Below, in pieces: positions 1 to 64,000 of a stretch of 64,000 bases of DNA. Source of the stretch: Sandaracinus amylolyticus (lineage in GTDB: Bacteria > Myxococcota_A > Polyangia > Polyangiales > Sandaracinaceae). The stretch covers positions 3,658,001 through 3,722,000 of the forward strand of contig NZ_CP070225.1 in the NCBI RefSeq assembly GCF_021631985.1, in the 5' to 3' direction. A program made the position numbers and the translations under genes. Numbering within the stretch: position 1 is the first letter of the stretch; each line of letters opens with the position of its first letter. The notes below the pieces were generated by a model that searched no databases, was not told where the DNA came from, and saw only the letters and a program-made list of their open reading frames with translations.

Positions 1-483
1 GGCGATCACCTCGGCGACGGTGAGCGCGGACAGCTCTCGGGCGATGCGCCCCGCCAGCGCACCGCGCGCGGCGCGGCGGGCGATCTCGCGGAGGCGTTCG
101 AGGCAGGCCCCGACGGTCAGCCGCTCTCGCCCGACGCCGCCGAGCAGCTCGGCGAGATCGCGCGCCTCATGGAGGAAGGCGCGCGCGGGCTCGATCGCGG
201 CGATCCCGCGACCGCGTCGCGCGCCCAGGAAGAAGCGGCGCGTCGCCTCACCGAGCTCCGCGAGCAGATCGAGCAGGACATGCAGCGCTCGAGCGGCGGC
301 GGTGGAGGCGGCGACGACGGAAGCGCGGCCCCCGATTTCCGCCGCCGCGTGCAGATCCACGATCCGAATCAGTTCGAGGGGCCCATGGATCTCCGGAGGC
401 GTCTCCTGGATGCCATGCACGAGTCGCCGCCCCAGGGATACGAGGAGTCGGTGCAGCGCTACTACGAAGGGCTCCTGCGATGA
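1..483 (+). CDS. DUF4175-like protein, C-terminal 160 residues (5' partial)
   Basis: Frame 1 is open from the first base to a TGA at 481-483, so the start lies upstream of the window. What is visible is a charged, Ala/Glu-rich helical stretch, a Ser-Gly6-Asp linker at visible residues 97-106, and a C-terminus ending RRLLDAMHESP then QRYYEGLLR. That ending resembles the C-termini of large DUF4175 membrane proteins, which are often encoded beside MoxR/DUF58/BatA genes in delta-proteobacterial relatives. The family call is inference from that tail and the neighbours. The stop overlaps the next ATG (ATGA), so the two are probably translationally coupled in one operon. Confidence 0.6.
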   Translation, partial: GDHLGDGERGQLSGDAPRQRTARGAAGDLAEAFEAGPDGQPLSPDAAEQLGEIARLMEEGARGLDRGDPATASRAQEEAARRLTELREQIEQDMQRSSGGGGGGDDGSAAPDFRRRVQIHDPNQFEGPMDLRRRLLDAMHESPPQGYEESVQRYYEGLLR

Positions 484-2060
484 GGCTCCGTGCCCTCGCG
501 ATCGCGATCTCGCTGTCGGCGCTCGTGCCCACGCTGGCGCACGCGCTCCCGCCCGGCGACGACGGCGCGCGGCTGCGCGATGCCGCGATCGCGATCGACG
601 AGGTGCGCATCGAGCAGGCCGAGCCCCTCATCACGGCCCTCGCCACGAGCTATCCCGACGATCCCGACGTGCGCTGGGAGCGCGCGATGCTGCGCTTCGT
701 CCGCGGCGACTACGCGGGCGCGGCGCGCGACGGCGCGGCCTCGGTGGTGCGCGCGACGCACCTGCGATCGCCCGAGGAGCGCGTCGAGATCTACCGCCTC
801 ATGTGGGCGACCCGCGAGGTCACCCGGCGCCAGGTCGAGCAGCGCTCCGAGGACGGCCGCTACGTCGTGCGCTTCAGCCCGGGCCCCGATCGCGTGCTCG
901 CCGAGTACGCCATCGAGACCATGCGCGCCGCCGACGAGGCGATGCAGCGCGAGCTCGGCGTGCGGGTCCCTGGTCCGATCCGCGTCGAGATCTACCCGAC
1001 CGCCGCGACCCTCTCCGAGGTGTCGAGCCTCTCGGTCGAGGAGATCGAGCGCACCGGCACCATCGCGCTCTGCAAGTGGGACCGCCTGATGATCACCAGC
1101 CCGCGCGCGCTGGTGCGCGGCTATCCGTGGGCCGACACCCTGGGCCACGAGTTCGTGCACATGGTGCTCTCGCGCGCGTCGCGCGATCGCGCGCCGGTGT
1201 GGATGCAGGAGGGCGTCGCGCGCTTCCTCGAGCGCACGTGGCGCGGCGGCGAGCCCGCGGTGCGGCTCGATCCCGCGAGCGACTTCCTGCTGCGCCGCGC
1301 GGTGCAGAACGATCAGCTCCTCTCGTTCGATCGACTGCACCCGTCGATCGCGATGCTCCCGAGCGCCGAGGACGCCGCGCTCGCGTTCGCGCAGGTCTCG
1401 ACCTTCGTGGAGCGCTTCCGCCGGGTGCACGGGCGCGACGGGTTGCGGCGCGTCGTGCAGCTGGTGGCCGACGGGACCGACGCGCGCGCCGCGTTCGCCG
1501 AGGTCGCGGACACCGGCTGGGACGAGCTCGAGCGCGCATGGCGCGCCGAGCTGCGCGAGCGCCCCGACGCCGAAGGACCGGCGCCCGCGCTCGCGCGACC
1601 GGTGTTCCGCCACGGCGAGGCCGAGGTCGACGACACCCAGGAGGTGCGGGTCGAGACCGCGCGCCGTCACCTCCGCATCGGCGATCTCCTGTGGTCGCGC
1701 CAGCGCCCGCTCGCCGCGTCGCACGAGTACGGCCGCGCGTGGGAGAACGCCGAGGGCGATCCCATCGTCGGCAGCCGCCTCGCCCGCGCCTCGCTCGCCG
1801 GCGGCGCGCCCGACCGCGCGATCGCGGTCCTCGGTCCGCTCACCGAGCGCTGGCCCGATCACGAGCCCCTCTGGGCCGTGCTCGGCTCGGCGCACCTCGC
1901 GCGCGGAGAGCACGAGCAGGCGCGCGCCGCGAGCCTCGAGGCCCTGCGCCTCAACCCGTTCGATCCCCAGCCGCACTGCGATCTCGCGCAGGTCGCGACC
2001 AGCGAGAGCGAGCGGGCGCGCGAGAACGGAATGTGCCGCGACCTGCAGGGGTCGCGGTAA
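480..2060 (+). CDS. Exported zinc metallopeptidase (peptidase MA-like) with C-terminal TPR region
   Basis: A 526-residue protein. Residues 1-22 form a signal peptide (basic start, Leu/Ala-rich core, cleavage near AHA), so it is probably periplasmic or outer-membrane associated. HEFVH at 223-227 is the zincin HExxH motif and E244 in WMQEG is a plausible third zinc ligand, as in peptidase MA/gluzincin-type domains. Helical repeats with TPR character fill roughly residues 380-515. The ATG at 480 overlaps the upstream stop, which fixes the start. The substrate is unknown. Its place at the head of the MoxR/BatA genes suggests a role in envelope protein quality control or complex assembly, which is inference only. 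Confidence 0.78.
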   Translation: MRLRALAIAISLSALVPTLAHALPPGDDGARLRDAAIAIDEVRIEQAEPLITALATSYPDDPDVRWERAMLRFVRGDYAGAARDGAASVVRATHLRSPEERVEIYRLMWATREVTRRQVEQRSEDGRYVVRFSPGPDRVLAEYAIETMRAADEAMQRELGVRVPGPIRVEIYPTAATLSEVSSLSVEEIERTGTIALCKWDRLMITSPRALVRGYPWADTLGHEFVHMVLSRASRDRAPVWMQEGVARFLERTWRGGEPAVRLDPASDFLLRRAVQNDQLLSFDRLHPSIAMLPSAEDAALAFAQVSTFVERFRRVHGRDGLRRVVQLVADGTDARAAFAEVADTGWDELERAWRAELRERPDAEGPAPALARPVFRHGEAEVDDTQEVRVETARRHLRIGDLLWSRQRPLAASHEYGRAWENAEGDPIVGSRLARASLAGGAPDRAIAVLGPLTERWPDHEPLWAVLGSAHLARGEHEQARAASLEALRLNPFDPQPHCDLAQVATSESERARENGMCRDLQGSR

Positions 2061-2076
2061 CCAGCTAGACACGCCA

Positions 2077-3125
<1,049 letters not shown>

Positions 3126-3126
<1 letters not shown>

Positions 3127-4031
3127 TGGCGGACGAGCGACAGGTGCTCGATCCCGCGATCCGCGCGCGGATCGCGAACCTCTCGCTCAAGGCGCGCCGC
3201 GCGGTCGAGGGTGTGCTCTCGGGCGTACACCGCTCGCCGCACCGCGGCGCGAGCGTGGTGTTCGTCGAGCACCGCGAGTACCGCCCGGGCGACGATCTGC
3301 GCCTCCTCGACTGGCGCGCCTACGCGCGCAGCGATCGCCACACCATCAAGCGCTTCGAGCAGGAGACCCAGCTCCGCGCGACGCTGGTGCTCGATTCGTC
3401 GGCCTCGATGGACTTCGCGGGCGCGAAGGACGAAGGACCGAGCAAGTCCGAGCAGGCCGCGACGCTGCTCGCCGCGCTGGGGCTCGTGCTGGTGCGTCAG
3501 GGCGATGCCGCGGGCGTGGTGCGCTTCGCGCGGGACGTCATCGCGAGCCTGCCCGCGCGCTCGCGCCCCGCGCACCTCGAGCTGGTCCTCGGCGAGCTCG
3601 CGACCCCGGTCGAGCAGGAAGCGAGCACCGATCTCCGCGCCGCGCTCACCGCCGCGGCGGAGCGCGCCGGGCGTCGCGGCGTGGTCGCCATCGCCAGCGA
3701 TCTGCTCGACTTCGGCGACCACGCGCTCACGCCGATCGATCAGCTGGTGCACCGCGGGCACGAGGTCTGGGTGTTCCAGGTCATGCACCCCGAGGAGCTC
3801 GAGCTCCCGTTCGACGGGCCGACCCGCTTCCACGGGCTCGAGGGCGAGGTCCCGCTCGACGTCGATCCCAGCGCGCTGCGCGAGGGGTACCTGCGCGAGC
3901 TGCAGTCGTTCCTCGACGCGTGCCGCGCCCGCTGCACTGCGGCCGGCGCGCGTTATCGCCTCGTGCGCACCGACGAGCCGGTCGAGCGTGTGCTCGCCGA
4001 GGTGCTCGCCGCGCCGGGGAGACGTCGCTGA
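3126..4031 (+). CDS. DUF58 domain protein (MoxR partner)
   Basis: A 301-residue soluble protein with the diagnostic DUF58 motif YRPGDDLRLLDWRAYARS from Y52, followed by a VWA-like strand LDSSASM near residues 89-96 that resembles a MIDAS metal site. DUF58 proteins are encoded next to MoxR ATPases and are thought to be their VWA-type partners or targets. Both ends overlap neighbours by one base (TGATG), so it is coupled with moxR before and batA after. No signal peptide or membrane segment is visible, so it should be cytoplasmic or peripheral. Confidence 0.93.
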
Positions 4032-6109
4032 TGGGGTTCGCCGCGCCCTGGGCGCTGCTCGGACTGCTCGCGGTCGCGGTGCCGATCGTCGCGCACCTGT
4101 TGCGCCGGCGCGACGTGCCGCTGCGCGCGCTGCCGACCATCGCGCTGCTGCGCAAGGCCGACGTCGCGAGCCGGCGCCGGGTGCGGGTCGTCGATCATCT
4201 CCTGCTCGCCTCGCGCATCGCGCTCGTCGCGCTCGCGGCGCTCGCGCTCGCCGCGCCGTTCGCGACCGCGACCCTCGCGTGGGGCGACGGGCGCCAGGCG
4301 AGCGTCGCGATCGTGATCGACGACTCGATGTCGATGTCGCGCGCCGCGGGGAGCGCGACGCTGCTCGATCACGCGGTCGATCGCGCGCGCGAGGTGATCG
4401 GCGCGCTGCCCGCGGAGTCCGAGGTCGTGCTGGTGCTGGCGGGCGACGCGCCGCGCCTGCTCGCGCCGCGCACCGACGATCTCGCGCTCGCCCGCTCGCG
4501 CCTCGACGGCGTGCGCGCCGGCGGCGCACGGGGCACCGATCTCGCGGGCGCCATCGAGCTCGCCACCCGTCAGCTCGCGGGCGCGCGCCACCCGGTGCGG
4601 CGCGTCGTCGTGCTCTCGGATCACGCCCGCCACGCCGGCGAGGGCGAGCCCGCCGGCGCCCGCGACGTGACCGTCGAGAACGAGCGCATCGGTCCCGACG
4701 AAGGCGCGCCGAACCTCGCGCTGGTCTCCGCCCTCGCGACCTCCGATCCCACGACCCCCGGGCAGCTCGCGATCGCGATCGAGATCCGCTCGTTCGGCGG
4801 CGTGCCGCCCGATCGGGTGCCGGTCGTGGTGCGCCGCGGGGTGAGCGAGCTGGCGCGGGGCGAGGTCGCGCTCACCGAGCGCGGCGGCCGCACGACGCTG
4901 CACGTCGACGCGCCCGCAGGCGGCGATCCCACCGCCGAGGTCGCGCTCGCGCCGAGCGAGCCCGACGCGCTGCCGCTCGACGATCGCCGCGGCGTGCTGC
5001 TGCGTCCGGCGTCGGCGCCGCGGGTGCTGATGGTCGACGGCGATCCCCAGCCCCTGGGTCGTCGTCGCCTCGGTGGAGGCGGCGAGGAGGTGCGCTTCCT
5101 CGCGCAGGCGCTCTCGCTCGCGCCGCGCAGCGAGGGGGGGTTCGTGCAGCGCGCGGTCGACCCCGACACGTTCCTCGGCACCGGCCTCGACGACGTCGAC
5201 GTCGTGGTGCTCGCGAACGTCGAGCTGCGCGGAGGCAGCGCGCTCGCGACGAAGATCACCGAGCACGTCGAGCGCGGCGGCGGGCTGCTCGTCGCAGCGG
5301 GCGATCGGGTGCAGCCCGGCGCGTGGGCGCGCCTCGAGTCGGTGCTCCCGGCGCGGGTGATCGCAGCCACGACCGGCGAGGTCGTCGGCATGACGCGCGG
5401 CGAAGCACCGAGCGCGCTCCTGCCCGCGGGCGCGAGCGGCCTCGAGGCGGTGCGCGCGACGCGGCGGCTCGCGATGGAGCCCCACGCCGGGGCCGAGGTG
5501 CTGCTCGCGTGGCCCGACGGAACGCCGGCCCTGGTGCTCGACCCCGCGCGTCGGGTCGCGATCCTCGGCACCACGCTCGACGACGCGTGGAGCGATCTCC
5601 CGTACCGCCCCGGGTTCCTGCCGCTCGCGGTGCGCCTGGTGCGCGCCCTCGCGCCGCCGGGGAGCATGCCCGACGCGCCGTTCGCGCCCGGTCACGCGCC
5701 CGAGCTGCGCGCGCCGCCCGGGGCGACCGAGCTGGTGCTGATCGCGCCGAGCGGACGTTTGATCGAGCACGACCAGCGCGCGCTCGGCCGCCCGATCGAT
5801 CTCGGCGGGCTCGACGAGCCCGGCGCGTGGCGCGTGCAGATCTCGACCGCGGAGCGCACCCGCGAAGAGGCGCCGCGCTCCGCGTTCGTGATCGCGCCGC
5901 CCGCCGAGGAGAGCGATCTGACGCCGCGCGCGCTGACGACCGACGAGGACGACGGCGCGCGAGAGGACGGCGTCGCGCAGAGCACGACCCGCACGGTGGT
6001 GCGCCGCTCGATGGCGCCCTGGCTCTTCGCGCTGGTCGGACTGATGGCGGTCGCGGAGGGCACGCTGCGCGTCGCCCGCGCCCGCCGCGAGCGCGGCGCG
6101 ACCGCCTGA
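4031..6109 (+). CDS. BatA-like membrane protein with VWA domain
   Basis: A 692-residue protein that begins with the BatA N-terminal signature: membrane segments at about residues 7-25 and 58-80 enclose the PLRALPTIALLRK stretch. A VWA domain starts at VIDDSMSMS near residue 96, a large region with a glutamine-amidotransferase-like fold feel (LMVDGDP, then VVVLANVEL) occupies the middle, and a final membrane segment lies near 661-680. I chose the ATG at 4031 because it overlaps the DUF58 stop; a longer frame upstream is shadowed by that gene. This type of protein anchors the MoxR/DUF58 system in the inner membrane. It ends the operon, 16 bases from a convergent gene. Confidence 0.88.
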   Translation: MGFAAPWALLGLLAVAVPIVAHLLRRRDVPLRALPTIALLRKADVASRRRVRVVDHLLLASRIALVALAALALAAPFATATLAWGDGRQASVAIVIDDSMSMSRAAGSATLLDHAVDRAREVIGALPAESEVVLVLAGDAPRLLAPRTDDLALARSRLDGVRAGGARGTDLAGAIELATRQLAGARHPVRRVVVLSDHARHAGEGEPAGARDVTVENERIGPDEGAPNLALVSALATSDPTTPGQLAIAIEIRSFGGVPPDRVPVVVRRGVSELARGEVALTERGGRTTLHVDAPAGGDPTAEVALAPSEPDALPLDDRRGVLLRPASAPRVLMVDGDPQPLGRRRLGGGGEEVRFLAQALSLAPRSEGGFVQRAVDPDTFLGTGLDDVDVVVLANVELRGGSALATKITEHVERGGGLLVAAGDRVQPGAWARLESVLPARVIAATTGEVVGMTRGEAPSALLPAGASGLEAVRATRRLAMEPHAGAEVLLAWPDGTPALVLDPARRVAILGTTLDDAWSDLPYRPGFLPLAVRLVRALAPPGSMPDAPFAPGHAPELRAPPGATELVLIAPSGRLIEHDQRALGRPIDLGGLDEPGAWRVQISTAERTREEAPRSAFVIAPPAEESDLTPRALTTDEDDGAREDGVAQSTTRTVVRRSMAPWLFALVGLMAVAEGTLRVARARRERGATA

Positions 6110-6125
6110 CCGTCACGCTTCGCGA

Positions 6126-6899
6126 TCACGTCACCGGCGTCTCACCTCCCCCGTTCGCGGGGGCGCCGTCGCGCGCCGGCGGGGTCTCGCTCGTCGGCGC
6201 GCGCATCGGCGTGCTGCGGTACTGGTCGACGGCCCCCACGGCCTTCGCGAAGCGCTGCACGGTCGCCGGATCACGCTCGTCGACGTCGGCGAGCAGCGCG
6301 CGCATGTACTGACCGACGGCGCGACCGAACTCCGCGAGGGCGGCCTGGAGCCCGTTGGGGCTCGCGAGCTCGCGCGTGCCGCGGCCGACGCCGATCGCTT
6401 CCGCGAGCTCGCGCGTCCCCAGCTTCACACCGTCGAGGAACTCGGCGCCGACGATCTCGGTGAGCTCGTCCGCGAGCGACTCGGCCTCGATGCGATCGAG
6501 GCGACGCTTCGCCTCCGACCACGCCTCGTCGGCTTCGAGGAGCGTGAACACGAGTCCGTCGGTGAAGAGCGTCTGGAGCAGCTTCGCCGCGCGGGCGCCG
6601 CGATTGCCGACGCGGACGCGGCTCGTCCCGCTGAGGGTGTCGTGCAGCGCGCCCCAGTCGTTCTGGAACAGGAGCTTGATCGGCCGGAGCTTCTCGGGCG
6701 CCAGGCGGTCCCTCTCCGACTTGACCTGCTGCACGAGCTCCGCCGCGGCGACCACCTCGCGGCAGTAGCGCGTCTGGAGCGGCGTCGCGTCGTCCGGCAG
6801 CGCCTTCTGGAGGCGGCGCGCGAGCGGCATCGCGCTCTCTGCGGTGACACGGATGTTCGAGGCATAGGCTCGGTAGTCGATCTCGATCGGGCTCGGCAC
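6126..6899 (-). CDS. Conserved hypothetical protein, helical, 257 residues
   Basis: I do not recognise a named domain. The protein is predicted to be soluble and almost wholly alpha-helical, with a regular Leu/Ala/Arg pattern and a disordered Pro/Ala/Gly-rich tail after about residue 225. The start is GTG at 6899, supported by a good ribosome site (AAGGAG at 6906-6911) six bases upstream. It runs convergently with the BatA operon and leaves a 353-base divergent region towards coxB. The strong ribosome site and clean codon pattern make it a real gene. No function is inferred. Confidence 0.75.
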   Translation of the reverse strand: MPSPIEIDYRAYASNIRVTAESAMPLARRLQKALPDDATPLQTRYCREVVAAAELVQQVKSERDRLAPEKLRPIKLLFQNDWGALHDTLSGTSRVRVGNRGARAAKLLQTLFTDGLVFTLLEADEAWSEAKRRLDRIEAESLADELTEIVGAEFLDGVKLGTRELAEAIGVGRGTRELASPNGLQAALAEFGRAVGQYMRALLADVDERDPATVQRFAKAVGAVDQYRSTPMRAPTSETPPARDGAPANGGGETPVT

Positions 6900-6986
6900 G
6901 GGCGTCTCCTTCGTGACGCGGCGACCTCCTCGTCGCGGCGCACCCAGGACATCGGAGCGACGAAGCGCGCGTTGCGTCCCGCATGA

Positions 6987-7018
6987 CGATCACGGGTCCT
7001 CCGGAGGACCCGTGATCG
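6987..7018. repeat. 32-bp perfect palindrome
   Basis: Positions 6987-7002 (beginning CGATCACGGG) are the exact reverse complement of 7003-7018, with no spacer. It lies in the 353-base gap between divergent genes (6900-7252), and its right half is the first copy of the 42-bp tandem repeat. It could be a cruciform, an operator for a dimeric protein, or a terminator, although no T-run follows. Confidence 0.9.
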
Positions 7019-7201
7019 ACGCGCGCGACGGTTCCACGTCCTCCCGAGGACCCAGATCGACGCGCGCGACGGTTCCACCTGCTCCGAAGGACCCGTGATC
7101 GACGCGCGCGACGATCCCACCTCCTCCGGAGGACCCGTGATCGACGCGCGCGACGATCCCACCTCCTCTGGAGGACCCGTGATCGACGCGCGCGGCGATC
7201 G
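7003..7201. repeat. Tandem repeat, about 4.7 copies of a 42-bp unit
   Basis: GGACCC recurs at 7006, 7048, 7089, 7131 and 7173, i.e. at steps of 42, 41, 42 and 42 bases. Each copy continues with variants of GTGATCGACGCGCGCGACG, then GATCCCACCTCCTCC. Copies 4 and 5 are nearly identical and the earlier ones have drifted. The array fills most of the gap between the gene starting at 6899 (minus) and coxB at 7253 (plus). It is non-coding in every frame that matters. The last 50 bases before coxB show no clear promoter. Confidence 0.9.
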
Positions 7202-7252
7202 CGCTCGCAGTTTGGACGTGCCGCGCCCGCGCGCCGACCCCAGCGTCCCGCC

Positions 7253-8263
7253 GTGCGCCCGCTGCCGCCCGCGCTCTCGACGTTCGCGCCGGAGGTCGAC
7301 CGGATCTTCGCGTTCGTCCACGGCACGGCGGCGATCGCGCTCGCGGTCGTGGTCATCGCGCTCGTCGTGCTCGCAGTCAGGCATCGTCGCCGGCGCGGTG
7401 TCGCAGCCGCCCCACCGAGCGTCTCGCGCGCGTGGCTCGCGCTCGAGCTCGCTTGGGCGGTCGCGCCGGTCGTCCCCTTCGCCCTGATGTTCCACTGGGG
7501 CTTCCAGGCGTATCTCCGCCAGTCGATCGCGCCCGACGACGCCTACGTCGTGCACGCGCGGGCGCGTCAGTGGGCGTGGGAGTTCGAGCATCCGAACGGG
7601 ATCACGGAGGACAACGAGCTCCACGTCCCAGCGGGACGGGCGGTGCGCTTGGTGCTCTCGTCGTCGGACGTGATCCACTCGTTCTTCGCGCCCGAGCTGC
7701 GCGTGAAGCGCGACGCGGTGCCCGGAACGTTCACGTCGCTGTGGTTCGAGGCGATCGAGCGCCCCGACGTCCCGCTGGAGGGCGATCTCTCCGTGCCCGA
7801 CGCGCGGCGCATCTGGTACCGCGCACCGATCCTCTGCGCCGAGCTCTGCGGTGCGAGCGGGCGCTGGGGACCGAACGCGGGCCACGCGACGATGAGCGCC
7901 GAGATCCTGGTGATGCGCCCCGAAGACTTCGACGCGTGGGTGAGCACGCCGGGCTGTCTCGGGTTCCCGCCCGCCACGACGCTCGAGTGGGGCCAGCAGC
8001 TGTTCTCGATGAAGGGCTGCACCGCGTGCCACGCGCGCGAGGAAGGCGCGCCACCCCTCGCCGGGCCGAGCCTCCACGCGCTCTTCGGGCGCGAGGTCCG
8101 GATGGCGAGCGGCGAGGTCGTGATCGCCGACGAGGCCTACGTGCGCGAGGCCATTCTCCAGCCGCACGCGCGCGTCGTCGCGGGGTTCGATCCCGTGATG
8201 CCGCGCATCCGGATGAGCGACGAGCAGCTCGACGCGCTCCTCGAGTACCTGCGCACGCTGTGA
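7253..8263 (+). CDS. coxB: Cytochrome c oxidase subunit II fused to cytochrome c (CoxB-type)
   Basis: A 336-residue protein: two N-terminal membrane helices (about 19-42 and 62-84), a periplasmic cupredoxin domain, then a cytochrome c domain. CuA ligands are H142 (DVIHSF), C195, E197, C199, H211 and M214. The second Cys to His distance is 12 instead of the usual 4, an insertion of eight residues in the metal loop (SGRWGPNA). The haem site is CTACH at 256-260, with M316 as probable axial ligand. The start is GTG 7253. No subunit I or III gene occurs in the window, so this is an orphan subunit II. It could serve a distant oxidase or act as an electron-transfer protein. Confidence 0.9.
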   Translation: MRPLPPALSTFAPEVDRIFAFVHGTAAIALAVVVIALVVLAVRHRRRRGVAAAPPSVSRAWLALELAWAVAPVVPFALMFHWGFQAYLRQSIAPDDAYVVHARARQWAWEFEHPNGITEDNELHVPAGRAVRLVLSSSDVIHSFFAPELRVKRDAVPGTFTSLWFEAIERPDVPLEGDLSVPDARRIWYRAPILCAELCGASGRWGPNAGHATMSAEILVMRPEDFDAWVSTPGCLGFPPATTLEWGQQLFSMKGCTACHAREEGAPPLAGPSLHALFGREVRMASGEVVIADEAYVREAILQPHARVVAGFDPVMPRIRMSDEQLDALLEYLRTL

Positions 8264-8286
8264 TCGTCGGGCGCTACGCTCGGCAA

Positions 8287-8679
8287 GTGATCACCCCGCC
8301 GCTCCGCGATGCGATCGAGCAGCTCTATCGCGTGTTCGCCCGCTATCCGCGGCCACCCGCGGTCCGAGGTTGCCCGTGCTGCGTCACCGACGCCGATCGC
8401 GCGCGCCTGCATCGCGCACCGCTCCGCGACCTCACGGCCGACGACCTGAAACGCTACGCGTTCAAGTCGCGCGCAGTGCTCATCCCGTTCCTCGAGTCCC
8501 TCACGTACCAGCGCACCCTCGATGTCTGGACCTCCACCGAGACGTCCGACGCGATCACGCGTTGGCTCGCGTCGCGCCCCGCCGTGATCGAGCGCGCGAT
8601 CGACGAAGCCGACCCGCCTGACCGCGAGCTGCTTCGTTGCGCCCTCGAGCCCTTCCGACTGCGCGCGCAGACGCTCTGA
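8287..8679 (+). CDS. Conserved hypothetical protein with GCPCC motif
   Basis: A 130-residue soluble protein of unknown function. GCPCCV near residues 27-32 suggests a metal- or thiol-binding site, followed by the conserved-looking stretch LTADDLKRYAFKSRAV. The start is GTG 8287; an in-frame GTG at 8260 overlapping the coxB stop is an alternative, and neither has a strong ribosome site. It follows coxB by 23 bases and may share its transcript, so a link with copper or haem handling is conceivable but unproven. Confidence 0.7.
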   Translation: MITPPLRDAIEQLYRVFARYPRPPAVRGCPCCVTDADRARLHRAPLRDLTADDLKRYAFKSRAVLIPFLESLTYQRTLDVWTSTETSDAITRWLASRPAVIERAIDEADPPDRELLRCALEPFRLRAQTL

Positions 8680-8814
8680 GCTCGGAATTCACGCGCGACA
8701 GCGCGCACACGCGCGAAGCGCGGTGCTACGCGCGAGCGCTCGGGCCGCGCGAACAGCGCGGACCGGGGGCGAGCTCTTCACCACCTCACCCAAGGGCGGG
8801 CCGAAGCCGTACCG

Positions 8815-8997
8815 GGCGCGGGAGGAGGGTCCGGCGGTCCCACGCAGCGCGCCGGCCAGACACCCCGACGAGACTGAGGTGGTCGAGCGCGCCAGAGCGC
8901 AACGCGCGCGGCGCGATCGACCCTCCGCTGCCCGACGCTCGCGCCGCGCTCGTCAGGCAGGCGCGAGTACCGGACCGCCGGACCCTCCTCCCGCGCC
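8815..8997. repeat. 26-bp perfect inverted repeat with 131-bp spacer
   Basis: Positions 8815-8840 (beginning GGCGCGGGAG) are exactly the reverse complement of 8972-8997. The two arms flank 131 bases of G+C-rich sequence with no credible gene, between two convergent genes (ends at 8679 and 9000). The right arm abuts the DUF547 stop codon. No transposase-like frame lies between the arms, so this may be a small non-autonomous element or a transcriptional boundary. The rest of 8680-8999 shows no gene. Confidence 0.85.
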
Positions 8998-8999
8998 AC

Positions 9000-9713
9000 T
9001 CACCGGAGCGCTGCCGACTGATTCACCGACCAGTCGTAGCCGAGCTCCCCCACCACCGTCGCATCCGAGATCCCCCGGACCCGCTCCGGCGCATACCGAC
9101 GAATCCATCCGAGCACGCTCCCGCCATCGCGCTCGAAGTCCGCGCTGTACCACGTGAGGATCGCCGACGCCCTCACGGTTCCGCCTTCCACCCGCAGCCC
9201 GCGGTCGCTCGCCATCCAGGCGCGGGTCAGCCGATCGAGGGTCGCGTCGAGGTCGCTCTCCCGGAACGCGCGCGGATGCAGCGCCGGGCACGATCGCGCG
9301 CCGCACACCAGCGCCGCGTGCACGCGCGCGTCGCGGAACCGGGCGCGGATGACGCGATGCTCGATGTCGTCGAGCGTCCGCTCGCGACCGGCGACCCGAT
9401 GGCGCTCGCGATCGAAGAAGCCCGGCACCCGCATCACGCTCTCGAGCGGCCAGCGCTCGACGATCTCGCTGACCACGATCGCGTCGTACGCGTTGAGCCA
9501 CGACGAGAGCGGCTCGTCCTCGCGCATCAGCGCAACTCCCTCGAGGAAGGTCGCGAGGTCGCGACGGCCCGCCTCGTCGCGCGCGAGCCCCGCGTAGTCG
9601 AAGCCCTCGCCGCGCGCGTGGGCGCGCAGCACGCGGTCCCAGGGCTCGACGTCGAGCGCCGAGGCCAGGCTCGGCACCAGCGACACCACCATCGCGAGGA
9701 GCAGCGCGCGCAC
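9000..9713 (-). CDS. Exported DUF547 domain protein
   Basis: A 237-residue protein with a signal peptide (RALLLAMVVSLVPSLASA). DUF547 hallmarks are LSSWLNAYDAIVV in the middle and LVCGARSCPALHPRAF later, with the paired Cys residues typical of the family. DUF547 proteins are secreted and have a papain-like fold in some structural predictions; the activity is unknown. I chose GTG 9713 because it gives a full signal peptide. ATG 9692 would leave no basic n-region, and TTG 9749 overlaps the prmC stop. It sits 32 bases downstream of prmC on the same strand and is probably co-transcribed. Confidence 0.85.
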   Translation of the reverse strand: MRALLLAMVVSLVPSLASALDVEPWDRVLRAHARGEGFDYAGLARDEAGRRDLATFLEGVALMREDEPLSSWLNAYDAIVVSEIVERWPLESVMRVPGFFDRERHRVAGRERTLDDIEHRVIRARFRDARVHAALVCGARSCPALHPRAFRESDLDATLDRLTRAWMASDRGLRVEGGTVRASAILTWYSADFERDGGSVLGWIRRYAPERVRGISDATVVGELGYDWSVNQSAALR

Positions 9714-9745
9714 GACCTCTACTACGTCGCAGCGCGCGATCCGCT

Positions 9746-10612
9746 TCAAGCCCGCTTCGCCTCGACGACCCGCTCGTGCCCGCCGAGATCCTGGTGCGCC
9801 CTGCCCTCGACCAGGCCCGCGCGCTCCAGCAGCGCGATCACCGCCGGCGCCTGTCCCGCGCCGACCTCGATCAGGATCGACGCGCCGGGCGCGAGCCACT
9901 TCGGGGCCTCGGCGCACAAGCGGCGCAGCACGTCGAGGCCCTCGGAGCCGCTGAAGAGCGCCATCCCGGGCTCGTGCTGCACGACGTCGGGCGCGAGGCC
10001 CGCCCGCTCGCTCTCCGCGATGTACGGCGGGTTGCAGGCGATCAGCGCGTACTCGCGGGGACCGGGCAGCGCCGCGAAGAGGTCGCCGTGGTGGAAGCGC
10101 ACCCGCGCCGAGACCCCGAGTGTCTCCGCGTTCTTCTTCGCGACCTCGAGGGCGGCCTCGCTGAGATCGGTCGCGTCGACCGCGATGCCCGGGCGCTCGG
10201 CGGCGAGGGTCACCGCGATCGCGCCGCTGCCGGTGCAGAGGTCGAGCACCGCGCCGGTCGTGTCCTCGGGCAGTCGCTCCAGCGCCGCCTCGATCAGGGT
10301 CTCGGTGTCGGGCCGAGGAATGAGGACCGCGGGCGAGACCTCGAAGCTGCGCCCGAAGAACTCGCGCCGCCCGAGGATGTACGCGACCGGCTCGCGCTTC
10401 CGGCGGCGCAGCACCAGCTCGCGGATCTTCGTCAGCTCGTCGGGGGCGAGCGGACGGTCGAGATCCATGTAGAGCTTCACCCGGTCGAGCCCGAGCGCGT
10501 GCGCGACGAGCAGCTCGGCGTCGAGCCGCGACGACTCGATCCCGCGGGACGCGAAGTCGTCGGCGCTCCACTTCACGACGCGGCGGATCGTCCAGCGCTC
10601 GGCTTGCTGCAC
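9746..10612 (-). CDS. prmC: Peptide chain release factor N5-glutamine methyltransferase
   Basis: A 288-residue cytoplasmic methyltransferase that modifies the GGQ glutamine of release factors. The family signature NPPY is at residues 194-197, preceded by the SAM-binding motif VLDLCTGSGAIAV, and the helical N-terminal domain (about 1-80) is present. Length is normal. The start is GTG 10612. No prfA is adjacent, so the usual prfA-prmC pair is broken here. Confidence 0.95.
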   Translation of the reverse strand: MQQAERWTIRRVVKWSADDFASRGIESSRLDAELLVAHALGLDRVKLYMDLDRPLAPDELTKIRELVLRRRKREPVAYILGRREFFGRSFEVSPAVLIPRPDTETLIEAALERLPEDTTGAVLDLCTGSGAIAVTLAAERPGIAVDATDLSEAALEVAKKNAETLGVSARVRFHHGDLFAALPGPREYALIACNPPYIAESERAGLAPDVVQHEPGMALFSGSEGLDVLRRLCAEAPKWLAPGASILIEVGAGQAPAVIALLERAGLVEGRAHQDLGGHERVVEAKRA

Positions 10613-10615
10613 CGC

Positions 10616-10934
10616 GCGTCAGTAGCGGAGCGCTCCGCGCACCGCAAAGGGCAACGTCGGCGTCCGCGTTTCGAGACGCGGATCGCTGACCGTTGGGTCA
10701 GGACGCGTCAAAAACTTGACACGTCGCGTCAACAACCTTGAACCCGATTCAACTCGTACAGCGAGGCCGGGCTAACGCGGCGCGTCAGGATTGTTGCACC
10801 GCGTCAGAAAGCGCGTCACCTCGCCGTTCCGGCCTTGTTTCGGCAAGGGTTCCCCGCGTACCGTCGTGAGCACGCTCATACGACGCGACGCGTCGCTCGG
10901 CCTCGGTCGGCGAGCGCGCGCGCGCGTCGCGTCA
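10616..10934. promoter_or_regulatory. Divergent promoter region with seven CGCGTCA motifs
   Basis: The 347-base gap between prmC and the giant lipoprotein gene is relatively A+T-rich and carries the heptamer CGCGTCA seven times, all in the same orientation. The GCGTCA cores lie at 10616, 10705, 10726, 10782, 10801, 10813 and 10929. A TTGACA at 10716-10721 lies between copies two and three, but no convincing -10 box is correctly spaced. The clustering suggests binding sites for one regulator. This is inference from repetition alone. Confidence 0.55.
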
Positions 10935-10959
10935 CGTCGTGCTCTCGGGGGTTGGGGTC

Positions 10960-13900
10960 ATGAGGCAGCGCGCCCTCTTCGCTTGTCTGGTGGTCTGGCT
11001 GTCGATCGGCTGCTCGCACTTCGACACCACACGGGTGCCCGCCGCGCGCGGGACGCTCGGTGAGGAGATCGTCCGCGTCTTCTGCGAGCGGATGGCGTCG
11101 GAGGCGAACCCGACCGACGTGATGGGCCTGCGGTGGAAGCCCGTCTGTCGCGGCGAGGTGCAGCCGCCGAGCGACGCGCCGCGACAGCTCGTGGTGCTGA
11201 TGGAGAACCGCGAGCGCCTGGCGCGCGCGCTCGATCAGGTGCTGCCCGAGGACGCGATCGGCGACGATCTCGGGTTCTTCCTCGGCGAGCTGCTGCCGCT
11301 CTACGACGCGCCCGAGGAGCGACTGCCGCGCAACACGCGGCTGCTCGCGGAGCTGCTCGAGACGCTGCGCGAGGATCGCGGGGCGATGGAGGCGCTCGCG
11401 CGCATCGGGACGCGCGAGGGATATCGCCCGCTGCGCCTCGCGCTCGGCGTGGTGCGCCCGGTGCTGGCGTACGAGGAGTTCGACGAGTTCGCGAACCTCG
11501 CGCTGCGCGTCGTGAGCGACGACCCCGCGGATCCCGCGGACGGTCTCGCGGCGGGCGAGTGGCAGGAGATGCAGCGCGCGCTCGCGCTGGAGATGGCGAC
11601 GCTCGAGCCACCGGATCCGGTGCCGGCGGGCGAGCAGACCGATCTCGAGATCGCGCGCGAGCTGATGTTCACGCAGCAGGACGCGTTCGGCTCGGGCACC
11701 TCGCGCTGGCTGCTGATCCGCGATCAGCGCGGGCTCGCGCTGCCGGCGTCGGGCACGGTGGCCGCGCCCTTCGTCGACATGGACACCGACGGGCTCGCGG
11801 ACGTCGACGTGATGGGCCGCTTCGTCGACGCGACGGGCACGCCGATGGTCGAGCTGCCGCGCCCGTTCCGCGTGATGGGCGAGACCGGGATCGCGCGTGA
11901 TCCCGGCGGGCGCGCGCTGCGCAGCGATGGGTCGCGCTACTTCGAGTACCTCGACGTCGACCGCACGCTGCTCGCGGCGATGGTGCGCGAGGCGGGCCCG
12001 CTCTTCGACGCGACGACGCCGACCGCGCTGCAGCTCTCGCGCGGCGTGCGCGCGATCCTCGGCCCGGAGATGACGCTCACCGAGACCTACGGGACCGAGA
12101 CCCTGACGTACGAGGGGCCCGACACGTCGCGCGGCTCGATGTTCGACATGGTCTACGCGCTGAGCGAGATGATGCATCGCGACACCACCGATCGCGCGCT
12201 GGCGCTGGTGGAGACGCTGATCCGCGATCACGAGCCCGAGACCGCGGGGCTCGTGATGGCCGCGGACTACATGCTCGACCGCAGCGACATGCACGACGAG
12301 GCGGTGCTCGAGCAGCCCAACGTGCTGTGGGACGACCTCATCCAGATCGGCATCGAGTACGCGCAGGAGCCGGGGCTGATGGAGGCGATGATCCGCTCGT
12401 TCGCGGATCCTCGCTCGGCGCAGCTCGGCGAGGTCTACGGCGGGCTGATGCGGCACCGCGATCGGATCACGTACGACCCGGCGGCGCCCAACGGGCCGCC
12501 GCTCGGCATGCCGCTCGATCAGCGCGTCGATCGCAGCGTGGCGGACACCCAGGACAACGAGAGCCTGTTCCAGCGCACCATCGCGCTGATCGACGGGCTC
12601 GACGGCGTGCAGGTGTGCAACCGCGCGGGCGCGAAGCTCAACATGACGCTGCACATCGGGCCGATCTCGCTGCCGCTCAGCTATCCGCTGATCGGCACCG
12701 CCGACGAGTGCGAGCTGATCCGGATCGACAACGTCGCGGAGGCGTACGCGCTCTCGATCCTCGGCGACTACGAGCTGGAGCTCCAGGACGGGTTCCTCAA
12801 CTTCATGGTCGACGCCGCGGACTTCCTCGGGATCAACGTCGACGACGCGCTCGAGGAGAGCTCGGGCATCGAGGGCCTCACGCGCCGTCCGACGCCCGAG
12901 GCGATGGCGCGCCTGGTGTTCTGGGGCCTGTCGAACGACAGCGGCACCGAGTCATGCACGCCCGCGGCGGACGGCGGCGACTGCAACAGCACGTTCGCGG
13001 GGCAGCTCTTCGCGCCGGTGCTCGACCGCCACGGCAACGACGTGGTCGCGACCTACCACGGGACGATCTTCGCGTGGGAGCAGCCCGGGTTCTTCGAGGG
13101 CATGACCCCGATGCTCGAGGTGCTGCACCGCCCCGAGTTCCGCTACTCGGACGCGGGTGAGTACCGCTTCGGTCAGCTGATCACGGCGCTGCACCGCCAC
13201 TGGGCGTCGCGCGAGCACTGGCTCACCCAGCGCACCAACCCGACCGGCGCGAACTTCTCGTACCAGGACGGCGGGATGCGCTACGAGGAGCTCGTCGCCG
13301 ACGGGTTCGTCGAGGGCCGCCTGCTCGCGCGGCTGCAGCGCGCAGCCGCGGTCACCGACACGGTCGAGGTCGAGGCCGGGCGCGACGGTCTGCGGGTGCT
13401 CGCCGAGGCGTCGAACGATCTGATCGATCCCGCGCGCAACGCGGGGCTCGCGACGCGCGACGGGCGCACGGCGATCCCGACCAACGACGGGGCGCGCGAG
13501 CTCGCGGTCACGCCGCTGCTGCTCGTGCTCGACGGCCTGCGCAACATGGATCGTGATCTCGACGCGTCGCCGGAGCGCCGCGACCCCTGGCGCACCGCGC
13601 GCGATCGTCTCGCGACGCAGTTCCTCGGGACGCGCCCGCTCGGTGATCAGGCGACGTTCACGAACCAGCGCGGGCGCGCGATCCTGCTGACGATCCTGCC
13701 CTTCCTGCGCGAGCGCCTCGCGGAGCACCGCACGGCGGGCGATCTCGTGCAGTGGTCGCGCGACCTGGTGCCGGACACCGAGGAGATGATGCGCTCGCCG
13801 CTGGTGTGGAGCGGCGTGCGGTTCCTCGATCGCGTGCAGGACGACGCCGAGGCGCGCGACGCGCTGTCGCGGCTGATCGGGTACCTGGTGAACGAGGCGT

Positions 13901-14373
13901 CGACGAACGACGCGTTCGCCGCGACGCTCTACGCGGGCGCGGACCTCCTGCAGGTGCTCGAGGACGACGAGACGATCCTGCCGCTCGTGCACGCGCTCTC
14001 GCAGGCGCTCGCGCCCGACGCCCTCGACTATGTTTCCGGCCGCGATGCGGACGCCACGCTCGACATCGAGCACAGCGTCGCGAACGACGGGCTCGGGCTG
14101 ATCCGCTCGGTGCAGGCGCGCGACACGCGCCGGACGCTCCGGCAGATCCTCGCGAACCTCGTGCAGCTCACGGATCCCGAGGACGGCCGCACGCCGCTCG
14201 AGGAGATCCTCGACGTGATCGGCGAGATCAACCGCGCAGCGCCCGGCGCCGGCGGGACCTTCGACGCCGAGGACTACGAAGCGACCTTCGACGCGACGCG
14301 CGGGTTCATGACCGACGAGCGGCGCGGCCTCGAGCGCCTCTACGACGTCGTGCAAGCGCGCGACATCCGCTGA
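10960..14373 (+). CDS. Giant hypothetical lipoprotein, 1137 residues
   Basis: Unrecognised. The N-terminus is a lipoprotein signal: basic MRQR, a hydrophobic core, and LSIGC with C18 as the lipidated residue. The rest is acidic and soluble without membrane segments, containing FVDMDTDGLADVDVMG near residue 270, reminiscent of Asp-rich calcium loops, and long helical stretches. I chose ATG 10960 after the G-rich GGGGTTGGGG over GTG 10939, because it starts at the signal peptide. A FadL-type barrel gene follows after 26 bases, so the two probably form one operon and may work together at the outer membrane. Confidence 0.75.
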   Translation: MRQRALFACLVVWLSIGCSHFDTTRVPAARGTLGEEIVRVFCERMASEANPTDVMGLRWKPVCRGEVQPPSDAPRQLVVLMENRERLARALDQVLPEDAIGDDLGFFLGELLPLYDAPEERLPRNTRLLAELLETLREDRGAMEALARIGTREGYRPLRLALGVVRPVLAYEEFDEFANLALRVVSDDPADPADGLAAGEWQEMQRALALEMATLEPPDPVPAGEQTDLEIARELMFTQQDAFGSGTSRWLLIRDQRGLALPASGTVAAPFVDMDTDGLADVDVMGRFVDATGTPMVELPRPFRVMGETGIARDPGGRALRSDGSRYFEYLDVDRTLLAAMVREAGPLFDATTPTALQLSRGVRAILGPEMTLTETYGTETLTYEGPDTSRGSMFDMVYALSEMMHRDTTDRALALVETLIRDHEPETAGLVMAADYMLDRSDMHDEAVLEQPNVLWDDLIQIGIEYAQEPGLMEAMIRSFADPRSAQLGEVYGGLMRHRDRITYDPAAPNGPPLGMPLDQRVDRSVADTQDNESLFQRTIALIDGLDGVQVCNRAGAKLNMTLHIGPISLPLSYPLIGTADECELIRIDNVAEAYALSILGDYELELQDGFLNFMVDAADFLGINVDDALEESSGIEGLTRRPTPEAMARLVFWGLSNDSGTESCTPAADGGDCNSTFAGQLFAPVLDRHGNDVVATYHGTIFAWEQPGFFEGMTPMLEVLHRPEFRYSDAGEYRFGQLITALHRHWASREHWLTQRTNPTGANFSYQDGGMRYEELVADGFVEGRLLARLQRAAAVTDTVEVEAGRDGLRVLAEASNDLIDPARNAGLATRDGRTAIPTNDGARELAVTPLLLVLDGLRNMDRDLDASPERRDPWRTARDRLATQFLGTRPLGDQATFTNQRGRAILLTILPFLRERLAEHRTAGDLVQWSRDLVPDTEEMMRSPLVWSGVRFLDRVQDDAEARDALSRLIGYLVNEASTNDAFAATLYAGADLLQVLEDDETILPLVHALSQALAPDALDYVSGRDADATLDIEHSVANDGLGLIRSVQARDTRRTLRQILANLVQLTDPEDGRTPLEEILDVIGEINRAAPGAGGTFDAEDYEATFDATRGFMTDERRGLERLYDVVQARDIR

Positions 14374-14399
14374 CCCGCGCCGACTCGGACGAAACGACC

Positions 14400-16163
14400 A
14401 TGAGACAACGAGATCGCGCCGTCATCGCGGCGCTCTGCGTGGCGCTGAGCGCGCTCACGATGATGCCCTCTCGTGCGAGCGCCGGCGGGTTCTACCTGCT
14501 CGAGCGCGGCACGCGCTCGCTCGGGCGCGGCGGCGCGTTCGTCGCGGGCGCCGACGATCCGAGCGCGCTCTGGATCAACCCGGCCGGCATCGGGTTCGCG
14601 GGCGAGCAGCTCGTCGTGGACGCGACGCTGGGCTTCCTCGACGTCGAGTACACGCGCATCGACAGCGGCGGGAACACGATGCCGACGGTGCACGGCACCA
14701 ACGCGCCGCTGCCGATCCCCACGATCGCGGGCACGTTCGACTTCGGGCTCGAGCACTTCCACTTCGGCGCGGGTGTGTTCGCGCCGAACGCGGCGCTGAT
14801 GAGCTACCCGCAGTCGCTGACCGTCGACGGGATGGACTACCCCGCGCCGCAGCGATACTCGCTGCTGACGATGGAGGGCAGCCTCATCGCGACGATCGCG
14901 GTCGGCGCGGCGTGGACCCCGCTGCCCGACGAGCTCTCGATCGGCCTCGCGGTGCACGGCGTGGTGGGCGCGTTCGCGGCGCGCGTGGCGCTCTCGGCGT
15001 GCGACGGAGCGATCTGCACGTTCCCGGAGGACCCGGAGTACGACGGCATCGCGCAGATGAACCTCTCGCCGATCATCACGGCGAGCGTGGTCGGCGGCGT
15101 GACGTGGAACCCCGGGCCGGTGCGGCTCGGTGCGTCGTTCTCGACGCCGTTCTCGCTCTCGGGCGACGCGTCGATCGACGTGCGCGCGCCGAGCGCGGCG
15201 GCGTTCGGGCCCTCGGCGACGCGACATCGCCCCGACGCGGGACCGTGCTCGGTCGGCGAGGCGTCGGACGAGGAGGTGCAGGCCGATCCGAACCACCCGT
15301 GTCGCGACACCACGGCGGCGGTGAACCTGAACTTCCCGTTCATCCTGCGCGTCGGCGCCGAGCTGCTCGCGATCGAGAACCTGCGCCTCGAGGCCTCGTT
15401 CGTCTGGGAGACGTGGTCGATGCAGCGCGAGGTGAGCGTCGTGCCGAACGACGTGTGGATCATCGATGCGCTGAACTTCCTCGACTACGAGATCGGCGCG
15501 ATGAACATCCCGCGCAACATGCGGGACACGTTCAGCGTGCGGCTGGGCGGTGAGTACACGATCGACGGCTCGTACCAGATCCGCCTCGGCGGCTACTTCG
15601 AGAACGGCTCGTTCGACGACGCGTACCTGTCGCCGCTGACGATCGACAGCGACAAGATCGTGGTCGCGGGCGGGTTCTCGATGCGCCTCTTCGACGGCGT
15701 GTGGGGCGATCTGATGGTCGGCTACGCGCACCTCTTCTCGCGCCAGGTGCGCGACAGCCGCGTCACCCAGCAGAACCCGATCCGCCCGCCGGTGCCCGAC
15801 AACCGCGGCCCGGTGTACGTCGGCAACGGCGACTACAACTTCACCATGCCTTTCGTGGGCGTCGGCATGCGGTGGCAGGCCGATTGGGCGGCCGCGCCCG
15901 CGCCGGTCGAGGAGGAGCCCGTGCCCTCCGAGACGACCCCCGTCGAAGATCCTGCGGTCGATTCCTCGCAGCCGTGGTACCAGCAGGGCAGCGGGGCCCA
16001 GGCCGAGCCGGTGACGACCGTTCCTCCCGGGACGGAGACTCCGGCCTCGACCGAGGCGAGCGAGGAGGAGACGCCCGACGTGACCGAGGAGACGCAGACC
16101 GAAGACAGGCCGCGGCGCGGTCGAGGTCGCCGTGGCGGCCGCGGTCGCCGCCCGCCGCGCTGA
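14400..16163 (+). CDS. FadL/OmpP1-family outer-membrane transport protein
   Basis: A 587-residue protein with a signal peptide cut after ASA (residue 28). The mature protein begins GGFYLLERGTRSLGRGGAFV and then shows DDPSALWINPAG, the family pattern in which the N-terminal plug precedes a beta-barrel that imports hydrophobic compounds. The barrel appears to end near residue 500 (MPFVGVGMRWQA). After that comes an unusual acidic Glu/Thr/Pro tail finishing with an Arg-Gly-rich end (RRGRGRRGGRGRR), which is not typical of barrels. The start is ATG 14400. It is coupled to the upstream lipoprotein gene. Confidence 0.88.
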   Translation: MRQRDRAVIAALCVALSALTMMPSRASAGGFYLLERGTRSLGRGGAFVAGADDPSALWINPAGIGFAGEQLVVDATLGFLDVEYTRIDSGGNTMPTVHGTNAPLPIPTIAGTFDFGLEHFHFGAGVFAPNAALMSYPQSLTVDGMDYPAPQRYSLLTMEGSLIATIAVGAAWTPLPDELSIGLAVHGVVGAFAARVALSACDGAICTFPEDPEYDGIAQMNLSPIITASVVGGVTWNPGPVRLGASFSTPFSLSGDASIDVRAPSAAAFGPSATRHRPDAGPCSVGEASDEEVQADPNHPCRDTTAAVNLNFPFILRVGAELLAIENLRLEASFVWETWSMQREVSVVPNDVWIIDALNFLDYEIGAMNIPRNMRDTFSVRLGGEYTIDGSYQIRLGGYFENGSFDDAYLSPLTIDSDKIVVAGGFSMRLFDGVWGDLMVGYAHLFSRQVRDSRVTQQNPIRPPVPDNRGPVYVGNGDYNFTMPFVGVGMRWQADWAAAPAPVEEEPVPSETTPVEDPAVDSSQPWYQQGSGAQAEPVTTVPPGTETPASTEASEEETPDVTEETQTEDRPRRGRGRRGGRGRRPPR

Positions 16164-16253
16164 CGAGATGCCCGCGTCGCCCTGCTTCGCAGAGCAGGCC
16201 CGTCGTGGCCTCGCCGTGCCTCCTCCGGCGCGGCGAGCGGGGAGGCGCGCGCG

Positions 16254-17609
16254 TTGAGCCTGGTCGGTCCCAGCCGGCCGCCTTCTGCGCCTCCTCCGCC
16301 GGCGTCGGCGGTGCGTGAGCTCGCGTGTGTCCTGCTCGTCGTCCTCGCGGTCGCGCTCCCGTTCGTGAACGGCACGCTCGCCGGTGCTCCGGGGCCGCGC
16401 GGCTCGATCGATCTGCGCTACGTGCTGGTGGTCGGCGGCGCGGCGCTGGGGATGCTCGCGGTGGCGGCGTGGCGGGTGTCGGCGATGCCGATGCTGCGGC
16501 GGCGGATGCGGGTCGGGGCGATCGTCGCGGGGCTGCTGCCGGTGCTGCTCGCGCTGAGCGCGCCGCGCGACCCGCTGTGGGTGAGCCTGCTGACGCTCGA
16601 GGTGGTGCTCGGCGCGCCGCTGCTCGCGGCGGGCGCGGCGATCCGGTTCGCAGCACCGGGCGCGGATCGTCGGGCGCGGGCGACGATCGCGGTGGTGACA
16701 CTGCTCGTGCTGCTCGGGCCGTGGTTCACGCTGACGTGGGGGCTCGCGTCGGTGCAGCTCGGGATCGCGCCGGTGCGGCTCGCGCACCTGTCGCCGCTGC
16801 GGCACGCGAACGAGGAAGAGGTCGAGATCCGCTCGGCGGACGGGACGCTGCTGCGCGGGACGTACTCGCCGGGACGGCGCGGCGCGGGCGGCGTGGTGGT
16901 GCTGCACGGGATCTCCGACGGGCGGACGCGGATGGCGGGATGGTCGGCGGCGCTGCAGGAGCGCGGGTACCACGCGCTGCGTATCGACTGGCGCGCGCAC
17001 GGGCGCAGCGAGGGCGCGGTCACGACGTTCGCGGATCGCGAGCGCTACGATCTCGAGGCGGCGTTCGACTGGCTCGCGTCGCGCGACGGCGTGGACCGCA
17101 CGAAGATGAGCGTGCTCGCGACCTCGATGGGCGCGGGCATCGCGCTCTCGACGACGGCGCGCCTGGCGCCGCGGGGGCTGCGCAGCGTGGTCGCGTTCGC
17201 GCCGCCCTCGGACTACGGCGAGATCGTGGGGCGGCGGCTCTCGCCGCTCGGGCCGTTCGGGTCGGTGGCGCGAGGGATCGTGGGCGTGGTGGCGCGAGGG
17301 CTCGGGCACACCTCGCCGCTCGAGCTCTCGCCGGCGCGGGTGCTGGAGCAGGCGCCGCCGATCCCGGTGCTGCTCTTCCACGGCGACGCGGACCGGACGA
17401 TCCCGGTGTCGCAGTCGCAGGCGCTCGCGGAGCACGTGCCGACGGTCGAGCTGCACGTGCTGCCGGGCGTGGGGCACGACGAGATCCCCGCGGTCGTGCT
17501 CGACGACGATGCGCTGCGGCGGCGCGTGCTGCGCTTCCTGAGGCGCCCGCGGATCCTGCGCGATCGCACGCCCGAGCCGCCGGACGACGGCCGCGAGGAC
17601 GCCGAGTAG
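16254..17609 (+). CDS. Membrane-anchored alpha/beta hydrolase
   Basis: A 451-residue protein with about five N-terminal hydrophobic segments (residues 20-165), followed by an alpha/beta-hydrolase domain. The oxyanion-type motif is VVLHGISDG. The nucleophile S291 sits in TSMGAG, where the usual first Gly is Ala. The acid is D378 or D380 in HGDADRTIP, and the base is H408 in GVGHDEI. The TTG start at 16254 is supported by GGGAGG eight bases upstream. The fused membrane domain suggests a lipid-like substrate. It lies 90 bases after the FadL gene and may belong to the same transcript. Confidence 0.82.
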   Translation: MSLVGPSRPPSAPPPPASAVRELACVLLVVLAVALPFVNGTLAGAPGPRGSIDLRYVLVVGGAALGMLAVAAWRVSAMPMLRRRMRVGAIVAGLLPVLLALSAPRDPLWVSLLTLEVVLGAPLLAAGAAIRFAAPGADRRARATIAVVTLLVLLGPWFTLTWGLASVQLGIAPVRLAHLSPLRHANEEEVEIRSADGTLLRGTYSPGRRGAGGVVVLHGISDGRTRMAGWSAALQERGYHALRIDWRAHGRSEGAVTTFADRERYDLEAAFDWLASRDGVDRTKMSVLATSMGAGIALSTTARLAPRGLRSVVAFAPPSDYGEIVGRRLSPLGPFGSVARGIVGVVARGLGHTSPLELSPARVLEQAPPIPVLLFHGDADRTIPVSQSQALAEHVPTVELHVLPGVGHDEIPAVVLDDDALRRRVLRFLRRPRILRDRTPEPPDDGREDAE

Positions 17610-17615
17610 CTCGAG

Positions 17616-17936
17616 AATCGGCTCGCCCGCCGGTCCCCACCGTCCGCGTGCTCCGCACGCTCCCGTCCGGGACCGCGGGACGAGCACTCCGGCTCAGCAA
17701 TCGGCTCGCCCGCAGGTCCCTACCGTCCGCGCGCTCCGCGCAGGACCGGCGGGACGAGCACTCCGGCTCAGCAATCGGCTCGCCCGCAGGTCCCTACCGT
17801 CCGCGCGCTTCGCACGCTCCCGTCGGGACCGGCGGGACGAGCACTCCGGCTCGGCGAATCGGCTCGCCCGCAGGTTCCTACCGTCCGCGTGCTCCGCACG
17901 CTCCTGTCCGCGACCTGCGGGACGAGCACTCCGGCA
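17616..17936. repeat. Tandem repeat, four copies of a 74-84-bp unit
   Basis: Copies begin with AATCGGCTCGCCCGC at 17616, 17699, 17773 and 17857 (steps 83, 74, 84), each ending near GGGACGAGCACTCCGG. The unit contains small internal palindromes such as GCGCGCTCCGCGC. It fills the whole gap between a plus-strand gene ending at 17609 and a minus-strand gene ending at 17941, so it lies where both transcripts terminate. No credible coding frame is present. Confidence 0.9.
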
Positions 17937-17940
17937 GTCG

Positions 17941-19269
17941 TCAGACCGCGCGCGCCCAGCCGGGGCGCGAGAAGCGCCACGACGCGAGCGCGGTGCGCAC
18001 CACCCAGTCGATCGTCGATCCGATCCACACGCCGAGCAGGCCGAGCCCGAGCTCGAACGCGAAGATCCACGTCGCGGCGAGACGCACCGCGACGCCGCCG
18101 ATCAGCGTGATGACGAACGTCGTCCGGGTCGCGCCCGCGCCTCGCAGCGCGTCGCCAAGCACCACGCCGACGGCCATGAACGGCTGCGCGATCGCGGCGA
18201 CGAAGAGGCACGGCACCGCCAGCGCGACGATCTCGGGCTCGGGCGTGAACGCCGACGCGAGCGCGCGCGGCGCGATCACGAACACGATCCCGCACGCGGA
18301 GAGCGCGACGAGCGCCATCGCCGCGGCGACGCGCGCGGCCATGCGCGCCTGATCCTCGCGTCCTGCGCCGAGCCGCTGGGCGACGATCGCTGCGCCCGCG
18401 ATCCCGAACCCGTCGGCCGAGAGGAACGCGACCGACTCGATGCTGATCAGCGCTTGGTTGGCGGCCATCGCGAGCGGACCGAGCGCGCCGATCATCGCGA
18501 CGAACGCGAGGAAGCCCGCGTGCTGCGCGATGCGCTCGAGCACCGCCGGGCCCGCGACGCCGACCATCCGCGCGAGCTGCTCGCGCTCGCCGCCGCGCCC
18601 TCGGAGCGACACCACGCCGCGTCCTCGTGCGAGCAGCGCGACGAGCACCGCGCACTCGACCGCGAGGGCGAGCGCGCTCCCGATCGCCGCGCCCTTCGCC
18701 CCGAGCGCGGGCATCCCGGCGCGCCCGAAGATCAGCACCCAGTTCGCGCCACCGTTCACCGCGTTCGCGAGCAGCGCGACGAGCAGCGGCGTGCGCGTGT
18801 CGCCCGCGCTCTGGAACACCGCGGCCGCCATCGCGGACACGAGGAGCAGCGGGAGGCACGGCAGGATCACGCCCAGGTACGCGCTCGCCTCGTCTCGCAC
18901 CGCGGGGCCCGCGTCGGGGAAGCCCGCGAGCACGAGCGGGATCGCGAGCGTCGCGAGGACGCCCGCGAGGAGCCCGATACCCGCCGACGCGCCGAGCCCG
19001 GCCCGCACCGCGGCCGCGGCCCGATCGCGCCGTGCCGCGCCGACCTCGCGGCCCACGATCGCGATCGCGCCGACCTGCACCGCCGACGCGACCGACGAGA
19101 TGCTCCACGTGACCGGCCCGCTGATCTGCATCGACGCGAGCGCGTCCGCGGAGAAGCGGCCGAGCATCGCGCGATCGACGAGGAACACCAGCGTGTGGAG
19201 CAGCGACTGCGCGATCGCCGGGCCCGCCAGGCGGGCGACCGCGCGCGCCACGTCGAGATCGAGCCGCAC
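17941..19269 (-). CDS. MATE-family efflux transporter
   Basis: A 442-residue polytopic membrane protein with about twelve hydrophobic segments arranged as two similar halves. The first half opens with LAGPAIAQSLLHTLVFLVDRAMLGR and the second with VGVAGPAVLERIAQHAGFLAF, the MATE pattern of cation-coupled multidrug antiporters. The start is GTG 19269. It begins three bases after the stop of the upstream gene at 19273, so the two are co-transcribed. The substrate cannot be told. Confidence 0.9.
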   Translation of the reverse strand: MRLDLDVARAVARLAGPAIAQSLLHTLVFLVDRAMLGRFSADALASMQISGPVTWSISSVASAVQVGAIAIVGREVGAARRDRAAAAVRAGLGASAGIGLLAGVLATLAIPLVLAGFPDAGPAVRDEASAYLGVILPCLPLLLVSAMAAAVFQSAGDTRTPLLVALLANAVNGGANWVLIFGRAGMPALGAKGAAIGSALALAVECAVLVALLARGRGVVSLRGRGGEREQLARMVGVAGPAVLERIAQHAGFLAFVAMIGALGPLAMAANQALISIESVAFLSADGFGIAGAAIVAQRLGAGREDQARMAARVAAAMALVALSACGIVFVIAPRALASAFTPEPEIVALAVPCLFVAAIAQPFMAVGVVLGDALRGAGATRTTFVITLIGGVAVRLAATWIFAFELGLGLLGVWIGSTIDWVVRTALASWRFSRPGWARAV

Positions 19270-19272
19270 GAG

Positions 19273-20160
19273 CTACTGGCGCTGCACCTTCGTCTTGGCG
19301 CGCGTCGCGAAGCCGGCCTGGGTGAGCACCTCGCGCACCGCCGCCTGGAGCTCGGGGCTCGAGCCCTTCTGCATGAACGGGCCGAGCTGGTTCGGATCGC
19401 GCTCCGCGATCTTCAGCATCGCCTTGCGCATCAGGCCGCGGTTCTTGGTCGCGAGATACGTGTAGACCTGCGCGCGCAGGAGGACGATCGAGACCTCGCC
19501 GTACTCGGGGTCGTCGGGCGAGTAGGTCTCGAGGAGCTTCTTCGCCTCGTCGGCCTTGCCGGTGCGCGCGAAGGTCTCGGCCATCACCGCGGCGTACATC
19601 GCCTTGGCCTTGGGGTTCGTCTGGCGGTCGAGGCGCAGCTCGTCGACGACCGGGCGCGCGTCCTTCGGACGGCCCTGCGCGAGGTAGAGGAACGCGAGGT
19701 TGGAGCGGACCTCGTCCTGCACCGGGCCCGGCTCCTTCGAGACGTCGATGCCCTCGAGGATGCCCATCGCGGCCTTCGGGTCGTCGCGCAGCATCAGCTG
19801 GGCGCGCGCGAGCGCGGCCATCGCGTCCTTGCTGCCCTGCGCCTCGAGCTGCGCGATCGCCGCGCGGCGTCCCTCGTCGTCGGTCGCCTGCTTCAGCACG
19901 TCCATGATGCGCTGCTGGCGACGCGTGAAGCGCCAGATCCAGATCCCGAAGCCGATCAGCACGGCGGTCAGCACGCCGACGATGCCGACGCCCCAGTAGC
20001 CGACGTAGGGGATCGTACCGATCGCGAGCGCCCACACGACGACGACCGCGAGGCCGATCTGGGCGATGACGTTCCACTTGATCCGCGGCGTCTCCGCCTG
20101 AGCGACGGCTTGCGATGCGTCGGGGACCGAGGGGGGAGGAAGCTTCTTCGGCTTGGCCAC
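19273..20160 (-). CDS. Membrane-anchored TPR-like protein
   Basis: A 295-residue protein with a Pro/Lys-rich cytoplasmic start and two membrane helices at about residues 30-75 (GLAVVVVWALAIGTIPYVGY, then a second). A helical repeat region with TPR spacing follows (about 95-270), including NLAFLYLAQGRPKDA. It is probably anchored in the inner membrane with the repeats in the cytoplasm. The start is ATG 20160. It is the first gene of a two-gene operon with the MATE transporter. Function unknown. Confidence 0.75.
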   Translation of the reverse strand: MAKPKKLPPPSVPDASQAVAQAETPRIKWNVIAQIGLAVVVVWALAIGTIPYVGYWGVGIVGVLTAVLIGFGIWIWRFTRRQQRIMDVLKQATDDEGRRAAIAQLEAQGSKDAMAALARAQLMLRDDPKAAMGILEGIDVSKEPGPVQDEVRSNLAFLYLAQGRPKDARPVVDELRLDRQTNPKAKAMYAAVMAETFARTGKADEAKKLLETYSPDDPEYGEVSIVLLRAQVYTYLATKNRGLMRKAMLKIAERDPNQLGPFMQKGSSPELQAAVREVLTQAGFATRAKTKVQRQ

Positions 20161-20346
20161 GGCAAGGCTCCGAGGGGGGACGGCGAGAGGACCGCGCTCT
20201 ACCCTCGCCGGAGACCGGTTGCAACCGCCCGGCCGGCGCGGTCGCGAGCGCGTGTCACGGGCGCACCGTGAGAAAACTCCTCATGCGACTGGCGCATCGC
20301 ATATCGCCGATTCCCGCCACGTTCGCGCAGGCTTGCAGAACGTTGT

Positions 20347-20365
20347 CCACATGTCCTACATGTGG
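20347..20365. promoter_or_regulatory. Palindrome, candidate operator
   Basis: CCACATGT and ACATGTGG form a perfect 8-bp inverted repeat around a 3-base spacer, in the A+T-richer gap (20161-20443) between divergent genes. The position, 79 bases before the ATG at 20444, would suit a dimeric transcription factor. No clear -35/-10 pair was found in this gap. Confidence 0.45.
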
Positions 20366-20443
20366 TTTCGAGTCGGTGTCACACCGTGGCTATGCGCCAC
20401 GTTTCCTTGCAACAACGCGCGCTGGTGCTCATCCCACCGCGCC

Positions 20444-21142
20444 ATGACCGACCTTCCGTTCAGTACGACTAGAACCGCCGGGAGCCGCCACACACGCCGG
20501 CGACGAGGGAAGACACGGGTCGCGCTGGTGCTCGCCGGAGGGCTCGCGCTCGGTGCGGGCAGCAGCGCCGGCGTCGAAGCCCAGCAAACGGAGCTGGTCT
20601 CCACCACCGAGCGCGCCGCGGCACGCCCCGAGCGCGTCGACGCCCAGCTCGCGCTCGCGCGGGTGTGCGCGTCGGAGATCGGGTTGAGCGGGACGCCGGA
20701 GGAGTGCGCGGCGATCCACGACGTGCTCACGAGCCGTGCGCGGCGCGCGGGCGCGTCGTTCACATGGGCGGCGCGCGCGTACTCGAACCGCGTGTTCGAT
20801 CGAGAGCGTCGTGATCCCCGCGCGTGGGTCGCGCACCTCCGGCGCGACGGTCGGCGTCCAGACGGTTGGCCGAGCGTGATCACGATCCGACGACGAGGCG
20901 AAGCACGCGTCGTGCGGCACGCACCGTGGGGCGCGTACCGCGACCGCTGGCTCGCGCTCTACGACGCCGCCGGGCGCATCGTGCGCGGCGAGCTGATGTC
21001 GCAGTGCGAAGGGCCGGTGGACCACTGGGGCATGCGCTCGGGCGTCGACTGGGAGCGCGCGCAGCGAGCGGGCTGGGAAGAGGTCCGCTGCGGCGAGACG
21101 CGCAACGCGTTCTGGCGAGTCCCTCCCCGAGACCAGGGGTGA
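20444..21142 (+). CDS. Exported protein, possible distant cell-wall hydrolase
   Basis: A 232-residue protein with a long basic n-region (about 25 residues, many Arg) and a hydrophobic segment (VALVLAGGLALGAGSSAG), so it is secreted or anchored. The next region, ALARVCASEIGL then EECAAIHDVLTSRARRAG, faintly recalls the start of SleB-type cell-wall hydrolase domains, but later motifs are not clear. The ATG at 20444 is preferred; the frame is open further upstream but lacks support. The family call is a weak inference. Confidence 0.55.
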   Translation: MTDLPFSTTRTAGSRHTRRRRGKTRVALVLAGGLALGAGSSAGVEAQQTELVSTTERAAARPERVDAQLALARVCASEIGLSGTPEECAAIHDVLTSRARRAGASFTWAARAYSNRVFDRERRDPRAWVAHLRRDGRRPDGWPSVITIRRRGEARVVRHAPWGAYRDRWLALYDAAGRIVRGELMSQCEGPVDHWGMRSGVDWERAQRAGWEEVRCGETRNAFWRVPPRDQG

Positions 21143-21174
21143 CGGGCGGGTCGGCGGCGCCCATCTGACGAGAG

Positions 21175-21468
21175 GTGTACGAGCTCACTGGAGTGACCCT
21201 GTTGGTGGTGGAGCCCGACGAAGGGGTGCGCAGCGAGTTGGTGCTCGACCTCTTCCTCCACGGGGCGTGCGTGCTGGTGGCCGAGCGCGTGGACGAGGCG
21301 CTCGAGCTGATGCGGGCGGTGCGCATCGACTGCGTGCTCGCGGCGCCGCCTCTGGCGCCGGTGGTGCGGGCCCACGCGGCGGAGGAGCGGGCGCTCGCGG
21401 GTGTGCCGGTGGTCACGCGCGACCTCGCGGGCAGCAGCGCGGTCAAGGTGGTGACGGTCGAGGCTTGA
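21175..21468 (+). CDS. Small receiver-domain-like protein
   Basis: A 97-residue protein. TLLVVEPDEGVRSELVLDLF at residues 8-27 copies the start of response-regulator receiver domains (the acidic pair after the first strand is present), and RIDCVLAAPPL occupies the place of the phospho-acceptor strand. That strand has a Cys and no obvious phospho-acceptor Asp in the expected position, so it would be a degenerate receiver. The GTG at 21175 is weakly supported; GTG 21193 is possible. It could be a non-phosphorylated signalling adaptor. Confidence 0.5.
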   Translation: MYELTGVTLLVVEPDEGVRSELVLDLFLHGACVLVAERVDEALELMRAVRIDCVLAAPPLAPVVRAHAAEERALAGVPVVTRDLAGSSAVKVVTVEA

Positions 21469-21505
21469 ACGGGTCGGGGGGCGCCGCGGGACGGCCGGGG
21501 GGCGG

Positions 21506-21907
21506 TCAGCGGCGGAGGGAGGCGATGACGACCGGGGCGGCCGTCTCGGGCGGGCGCTCGGCGGCCTCGGCGCGGTCGATGGTGTCGCGGAGCTCCACGA
21601 TGCGGGTCGCGAGCTCGTCCGCACACTCCGGCTCGCGCTCCGTGCCGGGCTCCTCGTCGGCCCAGCTCTGGTACGCGCGGCAGACGGCCTCCAGCGCGCC
21701 GCGAAGCGTCCGATCCCGCCTCACCCGACGCGAGAGCTGCTCGACCTGCATCATCGCGAGCTCACGCAGGACGCACAGACGCTCGAACTGCGTCTCGTCG
21801 CACTTGCCCGGGTCGAGGACGCAGTCGTCGATGCCCTGCTGGATCTCGAGCAGCGCGCGGGCGACGCGACGGGCTCGGAGCTCCGTCAGACGGGCCAGAA
21901 GGCTCAT
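21506..21907 (-). CDS. Small helical hypothetical protein (paralogue of 22025-22387)
   Basis: A 133-residue all-helical protein of unknown function starting MSLLARLTELRARR, with Cys residues near 33, 38 and 46. The pattern LTELRARRVARALLEIQQ, then SWADEE, then CADELATRIVEL aligns by eye with the divergent neighbour. The start is ATG 21907. It is transcribed away from that neighbour across a 117-base gap. Confidence 0.6.
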   Translation of the reverse strand: MSLLARLTELRARRVARALLEIQQGIDDCVLDPGKCDETQFERLCVLRELAMMQVEQLSRRVRRDRTLRGALEAVCRAYQSWADEEPGTEREPECADELATRIVELRDTIDRAEAAERPPETAAPVVIASLRR

Positions 21908-22024
21908 GCCACACAGACGAAGCAGATGGCGGGCCAGGAGCGCGCTCGTCTCCGTCGTGTGGTCCACGCGCAGAGAGCGTCGCGTCGCCTGGACGCGGGT
22001 CGAGCGGTGCGTAGCTGTCGCGTC

Positions 22025-22387
22025 GTGAGCGCTCCCGTCCTCAGCCTCGTCGAGGCACGCCTCCGCCGGCTCGCGGAGCGCTTCCTGGCCCTGCAGACCG
22101 CGCAGGACGATGCGGGGCCGAGGAGCGATGCGCGCGCGCTCGAGGCCGAGCTGGAGCGCGTGACCGCCGAGATCGCGAGCGTGATCGCGCACGCACGACC
22201 GGACGCGGAGCTCGCGGATGCGGTCGGGCAGGCGATCGCAGCGCGACGGAGCTGGTGCGAGGCGCAGCACGAGAGCGGCCCGGGGCCGCGCACCGACGAC
22301 GCGGCGGACGCGTTCACGCTCGCGCTGATCGAGCTGGCGCTGCGGCTTCGAGGCCGCCCCCGACGTGCGACGGCGGCCCAGCGCTGA
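22025..22387 (+). CDS. Small helical hypothetical protein (paralogue of 21506-21907)
   Basis: A 120-residue helical protein. It shares with its divergent neighbour the order LSLVEARLRRLAERFLALQ, RRSWCEAQHE, DDAADAFTLALIEL. I chose GTG 22025; a longer frame from ATG 21926 would nearly touch the divergent gene and leave no promoter. No ribosome site is obvious, so the start is uncertain. Function unknown. Confidence 0.55.
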   Translation: MSAPVLSLVEARLRRLAERFLALQTAQDDAGPRSDARALEAELERVTAEIASVIAHARPDAELADAVGQAIAARRSWCEAQHESGPGPRTDDAADAFTLALIELALRLRGRPRRATAAQR

Positions 22388-22475
22388 CGCATTGCGGGAG
22401 TGCCAAGCCGGTCTCGGACGAGCGCGCGAAGCGCGCGGGGAACGGGGGCGAGCCGACGTATCGTCCTTGCCGACG

Positions 22476-22496
22476 ATGGAGCCGAGGGCGCTCCAT
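22476..22496. terminator. Hairpin between convergent genes
   Basis: ATGGAGC pairs with GCTCCAT across a 7-base loop, midway between genes ending at 22387 (plus) and 22521 (minus). There is no T-run on either strand, so termination activity is only a possibility. Confidence 0.3.
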
Positions 22497-22520
22497 GCGC
22501 CGCGCCGGCGCACGTGAGGA

Positions 22521-23327
22521 TCAGGCGCGCTGCAGGAACGCGAGCACCGCGTCCGCGGTCGCGCTCGGTTGGTCGAGCACGACCGCGTGGCCCGCGCCGG
22601 CGATGGTGGTGCGCTGCGCGCCGGTGATGCCGGATTGCAGCTCGTCCTGCACCGCGGGCGGGATCAACGCGTCGTGCGCGCCGGTCAGGATCAACGTCGG
22701 TGCGCGGATCGTCGCGAGACACGCGCGCGTGTCGTGCACGGCCGCGGCTGCAGCGAGCCACGCGATCTCCTCGCCGTCGCGAGGCTGCTCCGCGATCGCG
22801 GCCTCGATGCGGCCCATCGCGTCGGGATCGTCGCGCACGTGATCGGAGACGATCGCGCGCGCGAGCGTGGCGCCGGGCTCGGGCGAGAGCGCGGCCTTCG
22901 CGAGCACGACCTTCGCGGGCAGGTTCGTGAGCGCAGCGCCGACGCCGTGCGCGGCGGTGGACGCGAGCACGAGGCGATCGACGCGCGCGGGGTGATCGAT
23001 CGCGACCCACTGCGCGACCATCCCGCCGAGCGAGACGCCGAACACGTGGGCGCGCGGGATCGCGTGCGCGGTGAGCACCTGGTCGACCGCGCGCGCGAGA
23101 TCGCGCGTGCCCCATCCGGCGCGCGCGCCGCTCGCCGCCCCCGCGCCGGGCAGCTCGATCGTCACGACGCGCAGCGCCGACGCGAGGCGCGCGAGGAAGG
23201 GATCGATCACCGCGGCAGGCATGCCGAGCGCCGGGATCACGACGAGCGCGGGCGCGTCGGGCGAGCCGTCGTGCACGACGCGCGCGAACGCGCCGTCCTC
23301 GACGAGCGTGCGGTGGACCTCGGTCAT
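22521..23327 (-). CDS. Alpha/beta hydrolase
   Basis: A 268-residue soluble hydrolase. The nucleophile elbow is GVSLGG with S99, the acid lies in TGAHDALIP near residue 217, and the base His in AGAGHAVVL near 247, the standard triad order. It resembles enol-lactonase/esterase-type hydrolases but the substrate cannot be named. Its ATG at 23327 overlaps the stop of the acyltransferase gene (ATGA). It is the last gene of a five-gene coupled string headed by the type III polyketide synthase, so it may hydrolyse an intermediate or ester of that pathway. Confidence 0.85.
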   Translation of the reverse strand: MTEVHRTLVEDGAFARVVHDGSPDAPALVVIPALGMPAAVIDPFLARLASALRVVTIELPGAGAASGARAGWGTRDLARAVDQVLTAHAIPRAHVFGVSLGGMVAQWVAIDHPARVDRLVLASTAAHGVGAALTNLPAKVVLAKAALSPEPGATLARAIVSDHVRDDPDAMGRIEAAIAEQPRDGEEIAWLAAAAAVHDTRACLATIRAPTLILTGAHDALIPPAVQDELQSGITGAQRTTIAGAGHAVVLDQPSATADAVLAFLQRA

Positions 23328-24235
23328 CGCCGCTCCGCGGCCTCGCGCGCGAGGTCGTCCATCGCGGACTGCATGCGCGCGACCACGTCGTCGCGGATCG
23401 CGGCGGGATCCGCGTGGGAAGGCGCATCGATCGGCGGCAGCACGCGCAGGCGGATCGCGAACGGCAGCGGGAAGTAGGGCATCCACGGGCCGGGCGCGAC
23501 GATCCACGGGAGCGCGAGCGCGATCGGGAAGCGCTGCAGGCGGCTCCAGTGCGTGAGCCCGAGCGCGCGCGCGAGCCACTCGCCCTCGTGCACGATGATC
23601 GCGCTGCGATGCGCGCCGTGGGTGACGATCGGCACGATCGGGACACGCGCCGCCTGCGCGATGCGCACGAAGCCGACGCGGGTGCCGAACACGACGCGAT
23701 CACGCGCGCGGAAGTGTCGGAACGCGTCGAGATCGCCGCCCGGATAGACGAGCACGCGACCGCCGCTGCGCAGCACGCGCAGCGCGTTCGCAGGATCGGC
23801 GCGCATCGCGCCGATGCGCTGGAGCAGGCGTCCGAGCGGGAGCACGCGGCGCATCGCGAAGTCGTGCGCCATCGCGTAGAGCGGCGCGTCGGGGCCGAGC
23901 GCGCGCCACAGCGTCGCCATCGTGCAGAAGAGGTCGGGGCCCATCACGCCGCCGTTGTGGTTGGCGACGAGCAGCGCGGGCGCGCCGTGGAGATGCTCGA
24001 GGCCGGACGCGCGCAAGCGCACGTAGCAGCGCGAGAACCACTCGAGCGCGGGGAGCGCTTCGCGCACCAGCGCGGGGTCGCGGCGATCGAGCGCGTAGGG
24101 ATCGAAGCCGCAGCGCTCGGGCGCGAGCGAATCGCGGAGCGCGCGCGCGATGCGCGCGAACGACGCGTGGGGGAACGGGTCCTGCGCGTCGGGTGCGTGC
24201 GGCGTGTCGAGAGCGAGCGCGCGGTGCGGAGGCAC
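23324..24235 (-). CDS. Lysophospholipid/DAGAT-like acyltransferase
   Basis: A 303-residue PlsC-related acyltransferase. The catalytic block is ANHNGGVMGPD, the longer-spaced variant of NHxxxxD. The substrate-binding block is LVYPGGDLDAFRHF, as in the DAGAT-like branch, and VPIVPIVTHGAH follows. The GTG start at 24235 has CGGAG nine bases upstream and lies four bases after the monooxygenase stop. In this operon it could attach a fatty acyl chain to the phenolic product or supply lipid. It carries no obvious signal peptide. Confidence 0.82.
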   Translation of the reverse strand: MPPHRALALDTPHAPDAQDPFPHASFARIARALRDSLAPERCGFDPYALDRRDPALVREALPALEWFSRCYVRLRASGLEHLHGAPALLVANHNGGVMGPDLFCTMATLWRALGPDAPLYAMAHDFAMRRVLPLGRLLQRIGAMRADPANALRVLRSGGRVLVYPGGDLDAFRHFRARDRVVFGTRVGFVRIAQAARVPIVPIVTHGAHRSAIIVHEGEWLARALGLTHWSRLQRFPIALALPWIVAPGPWMPYFPLPFAIRLRVLPPIDAPSHADPAAIRDDVVARMQSAMDDLAREAAERR

Positions 24236-24239
24236 CGCG

Positions 24240-25406
24240 TCAGACTCCGGCTTCGAGCCCGCGCATCGTGAACGCGCGCGCGAGCACCGACGCGACGGGC
24301 TGGAGCAGGAGCGCCGTGACGACACGATCCCGATCGGCGGCGCGCGCGGTGGGACGGCCGAGCCACATGTTGAGCTCGGCGCGTCGCGTCGCAGCACGCG
24401 CCGCGCGCGCTCGGACGGTGGCGTCGGCGGCGAGCGCGATCGTCGGATCGTCGCCACGCGCGAGCGCGCCCGAGAGCGCGTCGGCGAGGGTCGCGGCGCC
24501 GCGCCAGCCGAGGTTCATGCCCTGCCCGCCGATCGGGCTCACGACGTGCGCGGCATCGCCGGCGAGCGCGACACGACCGCGCGCGAGCTCGGTCGCGAGG
24601 GCACGCTCGGCGCGGAACGCACTCGGCGCGCGCGCCTCGTTGCGCGGGAGGCGATGGCCGGTGCGGCGCTCGACGGTGTCGGCGATCTCTTCGATCGTCA
24701 CGTCGCCCTGCCCTTCGGCGTCACGACGGATCACCCAGCGACGCCAGCGTCGCGACAGCGGGAACGACTCCACCAGGCCGCCCGCGCCGAGGAAGATCGC
24801 AGCGTCGTCGCCGAAGCGCGTCGTGTCGGGGACGTCGACCATCGCGTACGCGCCCTCGTAGGTGAGACCGAGCGAGGCGATCGACGACGCAGAGCGCGTC
24901 GCGCTGCGGCGACCGTCGCACCCGATGACCGCCGCGGCTTCGATCGTGCGCGTCGTTCCGTCGTGATCGCGAACCGTGAGATCGACCGCGTGATCGCGCG
25001 GCGTGATCGACACGAGCTCGACGCCGCGCTGCAGCGCACCGGGGGCACGCGTCTCGAGCGCCTCGGCGAGGATCGACTCGGTGTCCTCCTGCGCGATCGT
25101 CAGCACGTACGGGTGCGCGCCGGGACAGCTCGCGAAGCTCACCATCCCGATCTCGCCCGACGCGCCGAACGCGCGACCGCGCCGCACCCGCACGCCGCGC
25201 GCGACGAACGCGCCGCCCAGGCCGAGCGCGTCGAGCAGCTCGAGCGAGGGCGGGTGCACGCCGATCGATCGCGAGCCCGGGCGCGGCTCGCGCCGCTTCT
25301 CGATGACGATCGGGCGCACGCCGCGCGCGAGGAGCGAGAGCGCCGCGAAGAGCCCGACCGGCCCTGCGCCCACGACGACGACGGGTTGCTCGTTTCGGTC
25401 AGGCAT
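24240..25406 (-). CDS. FAD-dependent aromatic-ring monooxygenase-type protein
   Basis: A 388-residue flavoprotein of the p-hydroxybenzoate hydroxylase fold. The Rossmann motif is VVGAGPVGLFAAL at about residues 10-22, the DG motif is VIGCDGRRSATR, and the second FAD motif is GDAAHVVSPIGGQGMNLG. The start is ATG 25406, which overlaps the methyltransferase gene by eight bases. Such enzymes hydroxylate phenols. Next to a type III polyketide synthase it parallels the hydroxylase of the Streptomyces srs phenolic-lipid operon; that role is inference from context. Confidence 0.88.
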   Translation of the reverse strand: MPDRNEQPVVVVGAGPVGLFAALSLLARGVRPIVIEKRREPRPGSRSIGVHPPSLELLDALGLGGAFVARGVRVRRGRAFGASGEIGMVSFASCPGAHPYVLTIAQEDTESILAEALETRAPGALQRGVELVSITPRDHAVDLTVRDHDGTTRTIEAAAVIGCDGRRSATRSASSIASLGLTYEGAYAMVDVPDTTRFGDDAAIFLGAGGLVESFPLSRRWRRWVIRRDAEGQGDVTIEEIADTVERRTGHRLPRNEARAPSAFRAERALATELARGRVALAGDAAHVVSPIGGQGMNLGWRGAATLADALSGALARGDDPTIALAADATVRARAARAATRRAELNMWLGRPTARAADRDRVVTALLLQPVASVLARAFTMRGLEAGV

Positions 25407-25971
25407 GGACCCCCGGGATGAAGCGCGGACGATCGCGATGGACGTGCTCGTACGAGGCATCGGCGCGCAGCGCGGCCTCTTCGGCGCGGATGCGCGCGCG
25501 CAGCAGGACCGCGTTCGCGATCGAGAACACGATCGACGTGAGCCACGCGCCGTGCACGAGCGGGAGCGCCGCGATCTCGAGCACGACGCCGAGGTAGTTC
25601 GGGTGCCGCACGTGGGCGAGCACGCCGCGCGAGATCGCGACCTCGCCGGGCACGGTGATCACCTTCACGGTCCAGCGCGGTCCGAGCGCGCGCATCGCCG
25701 CGAGGCGCAGGCCCTGGCCGACGAGGAACACCACGAACGCGCTCACCGCGAGCCACGCCGGCGCGACGCGATGGAGCGCCCACACCTCGACGATCATCGC
25801 GACGAGCCATCCGGCGTGGATGGCGCGCATCCACGGCATCTGCTCGGGCGCGTGCTCGCGACCACCGGCTGCGCGCAGCGCGGCCTCGTGGCGCGCGCTG
25901 CGCCGCACCTCCCAGAGCCTCTGCATCGCGACGAGCGCGACGAGGATCGTGAACGCCACCCGCGAGCCCAT
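25399..25971 (-). CDS. Isoprenylcysteine carboxyl methyltransferase-family protein
   Basis: A 190-residue membrane methyltransferase with about five hydrophobic segments and the ICMT signature RHPNYLGVVLEI near residues 120-131. A family C-terminal region with ERRHRxRP-like character follows. In Bacillus the related BpsB/YpbQ acts on alkylpyrones made by a type III polyketide synthase, and this gene also follows such a synthase, with 19 bases between them. O-methylation of a polyketide ring is the likely role, by analogy. The start is ATG 25971. Confidence 0.88.
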   Translation of the reverse strand: MGSRVAFTILVALVAMQRLWEVRRSARHEAALRAAGGREHAPEQMPWMRAIHAGWLVAMIVEVWALHRVAPAWLAVSAFVVFLVGQGLRLAAMRALGPRWTVKVITVPGEVAISRGVLAHVRHPNYLGVVLEIAALPLVHGAWLTSIVFSIANAVLLRARIRAEEAALRADASYEHVHRDRPRFIPGVHA

Positions 25972-25990
25972 CGCGTCCCCCTCGGTCGGA

Positions 25991-27112
25991 TCACCAGCGC
26001 AGCAGCACCATCTCCGCGCAGAACGCGGGGCCCATCGCCATGAGCACGCCGTGTGAGCCCGGCTCGGGCGCGGCGCGACGATGCTCGTCGAGCAGACAGA
26101 GCACCGACGCCGACGAGAGGTTACCGACCTCCGCGAGGCTGCGTCGCGTGGGCTCGAGCGCGGCCGGCGCGAGCTCGAGGCTCTCCTCGAGCGCGTCGAT
26201 CACCTTCGGGCCACCGGGGTGCATCACCCAGCGCTCGACGTCGCGGCGCGAGAGCCCGTACTCCTCGAGGAATCCGTCCATCGCGGGCCGCACGTGCTCG
26301 GCGACGACCTTGGGCACGTCGGGGCTGAGCACGACCTTGAACCCCGCGTCGACGACGTCCCAGCCCATCACGCGCTCGGTGTCCGGGAAGAATGCCGAGC
26401 GGCTCGCGAGCACCGTCGGTCGCGGCGCACGATCCGCGAGCGGATGGTGCGCGCCGACGAGCAGCACCGCCGCCGCGCCGTCGCCGAAGAGCCCGGTCGA
26501 GACGAGGTTCGCGACCGAGATGTCGTCGAGCTGGAACGTGAGCGAGCAGAGCTCGACCGAGACGAGCATCGCCGCTTCTTCCGGGTACGCGCGCAGGTAC
26601 TCCGCGACCCGCGCGAGGCCTGCCGCGCCACCGAGGCACCCGAGCCCGAAGAGCGGCAGCCGCTTGAGGCTCGGATCGAAGGGCAGCCGGTTCATCAAGC
26701 GCGCGTCGATCGACGGCACCGCGATGCCGGTCACGGTCGTCGTCGCGAGCAGCGAGACGTCGCTCGCGCGCAGCCCCGCTTCGTCCAGCGCGCGTTGCAC
26801 GACCTCCTCGGCGAGATCCATCGCGGCCGAGAGCCACGCGTCGTTGCGCTCCTTCAGGCCGTGCAGCGAGCCGTACTGCTCGGCGGGGAGCGCGAGGCAG
26901 CGCGACTCGACGCCGACGCGCGCGAAGAAACGCTGGAGCGCTCCGTCGCGCAGCATGCCCTCGGGCAGCACGCGCTGGGCAGCGTCGGCGAGCTCGGCCT
27001 GGGTGTAGCGATGGCGCGGAAAAGCGATGGCCGTCGACGCCACGGAGGGTGCGAGCCGAGCGCGCATCGCGCGCGGGCGTTCGCTCGGGCGTCTCTCGAT
27101 CGGCAGGTTCAT
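25991..27112 (-). CDS. Type III polyketide synthase (chalcone/stilbene synthase family)
   Basis: A 373-residue ketosynthase. The triad is C159 (GLGCLGGAAGL), H298 (VMHPGG) and N331 (GNLSSAS). The spacings 139 and 33 are identical to those of plant chalcone synthase (C164, H303, N336), so the site is intact. Bacterial members condense fatty acyl-CoA with malonyl-CoA to give alkylresorcinols or alkylpyrones. I chose ATG 27112; ATG 27067 is a possible shorter start. It heads the coupled string methyltransferase-monooxygenase-acyltransferase-hydrolase and follows encapsulin by 137 bases, enough for its own promoter. Confidence 0.93.
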   Translation of the reverse strand: MNLPIERRPSERPRAMRARLAPSVASTAIAFPRHRYTQAELADAAQRVLPEGMLRDGALQRFFARVGVESRCLALPAEQYGSLHGLKERNDAWLSAAMDLAEEVVQRALDEAGLRASDVSLLATTTVTGIAVPSIDARLMNRLPFDPSLKRLPLFGLGCLGGAAGLARVAEYLRAYPEEAAMLVSVELCSLTFQLDDISVANLVSTGLFGDGAAAVLLVGAHHPLADRAPRPTVLASRSAFFPDTERVMGWDVVDAGFKVVLSPDVPKVVAEHVRPAMDGFLEEYGLSRRDVERWVMHPGGPKVIDALEESLELAPAALEPTRRSLAEVGNLSSASVLCLLDEHRRAAPEPGSHGVLMAMGPAFCAEMVLLRW

Positions 27113-27208
27113 TCTCGTGTACCCCTGCGCGCTGAGGAGCAGCGAACGTGCCGCGCGATGGACTGCCGATCCTCGGCGCTTTCGCGCGTACCTCGTGAGC
27201 GGTCGCGT

Positions 27209-27232
27209 CACGGCGGGACGAATCGCGCCGTG
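27209..27232 (-). terminator. Hairpin after the encapsulin gene
   Basis: CACGGCG and CGCCGTG pair across a 10-base loop, 18 bases beyond the encapsulin stop on the minus strand and upstream of the polyketide synthase. No T-run follows, so it may only attenuate read-through. Confidence 0.3.
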
Positions 27233-27249
27233 CGCCCGCTCGCGCGGGA

Positions 27250-28044
27250 TCAGGTGCGACGCAGCGGGACCGCGGCCGTCGTCTCGAGCACGCGGAACGT
27301 GAGCGACTCGGTGAGGTAGAGGCGCACGCGACCCTGGTCGTGCGACGCGTACCCGATCGAGAGATCCTGTCCGACGGTGAGCTCGAAATCGCCGCCGCGC
27401 ATCGACACGAGCGCGCCGTGCTCGAGCGCCGGTGCCCACACGATGCTGTCGATCAGGGGCTCGACGCGGCTGCGGATCGGGTAGCCGTCCTCCGCCGCCG
27501 CCTGCGTCTCGTCGTAGAGCCGCGGCCCGAGCACGAGCGCGTAGGGCCCGTCGACGCCGGCTCGACGGAGCACTTCCTTCGCCTCCACCACCGCGAACGG
27601 CAGCCGGTGCGCGTGCGCGAGCGAGACCGGCGCGTGCTCGCTCGACTCGATCACGCCGTGGATCCCCGCGGCCGGATACCCGTTGAACACCGCGTGGTCC
27701 TCGGCGCGCGCGATGCGCGCGGCGGCCTCGATCAGCGGCTTGAAGTCGAGATCGTCGGCGCCGCGGGACGCATCGTCGAGCTCGTCGATCGGCAGCTCGA
27801 AGTACGTGCGCAGCTCGACCAGCGGCAGCACCACGCGCACACGCGCGCTCACGTGATCGAGCGGCGCGTCCACGGTGGACAGCCGTCCGGTGTTGACCGC
27901 GCCCTTCTCCCATCCGAGCGGGCCCTTGAAGTCCACCACCTTGCGCGCGGCAAGGTGCAGGTTCAGCACGCGACGCGCTTCGGCGTCGATCTGCCCCCAC
28001 GCTTCGGGCGTGATCGGCGCGAGCTCTCGCTTCAGCAGGTTCAT
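27250..28044 (-). CDS. Encapsulin shell protein, family 1
   Basis: A 264-residue HK97-fold shell protein, the normal size for a 60-subunit T=1 nanocompartment. Recognisable blocks are RELAPITPEAWGQIDAEARR at the start, RKVVDFKGPLGWEKGAVNTG, and the C-terminal YLTESLTFRVLE. The start ATG 28044 overlaps the stop of the encapsulated ferritin gene (ATGA), the standard cargo-shell arrangement. It should assemble in the cytoplasm around the ferritin cargo and store oxidised iron. Confidence 0.95.
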   Translation of the reverse strand: MNLLKRELAPITPEAWGQIDAEARRVLNLHLAARKVVDFKGPLGWEKGAVNTGRLSTVDAPLDHVSARVRVVLPLVELRTYFELPIDELDDASRGADDLDFKPLIEAAARIARAEDHAVFNGYPAAGIHGVIESSEHAPVSLAHAHRLPFAVVEAKEVLRRAGVDGPYALVLGPRLYDETQAAAEDGYPIRSRVEPLIDSIVWAPALEHGALVSMRGGDFELTVGQDLSIGYASHDQGRVRLYLTESLTFRVLETTAAVPLRRT

Positions 28045-28442
28045 CGTGTCACTCCCACGCGAAGGCTGCCGATGCCGAGCGATCCCGACGTGCTCGGCTC
28101 GGGGGTCGCGCTCGGCTCGCTCGGCGCGGCGTCTCCGCCGTGCGCGGCCTGCGCCTCGACCTCGGTGATCGCGCCCTGCGAGAAGAGGTACGTGCGCGCG
28201 TTCGCCTCGAACTTCGGGACGCGGCGTCGGATCCACTCGAGCACCATCATCGCGTGCTCGATCTCTTCGTCCCGATTGTGCGCGAGGATCGCAGCGAGCT
28301 CGGCGTCGCCGGTCGCCTCGACCCGTTGTTGGTACCAGTCGACGGCCTCGAGCTCCTCCATCAGCGAGGAGATCGCGCGGTGCAGATCGCGCGTGGGCTC
28401 GGAGAGCGACTCGAGAGGCTCGTGATAGTTCTCGCTGGACAC
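28041..28442 (-). CDS. Encapsulated ferritin-like cargo protein (EncFtn)
   Basis: A 133-residue ferroxidase with two helices. By alignment to the Rhodospirillum EncFtn, the ligands are E30, E60 and H63 (SLMEELEAVDWY and NRDEEIEHAMM), with entry-site residues E29 and E32. After a Pro/Ser/Thr/Ala linker (about 100-119), GSLGIGSLR at 120-128 is a clear encapsulin targeting peptide. The start is GTG 28442, with GGGAG about 12 bases upstream. The stop overlaps the shell gene. Confident call: iron is oxidised by this protein and mineralised inside the shell. Confidence 0.96.
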   Translation of the reverse strand: MSSENYHEPLESLSEPTRDLHRAISSLMEELEAVDWYQQRVEATGDAELAAILAHNRDEEIEHAMMVLEWIRRRVPKFEANARTYLFSQGAITEVEAQAAHGGDAAPSEPSATPEPSTSGSLGIGSLRVGVTR

Positions 28443-28501
28443 GCTGTCTTTCGACTCCCGCGTCGCATCTGGGCACCGTCGCGCGACGCCACAACGCGCT
28501 C

Positions 28502-30145
28502 TCAGGACGCAGCGCGTGCCGGCTCGATCGAGCTCTTCGCGGGCCCGATCCGGATCGAGGGCCCACCGGTGCGCAGCAGATCGTCGAACGTGCAGCCGAG
28601 CGCGGTGCGCGCCGCGACGAGCCCCGAGATCGTCGCGCCCATCACGCCGTGCGAGAGCGTGCTCGCGCCGCAGCAGAGGAGGCCCCCGATCGGCGTCGTG
28701 ATCGGCCACGCGAAGGGCCCGATCTGATCGCGCGTCTTCGCGGTGCCGTACATGTTCCCGAAGCTCGCGGCGACGTAGAACTCGTTGGTCAGCGGGGTGC
28801 CGAGCTCGGCGAAGATCGTGTGCTGCGTGAGCCCGGGCGCGACGCGCTCGACCGCCTCCAGCATGCGCGCGGTGAGCTCGCGCTTGCGCGCCTCGTAGCT
28901 CTCGGGGCGCGCATCGTGCTGGGTCGACGCCCAGGTCGCGAACGCGTCGTAGCCGACGAGCGTGAAGCCCTCGAGCGTGTGCTGCTCGCGTCGCGTCTGC
29001 GGATCGCGATAGCGCTTCGAGGGATCCTTCAGCGTGGTCGCGCTGAGGAAGAGGAAGGGCACGTCGCCGAGCTCGCATCCCCAGGGCTCGAGCCCGCGTC
29101 GGTAGATGCCGTCGACGTCGTCGCTCTCGAACCACCACACGTTCGCCGAGCTCAGCCCGAAGCGCCGCGGGTCGACGTCGACCGCGAGGAACAGCGAGAT
29201 CGCCGACGTCGAGTACGCGGTGCGCGCGAGCTTGCGGCGCAGGCGCGAGGGCACGTGCTCGGGCGCGAGCAGGCGTCCGAACGTCACGTGCGGATCGGCG
29301 TTGCTGATCACCAGCGGCGCGCGGATCTCGTGACCGTCGGCGAGCCGCACCCCGATCGCGCGTCCGTTCTCGACGAGGATGCGCTCCACCGCGGTGCGCA
29401 CCCGGATCGATCCTCCGGCACGCGAGAGCGCCTTGATGAACGCGCGCGGGAGCGAGGCCGCGCCGCCCTCCGGGTAGTAGCCGCCGTCCGCGTAGTGACC
29501 GAACACCGCTGCGTGCAGCGGCGCGGGCGCGAGCGAGGGCGGCAGCCCGTGATCGCCCGACTGCGCCGCGAGGATCGCGCGCAGCAGCGGATCTTCGACG
29601 TGCGCGTCGATCAGCGACTTCGCGGAGCGCATCGCCCAGCGCGCGAGCGTCGGCGCGCGCAGCGGCAGCGTGAGCGCGTCGAGCGGACCGTCGAGTTCGA
29701 GCAGCGTCGCGAGCCCCGCGCCGATCTTCGACGTGGTCTCGACGTAGCGCGCGATCCCCTCGCGCTCACGAGGGAAACGCGCGCTCAGGCGATCGACGAG
29801 CGCCTCGCGTCCCGCGGGGATCGCGAAGCGCTCGCGCGGCCCGACGCGCACCTCGTCGTAGCCCTCGGGGTCGAGCTCGTGGAACGCGAGATCACCGCCC
29901 AGCCCGAGCCCTTCGTAGATGCGGCGCGCCATCTTCCCCGGCGCGAGCTCGCCGATGTAGTGCACGCCCGGGCTCCAGCGGAACCCACCGAGCGGGAACG
30001 AGTGGCACCACCCGCCGGGCAGGTAGTGCTGCTCGAGCACGAGCACACGCCGCCCCGCCTGCGCGAGCGCGACCGCGGCCGCGAGGCCCCCCGCGCCCGA
30101 GCCGATCACCACCACGTCGGCATCCGCCGGAGCTGCTGCGACCAT
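28502..30145 (-). CDS. Phytoene-desaturase/retinol-saturase-like FAD oxidoreductase
   Basis: A 547-residue flavoprotein. The N-terminal dinucleotide fold VVIGSGAGGLAAAVALAQAG (residues 10-29) is followed by EQHYLPGGWCHSF, and the C-terminal FAD motif is LLCCGASTLSHGVMGATISG. The layout matches carotenoid desaturases and related CrtI-like or retinol-saturase proteins. The start is ATG 30145. It lies 59 bases upstream of the ferritin/encapsulin pair on the same strand. It may act on a lipid or polyene; the substrate is unknown and a link to the encapsulin is only suggested by position. Confidence 0.85.
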   Translation of the reverse strand: MVAAAPADADVVVIGSGAGGLAAAVALAQAGRRVLVLEQHYLPGGWCHSFPLGGFRWSPGVHYIGELAPGKMARRIYEGLGLGGDLAFHELDPEGYDEVRVGPRERFAIPAGREALVDRLSARFPREREGIARYVETTSKIGAGLATLLELDGPLDALTLPLRAPTLARWAMRSAKSLIDAHVEDPLLRAILAAQSGDHGLPPSLAPAPLHAAVFGHYADGGYYPEGGAASLPRAFIKALSRAGGSIRVRTAVERILVENGRAIGVRLADGHEIRAPLVISNADPHVTFGRLLAPEHVPSRLRRKLARTAYSTSAISLFLAVDVDPRRFGLSSANVWWFESDDVDGIYRRGLEPWGCELGDVPFLFLSATTLKDPSKRYRDPQTRREQHTLEGFTLVGYDAFATWASTQHDARPESYEARKRELTARMLEAVERVAPGLTQHTIFAELGTPLTNEFYVAASFGNMYGTAKTRDQIGPFAWPITTPIGGLLCCGASTLSHGVMGATISGLVAARTALGCTFDDLLRTGGPSIRIGPAKSSIEPARAAS

Positions 30146-30210
30146 TCTCGACGATGCATAGGCGCACGGCGCGCGATCACATGACGCGCGCGTGGTACGA
30201 AGCGCGCGCC

Positions 30211-30717
30211 ATGCGATCGCTCCTCGTGCTCTCTCTGCTCGTGCTCGGTGCGTGCGCGTCGTGCCCACGTCCCGTCGTCCACGCCGCGACCGCGGACGAG
30301 CGCGCGGCGATCGACGCGGTGATGGACGACTGGCACGACGCGGCCGCGAGCTCCGACGAGGCGCGCTACTTCGGGCACCTCACCGAGGACGCGATCTTCC
30401 TCGGGACCGACGCCACGGAGCGCTGGAATCCTCAGCAGTTCCGGGACTATGCGCACCCGGCGTTCGAAGCGGGACGAGGCTGGCGCATGCGCTCGGTGCG
30501 GCGCGACGTGATCGTGCGCGGCGACGTCGCGTGGCTCGACGAGGATCTCGAGACGGTGAACCTCGGTCCCGCGCGCGGAAGCGCGGTGCTGTTGCGCAGC
30601 GAGGACGGCGTGTGGCGCATCGCGCACTACGACCTCGCGATCACCGTGCCCAACGAGCGCTTCGTCGAGGTGCGCGATCTGCTGCGCGCGCCCCCGCCGC
30701 CGCCGCAGGAGCCCTGA
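30211..30717 (+). CDS. Lipoprotein with NTF2/SnoaL-like domain
   Basis: A 168-residue protein. MRSLLVLSLLVLGAC is a lipoprotein signal with C15 lipidated, which decides the ATG at 30211 over in-frame ATGs further upstream. The body ATADERAAIDAVMDDWHDAAAS, then YFGHLTEDAIFLG, then DGVWRIAHYD is the pattern of DUF4440/SnoaL-like cone folds that bind small molecules. The stop overlaps the next ATG (TGATG), so it is coupled with the RNA methyltransferase gene, an odd functional pairing. Confidence 0.8.
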   Translation: MRSLLVLSLLVLGACASCPRPVVHAATADERAAIDAVMDDWHDAAASSDEARYFGHLTEDAIFLGTDATERWNPQQFRDYAHPAFEAGRGWRMRSVRRDVIVRGDVAWLDEDLETVNLGPARGSAVLLRSEDGVWRIAHYDLAITVPNERFVEVRDLLRAPPPPPQEP

Positions 30718-31829
30718 TGCAGCTCGCGATCTTCGTCGCGTGTGCGCCCGGGCTCGAGCCGCTGCTCGCCGAGGAGATGCGCGCGCTCGGCTGCGACCCT
30801 CACGTCGAGCGCGGTGGAGTCGAGACGAGCGGTGATCGCGACACCCTCGCGACGCTGCTCGTCGAGCTCGGCCTCGCGAGCCACGTGCTGGTGCGCGTCG
30901 CGTCGTTCCACGCGAAGGACCTCGAGCGTCTCGAGCAGCACGTCGCGCGGCTCCCGTGGTCGGGATGGCTGCGGCGCGACGTGCCGCGACGGGTGCGCGC
31001 GACCGCGCAGCGCTCGCGCGTCTTCCACACCGGCGCGATCACCGAGCGTGTCGAGCGCGCGATCCGGACGCGGCTCGGCGACGATCCGCAGGGTGACGAC
31101 GAGATCCCGATCGTCGTCCGGCTCTTCGAGGATCGCTGCACGATCTCGATCGACACGTCCGGTGACGCGCTGCACCGCCGCGGGTATCGGCTCGATCCCC
31201 ATCGCGCGCCGCTGCGCGAGGACCTCGCGCGCGCGCTGGTGGTCGCGTCGGGCTGGGACGGCGCGAGCCTGCTCGTCGATCCGATGTGCGGCTCGGGGAC
31301 GATCGCGATCGAGGCCGCGCGGATCGCGATGCGCCACGCGCCCGGGCTCGAGCGCAGCTTCGCGATGGAGCGCACCGCGCTCGACGACGGCATCGCGCTG
31401 GCCCAGGCCCGAGAGCGCGCGCGATCGAGCCTGCGCCTCAGCGCCGCGACGATCGTCGCGCGAGATCGCGACCCGAAGGCGATCGATGCAGCGCGCGCGA
31501 ACGCGGAGCGCGCGGGCGTGCTCGATGCGATCACCTTCGAGGTCGGCGCGCTCTCGACCGCAGCAGCCGCGATCGATCCGTCCCTCGCGCGTGGCACGAC
31601 CCCGCGCGTGATCACGAACCCGCCGTGGGGGGAGCGCCTCGGGCCCGGACCGGATCTGCGCGCGCTGCATCGCGGCCTCGGTCAGCTGCGACGCGCGCTC
31701 GGTGAGGACGTGCGTCTCACGATCGCAGCGCACGACCGCAAGCTCGCATACGCGACGGGTCTTCCGCTGAAGAGCGCGTTCCTCAGCGATCTCGGCGGGC
31801 TCAAGGTGCAGGCGATGGTCGAGGGCTGA
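30717..31829 (+). CDS. THUMP-domain RNA methyltransferase, RlmL-like
   Basis: A 370-residue enzyme with an N-terminal ferredoxin-like/THUMP region (about 1-165), a SAM-binding motif DPMCGSGTIAIEAA from D188, and the N6/N2-methyltransferase motif NPPWGERL from N301. This matches the N-terminal half of RlmL and the TrmN/Trm14 group that methylate guanine in 23S rRNA or tRNA. It lacks the second methyltransferase domain of enterobacterial RlmKL. The target base cannot be told. Confidence 0.88.
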   Translation: MQLAIFVACAPGLEPLLAEEMRALGCDPHVERGGVETSGDRDTLATLLVELGLASHVLVRVASFHAKDLERLEQHVARLPWSGWLRRDVPRRVRATAQRSRVFHTGAITERVERAIRTRLGDDPQGDDEIPIVVRLFEDRCTISIDTSGDALHRRGYRLDPHRAPLREDLARALVVASGWDGASLLVDPMCGSGTIAIEAARIAMRHAPGLERSFAMERTALDDGIALAQARERARSSLRLSAATIVARDRDPKAIDAARANAERAGVLDAITFEVGALSTAAAAIDPSLARGTTPRVITNPPWGERLGPGPDLRALHRGLGQLRRALGEDVRLTIAAHDRKLAYATGLPLKSAFLSDLGGLKVQAMVEG

Positions 31830-31883
31830 GCCGGAAGGAGGCGGGCTCGACCTCGCACGCGCTCCGTGCTCCGCTCCGCGGCC

Positions 31884-33152
31884 ATGAACGCGACCCTTCC
31901 ACGCACCCGCGACCGCTCTCGCGAGCACGACATCGTCCTCTTCGGCGCGACCGGCTTCACCGGCGCGCTCGTCGCCGAGTACCTCGCGCGCCATCACGGC
32001 GACGCGGGCGTGCGCATCGCGCTCGCAGGGCGCGATCGCGCCAAGCTCGAGCGCGTGCGCGCCTCGCTGCGCGACGTGCACCCGAAGGCCGCCGAGTGGC
32101 CGATCCTGGTCGCGGACGCGAACGACGAGGCCGCGCTCGAGAACGTCGCGTCGCGCGCCGAGGTCGTGTGCACCACCGTCGGCCCCTACGCGAAGTACGG
32201 CGAGAAGCTCGTCGCCGCGTGCGTGCGCCACGGCACCGACTACTGCGATCTCACCGGGGAGGTGCAGTTCATCCGCCGCATGATCGACGCGCACCACGAC
32301 GAAGCGGTGCGCACCGGCGCGCGGATCGTGCACTGCTGCGGGTTCGACTCGATCCCCTCGGACCTCGGCACGCTCATGATGCAGGAGACGATGCGCGAGC
32401 GGCACGGCGGCCACCTCGACGAGGTGCGCTTCTTCGCCGGTGAGTCGCGGGGCAGCGCGAGCGGCGGGACCATCGCGAGCATGCTCAACATCCTCGACGA
32501 GGTCGCGCGTGATCGCTCGGTGCTCCGCATCGTCGGCGACCCCTACGCGCTGGTTCCTCGCGACGCGCGTGGGCGCGATGGATCCGATCAGCGCGGCGTG
32601 CGCTTCGAGCGCGACCTCGGCATGTGGACCGGTCCGTTCGTGATGGCGGCGATCAACACGCGCATCGTGCGTCGCAGCAACTTCCTGCTCCAGCACGCGT
32701 ACGGCCGCGACTTCCGCTACTCCGAGTCGATGAGCACCGGCCGCGGCCCGAAGGGCGCGATCTTCGCGAGCGCGATGACCGCCGGGCTCGGCGCGTTCGT
32801 CGCCGCGGCGAGCGTGAAGCCCATCCGTCGCGTGCTCGAGGAGCGCGTGCTGCCGAAGCCCGGCGAGGGCCCCGATCGCGAGGCACGCGAGCGCGGCTAC
32901 TTCGTCATCCGCCTCATCGGCAAGGGTCGTGCGGCCGACGGGCGCGAGATCACGCTGCGCGGCCGCGTCGAAGGCAAGGCCGATCCCGGCTACGGCGAGA
33001 CCGCGAAGATGCTCTCCGAGGCCGCGCTCTGCCTCGCGCTCGACGGCGCGCAGCTCGGCACGCCGGGCGGCATCCGCACGCCGGCGAGCACGATGGGCAT
33101 GCGCCTCGTCGATCGCCTGCGCCGCGCCGGCATGGTGTTCCGCGTCGACTGA
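31884..33152 (+). CDS. Saccharopine dehydrogenase-family oxidoreductase (trans-acting enoyl reductase-like)
   Basis: A 422-residue NADP-dependent protein. The nucleotide-binding motif is LFGATGFTGALVAEYLA, followed by ALAGRDRAKLE, TTVGPYAKYGEKLVAACVR, DYCDLTGEVQF and HCCGFDSIPSDLG. These blocks match the mycobacterial trans-acting enoyl reductases of phenolglycolipid/DIM synthesis and their many bacterial relatives. The start is ATG 31884; GTG 31866 is possible. It is a single gene on the plus strand, 54 bases after the methyltransferase. A role in lipid reduction is inferred from the family. Confidence 0.9.
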   Translation: MNATLPRTRDRSREHDIVLFGATGFTGALVAEYLARHHGDAGVRIALAGRDRAKLERVRASLRDVHPKAAEWPILVADANDEAALENVASRAEVVCTTVGPYAKYGEKLVAACVRHGTDYCDLTGEVQFIRRMIDAHHDEAVRTGARIVHCCGFDSIPSDLGTLMMQETMRERHGGHLDEVRFFAGESRGSASGGTIASMLNILDEVARDRSVLRIVGDPYALVPRDARGRDGSDQRGVRFERDLGMWTGPFVMAAINTRIVRRSNFLLQHAYGRDFRYSESMSTGRGPKGAIFASAMTAGLGAFVAAASVKPIRRVLEERVLPKPGEGPDREARERGYFVIRLIGKGRAADGREITLRGRVEGKADPGYGETAKMLSEAALCLALDGAQLGTPGGIRTPASTMGMRLVDRLRRAGMVFRVD

Positions 33153-33166
33153 TCCCACGCGCGGAG

Positions 33167-33197
33167 AGCGCGGACGGGCATCGAGCTCGTCCGCGCT
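33167..33197 (+). terminator. Hairpin after the dehydrogenase gene
   Basis: AGCGCGGACG pairs perfectly with CGTCCGCGCT (10 bp) across an 11-base loop, starting 14 bases after the stop at 33152. No T-run follows. A likely 3' end structure. Confidence 0.5.
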
Positions 33198-33557
33198 GCG
33201 CGTCCGTCACGCCGGCGACGCTGCGGCGTGAAAGCGGAGAAACACCTCGCTGCGGGCGAGCGCCACGGCTGACGCGCGAGCGCGCGCGCCCTTCGTCGTG
33301 GAGCGCACGTCGCGCGTTGACGCGCTCGGGTGTCCCGAGTGAGGCGCGTGACGCCGCTGCCGTGGCGTCGTCGCGACACCGGGCACGTCTTCGGTGCGGC
33401 GCGCGAAACCGTCGCGACACGGGGGACCCTCGGCGCGAACACTGCACTGGGTCGCGGCACCCAGCAGCGCTGCTCCACGTCCACCCGAATCCCCAGCCCG
33501 GCTCGCACGCGCTCGCTCGCGACGCGCTGCGATCCGACTCGCAGGAGGAACCACGAC
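33198..33557. other. Intergenic region without a recognised gene
   Basis: No frame here has coding character. It holds a small CTCGGG-TGT-CCCGAG hairpin at 33325-33339 just after a TTGACG, and a very strong ribosome site (AGGAGG at 33543-33548) serving the gene at 33558. No -10 box is convincing. Confidence 0.5.
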
Positions 33558-34553
33558 ATGCGCTTGTTGCCGCGTGCAACGCTGACATCCGTCCTCACCG
33601 GCGCGAGCCCGCTCGTCGGCAGCCGCGCCGACGACGGCTCACCGCGCGGATGGATCTCGCCGATCGAAGCCCGCGCCCTGCTCGGCATCGAGTACGTCGA
33701 TCTCGTCGAAGCGGAGCGCACGTACCTCACGAGCCCCGAGCGCTCGTGGTGGAGTGACGCGAAGATCGTCGCGCGCGCCGCCGTCGCCAACGCGCTGGTG
33801 CCCGAGCGCGAGCTCGTGCGCGAACGCAGGCCTCACCTCGTGTCCGCCCACGTCGACAACGTCACGGTCGACGAAGCGCTCCGCACCATCGTCGACGCGC
33901 CGCGCCGCGATCGCGCGCGCATCGTGCACTTCGCGCACGCGCACCTGCTCAACCTCGCCTACGAGGACGAGGCGCTCGCGAGCGCGCTCTCGCGCGCGGA
34001 TCTCGTGCTGCCCGACGGCATCGGGGTGCGCCTCGCCGCGCGCATGCAAGGCGTCGAGCTGCGCCACAACGTGAACGGCACCGATCTCTTCCCGCTGCTG
34101 TGTCGTCGCGCGGCCGAGCGCGGCGTGCCGGTCGTGCTCGTGGGCGCGCGCGAGGGGATCGCGGAGCAGTGCGTCGCGCGGATGCGCTCGGAGATCCCGG
34201 AGCTCGACGTGCCGTTCGTGTCGCACGGATATCTCGGCGAGGCAGGATCGCGTCGTGCCGCGGCGCGCGTGCGCGCGCTCCGTCGCGTGATCGTGCTCGT
34301 CGGCATGGGCAGCCCGCGCCAGGAGCTCTGGGCGTGGCGTCACCTCGCGGACGCGCGCGGCGCGACCGTGCTCACGGTCGGCGGGCTCTTCGACATGTGC
34401 TCGGGCGCGATCGCGCGCGCCCCCGCGGCATGGCGCGAGGTCGGCCTCGAATGGGCGTGGCGCCTCCTGATGGAGCCGCGGCGCATGGCGCGCCGCTACG
34501 TCGTCGGCAACCCGCTGTTCCTCGGCCGCGCGCTCGCGCAAGCAGCCACGTAG
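33558..34553 (+). CDS. WecG/TagA/CpsF-family glycosyltransferase with N-terminal sugar-transferase-tail remnant
   Basis: A 331-residue enzyme. Residues about 95-330 are the WecG/TagA fold: TVDEALRTIV, FAHAHLLNLAYEDEAL, VLPDGIGVRLAARM, NGTDLFPLL, VGMGSPRQELWAW. These enzymes add N-acetyl-mannosamine or related sugars to undecaprenyl-linked intermediates of capsule, enterobacterial antigen or teichoic-type polymers. Residues 1-85 are not usual: the ISPIEARALLGIEYVDL then RSWWSDAKIVARA pattern resembles the C-terminal tail of polyprenyl-phosphate sugar transferases. The start is ATG 33558 with AGGAGG nine bases before it. No other polysaccharide gene is near. Confidence 0.88.
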   Translation: MRLLPRATLTSVLTGASPLVGSRADDGSPRGWISPIEARALLGIEYVDLVEAERTYLTSPERSWWSDAKIVARAAVANALVPERELVRERRPHLVSAHVDNVTVDEALRTIVDAPRRDRARIVHFAHAHLLNLAYEDEALASALSRADLVLPDGIGVRLAARMQGVELRHNVNGTDLFPLLCRRAAERGVPVVLVGAREGIAEQCVARMRSEIPELDVPFVSHGYLGEAGSRRAAARVRALRRVIVLVGMGSPRQELWAWRHLADARGATVLTVGGLFDMCSGAIARAPAAWREVGLEWAWRLLMEPRRMARRYVVGNPLFLGRALAQAAT

Positions 34554-34621
34554 TCAGCGCGCGAAGGTGCCGGACGCACCGGTCGCGCCGACGGACGCCT
34601 CGATGTGACGCATCGACGTGA

Positions 34622-35140
34622 TCACCAGAAGCGCCACCAAGGTCGCTTCGGCGCCAGCGTTCCCGGATCCTTGCCGTCGACGGTCTGCTTCGAGATCCGC
34701 GCGCCCGGCGGCAGCGCCTTCACCTGCTGCATCACCTGCCCCGTGAACGCGAAGTGCGGCACGATCGGCCGCACTTCGACGTTCTCCGGACCGAAGCCTG
34801 CGCCGAAGATCGGCGGCACTCGGTACGCGAGGCACTCGTCGACGCCCGGGATCATCCCGAGGCGCGCCTGACGATCGACGAGCGACCCACGCAGCCACTC
34901 GTCCTGCAGCTCGACGCGCTCGAGCGCGCGCTCCAGCTCCGTCTCGCTGTCGGCGATCCGCAGCAGCACGCCTTCGGAGAGATCGAGCAGGTGGATCGAG
35001 CCGTCGCGATCGCGGAGCATCGCATCGCCCCACGTCGTCACGCGCCAGACCTCGAGCGACGGCCCTACGAGCCAGCGCCAGTCCTTCAGGATCTCGTCGC
35101 TCGAGACGGTGATGCGAGCGAAGTACGCGCGGAACGACAA
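34622..35140 (-). CDS. DUF1851 / T6SS immunity Tdi1-like protein
   Basis: A 172-residue soluble protein. GDAMLRDRDGSIHLLDLSEG, the ADSETELERAL helix and the later YRVPPIFGAGFG then HFAFTGQVMQQVKALPPG blocks match my knowledge of the DUF1851 (Tdi1 C-terminal) fold, found both in type VI immunity proteins and in solitary proteins. The TTG start at 35140 is decided by GAGGAG seven bases upstream. No toxin or secretion gene lies nearby, so an immunity role is not supported by context. Confidence 0.65.
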   Translation of the reverse strand: MSFRAYFARITVSSDEILKDWRWLVGPSLEVWRVTTWGDAMLRDRDGSIHLLDLSEGVLLRIADSETELERALERVELQDEWLRGSLVDRQARLGMIPGVDECLAYRVPPIFGAGFGPENVEVRPIVPHFAFTGQVMQQVKALPPGARISKQTVDGKDPGTLAPKRPWWRFW

Positions 35141-35166
35141 GCGCGATCTCCTCGGCGTGAAACGCA

Positions 35167-35192
35167 GAACGCCGCCCCGAGGGGCGGCGTTC
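35167..35192 (-). terminator. Terminator-like hairpin after the initiator tRNA pair
   Basis: GAACGCCGCCCC and GGGGCGGCGTTC are exact complements, giving a stem of at least 11 bp with a tiny loop. It starts 18 bases beyond the 3' end of the second tRNA on the minus strand. The sequence after it contains only a short TTT, so it is strong in structure but not a textbook T-run terminator. Confidence 0.65.
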
Positions 35193-35209
35193 CGGACTGC
35201 ATCGTTGCT

Positions 35210-35283
<74 letters not shown>

Positions 35284-35313
35284 ACGGGTGTGTATCGATG
35301 AGAGAGAGGTTGA

Positions 35314-35387
<74 letters not shown>

Positions 35388-35401
35388 TCAGGTGGAGCGC
35401 T

Positions 35402-35429
35402 GTTATAGTCAGCGCCCACGGGGCGTCAA
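35402..35429 (-). promoter_or_regulatory. Sigma-70-type promoter of the initiator tRNA pair
   Basis: On the minus strand TTGACG (35429-35424) and TATAAC (35407-35402) are separated by 16 bases, and the first tRNA begins 14 bases beyond the -10 box. Most of the promoter lies inside the 3' end of the pseudouridine synthase gene. Confidence 0.75.
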
Positions 35430-36410
35430 GCGCGATCGCTTGCTCGTCGCACGCTCGCTCGACGCACCCTCGTCGCCACGCGCACGCGCGCTCTTCGCGC
35501 GACCCGTGCTGGACGATCCGCGCTCGCGCTTCACGCCCTCGTCGGCACGCGAACGCGTCGCGCTCGCGCCGCGCTTCGGCTTCGCCGCCGCCTTGCTCGC
35601 GACACCACGCGCGCGCGGCTTCGCCGGCGCCTCGCCCGGCTCGATCGCGCCCTCGGCGCCAGCACGATCGCGCGCGCGCCGCGCCGGCGTGATGTACTGC
35701 TTCTTGAGCTTCTCGAGCTCACGCGCGTCGAGCTCGCGCCACTGCCCGGGCCGCAGCCCCTCCGCGGTGATCCCCGCGAACGACACACGCGCGAGGCGCA
35801 GCACCGGATGCCCGACCGCATCGCCCATGCGATGGATCTGCCGGTTCTTGCCCTCGTACAGCGTGATCTGGACCCACGTGTTGCGGTCCTCCTCGCGCAG
35901 CACGAACACCTCGGCGGGCTTCGTCTTGTGCCCGTCGTCGAGCACCACGCCGTTGCGCAGCCGATCGAGATCCTCGACATGCACGTGCCCGCGCAGCTTC
36001 GCGACGTAGATCTTCGGCACGTCCTTGCGCGGATGGAGCAGCGCGTCGGTGAGCTCGCCGTCGTTCGTCACGAGCAGCACGCCGCTCGTGTGGAAGTCGA
36101 GCCGTCCCACCGGGTACACGCGCGCGCCGAGCTGCGCGAGGTACTGGCCGAGGTGCGGCCTCCCCTCGGGATCGCTCAGTGTGCTCACCACGCCGCGCGG
36201 CTTGTGCAGCACGAAGTACGCGGGCTTTTCGAGCACGACGCGCTTGCCGTCGACCTCGATCTTGTCCTTCCGCGGATCGGCGCTGCTGCCGATCTCGGTG
36301 ACCACGCGCCCGTTCACGCGAACGTGCCCCGACGCGATCAGCCCTTCGGCCGCACGACGCGACGCGACCCCCGCGTGCGCGAGGATCTTCTGGAGTCTCT
36401 CTCGAGCCAT
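35409..36410 (-). CDS. rRNA pseudouridine synthase, RsuA/RluB family
   Basis: A 333-residue enzyme. The N-terminal S4 RNA-binding domain (RLQKILAHAGVASRRAAEGLI, residues 4-24 on) is followed by the catalytic block GRLDFHTSGVLLVTNDG with D105. The family makes pseudouridine in the peptidyl-transferase centre (RluB) or 16S rRNA (RsuA); the two are not separated here. The last 85 residues are an Arg/Ala/Ser-rich basic tail absent from short family members, probably an RNA-binding disordered extension. The ATG 36410 matches the start of the S4 domain. Confidence 0.92.
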   Translation of the reverse strand: MARERLQKILAHAGVASRRAAEGLIASGHVRVNGRVVTEIGSSADPRKDKIEVDGKRVVLEKPAYFVLHKPRGVVSTLSDPEGRPHLGQYLAQLGARVYPVGRLDFHTSGVLLVTNDGELTDALLHPRKDVPKIYVAKLRGHVHVEDLDRLRNGVVLDDGHKTKPAEVFVLREEDRNTWVQITLYEGKNRQIHRMGDAVGHPVLRLARVSFAGITAEGLRPGQWRELDARELEKLKKQYITPARRARDRAGAEGAIEPGEAPAKPRARGVASKAAAKPKRGASATRSRADEGVKRERGSSSTGRAKSARARGDEGASSERATSKRSRLTPRGR

Positions 36411-36420
36411 TTCGCTCTTT

Positions 36421-37119
36421 TCAGCTCTCGTCCGTGCCCGCGGTCGCGGTCTCGCCCTCGCCCGGAGGCGGCGCGTACTCGTGATCGCGATCCCATCGAT
36501 CGACGCGCCCGTCACCGTCGACGTCGGTGCCCATGCGCACCATGCGGCCGTTCTCGAAGTACTCCCACCGATCGGGGCGCCACGTGTCCCCGGTGCTGCG
36601 ACCCGCGAGGTCGCGCTCGGTGCGGATCGCCGCGCCTTCGTCGTCGTAGAAGATTTTCGTGTCGACGCGACCGTCGCCGCTCTGATCGATCTCGGTGCGC
36701 ACGACGCGACCGTCCTGGTAGACGGTGATCGTGTCCATCTGACCGTCGAAGTTGCGGTCCGCCTCTTCGCGCAGCGGGCGGCCTTCGTCGTTGTAGTAGC
36801 GGACGACGTCCTTCGTCCCGTCGCCGTTCAGGTCGCTCTCGCGGCACGAGAGCACGAGGCGCGTGATCGGCGGATCGCCGACGCGCCGGAACACACGACG
36901 CACGTCGGGGCGCGAGTCGCCGGAGGTGTCGTACTCCGAGACCTCGCGATCGGTGCCGCTCACGTCGCAGCGCCCGCCGTCCTCGGCGGTCGCGCTGCCC
37001 GAGGCCGACGAGGCGCGCGCGCGGCGCGTCCGCTGCGTGCTCTCGTTGCCGCCGCCGCACCCCGCGACGACGATCCCCGCGATCGCCGCGGCGATCACCA
37101 CGAAGCGCGCCATCGTCAC
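36421..37119 (-). CDS. Lipoprotein with Asp-rich D-x-D-G-x-x-D repeats
   Basis: A 232-residue lipoprotein: signal ARFVVIAAAIAGIVVAGC with the lipidated Cys at about residue 21. The body has repeated Asp-rich turns of the form DLNGDGTKDVVRYY, DRNFDGQMDTITVY, DQSGDGRVDTKIFY and DVDGDGRVDRW, spaced about 25-35 residues. These resemble EF-hand/dockerin-like calcium loops embedded in a YD-type beta repeat. GTG 37119 overlaps the upstream stop (GTGA) and has GGAGGA before it. It is a paralogue of the upstream gene. Confidence 0.8.
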   Translation of the reverse strand: MTMARFVVIAAAIAGIVVAGCGGGNESTQRTRRARASSASGSATAEDGGRCDVSGTDREVSEYDTSGDSRPDVRRVFRRVGDPPITRLVLSCRESDLNGDGTKDVVRYYNDEGRPLREEADRNFDGQMDTITVYQDGRVVRTEIDQSGDGRVDTKIFYDDEGAAIRTERDLAGRSTGDTWRPDRWEYFENGRMVRMGTDVDGDGRVDRWDRDHEYAPPPGEGETATAGTDES

Positions 37120-37979
37120 TGCGTTCCTCCGAAGGGCTGCGCGCCCGCATCACCCGGCTGCGTGGTCCCCTCGGCCGGCGGCGCTTCGCCACCGCTCGTC
37201 GCGGTGTCGGTGGTCGTGGCGGGGGCCGCGGGCGGCGGGGCCGGCGGCTCCTCGACCGCCGCGACCTCCGAGCCGTCGCAGGTCATCGGCGTCTCGGCCT
37301 GGCCCGCGGAGTCGGCCGGGATGTCCTCGGTCTGATCGGGCTGACCGTCGACGTCGGTGTCGCGACGGATCTGCGTCAGGCGCCCGCGCTCGAACACTTC
37401 CCAGCGATCGGGCTGGCCGTCGTTGTTCTCGTCGTAGCGCGCCTCGTGCAGCACGCCGCTCTCGAACTCCTCCCACGTGTCCGGCCGCCCGCCGTGGCGC
37501 CGATCGCGCTCGCTGCGCGAGAGCAGGTTGCCCTCGCACCAGAGCCACGTGTCGATCACGTTGTCGAAGTTCGTGTCGAGCTCGCTGCGCACGACCACGC
37601 CGTTCTCGAGGTACGAGATCTGGTCGAGGCGCCCGTCGAAGTCGAAGTCGTGCTCCTCGCGGATCGGCGTGCTGCCGTCCTCCGCGAAGAAGCGCGTCAC
37701 GTCGATCATCCCGTCGAAGTTCATGTCGTACTGGGCGCAGCGCTCCACGCCGCCCTCGTACACGTGACGGATGTCCGGGTTCGCGTCGTTGTTCACGTCG
37801 ACCGCACGAACCTCGCGGCCCTGGGGATTGCACTGCTCGCGCACCGCTTGGTCACCGCGGCTGCCGCGGGGCGTGTCCCCCACCGCCGAGTTTCCACCAC
37901 AACCAGGGCCCGTCAGGGCGAGCACGAGCGAGACCGCCGCGCCCACTGCCGCGCGGCGCCCAAAGCGAGTCGGTCGCAT
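37116..37979 (-). CDS. Lipoprotein with Asp-rich repeats, paralogue of the next gene
   Basis: A 287-residue lipoprotein with signal RRAAVGAAVSLVLALTGPGC (lipid Cys at about residue 27). Five or so repeats follow: VDVNNDANPDIRHVY, YDMNFDGMIDVTRFF, HDFDFDGRLDQISYL, LDTNFDNVIDTWLW, YDENNDGQPDRWEVF and DTDVDGQPDQTED. A Pro/Ala/Thr-rich tail follows from residue 230. The stop overlaps the GTG start of the paralogue, so the pair arose by duplication and is translationally coupled. It is probably a calcium-binding, surface-facing protein. Confidence 0.82.
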   Translation of the reverse strand: MRPTRFGRRAAVGAAVSLVLALTGPGCGGNSAVGDTPRGSRGDQAVREQCNPQGREVRAVDVNNDANPDIRHVYEGGVERCAQYDMNFDGMIDVTRFFAEDGSTPIREEHDFDFDGRLDQISYLENGVVVRSELDTNFDNVIDTWLWCEGNLLSRSERDRRHGGRPDTWEEFESGVLHEARYDENNDGQPDRWEVFERGRLTQIRRDTDVDGQPDQTEDIPADSAGQAETPMTCDGSEVAAVEEPPAPPPAAPATTTDTATSGGEAPPAEGTTQPGDAGAQPFGGTQ

Positions 37980-38085
37980 TCGGCGCGGAGCATACGCGTG
38001 CGGCCCCTACCCCCGCAACCGAGCCCGCCCCCGGCCGTTGACCGTACGTGGCGTGCCATGTAGCTTCATGACAACGGACGGGCGA

Positions 38086-38277
38086 ATGGCGCGCAAGAAA
38101 GTCAGCACCACGATCTACATCACGCCCGACCAGAACGAGCGGCTCAAGCTGCTGCACGAGCGGACCAAGGTGCCCGTCGCGGTCTACATCCGCGAAGGCA
38201 TCGACATGGTCCTCGAGAAGCACTCGCACAATCTCCCGGGCCAGCTGACGCTCGACGCGCCGCCCAAGAAGCGCTGA
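38086..38277 (+). CDS. Ribbon-helix-helix regulator
   Basis: A 63-residue protein: a basic start, a strand KVSTTIYIT, then helices [13 protein letters not shown] and [16 protein letters not shown], the CopG/Arc ribbon-helix-helix layout of small dimeric DNA-binding proteins. ATG 38086 is chosen; ATG 38068 in frame would add six residues. No toxin gene follows: lepA is next, 79 bases on. It is therefore a solitary regulator rather than an antitoxin, and similar solitary proteins are known to me from myxobacteria. Confidence 0.8.
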
Positions 38278-38316
38278 GCCGCACGCGATCGCTCATCCCG
38301 CAGTAGGCGCGGCACT

Positions 38317-38336
38317 TGCGAGTAGCGCCACTCGCA
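38317..38336 (+). other. Hairpin in the lepA leader
   Basis: TGCGAGT pairs with ACTCGCA across a 6-base loop, 20 bases before the lepA ATG. It could end the regulator transcript or fold in the lepA 5' leader. No T-run follows. Confidence 0.35.
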
Positions 38337-38356
38337 GCCACACCTTGCGGCCATCC

Positions 38357-40148
<1,792 letters not shown>

Positions 40149-40162
<14 letters not shown>

Positions 40163-40955
40163 TCGCCGCGAGCCCGTCGCGATCGTAGCGCAGCGGTCGG
40201 AGGTCCGGCCCGAGCGACGGCAGGCCGCACGCGTCGGTGCGTGGGCGCTCGAGCTCGATCGCGCGCGCGAGCGCGACGTGGTCGCGCGAGGCGGGAGCGG
40301 CTTCGAGCTCGGTCGCGGCGCGCTCGAACGATTGCGTCGCGCCGGTCGCGTCGCCGCGCATGCGCATCGCCCAGGCGGTTCGGTAGAGGACGTACGCGCG
40401 CAGGAGCGCGGGCGCGTTCTCGAGCGCGCGGGTGAAGTGCCCGATCGCCTCGACCGTGTGATGGCCCTCGAGCGCGTGGTCTCCGAGACGCGCCCACGCG
40501 TAGGGCGCGAACGGGCCGGCAGGGGCCACCGCGAGCAGGAGCTCGAGCGTGCGACGCGCGTGGTCGGGACGACCGTCGTCGCTCTGCACCGCGGCGAGCG
40601 TGAAGAGCGCGAGCTCGTGGGTGGGCTCGGCGCGGAGGATCTCGTCGAGATGCGACTCGGCACGCTGACGCAGCACCATCGCGCGCGCCGGTGAGCGCGT
40701 CGCGCGCGCCGCCTCGCGCCAGGCCTCGGCGGTGTACGCGCTTCGGGCCGTGAGAGGCTCGATCGCGCCGTTCGTCTCCACACCGCGCATCACGGTGCGC
40801 TCCATGCGCTCGGCCTCGCGCTCGGCGTGCTCCCGCATGCGCTCGCTCGGCGAGGCCCAGCGCAGGTCGTCGCTCGCCTCGTACGAGGGCACGCACTGCG
40901 CGCGTGCGAGGCACGGAGCCGCGATCAGCGCGACGACGAGGACGAGGCAGCGCAC
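40149..40955 (-). CDS. Exported TPR-like protein
   Basis: A 268-residue protein with a signal peptide ([18 protein letters not shown], cut before QC) and a helical repeat body, about residues 55-235 ([39 protein letters not shown]). This looks like tetratricopeptide repeats in the periplasm. The start is GTG 40955. Its stop codon lies inside lepA on the opposite strand (14-base overlap). Function unknown. Confidence 0.75.
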
Positions 40956-41016
40956 GGGACGAGTGTGCCCGAGCGCGACGTGTGACGCGCGCCGCGCGTG
41001 CTCATGATCCGTGGTC

Positions 41017-41754
41017 ATGGCGCGCGGACGACGACGGGTGCTCATCGCGGTCACGAGCCACCTCGGCCCCTTGGGACGACGTCCCACCGGCGCGTGGCTC
41101 GGCGAGATCAGCGGGTTCTGGCACGAGATGGTCGAGGCCGGGCTCGAGGTCGAGTACGCGAGCCCGCGCGGCGGCGATCCGCCGATCGATCCGGTGAGCG
41201 CGCTGCTCCCCGGCGAGAGCAAGGACGCGTTCGTGCGCTCGGGCGAGCGCGAGCGCCTGATGGACAGCATGCGCAGCGTCGACGTCGAGCCGGCGCGCTA
41301 CGACGCGATCTTCTTCGCGGGCGGGCACGGTGCGCTCTGGGATTTCCCGTCGGATCCCGGGCTCGTGCTCGCGACCGAAGCGATCTGGCGCGACGGTGGT
41401 GTCGTCGCGGCGGTGTGCCACGGGCCCGCTGCGCTGCTGGAGCCGAAGGACGCGCAGGGCCGCTCGCTGCTCGAGGGACGTCGCGCGACCTGTTACTCGA
41501 ACTTCGAGGAGACGCTGGGCGGCGTCGCGGGCAAGGTGCCGTTCCTGCTCGAGACGTCGATGAAGGAGCGCGGCGCGCGCTTCGAGAAGGCGATGCTGCC
41601 CTTCACGCAGCACGTGGTGATCGACGGGCGCCTCGTGACGGGACAGAACCCTGCGTCGGCGCGGGGCGTGGGTCGCGCGGTCGCGGAGCTGCTCGGTGCG
41701 ACGCCGCGCGTGAAGCGCGTCGAGCGTCAGCCTTCTTCGATCGAGCGGCGGTGA
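41017..41754 (+). CDS. DJ-1/PfpI-type glutamine amidotransferase-like protein
   Basis: A 245-residue protein of the class I amidotransferase-like superfamily. FFAGGHGALWDFP and the nucleophile elbow AVCHGPAALL (catalytic Cys near residue 136) are typical of the Hsp31/YajL group of glyoxalase III, chaperone or deglycase-type proteins. The ATG 41017 is preferred over GTG 41011. Its 3' end overlaps a convergent gene by 28 bases. The exact activity is not predictable. Confidence 0.87.
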   Translation: MARGRRRVLIAVTSHLGPLGRRPTGAWLGEISGFWHEMVEAGLEVEYASPRGGDPPIDPVSALLPGESKDAFVRSGERERLMDSMRSVDVEPARYDAIFFAGGHGALWDFPSDPGLVLATEAIWRDGGVVAAVCHGPAALLEPKDAQGRSLLEGRRATCYSNFEETLGGVAGKVPFLLETSMKERGARFEKAMLPFTQHVVIDGRLVTGQNPASARGVGRAVAELLGATPRVKRVERQPSSIERR

Positions 41755-42263
41755 TCGGCCGAGTACCCCGCGTAGAGCGCGGCGGACTCGGTGATTCGCG
41801 CGCGCTCTTCGTCGGTCAGATCGCGCACCGGCTTCGCAGGGCGGCCCATCGCGAGCACGCCGGGCGGGATCTTCGTGCGCGCCGTGACGAGCGAGCCCGC
41901 ACCGAGCACGACCCAGTCGCCGATCTCCGCGGTGTCGAGGACGATCGAGCCCATCCCCACGAGCACGTCGCTGCCGACGATGCAGCCGTGGAGGATCACC
42001 GAGTGACCGACGGTGCAGCGATCGCCGACGATGGTCTCGCTCCACCCGCCGGTCGCGTGCACGACCGAGTTGTCCTGGATCGACGTCTGCTCGCCGATGC
42101 GGATCGGCGCGACGTCGCCGCGCAGCACCGCGCCGTACCAGATCGACGAGCCCGCGCCGATCGTCACGTCGCCGATCAGGCTCGCGGTGGGCGCGACGAA
42201 CGAGGTCTCGTGCGCGCGCGGACGCACGCCTCGATACGGGAAGAGGGGCCCTCGGTCGCTCAT
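41727..42263 (-). CDS. Gamma-carbonic anhydrase-family protein (left-handed beta-helix)
   Basis: A 178-residue protein made of hexapeptide repeats: IGDVTIGAGSSIWYGAVLRGDVAPIRIGEQTSIQDNSVVH, with metal-binding His in SVVHATGG, TVGHSVILHG. This matches the YrdA/PaaY gamma-carbonic anhydrase group, which forms trimers with metal between subunits. The ATG 42263 overlaps the VanZ stop (ATGA). The catalytic activity of this branch is often unproven. Confidence 0.9.
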   Translation of the reverse strand: MSDRGPLFPYRGVRPRAHETSFVAPTASLIGDVTIGAGSSIWYGAVLRGDVAPIRIGEQTSIQDNSVVHATGGWSETIVGDRCTVGHSVILHGCIVGSDVLVGMGSIVLDTAEIGDWVVLGAGSLVTARTKIPPGVLAMGRPAKPVRDLTDEERARITESAALYAGYSADHRRSIEEG

Positions 42264-42667
42264 GCGCTCTCCTCGGCGGGCTGGGACGTGCGGAACGACG
42301 ACACCACGAGCCGCGCGGTCGAGCCGACGATCGCGCCCACGACGTCGGCGAGCAGATCGATCGCGTCGGTGGCGCGGCCCGGGACGAACGCTTGGTGGAT
42401 CTCGTCGAGCACGCCCCACCCGCACGTCACGAGCACCGCGACCGCGGCGACGCGCGCGCGGGTGCGATCGGGCCAGGTCCGCAGCGATGCGTGCGCGACG
42501 AGGAACGCGAGCACCGCGTACTCGATCATGTGCACGCCCTTGTCGCGCAGCGGGAGGTGGTCGATCGGGAGCTCGGGGAGCGCGATCGACGAGAGCGCCC
42601 AGATGAGCGCCATGTAGAGCACGGCGGGCAGCCACGCGAGCGCGATGCGCGTGGGCGTGACGCTCAT
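42260..42667 (-). CDS. VanZ-family membrane protein
   Basis: A 135-residue protein with four hydrophobic segments and the VanZ signature WGVLDEIHQAFVPGRATDAIDLLADVVGA. VanZ confers low teicoplanin resistance in enterococci, but relatives like this one are of unknown function. It overlaps miaB upstream and the carbonic-anhydrase gene downstream by four bases each, so the three genes form one coupled operon. Confidence 0.85.
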   Translation of the reverse strand: MSVTPTRIALAWLPAVLYMALIWALSSIALPELPIDHLPLRDKGVHMIEYAVLAFLVAHASLRTWPDRTRARVAAVAVLVTCGWGVLDEIHQAFVPGRATDAIDLLADVVGAIVGSTARLVVSSFRTSQPAEESA

Positions 42668-44145
42668 TCCGCGGGGTCCTGCGCGCGGCCGACGACCGGC
42701 AGTCGCGTGCGCGTCGGTGCCGCGGCGCTCTTGGTCGGCGCGGGCTTCGGCGCGATGCGCGGGAGCGACGCGACGTCGGCGTCGACGCGCGCGACGAGCG
42801 AGTGCGCGTTCGCGCGCTCGACGGTGACCGGCAGGATCGCGCCCGCGAGATCGATGCCCTCGGGCACGTCGGCGTGCACGATCTCGTGCCGGCTCGAGCG
42901 GCCCTTCCAGCGCGCCTCGCCCGCGCGCGGGCGATCGTTCTTGCTCTCCTGCGAGAGCGACTCGAAGAGCACCTCGGTACGCGTCCCGACGAGCGACGCG
43001 AGGTGCGCCCGCTGTTGCTCGGCGACGACCTCGAGCAGGCGCGCGAGGCGATCGTCCTTCTGCTCCTCGGTCACATCGTCGCCCAGCTTGAGCGCGGGCG
43101 TGTGCGGGCGCGGCGAGTACTTGAACGCGAACGCCGCGACGAAGCCGACCTCACGCACCAGCGAGAGCGTCTCGAGGAACTCGTCCTCGGTCTCGCCGGG
43201 GAAGCCGACGATCAGATCGGTCGAGAGGGTCAGGCCCGCGCGCGCGCCCTGCAGCGCACGGGCGCGCGCGACGTAGTGCTCGCGCGTGTAGCGACGCAGC
43301 ATGCGCTTGAGCACGCGGTTCGATCCCGACTGCACCGGCAGGTGCACGTGCGCGGGGAGCACGTCGAGCTCGGCGTGCGCGCGCACCAGCGCGTCGGTGA
43401 CGTGGCGGGGATGCGGCGACGTGTAGCGAAGGCGTCGCAGCGAGGGCACCTCGCGCGCGATGCGCGAGAGCAGCTCGGCGAACTGCGACTCGCGCGCGCT
43501 CTCTTCCGTGCCCGGCTCGAACCAGGAGTTCACGGTCTGACCGAGCAGCGTCACCTCGCGCACGCCGGCGTCGGCCATGCCGCGCACCTCGGCGACGATC
43601 GCGTCGGCGCTGCGATAGCGCTCGGGCCCGCGGGTGTACGGGACGATGCAGAACGTGCAGCGCTCGTCGCAGCCCTTCATCACGGTGACGAACGAGGTCA
43701 CCTCGCGCGGCGATTCCGCGCGGGTGGGGATCGCCTCGAGGAAGCGCGGATCGTCGAGGTCGAACACCGTGCGCGCGATCGGCGGCCCACCGTCGTGCGC
43801 GTGCGCGACCAGCCCGGGGAGCTCGGGGATGTTGTCGGGGCCGATCACCACGTCGATGATCGGTGCGCGCGTGAGGAGACGCTCGCCCTCCTGCTGCGCG
43901 ACGCACCCCGCGACCGCGATCACGAGATCGGGGTTCGCCTGCTTCAGCCCGCGCATCGTGCCGAGCACGCTGAGCAGCTTGTGCTCGGCCTTCTCGCGCA
44001 CGCTGCAGGTGTTGAACACGACCAGGCTCGCGAGCGCGGCCTCGTCCGTCGGCTCCCATCCAGCGCGCGCCAGGACCTCCTCGATCCTGCGCGAATCGTG
44101 GACGTTCATCTGGCAGCCGAAGGTCTGGACGAGGTACCGCTTCAT
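42664..44145 (-). CDS. miaB: tRNA-2-methylthio-N6-isopentenyladenosine synthase
   Basis: A 493-residue radical-SAM methylthiotransferase. The N-terminal cluster domain opens YLVQTFGCQMNVHDSRR. The radical-SAM cluster motif is CxxxCxxC with C159, C163 and C166. A TRAM RNA-binding region lies in the last 120 residues. It thiomethylates A37 of tRNAs that read UNN codons. The start ATG 44145 fits the family. It heads the miaB-vanZ-gamma-carbonic-anhydrase operon, with a 22-bp tandem repeat array just upstream. Confidence 0.96.
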   Translation of the reverse strand: MKRYLVQTFGCQMNVHDSRRIEEVLARAGWEPTDEAALASLVVFNTCSVREKAEHKLLSVLGTMRGLKQANPDLVIAVAGCVAQQEGERLLTRAPIIDVVIGPDNIPELPGLVAHAHDGGPPIARTVFDLDDPRFLEAIPTRAESPREVTSFVTVMKGCDERCTFCIVPYTRGPERYRSADAIVAEVRGMADAGVREVTLLGQTVNSWFEPGTEESARESQFAELLSRIAREVPSLRRLRYTSPHPRHVTDALVRAHAELDVLPAHVHLPVQSGSNRVLKRMLRRYTREHYVARARALQGARAGLTLSTDLIVGFPGETEDEFLETLSLVREVGFVAAFAFKYSPRPHTPALKLGDDVTEEQKDDRLARLLEVVAEQQRAHLASLVGTRTEVLFESLSQESKNDRPRAGEARWKGRSSRHEIVHADVPEGIDLAGAILPVTVERANAHSLVARVDADVASLPRIAPKPAPTKSAAAPTRTRLPVVGRAQDPAE

Positions 44146-44231
44146 CGTCGGAGGCCGGCAAGGTAGCAGCGCCCCTCGTGGAGACCACTCCGGGGCTCCA
44201 GGGGCGGGCGCCCACCCCCGGCGTCGATCCG

Positions 44232-44420
44232 GGTGACCCCCGATTGGTCGGCCGGTGACCCCCGACTTCGATCCCGGTGACCCCCGACTTCGATCCCGGT
44301 GACCCCCGACTTCGATCCGGGTCACCCCCGAATCGATCCCGGTGACCCCCGACTTCGATCCCGGTGACCCCCGAATCGATCGCGGTGTCCCCCATTTGCG
44401 ATCGCGGTGTCCCCCGTTTC
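44232..44420. repeat. Tandem repeat, nine copies of a 22-bp unit
   Basis: GGTGACCCCCG or a variant recurs at 44232, 44254, 44276, 44298, 44320, 44341, 44363, 44384 and 44406 (steps of 21 or 22). The unit is close to GGTGACCCCCGACTTCGATC. The last two copies read GGTGTCCCCC. It lies between the stop of the kinase gene (44503) and the miaB start (44145), both minus strand. The rest of 44146-44502 shows no gene. Confidence 0.93.
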
Positions 44421-44502
44421 GTTCCGCGTAGGGTCTCGAATCTACTCGGGATTTCGTCGCAGACCCAGAACGAGGACACGGCGGGAGCGGAACGACCGAG
44501 GT

Positions 44503-46230
44503 TCAGCGCGAGCGTACCTCGATCGGGATACGGAACGAGCGCGGCGACGACGTGGTGGGGAACCGGATCGCGCGGGCACGCTGGATCACGCACTGACCGG
44601 GCGCGGTGCTCGCGACCTCGGCGGGCGCGAGCTCGACGCGCTGCACGCTGCCCGAGGTATCGATCGAGAAGCGCAGCACGAGGTCGTGGGCCGCGTCCGG
44701 CGGCGCGCTCGCGAAGCAGCGGCGGATCTCCGCGGTGTGCGTCGCGAACGCGCGCTGGATCGCGGCGGCCTCGTCGGGCGGCTCGGCGCTACGCTGCACC
44801 GAGCGGCGGCGCTCGGTGGTGGGCGTCGCGGCCTCGCGCGGCGTCTCGGGCTCGGTCGGGGTCGTGGCCTCGGTCGGCGGCGGCGTCTCGAGCGGCGGCG
44901 CTTCGGTCGGTGGCGTCTCGGTCGGCGCGCCTTCGATGCCGGCGGGCGAGGCCTCGACGTACACCACGTCGGGCGCGGGCGGTGGCTGGCTCCACCACAC
45001 CGCCGCGCCGATGCCGAGCGCGATCGCACCGATGCTCGCAGCGATCCAGAGGCCGACGCGCGAAGACGGAGGCGCGGGCATCGCCGGCTGCTTGGGGCGC
45101 GTCTTCACGCCGCCCCGCGTCGGTCCGTCGGAGGGACGGCTCGGCTCGCTGGCCTCGCCCTCGACCCGCAGCGCCGCGGGCGGGCTCGAGCTCACCGTCG
45201 GGGTCGGAGCGCGCCACGCGCGCTCGAGATCGTCGAGCTCGGGGAGCTCGAACATCGAGGGCAGCGAGGGATCGCGGAAGTCGCGCGCGAACGTCTCGGT
45301 GAGGAGCGCGCTCGCGTCCTCGGCCGCCATGCCGCGCACGCCGCGCAGCGCCTTGAGCAGATCGCCGGCGCTCTCGTAGCGCTTCCGCGGATCCTTCAGC
45401 AGCGCGATCTCGACCACGTCGGCGAGCTCGGGCGAGCAGTCGGGGCGCACCTCGTCGAGGCGCGTCGGCGTGTGGGTGAGCACGCGTCCGACCGTCGACG
45501 TCGGCGACGACGTGCGGAACTCGTTGCGGCCCACGAGGATCTCGTGGAGCACCACCGCCGCCGCGTACGCGTCGCTGCTCGGCGAAGGATCGGCGCCCTC
45601 GAGGATCTCGGGCGCCATGTACGAGAACTTGCCCTTCACGGTGCGCGTCGCGGTCTTCACGTCGGGCGCGTCGACGCCGCTCTGCGCGATGCCGAAGTCC
45701 GCGAGCCGCACGTGGCCGTCGGTGTCGAGCAGCACGTTCGACGGGCTCACGTCGCGGTGCACGATGCGCAGCGGCTCGCCGCCCTCGCCCACCAGCGTGT
45801 GCGCGTACTGCAGCGCCTCCAGCACCTGCACGACGATCTGCACCGCGAGCACGACCGGCACGTCGCCGCGCTTCTGCAGCGTCCAGCTGGCCCAACGGCC
45901 GAGGTGGAAGCCGTGGACGTAGTCCATGACGAGCAGATAGCTCTGCTCCTCGCGACCGAAGTCGAACACCGAGACGATGCCCGGGTGGCGCAGCAGCGAC
46001 ATGATGCGCGCCTCGCGCTTGAACATGCGCGCCGCGGCCTCGTCGCCGACCAGCTCGGGCAGCATGCTCTTCACGACGACGGGCTTCACGAAGCTCGCCG
46101 CGCCCTCGCTGCGCGCGAGGTAGATCGCGCCCATCCCGCCGCGCGCGAGCTCGCGCATGATCCGGTAGCGGCCGAGCACCACGCGGCCGAGGAGCGGATC
46201 GGCCGCTTTCGGTTCGCCAGCGCTCGTCAT
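44503..46230 (-). CDS. Membrane Ser/Thr kinase with AgmX-type C-terminal domain
   Basis: A 575-residue protein. The kinase domain spans about residues 20-290: Gly-rich loop LARGGMGAIY, lysine in PVVVKSM, catalytic loop HRDVSPSN, ADFGIAQ and SYMAPEI. The usual catalytic-loop Lys (HRDxK) is Ser, a variant common in myxobacterial kinases. A membrane helix lies near 396-416. A Thr/Pro/Glu linker follows, then a C-terminal AgmX/TonB-like domain with paired Cys (RRCFASAP and GQCVIQRARA). ATG 46230 is coupled to the FecR-domain gene. Probably an envelope sensor kinase. Confidence 0.9.
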   Translation of the reverse strand: MTSAGEPKAADPLLGRVVLGRYRIMRELARGGMGAIYLARSEGAASFVKPVVVKSMLPELVGDEAAARMFKREARIMSLLRHPGIVSVFDFGREEQSYLLVMDYVHGFHLGRWASWTLQKRGDVPVVLAVQIVVQVLEALQYAHTLVGEGGEPLRIVHRDVSPSNVLLDTDGHVRLADFGIAQSGVDAPDVKTATRTVKGKFSYMAPEILEGADPSPSSDAYAAAVVLHEILVGRNEFRTSSPTSTVGRVLTHTPTRLDEVRPDCSPELADVVEIALLKDPRKRYESAGDLLKALRGVRGMAAEDASALLTETFARDFRDPSLPSMFELPELDDLERAWRAPTPTVSSSPPAALRVEGEASEPSRPSDGPTRGGVKTRPKQPAMPAPPSSRVGLWIAASIGAIALGIGAAVWWSQPPPAPDVVYVEASPAGIEGAPTETPPTEAPPLETPPPTEATTPTEPETPREAATPTTERRRSVQRSAEPPDEAAAIQRAFATHTAEIRRCFASAPPDAAHDLVLRFSIDTSGSVQRVELAPAEVASTAPGQCVIQRARAIRFPTTSSPRSFRIPIEVRSR

Positions 46231-47738
46231 CGTCCGGCCACGCGCCGCAGATAGTAGTGCACTCCGCGGCGCGGATGGGAGAAGCGAACTGCGAGCGCGT
46301 CGGTGGTGGTCGGCACGCGCACCTCACCCGCGAAGCGCATCTGGGCGTCGATCGCGAGCGGTGCGCCCTCGGCGCGCACCTCGAATCCGTCGAGCACCAC
46401 ACCGGCGACGCGCACGGCCTCACCGGGCGCGAGCGCGGCCGCGCGGCCCGGCTCGCGCAAGCTCGCTGCGGGTGCGGCATTGTCGAAGCGGATGCGCAGC
46501 GTCGTCTGCGGCGAGGCGCGCCCCGACGACGTGAACCAGAGCCGGTGCGTGCCCTCCGAGAGCTCGCCCGAGCGCAGCTCGACGCGCCCCGAGGCGGCGG
46601 CGACGGTGCGCTCGCGGCCGCTGCTCGCGACGTGGAGCAACGCGTTACCCGAGCCGCTTTCGCGCCAGCGCACCGTGAGGATCGGGAGCGCGTTCTGATA
46701 GAGCACGTCGTAGGTGCGGCCGTCGGTGTCGACGACGTTGCGCGGCGGGACCGGATCGAGGCGGCTGCTGCCGTCGTCGCGACGGACGGTGATCGTGCCG
46801 CCGCGCGGATCGCTGCCCTCGACACAGTCGATCGCGTAGCGCGCGCGTCCGGTGGGGATGGTGACCACCGCGCTGCCCTCGCCCGCGTACCGAACCGGAC
46901 GGCGGCCCGCGCGGATCGTGACGATCGCGCGACCGGGGCACGCCGCGCCGAAGTCGATGCGCACCGCGGTCGGCGCGGACGCGTCGTGGATCACCGGCGA
47001 CTCTCCCGCCGGGATCGAGACGTGCGCGCGCTCGGGCGAGGGCGTGACCTGCACACCGGGCGTGCTCGGATCGCTCGCCTCGGCCGCATCGTCCTCGGCG
47101 AGCGCGTCCTCCTCGACCTCGCCCGTTTCCTCGACCGGATCCTCCGCCGCGACCGCCTCGGTCGGCGTGGGCTCGACCGGCTCGGGCGGCGCGCCGAAGC
47201 TCGCGTCGTCCTCGAACACCACGCGTCCGACCGCGAGCACCACGGCATCGCCGGCCTCGGCGGTACGCGCGACGCCGTCCTCCTCGAACACCACGCGTCC
47301 CGCGATCACCTCGACGCGCGCCGAGTCGCCGGTGCGCGCGCGCACCCGTGCGCCTGCCTGCAGGGTGACCGAGCCGCGCTCGGTCTCGAACACGAGTTCG
47401 TCGGCGCTGTCGAGCTCGACCTCGCCGGTCTCGAGGCGCACCGCCGAGGGCGCCTCGGGCCGCTCCCCGAGGAAGCGCAACACGGTGCGCGGCTGCATGC
47501 GCACGCCACCGCGCGCGCCGACGCGCAGCTGCGCGGTCGACGCATCGCCGGTCCGCACCGCGTCGCCCAGCTCGAAGCGTTGCCCGACCGGCGCGGTCTC
47601 CCACGTGGTCACCGCCGCAGCGGTGCTGCGCTCGACCGTCCCGTCGCGCGCGAGCAGCTCGGCCACGCCGGCGCCGCTGCATCGATCACAAGCGAATAGC
47701 GCGAATGACGCGATCAACGCGGCGCACGCGCGCGACAC
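46227..47738 (-). CDS. Lipoprotein with FecR domain
   Basis: A 503-residue lipoprotein (signal RACAALIASFALFAC, lipid Cys near 17). A FecR-type region at about 40-150 shows RFELGDAVRTGDASTAQLR, VRLETGEVEL and VTLQAGARVRAR. An acidic Glu/Pro/Ala linker follows near 170-230, and then beta-rich repeats. FecR domains bind or relay signals across the periplasm. Its stop overlaps the kinase start (ATGA), so it may be the periplasmic partner of that kinase. The start is GTG 47738; TTG 47741 is an alternative. Confidence 0.8.
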   Translation of the reverse strand: MSRACAALIASFALFACDRCSGAGVAELLARDGTVERSTAAAVTTWETAPVGQRFELGDAVRTGDASTAQLRVGARGGVRMQPRTVLRFLGERPEAPSAVRLETGEVELDSADELVFETERGSVTLQAGARVRARTGDSARVEVIAGRVVFEEDGVARTAEAGDAVVLAVGRVVFEDDASFGAPPEPVEPTPTEAVAAEDPVEETGEVEEDALAEDDAAEASDPSTPGVQVTPSPERAHVSIPAGESPVIHDASAPTAVRIDFGAACPGRAIVTIRAGRRPVRYAGEGSAVVTIPTGRARYAIDCVEGSDPRGGTITVRRDDGSSRLDPVPPRNVVDTDGRTYDVLYQNALPILTVRWRESGSGNALLHVASSGRERTVAAASGRVELRSGELSEGTHRLWFTSSGRASPQTTLRIRFDNAAPAASLREPGRAAALAPGEAVRVAGVVLDGFEVRAEGAPLAIDAQMRFAGEVRVPTTTDALAVRFSHPRRGVHYYLRRVAGR

Positions 47739-47775
47739 CAACGCATTTCCCGGAGTCCTGCGCACGCGCCCGGGC

Positions 47776-48369
47776 TCAGTGGGCGGGCTCGGCCAGGAGG
47801 CGCTGCACGAGACCATCGAGACGCGCCATCGAGGCGCCATCGACGCCGACCACCACGTCTCGCACCTGCCCGTGTCGATCGATGACGACCATCATCGGGA
47901 TCGCTCGCACGCCGTACCGCGAGAGCGTGCCGCCCACGTCGCGCGCGACCGTGTAGCCCACAGGGTGCTCCGCGAGATGACCGCGCAGCGCGCCCTCGGA
48001 CTCCCGCGCGATCCCCAGGACCGTGAGCCCCGCGCCGTGATGACGGCGGTGCATGTCGTCGAGCGTCGGCATGATCGCGCGGCACGGACCGCACCACGTC
48101 GCCCAGAAATCGAGCACGATCACGCGCCCGCGCAGATCCTCGAGCGACACGCCGTCCTCGCCGCTCAGGCGCTGCGCCGCGATCGGCGGCGCCGCTTCGC
48201 CGAAGCGGAGCGGGCCCACGCCGCCGCCGCCCGACGCACCGCTGCGCTCGGTCGGCGCGGCCACCGCGCTCGGGGTGGACATCGCGATCGCACCGCACGC
48301 AGCGAGGACGACGAACGACAGGCGGAGGACGGCGATGGCGTGCGCCCGGGAGCGCGAGTGATTGACCAT
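47776..48369 (-). CDS. TlpA-like thiol-disulfide oxidoreductase
   Basis: A 197-residue thioredoxin-fold protein. VIVLDFWATWCGPCRAIMPTL has the CGPC active site, and VRAIPMMVVIDRHGQ carries the cis-Pro loop. The N-terminal LRLSFVVLAAC could be a lipobox, giving a lipid-anchored periplasmic thioredoxin for cytochrome or lipoprotein disulfides. ATG 48369 is chosen over ATG 48387, which lies almost in the divergent gene's promoter. It sits 37 bases upstream of the FecR lipoprotein gene and is likely co-transcribed. Confidence 0.88.
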   Translation of the reverse strand: MVNHSRSRAHAIAVLRLSFVVLAACGAIAMSTPSAVAAPTERSGASGGGGVGPLRFGEAAPPIAAQRLSGEDGVSLEDLRGRVIVLDFWATWCGPCRAIMPTLDDMHRRHHGAGLTVLGIARESEGALRGHLAEHPVGYTVARDVGGTLSRYGVRAIPMMVVIDRHGQVRDVVVGVDGASMARLDGLVQRLLAEPAH

Positions 48370-48408
48370 CGCGGGCGACTCTATCATGGACGCGCGCTCG
48401 GACGACCG

Positions 48409-49215
48409 ATGATGATCGAGCGCGTGGAGCCGATGCGCACCAACGGCGACGAGCGCCGCAAGCGGCACGAGGTGCTGCGCGAGGTTGCGCTCGTGTACGC
48501 GCTCGTGTGCGTGCTGACGTTCGGGCTCGGCGCGCTGCGCGCGCTCGCTCCGCTGCGCGACGTCGCGCACCTCGGCATCGCCGCGCTGTTCCTCGTGGTG
48601 CCGCTGTGGGCGGCGAGGCGCGAGCACGCAGGCGCACGGCGGCTCGGAATCGATCTCGCGGGGCTGCTCGAGGCGCCGCCCGACGAGCCCTCCACGCGCT
48701 CGCCCGGGCCCTTCGGGGTCTTCGATCTGGCGCGCGCGGTGCGCGACGCTGCGCCGTCGGGGCTGCGCGAGATCGGCGCGGCGCTCCTCGTCGCGCTCGT
48801 GATCTTCCCGCCCTTCGCGGTGGGATTCTACCTCTGGAACCAGCCGGGCCACGCGTTCGTGTGGAACCCGCCGCCCGATCTCGCGTCGTTCGCGCTCACC
48901 CAGATCGTGCTCGTCGGGCTGCCCGAAGAAGCGCTGTTCCGCGGCTACGTGCAGACGCGCCTGCACGACGTGTTTCCTCCGCGCACGACGATCCTCGGGG
49001 TGCGCGTCCACGTCGGCGTGCTCGTCGCGCAGGCCGCGCTGTTCGCCTTGGTGCATCTCGCGACGGAGCCCTACGTCGCCAAGCTCGCGGTCTTCTTCCC
49101 GGGGCTGCTCTTCGGGTGGATGCGCGCGTGGCGCGGAGGCATCGGAGCAGCGATCCTCTTCCACGCGATGAGCAACGTGCTCGCGGAGATCCTCGTACGA
49201 GGGTGGCTCGGATGA
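48409..49215 (+). CDS. CPBP-family intramembrane glutamic endopeptidase
   Basis: A 268-residue polytopic protein of the CAAX/CPBP (ABI) family. The catalytic EE motif is PEEALFRGYVQ, followed by conserved His in FALVHLA and the final FHAMSN motif, in the usual order. It resembles MrtC-type proteases of myxobacteria. ATG 48409 is used; 48412 and 48433 are alternatives. Its stop overlaps the next start (ATGA). The substrate is unknown. Confidence 0.88.
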   Translation: MMIERVEPMRTNGDERRKRHEVLREVALVYALVCVLTFGLGALRALAPLRDVAHLGIAALFLVVPLWAARREHAGARRLGIDLAGLLEAPPDEPSTRSPGPFGVFDLARAVRDAAPSGLREIGAALLVALVIFPPFAVGFYLWNQPGHAFVWNPPPDLASFALTQIVLVGLPEEALFRGYVQTRLHDVFPPRTTILGVRVHVGVLVAQAALFALVHLATEPYVAKLAVFFPGLLFGWMRAWRGGIGAAILFHAMSNVLAEILVRGWLG

Positions 49216-49868
49216 GCGGCGCGCGCGCGGCGTTCTTCGACATGGACAAGACGCTCGTGCGCGTGAACACGGGGCGTCTCTACGCGTCGTGGCGCTTCTC
49301 GCGCGGCGAGACGAGGTTCCGCGATCTGCTGCGCGTGAGCTGGTGGTCGCTCCAGTACACGCTCGGCGTCGTCGATGCGGACGCCGTGAGCCGGTACGCC
49401 GCGCGCACGCTCGCGGGCGTCGACGAGCGTGCGTTCGCGGACGAATGCCGCGCCTGGTACGCGAGCGCGGTGCGGCCCCACGTGACGGGGCGCGCGCGCA
49501 GCGAGGTCGAGCAGCGCCATCGTGATGGCTACGTCGTCGCGATCCTCACCGGCAGCTCGCCGTACGTCGCGGGCCCGCTCGCCGACGAGCTGGGGATCGA
49601 TCACGTGATCTCGAGCCGCCTCGTGGTGGAGAGCGGCTGCTTCACCGGCGATGTCGAGGCGCTCTGCTACGGCCCGGGCAAGGTCACGCGCGCGCTCGAG
49701 TGGGCGGCACGGCACGAGGTCGATCTCGCGGCGAGCGCGTTCTACACCGACAGCCTCAGCGACCTGCCGATGCTCGAGCGCGTCGGCGAGCCGCGCATCG
49801 TGAACCCCGACCCGCGCCTGCGCGCGCTCGCGAAGAGCCGCGGCTGGCCCATCGAGATCTGGACATGA
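49212..49868 (+). CDS. HAD-IB family phosphatase (SerB-like)
   Basis: A 218-residue HAD hydrolase. Motif I is FFDMDKTLV, motif II LTGSSPY, motif III includes GKVTRALEW, and motif IV YTDSLSDLPML. The IB subfamily includes phosphoserine phosphatase and phospholipid-like phosphatases; the substrate is not determined. It is coupled to genes on both sides by 4-base overlaps (CPBP protease and nadC). Confidence 0.9.
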   Translation: MSGARAAFFDMDKTLVRVNTGRLYASWRFSRGETRFRDLLRVSWWSLQYTLGVVDADAVSRYAARTLAGVDERAFADECRAWYASAVRPHVTGRARSEVEQRHRDGYVVAILTGSSPYVAGPLADELGIDHVISSRLVVESGCFTGDVEALCYGPGKVTRALEWAARHEVDLAASAFYTDSLSDLPMLERVGEPRIVNPDPRLRALAKSRGWPIEIWT

Positions 49869-50734
49869 AGAACGATCCGACTCCGCGCCCTTCCCCGCCT
49901 CCCGCGTTCGTCGTGCGCGACCTCGTCGAGCGCGCGCTCGCCGAAGACCTGGGGCGCGGCGACGTCACGACCCAGGCGTGCGTGCCCGTCGATCTCGAGG
50001 GCGCCGCCGCGCTCGTCGCGCGCGAGCCGCTGGTGCTCGCGGGCGCGTTCGTGTTCGAGCAGGTGTTCGCGACGGTCGATCCTCGCGTTCGGGTCGAGGT
50101 GCTCGCGCACGACGGAGCGCGCCTCTCGAAGGGCGCGGTCGCGGCGCGGGTGCGCGGCCCGGCGCAGTCGATCCTCGAGGGCGAGCGGGTCGCGCTCAAC
50201 TTCGTGCAGCGCATGAGCGGAGTCGCGACCAAGACGCGCAAGTTCGTCGACGCGCTGCCCGCGGGCAGCAAGACGCGCATCGCCGACACCCGCAAGACCA
50301 CGCCCGGGCTGCGCGCGCTCGAGCGCTACGCGGTGCGCTGCGGCGGGGGGCACAACCACCGCGACGATCTCTCGAGCGCGGTGCTCATCAAGGACAACCA
50401 CATCGCGGCGTGCGGCGGCGTGGGGATCGCGATCGAGCGGGCGCGCGCGTGGGCGCCCCACACCTCGCGCATCGAGTGCGAGGTCGATCGCATGGAGCAG
50501 CTGCGCGAGGCGATCGAGGCGCGCGCCGACATCGTGCTGCTCGACAACTTCGACGATGCGACGCTCGCGGAGGCGGTCGCGTTCGTCGCGGGGCGCGCGA
50601 TCCTCGAGGTCTCGGGCGGCGTGACGCTCGAGCGCATCCCGAAGATCGCGGCGGCGGGCATCGACGTGATCTCGGCGGGCGGGCTGACGCACTCGGCGGC
50701 CGCGGTCGATCTCGCGCTCGACTGGGAGAGCTGA
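49865..50734 (+). CDS. nadC: Quinolinate phosphoribosyltransferase (nicotinate-nucleotide pyrophosphorylase)
   Basis: A 289-residue enzyme that converts quinolinate and PRPP to nicotinate mononucleotide in NAD synthesis. Clear blocks are AEDLGRGDVTTQA, RIADTRKTTPGLRALERYAV, CGGGHNHRDDLSS, IKDNHIA, VLLDNFDDATL and ISAGGLTHSA. Length is normal. ATG 49865 overlaps the previous stop. nadA and nadB are not in the window. Confidence 0.97.
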   Translation: MKNDPTPRPSPPPAFVVRDLVERALAEDLGRGDVTTQACVPVDLEGAAALVAREPLVLAGAFVFEQVFATVDPRVRVEVLAHDGARLSKGAVAARVRGPAQSILEGERVALNFVQRMSGVATKTRKFVDALPAGSKTRIADTRKTTPGLRALERYAVRCGGGHNHRDDLSSAVLIKDNHIAACGGVGIAIERARAWAPHTSRIECEVDRMEQLREAIEARADIVLLDNFDDATLAEAVAFVAGRAILEVSGGVTLERIPKIAAAGIDVISAGGLTHSAAAVDLALDWES

Positions 50735-50758
50735 GCGCTTCGATAAGTGCTTCACGAA

Positions 50759-51547
50759 ATGCAGGACCTCGATCCCGAACGCATTCGCTCGCTGCTCACG
50801 ACGCGCGCCTACGGGCGCTCGCTCGACGTGCGCGAGAGCACGGCCTCGACCAACGACGACGCGCGCGAGGCGGCCCGCGCGGGCGCGGCGCGCGGGCACG
50901 TGGTGGTGGCCGACGCGCAGTCGCGGGGGCGCGGTGCGCACGGGCGCGTGTGGTCGTCGCCGTCGGGGACGGATCTGTACCTGTCGATCGTGGAGCGAGT
51001 GACGCTCTCGCCCGAGCGGGTGGCGCCGCTGACGCTCGCGGTGGGGCTCGGGGTCGCGGACGCGGTGCGGGCGCTCGCACCGGCGCTCGAGCCGCGGGTG
51101 AAGTGGCCGAACGACGTGTGGATCGGGCGGCGCAAGACGGCCGGCGTGCTGGTCGAGGCGAGCTCGATCGGCGCGCGCATGGACGCGATCGTGATCGGCG
51201 TCGGGCTCGGGGTGAATCGGCTCGCGTGGCACGAGGAGCTCGCGAGCAGCGCGACCTCGGTGCTCCACGCGTCGCGCGAGCTGGATGCGGTGTGCGCGGA
51301 GCTCGATCGTGCGAGCGCGCTGGCGACGTTGCTGGGCGCTATCGAGGCGTGGGTCGATCGGTTCGTCGCCGAGGGCCCTGCGCCCGTGGTGCGCGCGCTC
51401 GAGGAACGCCTCGCGCTGCGCGGCGAGCGTGTGCGGTGTGACGACGTGGAAGGCGTGCTGGTCGGGGTCGAATCGAGCGGTGCGCTCCGGCTCGAGACGT
51501 CGAGCGGTCCGCGCTCGATGATCTCGGGGACGTTGCGGCCGCTCTGA
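50759..51547 (+). CDS. birA: Biotin--[acetyl-CoA-carboxylase] ligase, no HTH domain
   Basis: A 262-residue monofunctional biotin-protein ligase. Motifs are SRGRGAHGRVWSSPSG (biotin/ATP loop) and VKWPNDVWIGRRKTAGVLVE, with a C-terminal SH3-like domain. The DNA-binding domain of Escherichia coli BirA is absent. ATG 50759 is preferred to GTG 50747. It is likely transcribed with nadC, 24 bases after its stop. The accB substrate is encoded at 63422. Confidence 0.93.
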   Translation: MQDLDPERIRSLLTTRAYGRSLDVRESTASTNDDAREAARAGAARGHVVVADAQSRGRGAHGRVWSSPSGTDLYLSIVERVTLSPERVAPLTLAVGLGVADAVRALAPALEPRVKWPNDVWIGRRKTAGVLVEASSIGARMDAIVIGVGLGVNRLAWHEELASSATSVLHASRELDAVCAELDRASALATLLGAIEAWVDRFVAEGPAPVVRALEERLALRGERVRCDDVEGVLVGVESSGALRLETSSGPRSMISGTLRPL

Positions 51548-51550
51548 GCG

Positions 51551-52774
51551 TCACATCGGGATCGCGGGCTCGTTCTCGATGCCGAGGACGTGGGCACGCG
51601 CCTCGGCGAGGACGAAGATCGAGCCGGCGACGATCACGAGGCCGCTCTGCCCGGCGCGAGCGCGGGCGCGATCGACGCCCGATGCGATCGTCGGGGCGCT
51701 CTGGGTATGCGCGTGCTGCGCGATGACCTCGGGACGCTCGGCGCGCGGCATGTCGGGCGCGACCGCGATGATGTGATCGACCTGCGGGCGGAGGATGTCG
51801 AGCATCTCGCGCCACGGCTTGTCCGCCATCGCGCCGAGGACGAGCACGCGCGGCCCGGTGCGCGGCAGCGATGCGAGGTGGGCGGCGAGGGCGCGGCACC
51901 CGTGGGGGTTGTGGGCGGCGTCGACGATCACGGAGGGAGAGCCGTCGAGCGTCTCGAGCCGGCCGGGCCAGTGCGCGGTGCGGAGGCCTTCGCGGACAGC
52001 GTGGTCGTCGATGTGGAGGCCGCGGGCGCGGAGGACGTCGACGAGTGTGAGGACGACCGCGAGGTTGGCGCGCTGGAATGCGCCGGGGAGAGGCGGTTCT
52101 TGGGAAAGATCGCGTGTGGCGGGCACGATTGGCGCACCCACGTTCGATGCGTGGGCCTCGATCGCGTGCCGGGCATCCTCGTCGACGGGTCCGAGGACGA
52201 GGGGGACGCCGGGCTTCGCGATGCCCGCTTTCTCGCGCGCGATCTCGGCGATCGTGGAGCCGAGATACTGCTGGTGATCCAGCGCGATTGAGGTGATCGC
52301 GGTCGCGAGCGGTGCGTCGATGACGTTGGTGGCGTCGAGACGCCCGCCGAGGCCGACCTCGAGCACCACGACGTCGCAGGCGGCGTCGCGGAAGGTCTCG
52401 AGCGCGATCAGTGTGGTGACCTCGAAAAACGTCAGCTGCGGTGCGTCGGGAGCGTCGACCGTGGTTCGAATCGACGAGGCACGACGCGCGACCTCGTCCT
52501 TCGACACGGACCGACCGTCGACGCGAATACGTTCCCGGAACGAGTGCAGATGCGGGGACGTATAGAGCCCGGTACGCAGCCCCGACGCGCGCAGCACGCC
52601 CTCGAGCATCGCGCACACGCTGCCCTTCCCGTTCGTGCCCGCGACGTGGACGACACGCAGCCCGCGATGGGGATCGCCCCGCAGCGCGAGCGCCGCGTGC
52701 ATGCGATCGAGCTCGAGCCGGATCCCGCGCGGCTGCAGCGCGTAGAGCCAGCGCAGGGACTCTTCGTAGGTCAC
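51551..52774 (-). CDS. folC: Folylpolyglutamate / dihydrofolate synthase
   Basis: A 407-residue Mur-ligase-family enzyme. The P-loop is VAGTNGKGSV, LEVGLGGRLDATNVI holds the folate site, and VDAAHNPHG is the C-terminal family motif. It adds glutamate to folates. GTG 52774 starts four bases after the accD stop, so accD-folC form a two-gene operon, as in many proteobacteria. It is convergent with birA (three bases between stops). Confidence 0.95.
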   Translation of the reverse strand: MTYEESLRWLYALQPRGIRLELDRMHAALALRGDPHRGLRVVHVAGTNGKGSVCAMLEGVLRASGLRTGLYTSPHLHSFRERIRVDGRSVSKDEVARRASSIRTTVDAPDAPQLTFFEVTTLIALETFRDAACDVVVLEVGLGGRLDATNVIDAPLATAITSIALDHQQYLGSTIAEIAREKAGIAKPGVPLVLGPVDEDARHAIEAHASNVGAPIVPATRDLSQEPPLPGAFQRANLAVVLTLVDVLRARGLHIDDHAVREGLRTAHWPGRLETLDGSPSVIVDAAHNPHGCRALAAHLASLPRTGPRVLVLGAMADKPWREMLDILRPQVDHIIAVAPDMPRAERPEVIAQHAHTQSAPTIASGVDRARARAGQSGLVIVAGSIFVLAEARAHVLGIENEPAIPM

Positions 52775-52778
52775 GCGC

Positions 52779-53618
52779 TCAGCCGACGAGGTGGCCGAGC
52801 ACGCGCGCGATCGTCGCGCGCATCTCGCGACGCTGCGCGATCACGTCGATCATGCCGTGATCGAGCAGGAACTCCGAGCGCTGGAACCCCTCGGGAAGCT
52901 TCTGGCGGATCGTGTTCTCGATCACGCGCGGCCCCGCGAAGCCGATCAGCGCGCGCGGCTCCGCGATGTTCACGTCACCGAGGAGCGCGAAGCTCGCGGC
53001 GACGCCGCCGGTCGTCGGATGCAGGAGCACGCTGACGAAGGGCATGCCGGCCTCGCGCACGCGACCGAGCGCGGAGACCGTCTTCGCCATCTGCATCAGC
53101 GAGAGCACGCCCTCCTGCATGCGCGCGCCGCCCGAGCTCGAGAGCAGGATCGCGGGCTGCTTCCGCTCGGCAGCGCGCTCGAACATGCGCGCGATCTTCT
53201 CGCCGACGACCGAGCCCATCGAGCCGCCCATGAAGCGGAAGACGAACGCGCCGATCTGGACGCCGCGCCCTTCGACCGTGCCGCTGCCGACCATCATCGC
53301 GTCGTCGACGCCGGTCTTCTTGCGGGTCGCGCGGACGCGATCGGGGTACGGCTTGCTGTCGTTGAACGCGAGCGGATCGCCGGAGACGAGGCCGATGTCG
53401 TGCTCCTCGAACGAACCCGGGTCGAGGAGGAGCTCCACCCACGACTCCGCGCTCATCGGGTAGTGGTGGTTGCACTCCGGGCAGACCTCGAGGTTCTCGG
53501 TGAACTCCTCGGCCTTGAGCGTCGCGCCGCACGATTCGCAGCGGCGAAACACACCTCGGCCGATCGTCTTCTTCTCCGAGGCGTCGATCGTCGCGCGGTT
53601 CTTGGTGAACCAGGCCAT
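52779..53618 (-). CDS. accD: Acetyl-CoA carboxylase carboxyltransferase beta subunit
   Basis: A 279-residue carboxyltransferase subunit. A zinc ribbon has four Cys (C27, C30, C46, C49). The carboxyltransferase domain shows GGSMGSVVGEKI, ILLSSSGGARMQEG and TTGGVAASFA. It works with AccA, AccB and AccC to form malonyl-CoA. ATG 53618 fits the family start. It is cotranscribed with folC and divergent from the thioesterase gene. Confidence 0.97.
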   Translation of the reverse strand: MAWFTKNRATIDASEKKTIGRGVFRRCESCGATLKAEEFTENLEVCPECNHHYPMSAESWVELLLDPGSFEEHDIGLVSGDPLAFNDSKPYPDRVRATRKKTGVDDAMMVGSGTVEGRGVQIGAFVFRFMGGSMGSVVGEKIARMFERAAERKQPAILLSSSGGARMQEGVLSLMQMAKTVSALGRVREAGMPFVSVLLHPTTGGVAASFALLGDVNIAEPRALIGFAGPRVIENTIRQKLPEGFQRSEFLLDHGMIDVIAQRREMRATIARVLGHLVG

Positions 53619-53684
53619 GCGAGGGGGCGGGGATAACACGAGGGCGCTCGCTCGGAAAGGCGGCGCGTCGTAACACATCGCGTC

Positions 53685-54119
53685 ATGCCGATCAGCGCGC
53701 CCTTCCGTTCCACCCAGCGCGTCTACTTCGACGATCTCGATGCGCTGAACATCCTGCACAACGTGCGTTTCCTGCTGTTCATGGAGCGCGCGCGCGGGGA
53801 GCTGTTCCAAGCGCTCGGGTTCCGCTGGGAGGACGATTTCGAGAAGAACCCGGACAAGTTCCACGTCGTGGCGGCCCACGAGATCCAATATCTGGCGCCG
53901 GTTCGCGGTGAGGGGGATCTCACGGTGGAGCTGCTGCCGGTGAAGCTCGGGACGTCGAGCCTGGTGATCGACGCGAAGGTCCGCGCGGTGCACGGATCGA
54001 CGGTGCACGCGGAGGGGCACACGCGGCTCGTGCGGCTGGATCCGACGACGTTCAAGCCGTGCCCGTGGAGCGACCGGTTTCGTGCGGCATTCGAGCCGCT
54101 GCTCGCGCCGAAGGGCTGA
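53685..54119 (+). CDS. Hotdog-fold acyl-CoA thioesterase
   Basis: A 144-residue thioesterase of the 4-hydroxybenzoyl-CoA/YbgC type. QRVYFDDLDALNILHNVRFLLFMERA carries the DxxxxxHxxxxxxxxE active-site layout. The substrate is unknown: a short or aromatic acyl-CoA. ATG 53685 starts 66 bases from the divergent accD start. The stop lies eight bases from a convergent transposase gene. Confidence 0.88.
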   Translation: MPISAPFRSTQRVYFDDLDALNILHNVRFLLFMERARGELFQALGFRWEDDFEKNPDKFHVVAAHEIQYLAPVRGEGDLTVELLPVKLGTSSLVIDAKVRAVHGSTVHAEGHTRLVRLDPTTFKPCPWSDRFRAAFEPLLAPKG

Positions 54120-54127
54120 TTCGGGGA

Positions 54128-55060
54128 TCAAGCGGCGGCGATGAAAGCCGCGTGTTGCTCGCGCATCAGCCAGGTGCCCGCTGGGAACGGAACGTCGCGT
54201 CGTCGTGTGCGCCACGCGTCGAACGCGAACCGATACGCGAGCCGAAATGCGCGCACGCGCTCTGCCGACTCGATTCGCGCGTCGTGATTGCCTCGCCCGA
54301 CCGCGAACGTCGGATTTCGGCCGCGGATCGGCTCCCACGAATGTGCCCGGCGGTACGGCGAGAGCTTCTCGCAGCGGTCGCGGCCGACGAACGTTCCACC
54401 GCGTGCTCGGACGCTCGCGCGTGCAGCCGACTCCAGTGCTGCGACTTCTCGGGCGATGACGTCTCGGAAGTCGTCGTCCGCCATTCCGAGATCGCGCGCC
54501 GCACATGGCATCTCGAGGCGGAGCTGGACGCAGGGCGGCCAGTTGTCGTCGTCGGCCGCGAAATACTCGGCGGGACGCTCGATGCTCCAGGTCGCCGTGC
54601 CGATCTCGTCGGGCCGCGTCGTGACGCCGGGCCAGTCCTTCGCGCGCGAGACGAGCATCGCAGCGACCGGGTTCGCGATCGCGTACGCGATCTTCTCCGC
54701 GACTGCGTGAGGCGTGCGGAGCTCGACGACGCTCGTCGGCTCGTGATCCCAGATCGCGCCTTCCCACTTGCGCAGCACCTTCGTCGCGAGAGCGACGTGC
54801 CGGTGCAGGTAGTGGATGAACCGCGGCAGACAGCCTTCGGGATCCGAGACGACGAGGTGCTCGTGCGTGCTCATCAGCACCGCTGCGTGGATCCGGACTC
54901 CCGTGCGCTGCGCAGCGACCGCGAGCGCGTAGCGGAAGATGCGGTTCATGCGCGGGTCGGGCGCGAAGAGGTGATGGCGGCGCAGCGTGCGGCGGGTGAC
55001 GAGATAGATGCCGCCAGGCTCGATGAGGCGTGGTTGGGTCACGAGCGCGGCGCAGCGCAT
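54128..55060 (-). CDS. IS200/REP-associated-type transposase (single)
   Basis: A 310-residue single-strand transposase-like protein. The HUH pair sits in VLMSTHEHLVVSD, and the catalytic Tyr is probably in FIHYLHRHVAL, about 25 residues later. The body QPRLIEPGGIYLVTRRTLRRHHLF is typical of the Y1/REP transposase family. The start is uncertain: ATG 55060, ATG 55135 (adds 25 residues) and GTG 55042 are in frame. I saw no second transposase, terminal repeats or target duplication, so it may be a domesticated, REP-linked or relic copy. The frame is intact. Confidence 0.78.
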   Translation of the reverse strand: MRCAALVTQPRLIEPGGIYLVTRRTLRRHHLFAPDPRMNRIFRYALAVAAQRTGVRIHAAVLMSTHEHLVVSDPEGCLPRFIHYLHRHVALATKVLRKWEGAIWDHEPTSVVELRTPHAVAEKIAYAIANPVAAMLVSRAKDWPGVTTRPDEIGTATWSIERPAEYFAADDDNWPPCVQLRLEMPCAARDLGMADDDFRDVIAREVAALESAARASVRARGGTFVGRDRCEKLSPYRRAHSWEPIRGRNPTFAVGRGNHDARIESAERVRAFRLAYRFAFDAWRTRRRDVPFPAGTWLMREQHAAFIAAA

Positions 55061-55162
55061 CCCGCGTGCCGGCCATCGGGGGCCTGAATGCCTGAAAGAA
55101 CGCAACGTGGGTCGGCGATGTGACGGCGGGAACATGGCGGACCGCCACCCCGACGCGACCCC

Positions 55163-55912
55163 TCAACCCCGCGCGACGATCACCGACAGCATCCGCCCGC
55201 TCTTCCCGCCGTCGCGTCGATGCGAGAAGAACCTCGCGTCCTCCGCGAACGTATCCCCACCGACGTCCTCGATCCGCCCGCGCGCGACACCCAGCTCCGC
55301 GAGCTGCGCGATCACCGCGCGCACCAGATCGACGTGCGGCTTCGCAAACCCCCGCTCGATCACATCCTCACCGCGCGCGACTGCCTGGATCTGCTCCGCC
55401 ACGTCCTCGCCGACCTCGAACGACGCCGCCCGGATGCACGGCCCGATCGCGCACACGAGCCCCGACGCCGGCGCCCCCAGCGCCTCGATCCCGCGCGGCA
55501 CCACGTTCGCGACCACGCCGCGCCACCCCGCGTGGATCGCCGCGACGCGCCCGCTCGCTTCGTCCGCGACCAACACCGGAATGCAGTCCGCCGTCCGCAC
55601 GCCGACCGCGATCCCCTCCCCCGCCGCGACCAGCGCGTCCGCCTCCACACGCCGCACGCTCGTCACGTCATCGCCGGCGCTCACCGCGCGCACCGCGGCC
55701 CCGTGGACCTGGCTCGTCTCGTAGAGCCGCGCGACGTCGTACCCCACCTCGCGCGCGAGCCGGCGATGGTTCTCCTCGACCGCCGCGAGATCGTCGCCCA
55801 CCGAACGACCCAGGTTGAGCGAATCGAACGGTGGCGCGCTCACCCCGCCGACCCGCGTCGCGAACCCGTGCGCGAACCCAGCGCGCGAAAGCAACGCCGA
55901 CCGGATCACCAT
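55163..55912 (-). CDS. pgeF: Peptidoglycan editing factor / multicopper-type laccase-domain protein
   Basis: A 249-residue DUF152/YfiH-type protein. The metal/catalytic residues are in SQVHGA, RTADCIPVL and AIHAGWRG, the order His-Cys-His of PgeF, which removes misplaced L-serine from peptidoglycan precursors. ATG 55912 follows the upstream gene's stop by five bases. Length and motifs are standard. Confidence 0.93.
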   Translation of the reverse strand: MVIRSALLSRAGFAHGFATRVGGVSAPPFDSLNLGRSVGDDLAAVEENHRRLAREVGYDVARLYETSQVHGAAVRAVSAGDDVTSVRRVEADALVAAGEGIAVGVRTADCIPVLVADEASGRVAAIHAGWRGVVANVVPRGIEALGAPASGLVCAIGPCIRAASFEVGEDVAEQIQAVARGEDVIERGFAKPHVDLVRAVIAQLAELGVARGRIEDVGGDTFAEDARFFSHRRDGGKSGRMLSVIVARG

Positions 55913-55917
55913 CCGGC

Positions 55918-56487
55918 TCACGACCCGAGCCTCCGGATCTCCGGATGACGCGCCTCGAGCTGCGCCACGCTCACACGATCCGCGTCCTCCGCGGGCGACC
56001 ACACCACCTCGAACGCCACGAGCTCGTCCTCGCCGATCGCCCGCAGGGCTTCGAGCCCCGCCCGCAACGCTGCACGATCGCTCGGCCGCGCAACGTCGGT
56101 GATCTCCCGACGCGCCGCGACCACCACCGTCACCAGCACCACCCCCGGCTCATCGCTCGCCGCGAGCACCGGCGGCGCCTTGGTCGTCACCGCACCCCCG
56201 GTGTTGCGGATCACCTCCACGTCGAACCGCGATCGCGCGCGATGCGCGACCTCGACGAAGTGCTTCCGCGCGTCCTCCGCGTCCCGCAGCGCGCCGCCCT
56301 CGGCGTGCCCGTGCGTCCAGTGCGCCTCCGCGGACACCAGCACGTCGATCGCCTCGCCGAGCATCCGATGCCGCCCGCGCTGCGTGTTCGTGTCCCCGCT
56401 CGTCGCGAGCGCACGCATCGCGCCCTGCACCGCGGTGCGCGCGCTCGCATCGAGACCGATCACGATCGCCTGCACGTCGATGCGCAT
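55918..56487 (-). CDS. DUF1517-like protein
   Basis: A 189-residue soluble protein. It starts MRIDVQAIVIGLDASARTAV and ends in the block VVWSPAEDADRVSVAQLEARHPEIRRL, the kind of C-terminal signature seen in DUF1517 proteins. No membrane segment is seen. Starts at ATG 56487, 17 bases after the upstream stop. It probably belongs to one operon with the TonB-like gene and pgeF. Function unknown; the family call rests on the tail. Confidence 0.65.
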   Translation of the reverse strand: MRIDVQAIVIGLDASARTAVQGAMRALATSGDTNTQRGRHRMLGEAIDVLVSAEAHWTHGHAEGGALRDAEDARKHFVEVAHRARSRFDVEVIRNTGGAVTTKAPPVLAASDEPGVVLVTVVVAARREITDVARPSDRAALRAGLEALRAIGEDELVAFEVVWSPAEDADRVSVAQLEARHPEIRRLGS

Positions 56488-56504
56488 GTCCCCCCGCGCG
56501 ATCG

Positions 56505-57671
56505 TCAGCGATACGGAGCGAACCGCGTCCCGCCCTCGAGACGACCGTTCAGCCGTCGCAGCTCGTCACTCGTGAACGCGTCCGGGCTCCCGAGCGGCAG
56601 ATGCTCGCGCACGAACTCCTCGATCACCGAGCGCGCGCCACCGCCGCCCCCCGAGTCGTCCACCTCGGCCCATTGCTCGAAGATCGCGCGGCGCCGCTGC
56701 TCCGCGGGACGCCCATCGTCCTGCCAGATCCGCGCGAGCTGCCCACGAAGCCGACGCAGCCCCGCCGCCATCGCCTGGGCGCGCGTCTCGTCCTCGAGCC
56801 GGTTCCGCAGCTCCTCCGTGTGCTCCATGAACCACTCGCGCTCCGCCGCGTACGGGTCCTGCCCGCTCGCGCGCATGAACGCGTCCGTGATGTCGAAGCT
56901 CCCGCTCGTGGAGAACCCGTCGGTCTGGATGCCCGGGCGATCCTCGAACTGCACCGACCCGTCGGGACGGATCGTCGCCGTGAACGCGTGACCGCTGTAG
57001 ACGTGCGTGCCGTCGGGCCGAGGCCGGACCTGGGGCCGCGTCCGCGCGAGGTACGCCTTCGCCATCGCCTGCGTGCGCAGTCCTTCGCTCAGCTCACGCT
57101 CGACCTCGGCCTCGCCGCGCGGGACGAGATCGGTGCCCGTGCCCCCGATCGCGCCGGCGCGCTCGCGCTGCGGCACCGAGGGTCCGGGCCCTTCGACCAC
57201 GAACGATCGTCGCGCGACCGCGCTCGGATCGAGCAACGTGCGCATGCGCTCGACGCGCTGGGCCTCGGTCTCCCGCGGTGTCTCGTCGACGTGCGGCGCG
57301 AGCTCGGGCTCCTGCTGCGTGTCCGGCGTGATCGACACGCTCGGCGCGGGCGCGACGATCAGCGCCGCCGGCGCCGGCTCTGTTCGACGCGCGGTGGGCG
57401 GCGTCGGCCGCACGACCTCGGGCTCGTCGGGCTCGGGGATCACCTCGGGCTCGGGCTCCGGCTCCGCCTCGGGGACGACCTCGGGCTCCGGCTCGGCGAC
57501 GACCTCGTCCGCGGGCGTGGTGATCTCGAGCGTGAACTCCGTGTCGGGGCGCACGTGCTCGGTGGTCGGGAGGATCTCCGGCGCGAACGCCAGGCCGATG
57601 GCGAGCACGAGGTGCGCGCCGATCGAGGCCGTCATCGAGATGGAAAATCGCTTGCCGCCGACGTCGTTCAC
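56505..57671 (-). CDS. Inner-membrane TonB-like Pro/Glu-rich protein
   Basis: A 388-residue protein with one N-terminal membrane helix (SMTASIGAHLVLAIGLAF). A long Pro/Glu stretch follows (PEPEVVPEAEPEPEPEV and similar, about 60-90) that could span the periplasm as in TonB. The C-terminal region (about 200-388) is helical and is not a TonB fold by eye. A GTG start at 57671 gives the full helix. Its role in energy transfer is an analogy from architecture. Confidence 0.7.
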   Translation of the reverse strand: MNDVGGKRFSISMTASIGAHLVLAIGLAFAPEILPTTEHVRPDTEFTLEITTPADEVVAEPEPEVVPEAEPEPEPEVIPEPDEPEVVRPTPPTARRTEPAPAALIVAPAPSVSITPDTQQEPELAPHVDETPRETEAQRVERMRTLLDPSAVARRSFVVEGPGPSVPQRERAGAIGGTGTDLVPRGEAEVERELSEGLRTQAMAKAYLARTRPQVRPRPDGTHVYSGHAFTATIRPDGSVQFEDRPGIQTDGFSTSGSFDITDAFMRASGQDPYAAEREWFMEHTEELRNRLEDETRAQAMAAGLRRLRGQLARIWQDDGRPAEQRRRAIFEQWAEVDDSGGGGGARSVIEEFVREHLPLGSPDAFTSDELRRLNGRLEGGTRFAPYR

Positions 57672-57994
57672 GCTTCGTTCCGCGCCCTCGCGGGCTTGCG
57701 CTGCCAGAGCTCACCGCGCAACCCGAGCTGGCCCGAGCTGAACGCGGAGAACCCGCTCGATGGAGCGTCCACTCCCGGCGCTCGTGCTCTGGCCAGCTCT
57801 GCACGTGACGTTCCCCGCCCGCGATCGGCGCTCCCCATCCGCGCCGACGGCACCTGCTCACGTGGACAGGATCGCCCCCCGCAGAACCGACCCAGGTTCG
57901 ATTCGAAGCTCGCAATCCGCGAGGAATTCCACTCCGGGAGCGACATCGTCCGAGCGCCTGCTAGACCTCCGGCCCCTCATCTCACGGAGACGCG
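57672..57994. other. Divergent intergenic region
   Basis: This 323-base gap between GTG 57671 (minus) and ATG 57995 (plus) shows no coding frame and no repeat. A ribosome site GGAG lies six bases before 57995. No consensus promoter boxes were found. Confidence 0.5.
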
Positions 57995-58417
57995 ATGGCG
58001 CTCAAGTTCCCCTCGGCCGAGTGGACGGCCGCATTCAAGGACGCCGTGAACGCGAACGCGGCATATCGCGAAGCCGGCAAGGGCTGGACCCACGGCAAGG
58101 TCGCCTACGTGGTGAAGGCCGATCCGAAGCTCGGGACCGATCGCGACATGGCGATGCTCCTCGATCTCCACGCCGGCGAGTGCCGTCACGCCGAGTACGT
58201 CGACGGCGACACCGCGCAGAGCGCCGACTTCGTGATCGTCGCCGAGTACCCGAAGTGGCGCGAGGTCCTCAGCGGCGCCGTCGATCCCACCAAGGCGATG
58301 ATGCAGAACAAGCTGAAGCTCCAGAAGGGGCACCTCGGCACGATCGTGAAGTTCGTCGTCGCCTCGAAGGAGCTCGCGAAGAGCGCCACCGTCATCGACA
58401 CGCAGTACCCGGACTGA
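57995..58417 (+). CDS. SCP2-type sterol-binding-domain protein (first of pair)
   Basis: A 140-residue protein. The order of hydrophobic strands with AKGKVAYVV-like start, ADFVIVAEYPKWREVL and the terminal MMQNKLKLQKGHLGTIVKFV is the SCP2 lipid-binding fold. Such domains bind long-chain lipids or sterols. ATG 57995 has GGAG before it. The second SCP2-like gene follows by four bases, suggesting a duplicated, possibly heterodimeric pair. Confidence 0.78.
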   Translation: MALKFPSAEWTAAFKDAVNANAAYREAGKGWTHGKVAYVVKADPKLGTDRDMAMLLDLHAGECRHAEYVDGDTAQSADFVIVAEYPKWREVLSGAVDPTKAMMQNKLKLQKGHLGTIVKFVVASKELAKSATVIDTQYPD

Positions 58418-58421
58418 GCGC

Positions 58422-58841
58422 ATGGCGGCGATCGAGCTCGCGCCCGGCGCGGACGAGAACGGGCTCGCGACGATGCTCGCGACCCTCATGGCCGAGAACG
58501 TCGCGTCGCACCCGACGCGCCACCGCATCCTCGATCGCCTGCGCGGCCGCGTCGCGATCGTCGCCGAGGACGCCGAGGTCTCGCTCACGATGGAGTTCCG
58601 CGGCGGTCGCGTCGTGCTCCACCACGGCGTCGTCGGCATCCCCGACCTCACGATCCGCGGCGAGGCCGAGCTCATCGGCGACATGTCGCGCATGGAGAGC
58701 GTCGGTCCGCTCCCCGATCCGCGCGGCGAGGTGAACCGCACGATGTGGCGCGCCCTGCGCGAGAAGCGCCTGCGCATCCACGGTCTGCCGCGCGCCCTGC
58801 CGCTCCTGCTCGGCATGGGCGAGGTGCTCGCCGTTTCCTGA
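58422..58841 (+). CDS. SCP2-like lipid-binding protein (second of pair)
   Basis: A 139-residue protein. VSLTMEFRGGRVVLHHGVV, DLTIRGEAELIGDMSRM and EKRLRIHGLPRALPLLLGM follow the SCP2 strand order, less clearly than in the first. It lies four bases after it. The downstream kinase starts 50 bases on. Confidence 0.65.
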   Translation: MAAIELAPGADENGLATMLATLMAENVASHPTRHRILDRLRGRVAIVAEDAEVSLTMEFRGGRVVLHHGVVGIPDLTIRGEAELIGDMSRMESVGPLPDPRGEVNRTMWRALREKRLRIHGLPRALPLLLGMGEVLAVS

Positions 58842-58891
58842 TCCCATCAGGGCGATCCCCCTCCCGTCGTCGTTTCCGGTATCCTCCAGCC

Positions 58892-60166
58892 GTGGCGGGG
58901 TCGGAGGGACAACCCCCGGGGGAAGAGCTGATCGGCCGCTCGCTGAGCGGCTATCGGATCGAGTCGCGTCTCGGCTCGGGCGCGACCGGGGTCGTGTTCC
59001 GCGCGAAGCACCCGGATCAAGATCGTCGCGTCGCGCTGAAAGTGCTGCACGACAACCTCGGCAGCATCAGCTCGCTGAAGCGACGCTTCGAGCGCGAGGC
59101 CCGCGTCCTCGCGAAGCTCGATCATCCGAACGTCGTCTACATCACCGATTTCGGTGTCGTCGACGGGCACACGTTCATCGCGATGGAGCTGCTCGAGGGC
59201 CAGACGCTCGAGCAGCTCCTCGAGGACCAGCCGATCGATCTCGATCGCGCCCTGCGCATCACGAAGCAGATCCTCGCGGGCCTCGCGTTCGCTCACGCGC
59301 GCCAGGTCGTGCACCGCGACCTGAAGCCCGCGAACGTCTACCTCTGCAAGAGCGCCGACGGCACCGACCAGGTGAAGCTGCTCGACTTCGGCCTCGCGAA
59401 GATGTTGTCGATCGACGACCTCTCGCAGGACGGCACGCTCACGCGGAAGGGCCGCATCGTCGGCACGCCCGCGTACATGGCGCCGGAGCAGATCACCGGC
59501 GTGTCGCTCGACGTGCGCGCCGACGTCTACGCGCTCGGCGTGCTCCTCTACGAGCTGCTCGCCGATCGCCGTCCGTTCCTCAGCGAGCGCCGCAGCGAGC
59601 TCCTGCGCGCGCACCTGCTCGAGCCGGTCCCGCCGCTCGCCGACGCCCGCAAGGGCCTCGCGGTGCACCCCGACCTCGAGGCGATCGTCCGCAAGGCGCT
59701 CGCGAAGGATCCCGCGCATCGCTACGCCGACGCGACCGAGATGCTCGCCGCGATCGAGGCGCTCCCGCCGCACCCCGCGAAGATCGTCAAGCAGCGACGC
59801 GACGGCGATCGCCACCGCACCGGCGCCACGAGCGAGATCATCAGCTCCAACGAGCGGCGCGCGGTGAGCGAGGCCGCAGGCCTCCCGCTCGAGCCCACGA
59901 CCGCGAAGACGCAGACCGCCAGCGCGAGCGCGCCGGGCCCGCTGACGCCCCCCGCGAACGTCTACGGCCACGGCGACCCGCGCGAGGACGTGTCGCTACG
60001 CCAGAACGCGGCACAGATCCGGCGCGAGCTCTCGAGCCGTCCGCCCTCGCCCGCCGCACCACGACGTCGCGGCTCGCGCGGCCCTTCGACGCCGATGCTC
60101 TACGCGACCGCGCTCGCGCTCTTCGCGATCGCGGCCGTCCTCTGGCTCACGCTCGGCCGCAGCTGA
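58892..60166 (+). CDS. Serine/threonine protein kinase with C-terminal membrane anchor
   Basis: A 424-residue kinase. The Gly-rich loop is LGSGATGVVFRA, then lysine in VALKVL, catalytic HRDLKPANV, LDFGLA, TPAYMAPEQ, and VRKALAKDPAHRY (helix). A basic, Ser/Pro-rich linker (about 290-395) ends in a membrane helix (MLYATALALFAIAAVLWLTL) near 400-420. All core catalytic residues are canonical. GTG 58892 is used; the frame is open far upstream but only because of G+C content. It is the third gene after two lipid-binding proteins. Confidence 0.88.
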   Translation: MAGSEGQPPGEELIGRSLSGYRIESRLGSGATGVVFRAKHPDQDRRVALKVLHDNLGSISSLKRRFEREARVLAKLDHPNVVYITDFGVVDGHTFIAMELLEGQTLEQLLEDQPIDLDRALRITKQILAGLAFAHARQVVHRDLKPANVYLCKSADGTDQVKLLDFGLAKMLSIDDLSQDGTLTRKGRIVGTPAYMAPEQITGVSLDVRADVYALGVLLYELLADRRPFLSERRSELLRAHLLEPVPPLADARKGLAVHPDLEAIVRKALAKDPAHRYADATEMLAAIEALPPHPAKIVKQRRDGDRHRTGATSEIISSNERRAVSEAAGLPLEPTTAKTQTASASAPGPLTPPANVYGHGDPREDVSLRQNAAQIRRELSSRPPSPAAPRRRGSRGPSTPMLYATALALFAIAAVLWLTLGRS

Positions 60167-60170
60167 TCGA

Positions 60171-61211
60171 TCAGTTGCGGCAGTGGAGATCGAAGCCGCA
60201 CATGAGCCCGGTGGCACACGGGCTCGCGGGCGGTGCGCAGCAGAGCTCGCCGTCGCCCCCGCAGCGCTCGCACTGCGTGAGCCCGCAGGTGTAGCCGACA
60301 TCGCAGCCGCGGCCCGTGCAGCAGAGCTCGCCGTTGCCGCCGCACGCGCGGCACGTGCCCAGCAGATCGCACACGTGCCCGGCGCCGCACACGCTCGACG
60401 CGCAGCACGGCTCCCCGTTGCTGCCGCACGAGTTGCGGCACGTCCCCGCGTCGCATCCGAGCGCGCCGTCGCACACGTCGCCCGCGCAGCACGGCTCGCC
60501 GTTGGCGCCGCAGTCGCTGCAACGACCGCCGTTGCACACGAGCGTGTCCGAATCGCACGCGGTGCCGCCACAGCAAGGCTCGTCCTTCGCGCCGCAGCCG
60601 ACACAGGTCCCGTCGTCGCACGCGAGCGCGACGTCGGCGCACGCATCGCCGTCGCAGCAGACCTGCCCCGACGCGCCGCACGGAAGGCACGTGATCCCGC
60701 GATCGCACACCAGCCCCGTCGCGCATCCGCGCTCGGGACAGCACGCGAGATCGCGCTCTCCGCACGCGGTGCACGCCCCTTCGATGCAGCCGAGCCCGGT
60801 CGCGCACGGCGTCGCGCCCGCGCAGCACGTCTCGCCGTCCGCGCCGCACGACACGCACCGCTCGCCATCGCACGCGAGCCCGGTCGCACACGCGCCCGTC
60901 GAGCCGCAGCAGGGCTCGCCCTCGGCGCCGCACCCCATCGTCGCGGTGCACGAGCCGCCCTCGCAGGTCAGCCCGTCGGCGCACGCAGGGCAGCACTCGC
61001 CCGGAGGGCACACGCACGAGCCCGCGACGCACGTGGTGCCGTCGGTGCACTGGACCGCGCACGTGGCGCTCGCATCGAGATCGCCCGGCGCAGCGTCGCC
61101 GCGACGCGGTGGAACCACCCCGACCCGCTCGAGCGCGCAGCCCCCCACGATCGCCGCGACCACCGCGACGATCGCCGCGTCGCGCACCCAGATCAGCGCC
61201 GTCGACGCCAT
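60171..61211 (-). CDS. Cysteine-repeat lipoprotein, nine repeats
   Basis: A 346-residue lipoprotein (signal DAAIVAVVAAIVGGC, C near residue 25). The body is nine tandem repeats of about 26 residues built on CGxxGExCCxGxxC-xxGLxC-xxGxC, each with six or so Cys, plus an irregular Cys-rich start. About 60 Cys in total suggest disulfide-knotted domains as in EGF/knottin-like surface proteins. Starts at ATG 61211 and overlaps the LPMO-like gene by 19 bases. Function unknown. Confidence 0.85.
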   Translation of the reverse strand: MASTALIWVRDAAIVAVVAAIVGGCALERVGVVPPRRGDAAPGDLDASATCAVQCTDGTTCVAGSCVCPPGECCPACADGLTCEGGSCTATMGCGAEGEPCCGSTGACATGLACDGERCVSCGADGETCCAGATPCATGLGCIEGACTACGERDLACCPERGCATGLVCDRGITCLPCGASGQVCCDGDACADVALACDDGTCVGCGAKDEPCCGGTACDSDTLVCNGGRCSDCGANGEPCCAGDVCDGALGCDAGTCRNSCGSNGEPCCASSVCGAGHVCDLLGTCRACGGNGELCCTGRGCDVGYTCGLTQCERCGGDGELCCAPPASPCATGLMCGFDLHCRN

Positions 61212-61846
61212 CGCAACAGTCCTCCGATCACGATCGGGAGCAGCGCCACCGACCACCTCTCGTCATCACCGGGCATCGCGATCGCGCAACCCCCGCCCTC
61301 GCTCGACGTGCCGCCGTCCACGCCCACGCCCGCGTCCGATTCTTCGTCGACGCATCCGGGGCTCGCGCAGCGCAGCGCGACGTCGGCGCACTGGTAATAG
61401 TAGGGATCCGAGCTCCCGTACATCACCTGGATCAGCTGCAGCGTGCAGCGCTCGCACTCGACACGCGGCAGCGTGACCTCGAGCTCGTAGCTCCCTCCGC
61501 CGCCGCGATCCGTGATGTCGTCCGCGAGCACCTCGACGCCCGCCGGCGTGATCCACGCGCCGTCCATCGACACCGGCGCGTCGAGATCGTCGTCACCGTC
61601 GCGATCGAACGCGATGCGGTAGTGACCGTCGTGATCGACCGTCTCGTCCCAGCGCACCACGACGCGCTGCCCCGGCTCGAGCACCGTCACACGATCGGTG
61701 CGCGTCCCACCGGCGCGCCCGCACGGCGCTTCCTTCTGCTCGGTCGCCGGATATCGCGACGTGGGGCTCGTCATCGTGACGTGCGCGCGCACGGTCGCTG
61801 GCAACAGCGCAGCGAGCGCGGCGAGCAGGACGACGGTCCGACGCAT
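61193..61846 (-). CDS. LPMO-like secreted protein with MYXO-CTERM-like tail
   Basis: A 217-residue protein. The signal peptide (VVLLAALAALLPATVRA) is followed by mature HVTMTSPTSRYP, so His1 is free to form a copper histidine brace as in lytic polysaccharide monooxygenases. This group (SCE4755-like) has Cys pairs (VECERC, QCADVALRC, ASPGC). The C-terminus GGGCAIAMPGDDERWSVALLPIVIGGLLRWRRRR is cut to GGGCAIAM then a membrane segment and RRRR, which resembles MYXO-CTERM sorting tails. ATG 61846 chosen; the longer ATG gives no signal. The enzyme role is predicted, not shown. Confidence 0.82.
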   Translation of the reverse strand: MRRTVVLLAALAALLPATVRAHVTMTSPTSRYPATEQKEAPCGRAGGTRTDRVTVLEPGQRVVVRWDETVDHDGHYRIAFDRDGDDDLDAPVSMDGAWITPAGVEVLADDITDRGGGGSYELEVTLPRVECERCTLQLIQVMYGSSDPYYYQCADVALRCASPGCVDEESDAGVGVDGGTSSEGGGCAIAMPGDDERWSVALLPIVIGGLLRWRRRR

Positions 61847-61878
61847 CGCGCGATGATACCCGCGGCTGCCGGAGATGG

Positions 61879-61971
61879 TCAGGAGCGCCGTGCGTCGAGC
61901 CACGGAGCGGCGGCGATCACGCCGATCGCGACCACGAAGAACACGGCCCAGAACACTTCGTTCGCCGGCAC
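61879..61971 (-). CDS. Possible 30-residue membrane micro-protein
   Basis: A GTG-started frame of 30 codons, third positions mostly G or C, encoding EVFWAVFFVVAIGVIAAAPW in its middle, a single membrane helix with Arg-Arg at the end. It lies 32 bases upstream of the LPMO-like gene on the same strand. It has no strong ribosome site, so its reality is open; it may also be a leader. Confidence 0.35.
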   Translation of the reverse strand: MPANEVFWAVFFVVAIGVIAAAPWLDARRS

Positions 61972-61994
61972 GACACGAACGCTAACATTCGTTC

Positions 61995-62022
61995 TTGACA
62001 GTCGGAAGCTCCTCGCTAATCT
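61995..62022 (+). promoter_or_regulatory. Sigma-70-type promoter of tRNA-Leu
   Basis: TTGACA (61995-62000) and TAATCT (62017-62022) with a 16-base spacer, 13 bases before the tRNA 5' end. This is the clearest consensus promoter in the window. Confidence 0.8.
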
Positions 62023-62035
62023 CTGCCTCCCCCAC

Positions 62036-62118
62036 GCGGAAGTGGCGGAATTGGCAGACGCACCAGACTAAGGATCTGGCGGGTAACCCCCGTGGAGGTT
62101 CAAGTCCTCTCTTCCGCA
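62036..62118 (+). tRNA. tRNA-Leu (AAG)
   Basis: An 83-nt class II tRNA with acceptor GCGGAAG/CUUCCGC, discriminator A, a D-arm, a T-arm (GGAGG/CCUCU) and a long variable arm (CGGG/CCCG). The anticodon arm reads CCAGA-CUAAGGA-UCUGG, giving anticodon AAG. Leu identity is supported by the long arm and A73. CCA is not encoded. An A34 Leu tRNA is unusual in bacteria. Confidence 0.95.
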
Positions 62119-62134
62119 GATTCGTAAGGCGCAG

Positions 62135-62177
62135 GCCCCCGTTCGAACTCGTTTCGGACGGGGGCTTTCGTCTTTCC
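62135..62177 (+). terminator. Intrinsic terminator of tRNA-Leu
   Basis: GCCCCCGTTCGAA pairs with TTCGGACGGGGGC (13 bp including one G-T) across a 5-base loop, followed by TTTCGTCTTT. This is a textbook terminator 17 bases after the tRNA 3' end. Confidence 0.85.
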
Positions 62178-62186
62178 GGGGCTGTG

Positions 62187-62306
62187 TTTCCGCCGCAGCG
62201 TCGTGGTTTCCGCCGCAGCGTCGTGGTTTCCGCCGCAGCGTCGTGGTTTCCGCCGCAGCGTCGTGGTTTCCGCCGCAGCGTCGTGGTTTCAGCCGCAGCG
62301 TCGTGC
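62187..62306. repeat. Tandem repeat, six copies of a 20-bp unit
   Basis: Exactly 20 bp steps at 62187, 62207, 62227, 62247, 62267 and 62287; unit TTTCCGCCGCAGCGTCGTGG. Five copies are identical and the last begins TTTCAGCC. There are no spacers, so it is not a CRISPR. It directly follows the tRNA-Leu terminator. The stretch 62307-62488 shows no gene and only a lone TTGACC at 62452. Confidence 0.95.
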
Positions 62307-62488
62307 CCGCGCTCTCGAGCGTGAATCGAAATCGCACGCACGACTGGCACTCTCGATCGCCGCGTGACTCACGCGCTCGCCGAGCCGGTCGAGCACGTCC
62401 GTCGTGCCCGCCTGCGCGTGCTCGGCCGTGCCCGCTCCTGCGCGCATCAACTTGACCGCTCGTCCCCACTCGTGCGCTGATCGCACCC

Positions 62489-62857
62489 ATGTTCCAGGAA
62501 GTCCTGAAGGACGTCGTCGATCGCACCGAGGGTGGAATCGCCGGGCTCGTGATGGGCTTCGACGGGATCACCGTGGACTCGTACGTCAGCCCCGAGGCCG
62601 CGGGCGTGCTCGAGGTCGAGACCGTCGGCATGGAGTACAGCGTGATCCTCAAGGAGATCCGCAAGGCCGCCGAGATGCTCGACGCCGGCGCGGCGCGCGA
62701 GGTCGCGATCCAGGCCGAGCGGCTCACGACCGTCATCCGCCTGATCAACGACGAGTACTTCGTCGCGCTCGCGATGAAGCCCGAAGGCAACTACGGCAAG
62801 GCTCGCTTCCTCCTGCGCACCAGCGCGAGCAAGCTCGCCGCCGATCTCACCGTCTGA
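62489..62857 (+). CDS. Roadblock/LC7-domain protein (MglB-like)
   Basis: A 122-residue protein. [21 protein letters not shown] at the start and [20 protein letters not shown] then [26 protein letters not shown] form the roadblock fold that acts as a GTPase partner, as MglB does for MglA in myxobacteria. No small GTPase gene is adjacent. ATG 62489. It is followed by aroQ after seven bases, so they may share a transcript. Confidence 0.85.
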
Positions 62858-62864
62858 TCACCAC

Positions 62865-63368
62865 GTGACCACCACGAACGTGAGCTCCGCTGCGCCGGAG
62901 CTGCGCGTGCTCGTGCTCCACGGGCCGAGCCTCAACCTCCTCGGCAAGCGCGAGCCCGGCGTCTACGGCACCCGCGATCTCGCCTCGATCGAGCAAGAGC
63001 TCGTCGCGCTCGGTCGCGATCTCGGCGCGACGATCGAGAGCCGCCAGAGCAACCACGAGGGCGTGCTGATCGACTGGATCCACGACGCCGGATATCCGAA
63101 GGATCCTTCGGGTTCGCGCGTCGACGGGATCGTGATCAACCCCGGCGCGTATACGCACACCTCGATCGCGATCCGCGACGCGATCGCCGCGACCAATCTC
63201 CCGGTCGTGGAAGTGCACCTCTCGAACGTGCACGCGCGCGAGCCGTTTCGTCGTCGCTCGATGATCACGCCGGTCTGCGTCGGTGTGATCGCGGGCTTCG
63301 GTCCGCACAGCTATGCGCTTGGCTTGCGCGCGCTGGTGGGCTACGTACGGGCCCGCGTTTCGCCCTGA
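62865..63368 (+). CDS. aroQ: 3-dehydroquinate dehydratase, type II
   Basis: A 167-residue enzyme of the shikimate pathway. Blocks are [17 protein letters not shown] (active Tyr loop), [46 protein letters not shown]. It dehydrates 3-dehydroquinate to 3-dehydroshikimate. The start GTG 62865 adds about 15 residues before the family start. It lies upstream of accB, an arrangement common in bacteria. Confidence 0.96.
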
Positions 63369-63421
63369 AGCGGCCCGAAAATACGACGCATCGCGTCATC
63401 ACGAACCCGGATCAATCGTTC

Positions 63422-63891
<470 letters not shown>

Positions 63892-63895
<4 letters not shown>

Positions 63896-64000
63896 CCCGC
63901 GATCTCTCCAGCGGGCGGCAGCGGATCCGGAAGGTCCTCATCGCGAACCGCGGTGAGATCGCGCTCCGTGTGATCCGCGCGTGCCGCGAGCTCGGCATCG
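63892..64000 (+). CDS. accC: Biotin carboxylase of acetyl-CoA carboxylase (3' partial)
   Basis: Only the first 36 codons are in the window. After a short leader the family start KVLIANRGEIALRVIRACRE is clear, the ATP-grasp biotin carboxylase N-terminus. ATG 63892 overlaps the accB stop (ATGA), so the two are coupled. Confidence 0.92.

Follow-up and report, generated by a model that had tools for sequence, protein, structure and literature searches.

An orphan CoxB-cytochrome c gene with a lengthened CuA loop in Sandaracinus amylolyticus, and CuA loop length across its order

The accessible portion of PMC9145763 gives the CuA motif as H-x34-C-x-E-x-C-x3-H-x2-M, and that of PMC6696091 describes CuA coordination as fully conserved and CuA loops as recognised by Sco chaperones. 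When Type 1 loops were engineered into the Thermus CuA scaffold, the resulting sites were mononuclear and their reorganization energy rose with loop length (PMC7480511, available part). The solved protein closest in sequence to the one described here is subunit II of the Thermus thermophilus caa3 oxidase (2yev chain B; E value = 8.8e-28, residues 10 to 334 aligned), which likewise joins a CuA cupredoxin domain to a C-terminal heme c and has the same ligand residues. It differs in three respects: it has Cys-x3-His where our protein has Cys-x11-His, our protein has a longer stretch ahead of the first Cys, and no subunit I gene lies near our gene.

The orphan gene and its CuA site

We analysed a stretch of 64,000 nucleotides of the S. 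amylolyticus genome (the window; NZ_CP070225.1, positions 3,658,001 to 3,722,000; bare coordinates below refer to it). At 7253 to 8263 on the forward strand, it carries a gene with a GTG start for a 336-aa protein in which two N-terminal hydrophobic stretches are followed by a CuA cupredoxin domain and then by a C-terminal heme c domain. The Pfam scan placed PF00116 (COX2) at 41.2 bits, above its gathering cut-off of 22, and PF00034 at 36.4 bits against 21.3, so that the class I heme c domain of a caa3-type subunit II is present. The NCBIfam CoxB equivalog TIGR02866 reached 137 bits in two stretches, below its cut-off of 147.7; in the genome search, it gave 116.3 for this gene and 133.7 for the operon paralogue described below, or 150.5 for the paralogue with its neighbours in frame. 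Pfam COX2_TM had no match in the orphan up to an E value of 1 and matched the operon copy at 27.8 bits. The heme motif is CTACH (C256-x-x-C259-H260; 8018 to 8032, forward strand; by translation and PF00034), and Met316 (8198 to 8200, forward strand), invariant in an alignment of 14 rows, is the likely sixth heme ligand, judging from the family.

All six CuA ligand residues are in place: His142 (7676 to 7678, forward strand, by translation) stands outside the ligand loop, and Cys195, Glu197, Cys199, His211 and Met214 lie within it (C195-x-E197-x-C199-x11-H211-x2-M214; 7835 to 7894, forward strand; read from the translation and from the 120-row alignment described below). What departs from the published motif is the spacing. 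Cys199 and His211 are 12 residues apart rather than 4, with 11 codons between them (7850 to 7882, forward strand) instead of the usual 3; eight are thus extra, their exact placement not being fixed, and the alignment with 2yev chain B shows the same 8-residue gap between the second CuA Cys and the His. A second expansion, absent from the original prediction, runs from about residue 168 to Cys195 (7754 to 7834, forward strand, by alignment with the published motif) and brings the gap between His142 and Cys195 to 52 residues from the published 34, so the x34 and x3 of the motif read x52 and x11 here. The original prediction, made from the DNA letters and translations, had described an orphan fusion of CoxB to cytochrome c in which the CuA loop is enlarged and Cys195, Glu197, His142 and Met214 are all retained; translation and domain assignments bear out this description. 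Structure prediction added little: AlphaFold models of the protein alone and together with two IMG/VR relatives (one of them a 112-residue piece) had mean pLDDTs of 41.1 and 38.9, and although they contain long N-terminal helices, their confidence is too poor for placing the loop.

The claim that no subunit I gene is near also holds, as COX1 (PF00115) is missing from the window and the four COX1 genes of the genome all lie elsewhere. Among the five window neighbours scanned with Pfam, no redox family was found (three had no match, one was DUF547 and one BatA/VWA), and the conserved downstream open reading frame (ORF) at 8287 to 8679 matches no Pfam family. Between the orphan and a divergent gene on the reverse strand (6126 to 6899), there is a tandem array of a 42-bp unit in 4.9 copies (6997 to 7200), which may not belong to the orphan. 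Its period recurs in the sister species, the core spacings being 41, 42, 42 and 42 here with one more 42 there; elsewhere in the genome, a search allowing up to 3 mismatches returned a single match, with three mismatches. We considered this array as an operator of the orphan and rejected the idea because it is not special enough: the window has other long arrays, at 17652 to 17935 (74/84-bp units), 44214 to 44416 (22/43/65-bp units) and 62186 to 62305 (20-bp units).

The operon paralogue and CuA loop length across the order

The genome (10.96 Mb) has three CoxB genes and four COX1 genes. A search for a partner cox operon, which had been proposed as a check, located an ACIII-caa3 operon about 290 kb from the orphan, and its CoxB (C1:3373734-3374732; L011:7732-8769) is the closest paralogue, with 63% identity, the same spacing of 12 and the same CoxB-cytochrome c fusion. 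Its loop reads CTEYCGAGGSWGDNAGHATM and has the same 8-residue excess, which is therefore not peculiar to the orphan. The operon copy sits between Sco and CoxA and has a membrane part that matches COX2_TM, whereas the orphan has neither feature. The order of the operon is ActA, ActB, ActC, ActD, ActE, ActF, a 239-aa ORF, Sco, CoxB, CoxA and CoxC. ActD matches PF11821 (230 bits), ActC is NrfD-type, ActA has five CxxCH motifs, the monoheme ActE is at L172:890-1516, and Sco and the cox genes were named by Pfam; the names ActA, ActB, ActE and ActF are our assumption from gene order and size.

The third CoxB gene, with a spacing of 4, is part of another caa3 locus, in which CoxA and CoxC are fused (L012:4079-6607, 842 aa, read from sequence). 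Of the last two COX1 genes, one is a CcoN-CcoO fusion (L013:4426-6759, 777 aa, PF00115 and PF02433) beside a CcoP-like gene; the other, beside a cytochrome c gene, is called COX1 by Pfam, and we take it to be NorB-type. These three other heme-copper loci (caa3, cbb3 and NorB-type) each adjoin partner subunits of their own, and the most economical partner for the orphan would be the CoxA of the ACIII-caa3 operon.

We then compared loop length among relatives. At least 104 of the 115 sampled genomes of the window's order match the protein at an E value of 1e-8, and searches of the order and the phylum gave 125 distinct CoxB-like rows. Five lacked a readable CuA motif and were dropped (L131, L152 and three pieces: L130 with 206 aa, L140 with 243 aa and L090 with 122 aa), leaving 120, among which two rows with Ala in place of the CuA Glu (L132 and L129) were retained as short; the 120 rows are a sample of the matches listed, chosen for their similarity to the window protein and to relatives of it. 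A Cys-His spacing of 4 was read in 69 rows; the other 51, from 45 genomes, range from 11 to 32. The commonest long spacings are 12 (12 rows), 19 (11 rows), 16 (8 rows), 20 (6 rows) and 27 (4 rows), others being rarer. Every long row belongs to the window's order, whose 88 rows also comprise 37 short ones, some of them of other oxidase types, and all 32 rows from outside the order, found by searches within the window's phylum, have a spacing of 4.

A search of DNA for the pattern C-[AT]-E-[YF]-C-G followed by a spacing of 11 to 20 agreed with this distribution: it was positive in 26 of 377 phylum genomes, all 26 in the window's order (71 genomes sampled by row count), with none among the other 306 and none with the reversed-pattern control. 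The pattern covers only these spacings and needs Tyr or Phe between Glu and Cys, so it misses the orphan itself, which has Leu. A scan of the genome contigs with one sequence yielded a single locus (L064), in which no CoxB was found.

Three further observations concern the extent of the family. One genome of the window's genus (G030; 6.0 Mb, 96% complete) has no match at an E value of 1e-8 among the matches listed, and two others of that genus (G000 and G012) do match at this value; the absence could be a loss of the oxidase, a different lineage or a binning gap. One of the dropped rows (L152, from G178) is a CoxB-like heme c protein whose CuA region, CAGLCAHGVEG, apparently lacks the usual His and Met ligands, and its stretch includes a subunit I gene. 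Two contigs from a viral collection carry a full-length CoxB-cytochrome c of 335 aa with a spacing of 4: IMGVR_UViG_3300020437_000003 (145,971 bp; L167:5001-6008) and IMGVR_UViG_3300038530_003085 (L168). A single small ORF separates it from a gene downstream that matches PHROG endolysin/amidase families, and no INPHARED phage record covers 80% of the viral-contig CoxB; the contigs may carry an oxidase subunit encoded by a phage or may be host DNA.

Each of the 51 long rows keeps the six CuA ligand residues, followed by a heme c motif, and for 43 of them the fetched stretch also contains a subunit I gene. The eight exceptions are the gene in the window together with its orthologue (L015), L050, L053, L055, L029, L018 and L034; the last three are on short pieces, and a subunit I neighbour could thus have been missed. 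These results bear on the earlier suggestion that the site may be altered for another electron donor or be a modified Cu protein, that is, that the long loop makes a mononuclear, Type-1-like or otherwise changed centre. The fixed spacing of the published motif and the rise of reorganization energy with loop length in the engineered Thermus scaffolds (accessible parts of PMC9145763 and PMC7480511) speak for such a change, but no long row has lost either bridging Cys, the Glu, either His or the Met, the large majority have a subunit I gene in the fetched stretch, the operon paralogue shares the spacing, and no feature singles out the orphan. We therefore regard an altered copper site as improbable. 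The same counts go against the original prediction in another way, as lengthened loops occur in many ordinary oxidase subunits of relatives, the observation that it had itself named as refuting.

Because none of the six ligands is lost whatever the length of the loop, we favour a normal dinuclear CuA site out of which the extra residues would bulge. Gly, Ala, Asn and Pro abound in the long loops, whose ends hardly vary (in 44 of 51 rows the cysteine is followed by GA, and in all 51 the histidine is preceded by Asn or Gly), and in composition the loops look like a surface bulge. In 11 of the 51 long rows, the stretch of 28 residues ahead of the first CuA Cys contains two to four cysteines (L019, L020, L023, L026, L027, L050, L053, L055, L117 and L119 of family f4, and L024 of f2), perhaps held in disulfides. 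No insertion in subunit I tracks the CoxB loop among the rows compared (94 of 107 CoxB rows with a CoxA, selected on CoxA score); residue differences in subunit I that are linked to the loop were set aside, as they may merely follow phylogeny.

A tree of the 120 rows (loop columns left out, quick method, unrooted) placed most long rows in one group of 57 rows (support 99), which also includes short rows (G006, G079, G002/G036 and G099/G026/G054), and three long rows (G015, G007 and G034) fell outside it, surrounded by short rows. The 120 rows require a minimum of 7 switches between long and short, and a 95-row subset a minimum of 6; gains and losses of the loop are not distinguished because the tree is unrooted. 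A single clade of long rows was rejected (AU test, P value = 1.15e-05) on the 95-row subset, which left out 25 of the 120 rows as distant or long-branched, the group tested being defined by the trait but chosen with the tree already known. These results indicate that loop length is a trait of the lineage and is not peculiar to the orphan.

Origin and likely role of the orphan

In the same tree, the orphan and operon copies of two congeners form one group of 6 rows (support 95), and therefore the duplication most likely took place within the family. The other two rows of the group are long-branched, degenerate orphans of G002 and G036 (L132 and L129), CoxB-cytochrome c proteins with the motif CGAFCGTGHARM, in which the CuA Glu is replaced by Ala, and with a very long branch; no subunit I gene was found in their 7-kb stretches. 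Three more genomes each have a long-loop CoxB gene that stands as an orphan, with no cox gene near it in a 19-kb stretch (L050, L053 and L055). The last of these genes (L055, in G067) aligns with the query from residue 43 onward only and has an open frame without a recognisable first helix. Together with L029 (G057) and the G002/G036 pair, these three orphans imply at least 4 changes between operon and orphan on the tree, a count that leaves out the short-piece rows L126, L087, L018, L034 and L150 and scores L029, itself on a short piece, as an orphan.

The orphan is flanked by genes in the same order in the sister species (G012), whose orthologue is 88% identical and shares 19 of the 20 loop residues. 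The long loop is not due to chance, since these residues are so nearly identical in the orthologue and the operon paralogue has a loop of equal length. For the same reason, and with lengthened loops in all 45 genomes mentioned above, a sequencing, assembly or reading-frame artefact is refuted by the homologues, and its probability is close to nil.

Between the window and the sister species, dN/dS was 0.284 for the orphan and about threefold lower (0.094) for the operon copy; among the neighbours, three were at 0.141 to 0.191 and the small downstream ORF was at 0.465. In alignment with the operon copy, identity drops to 21 of 50 and 22 of 42 positions over the two helix regions and to 12 of 26 over the linker, against 15 of 20 in the CuA loop and 61 of 75 in the cupredoxin sheet. 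The orphan is thus strongly diverged in its membrane part and under purifying selection between the two species. Its faster evolution and lack of cox neighbours would also suit a decaying duplicate without function, as would the damage seen in other orphans (the missing first helix of L055, the missing CuA Glu of the G002/G036 pair). However, the frame is intact in two species, the dN/dS stays at the value given, the ligands and the heme motif are kept and the loop is nearly identical, and we consider decay quite unlikely.

From these comparisons, the orphan is probably (with a probability of roughly 0.6) a duplicate of the coxB of the ACIII-caa3 operon that left the operon and has been kept as a stand-alone subunit II isoform. 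As such, it would assemble with subunits I and III of the operon and replace the regular subunit II under some condition, and electrons would pass from heme c to the dinuclear CuA and on to heme a of subunit I, as in caa3 oxidases, a path suggested by the protein families. Pairing with the operon CoxA is uncertain because the membrane part has diverged and COX2_TM is not matched, and the diverged helices therefore leave room for a protein that works without an oxidase core, as a CuA-heme c wire that is anchored in the membrane and passes electrons from one periplasmic carrier to the next or to some other acceptor. The lack of a CoxA gene in the window, the loss of a COX2_TM match that the operon copy still has, and the divergence of the membrane part while the CuA loop and cupredoxin stay conserved are all consistent with a wire; yet the protein retains its two hydrophobic N-terminal stretches and its fused heme c, and the five neighbours scanned offer no redox family, which makes this alternative unlikely.

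Under the preferred reading, a retained subunit II isoform, the loop would be a bulge beside CuA that was first tolerated and then possibly used. Its use, if any, would most likely be as a recognition surface close to CuA, for either the copper chaperone Sco or a partner cytochrome; Sco is a candidate because it reads CuA loops.

Comparison with described systems

Taken across the order, the material suggests a wider reading that we offer only tentatively: in the ACIII-linked oxidase of this order, the CuA loop would have become variable (Cys-His 4 to 32) with the dinuclear centre intact, its length tuning electron-transfer parameters or recognition by partner or chaperone, and the repeated orphan coxB duplicates would serve as exchangeable subunit II isoforms. 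Whatever its use, one bacterial order holds natural CuA sites with a Cys-His loop 7 to 28 residues longer than normal. This order-wide variation, which is less expected than the orphan itself and is the part worth following, offers natural proteins on which to test a metal site whose spacing has been taken as fixed, and effects of loop length on reorganization energy and on Sco recognition become testable on natural proteins.

In the accessible literature (PMC7480511, PMC6696091, PMC9145763 and PMC8361435 included, each in its available part; subscription journals lay mostly outside the search), we found no description of naturally lengthened CuA loops. The engineered Thermus CuA chimeras (PMC7480511, available part) are man-made and have a mononuclear Type 1 centre, whereas the loop described here is natural and both bridging Cys are kept. 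For the orphan, the nearest parallel is the cbb3 oxidase of Pseudomonas aeruginosa (PMC5697931, accessible part), which also has a stand-alone gene for an extra oxidase subunit outside a full operon and for which use of the orphan subunit is reported. The Pseudomonas orphan is a cbb3-type subunit, whereas the one in the window is a subunit II of an A-type oxidase, known from its sequence, and it is a candidate for a subunit II isoform in this oxidase type.

Follow-up and report, generated by a model that had tools for sequence, protein, structure and literature searches.

An old tRNA-Leu(AAG) gene of Polyangiales that stands in for two ordinary leucine tRNAs in Sandaracinus and is very likely edited to inosine

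Bacterial tRNA-Leu(AAG) genes have been reported nearly all from Bacilli (PMC13249217), and unmodified A34 in a tRNA with this anticodon reads mainly CUU in Escherichia coli (PMC11066159). A leucine tRNA gene with anticodon AAG in Sandaracinus amylolyticus raises the question of which codons it serves, whether its A34 is edited to inosine and how old it is. We analyzed it within a stretch of 64,000 nucleotides (herein the window) of a 10.96-Mb genome (G000; two contigs, 72% GC). ARAGORN calls an intact gene and the Rfam model RF00005 matches it over its full length at 54.5 bits (cut-off 29); together with the identity of the gene in four genomes, this bears out the sequence-only reading of the window, which had named a tRNA-Leu(AAG) with loop CUAAGGA and A34. 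The long variable arm and discriminator A are those of leucine tRNAs, and the CCA end is not encoded in the gene.

62036..62118, + strand: tRNA-Leu(AAG) gene, 83 bases (ARAGORN; Rfam RF00005; identical in G001, G002 and G008)
62068..62074, + strand: anticodon loop CTAAGGA, positions 32-38, with anticodon AAG at 62070-62072 (from the sequence; fits the TadA motif YUAMGRA)

The census of leucine tRNAs that the sequence-only reading had proposed (56 Rfam tRNA matches in G000, with anticodons from ARAGORN) gave a canonical set of AAG, CAG, CAA and UAA, one copy each. Neither this census nor a Leu-tRNA covariance model recovered a tRNA-Leu(UAG) in G000, so the UAG isoacceptor from which the gene had been said to differ by a single base does not exist there. 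Canonical tRNA-Leu(GAG) is also absent from G000, whose sole GAG anticodon sits in a cluster of odd tRNAs. Across ten Sandaracinaceae genomes, the covariance model returned members of the same four-anticodon set together with odd array tRNAs and found UAG in none; G005 has neither a GAG nor a UAG leucine tRNA by this model. AAG was recovered in nine of the ten (all except the draft G004), and the close relatives, whose anticodon had been put forward as a check on a recent switch, thus largely share it. As UAG is absent in all of these genomes, the CUN box rests on AAG (predicted IAG) and CAG. In Sandaracinus, tRNA-Leu(AAG) takes the place of two leucine tRNAs of the ordinary kind, and most leucine codons are therefore probably read by a single edited tRNA.

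Codon use, which the sequence-only reading had also singled out, shows how much depends on this tRNA. In 36 open reading frames of the window, picked by GC3, leucine is encoded by CTC 853 times, CTG 483, TTG 19, CTT 13, CTA 3 and TTA once; CUC makes up 853 of the 1372 leucine codons (62%) and CUA is almost unused. About 62% of leucines would therefore depend chiefly on tRNA-Leu(AAG), if it is edited. The preference for CUC is common to the order and independent of AAG status. Indeed, mean CTC/(CTC+CTG), from about 20 kb per genome, is 0.61 in genomes with AAG against 0.69 in those without (p 0.05), a difference opposite in direction to the shift of Lactobacillales; a codon shift linked to AAG, as in that order, was thus not seen.

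Comparison with known TadA substrates points to editing. The loop CUAAGGA fits YUAMGRA, the substrate motif of Streptococcus pyogenes TadA (PMC11472039), and differs only at position 35 from the loop of the tRNA-Arg(ACG) of G000, CUACGGA. Among 38 relatives, the AAG loop is CUAAGGA in 19 of 19 matched, the CAG loop UUCAGGU in 35 of 35 and the GAG loop UUGAGGU in 14 of 15; a Fisher test on these loop types overstates independence because the compared tRNA sequences are related. With positions 32 and 38 left free, AAG loops phylum-wide comprise 45 of CUAAGGA and four of UUAAGGA (all YUAAGGA). An engineered A34 tRNA no longer acquires inosine in E. coli after certain changes at positions 32, 37 and 38 (PMC11066159). 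The AAG tRNA of genome G075 (L292 175-257; G075:C373) has the GAG-type body that is common in family f12, to which G075 belongs, but departs from it at three loop positions together: 32 (U to C), 34 (G to A) and 38 (U to A). Judged from its sequence, this gene seems to have acquired the same loop independently, and it is better evidence for an editing signature than loop counts across related sequences.

The putative editing enzyme is encoded once in G000 (C1:7231330-7231896, - strand), within about 1.3 kb of tRNA-Arg(ACG); it passes the NCBIfam equivalog NF008113 (162.7 bits, cut-off 150) and has the HAE and PCxxC motifs. tRNA-Leu(AAG) is a substrate of streptococcal TadA both in cells and in vitro (PMC11472039; PMC13249217), whereas E. 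coli TadA does not edit the streptococcal tRNA efficiently (PMC11472039); a TadA of the right specificity is thus a prerequisite of editing. We found no TadA residues that cleanly divide genomes with AAG from those without; columns 20, 61, 116, 144 and 152 (E. coli numbering) show a weak, phylogenetically confounded association. In G001, a block of tRNA-Ser and tadA occurs in two copies of equal score (C1:149-2099 and 599548-601498), the first of which lies right at the beginning of the genome's one contig; the copies may reflect a real duplication or a contig-end assembly artefact. A 74-base tRNA beside the block is probably tRNA-Arg(ACG). With a loop that fits the motif, an encoded TadA and CUC as the main leucine codon, it is very likely that position 34 is edited to inosine, and the earlier claim that editing would be needed to read CUC is supported as regards efficient reading.

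We hypothesize, with high confidence in the explanation as a whole, that this is a working leucine tRNA, edited to IAG, in a CUN box served by an I34 and C34 pair. The transcript of the single-copy gene would be charged with leucine, and the housekeeping TadA would deaminate A34; the resulting tRNA-Leu(IAG) would read CUC, CUU and CUA, and tRNA-Leu(CAG) would read CUG, an arrangement like that of the arginine CGN box of most bacteria. The gene would be the counterpart of tRNA-Leu(GAG), old in the order and at the same locus with a different anticodon arm, and Sandaracinaceae would have lost UAG after AAG was present, a loss made tolerable because IAG would read CUA and because CUA codons are nearly absent. 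Besides the limited range of E. coli TadA and the want of a cleanly dividing TadA residue, two observations weigh against this explanation: AAG status has no link to more CUC, and the odd-cluster GAG-anticodon tRNA of G000 and G001, if functional, would be able to decode CUC and CUU.

The latter tRNA is the basis of an alternative that we consider improbable, in which the AAG tRNA stays unedited, its A34 reading CUU and weakly CUC, and CUC is read mainly by the GAG-anticodon tRNA. This tRNA, present and identical in the two species (G000 C1:9952769-9952855; G001 8326219-8326305), speaks for the alternative, but it lies among odd, low-scoring tRNAs (G000 C1:9952406-9952978, where a further CAG-anticodon tRNA, lacking a long arm, is also found), and it has A at position 18 and G at 55 in place of the G and U of canonical leucine tRNAs, so the usual G18-U55 contact is lost. 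An unedited tRNA would also leave CUA without a reader and G005 without any GAG or UAG tRNA to turn to, and AAG loops retain C or U at 32 and A at 38, like TadA substrates.

The odd cluster itself (L291 7407-10783; G000:C1:9952406-9955782) contains Phe-GAA, Arg-GCG, Leu-GAG, Leu-CAG without a long arm, Asp and Glu tRNAs; the four compared between G000 and G001 (L281) are identical, and a Ro60/Rsr-like gene (vWA_Ro60 and TROVE matches) lies among them, within about 1 kb after the GAG tRNA. Other family members have large arrays in which some 19 or more unusual tRNAs cover many specificities (L244, G008:C318; L285, G007:C126), including extra leucine tRNAs without long arms, which look like accessory tRNA arrays.

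The age of the gene can be read from its neighbors, since the order tRNA-Leu, 122-residue protein, aroQ, accB is conserved among relatives.

62489..62857, + strand: gene for a conserved 122-aa protein, first in the syntenic block (adjoins an AAG or GAG tRNA in many relatives)
62865..63368, + strand: aroQ, type II 3-dehydroquinate dehydratase, syntenic marker (Pfam PF01220)
63422..63895, + strand: accB-like biotin carboxyl carrier protein, syntenic marker (Pfam PF00364)

The 122-aa protein has no Pfam match at 0.001 and is roadblock/LC7-like by eye only. An AAG tRNA lies 99-371 bases upstream of its gene in G000, G001, G008, G011, G014, G016, G017 and G035, and a GAG tRNA lies 139-235 bases upstream in G034, G023 and G046 (genus g19, order Polyangiales); in other genomes a leucine tRNA stands near the same genes in another orientation, or elsewhere. 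Additionally, GGCATACGC is common to the AAG tRNAs of G014, G017 and G018 and the GAG tRNA of G034, and their acceptor stems are nearly the same. Given the shared locus and the shared body, AAG and GAG are best taken as two forms of a single gene, with a different anticodon arm. A small tree built from the 122-aa protein, AroQ, AccB and TadA places g19 among genomes with AAG, which suggests either a reversal to GAG or several gains of AAG.

These data also bear on the proposal that the anticodon switched recently, by point mutation, from UAG in the Sandaracinus lineage, which we regard as very improbable. Some UAG tRNAs of the order do have the loop CUUAGGA, one base from CUAAGGA; however, AAG is common to at least 10 families of the order, at one locus in many, that locus is GAG in g19, and other families have UAG alongside AAG, as a gene of its own. 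Synteny and distribution thus rule out the recent switch that the sequence-only reading had suggested, and its descent from UAG, a gene absent from Sandaracinaceae, finds no support; an ancient exchange of the anticodon arm with UAG may have occurred. The tRNA-Leu(AAG) gene is old in Polyangiales.

Sequence flanking the gene was considered together with its conservation.

61995..62000, + strand: TTGACA, candidate -35 element (similarly spaced TTGAC in 8 of 8 orthologous loci)
62133..62167, + strand: terminator-like hairpin 3' of tRNA-Leu(AAG) (1 found against 0.6 expected in shuffles)

All 83 bases are the same in G001 and G002 (genus Sandaracinus) and in G008 (another genus), so a sequencing error at A34 is ruled out. 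The weak -10 match (TAATCT, 62017-62022) left a scan for the sigma-70 consensus without a promoter call on the tRNA strand, although TTGAC is conserved; G001 has a similar hairpin 3' of its orthologous tRNA. That the gene is a pseudogene, an error or a tRNA-like sequence is scarcely credible, nothing having been found in favor of this and the full-length Rfam match, the identical sequence in four genomes, the kept TTGAC and the hairpin all standing against it. Between the hairpin and the 122-aa gene lie six tandem copies of a 20-base unit (GTTTCCGCCGCAGCGTCGTG; 62186-62305, 99% alike). The gene adjoining the tRNA on the other side (61193-61903, - strand) matches the BIM1-like copper-binding and LPMO_10 (lytic polysaccharide mono-oxygenase) families and was not found near the tRNA in the other fetched loci.

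Beyond the order, a pattern search found AAG in 49 of 282 sampled Myxococcota species, a lower bound because the strict pattern missed leucine tRNAs with GGCATACGC (AAG in G014, G017 and G018; GAG in G023, G034 and G046), so that AAG may be present in some genomes scored without it; absences within Sandaracinaceae were rechecked with the covariance model. A wider pattern excluded short variable arms, and GAG in genus g46 lies outside its reach. A fixed-loop scan also found AAG in Verrucomicrobiota (Akkermansiaceae, Luteolibacter, Prosthecobacter), Planctomycetota (Pirellulaceae, Rhodopirellula) and MAGs of Actinobacteria/Acidimicrobiia, which demonstrates distribution but not convergence, since positions 32 and 38 were fixed. 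Where three CUN-reading leucine tRNAs were recovered from verrucomicrobial, planctomycetal or actinobacterial genomes, they are AAG, CAG and UAG; UAG is thus retained in those genomes. The occurrence of AAG in Myxococcota and these other lineages widens the Bacilli-centered distribution (PMC13249217) and suggests that inosine decoding of leucine in bacteria is not peculiar to Bacilli.

We further propose, with less assurance than for the decoding scheme but judging it probable, that Sandaracinaceae have no effective reader of CUC, CUU and CUA other than Leu(IAG), so that TadA would be needed for the commonest leucine codon as well as for arginine, and that A34 evolved repeatedly in bacteria other than Bacilli, always together with the same set of loop changes (32, 34 and 38). 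Natural comparisons are provided by GAG and AAG at one locus, by g19 and its neighbors, and by the AAG of G075 on a GAG-type body; these bear on how TadA gains a substrate and on the contribution of positions 32 and 38. A family without UAG is, moreover, a case in which inosine should be needed for CUA, of which lactic acid bacteria offer no example.

The tRNA-Leu(IAG) of Lactobacillales (Oenococcus oeni, S. pyogenes, S. mutans) likewise has an A34 leucine tRNA in place of GAG and the same motif YUAMGRA (PMC11472039; PMC13249217). The replacement of GAG holds for Sandaracinus, where the locus is the one that is GAG in g19 and no canonical GAG remains in G000. TadA editing has been shown in Lactobacillales, whereas in Sandaracinus we infer it; Lactobacillales are AT-rich, keep tRNA-Leu(UAG) and show leucine recoding (PMC13249217), whereas Sandaracinus is GC-rich, lacks UAG and has CUC as its main leucine codon with no codon shift accompanying AAG. 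The pairing of one I34 with one C34 tRNA in a four-codon box resembles bacterial tRNA-Arg(ICG) and tRNA-Arg(CCG) (PMC3711424; PMC4041420). The loops are nearly alike, but the Sandaracinus tRNA is a class II leucine tRNA with A instead of C at position 35, and A35 is poorly accepted by E. coli TadA in the streptococcal tRNA (PMC11472039). Eukaryotic tRNA-Leu(IAG), made by ADAT2/3, also reads U-, C- and A-ending codons (PMC8266599); ADAT2/3 is, however, a heterodimer lenient on the loop (PMC11472039), in contrast to the bacterial TadA and constrained loop of Sandaracinus, and eukaryotes also retain a U34 tRNA for the box (PMC13249217). tRNA-Leu(IAG) is hence already known, mainly from lactic acid bacteria and streptococci, and the Sandaracinaceae decoding set (IAG and CAG, no UAG) is a variant of it; both AAG in these lineages and the lack of UAG extend what the literature examined describes.
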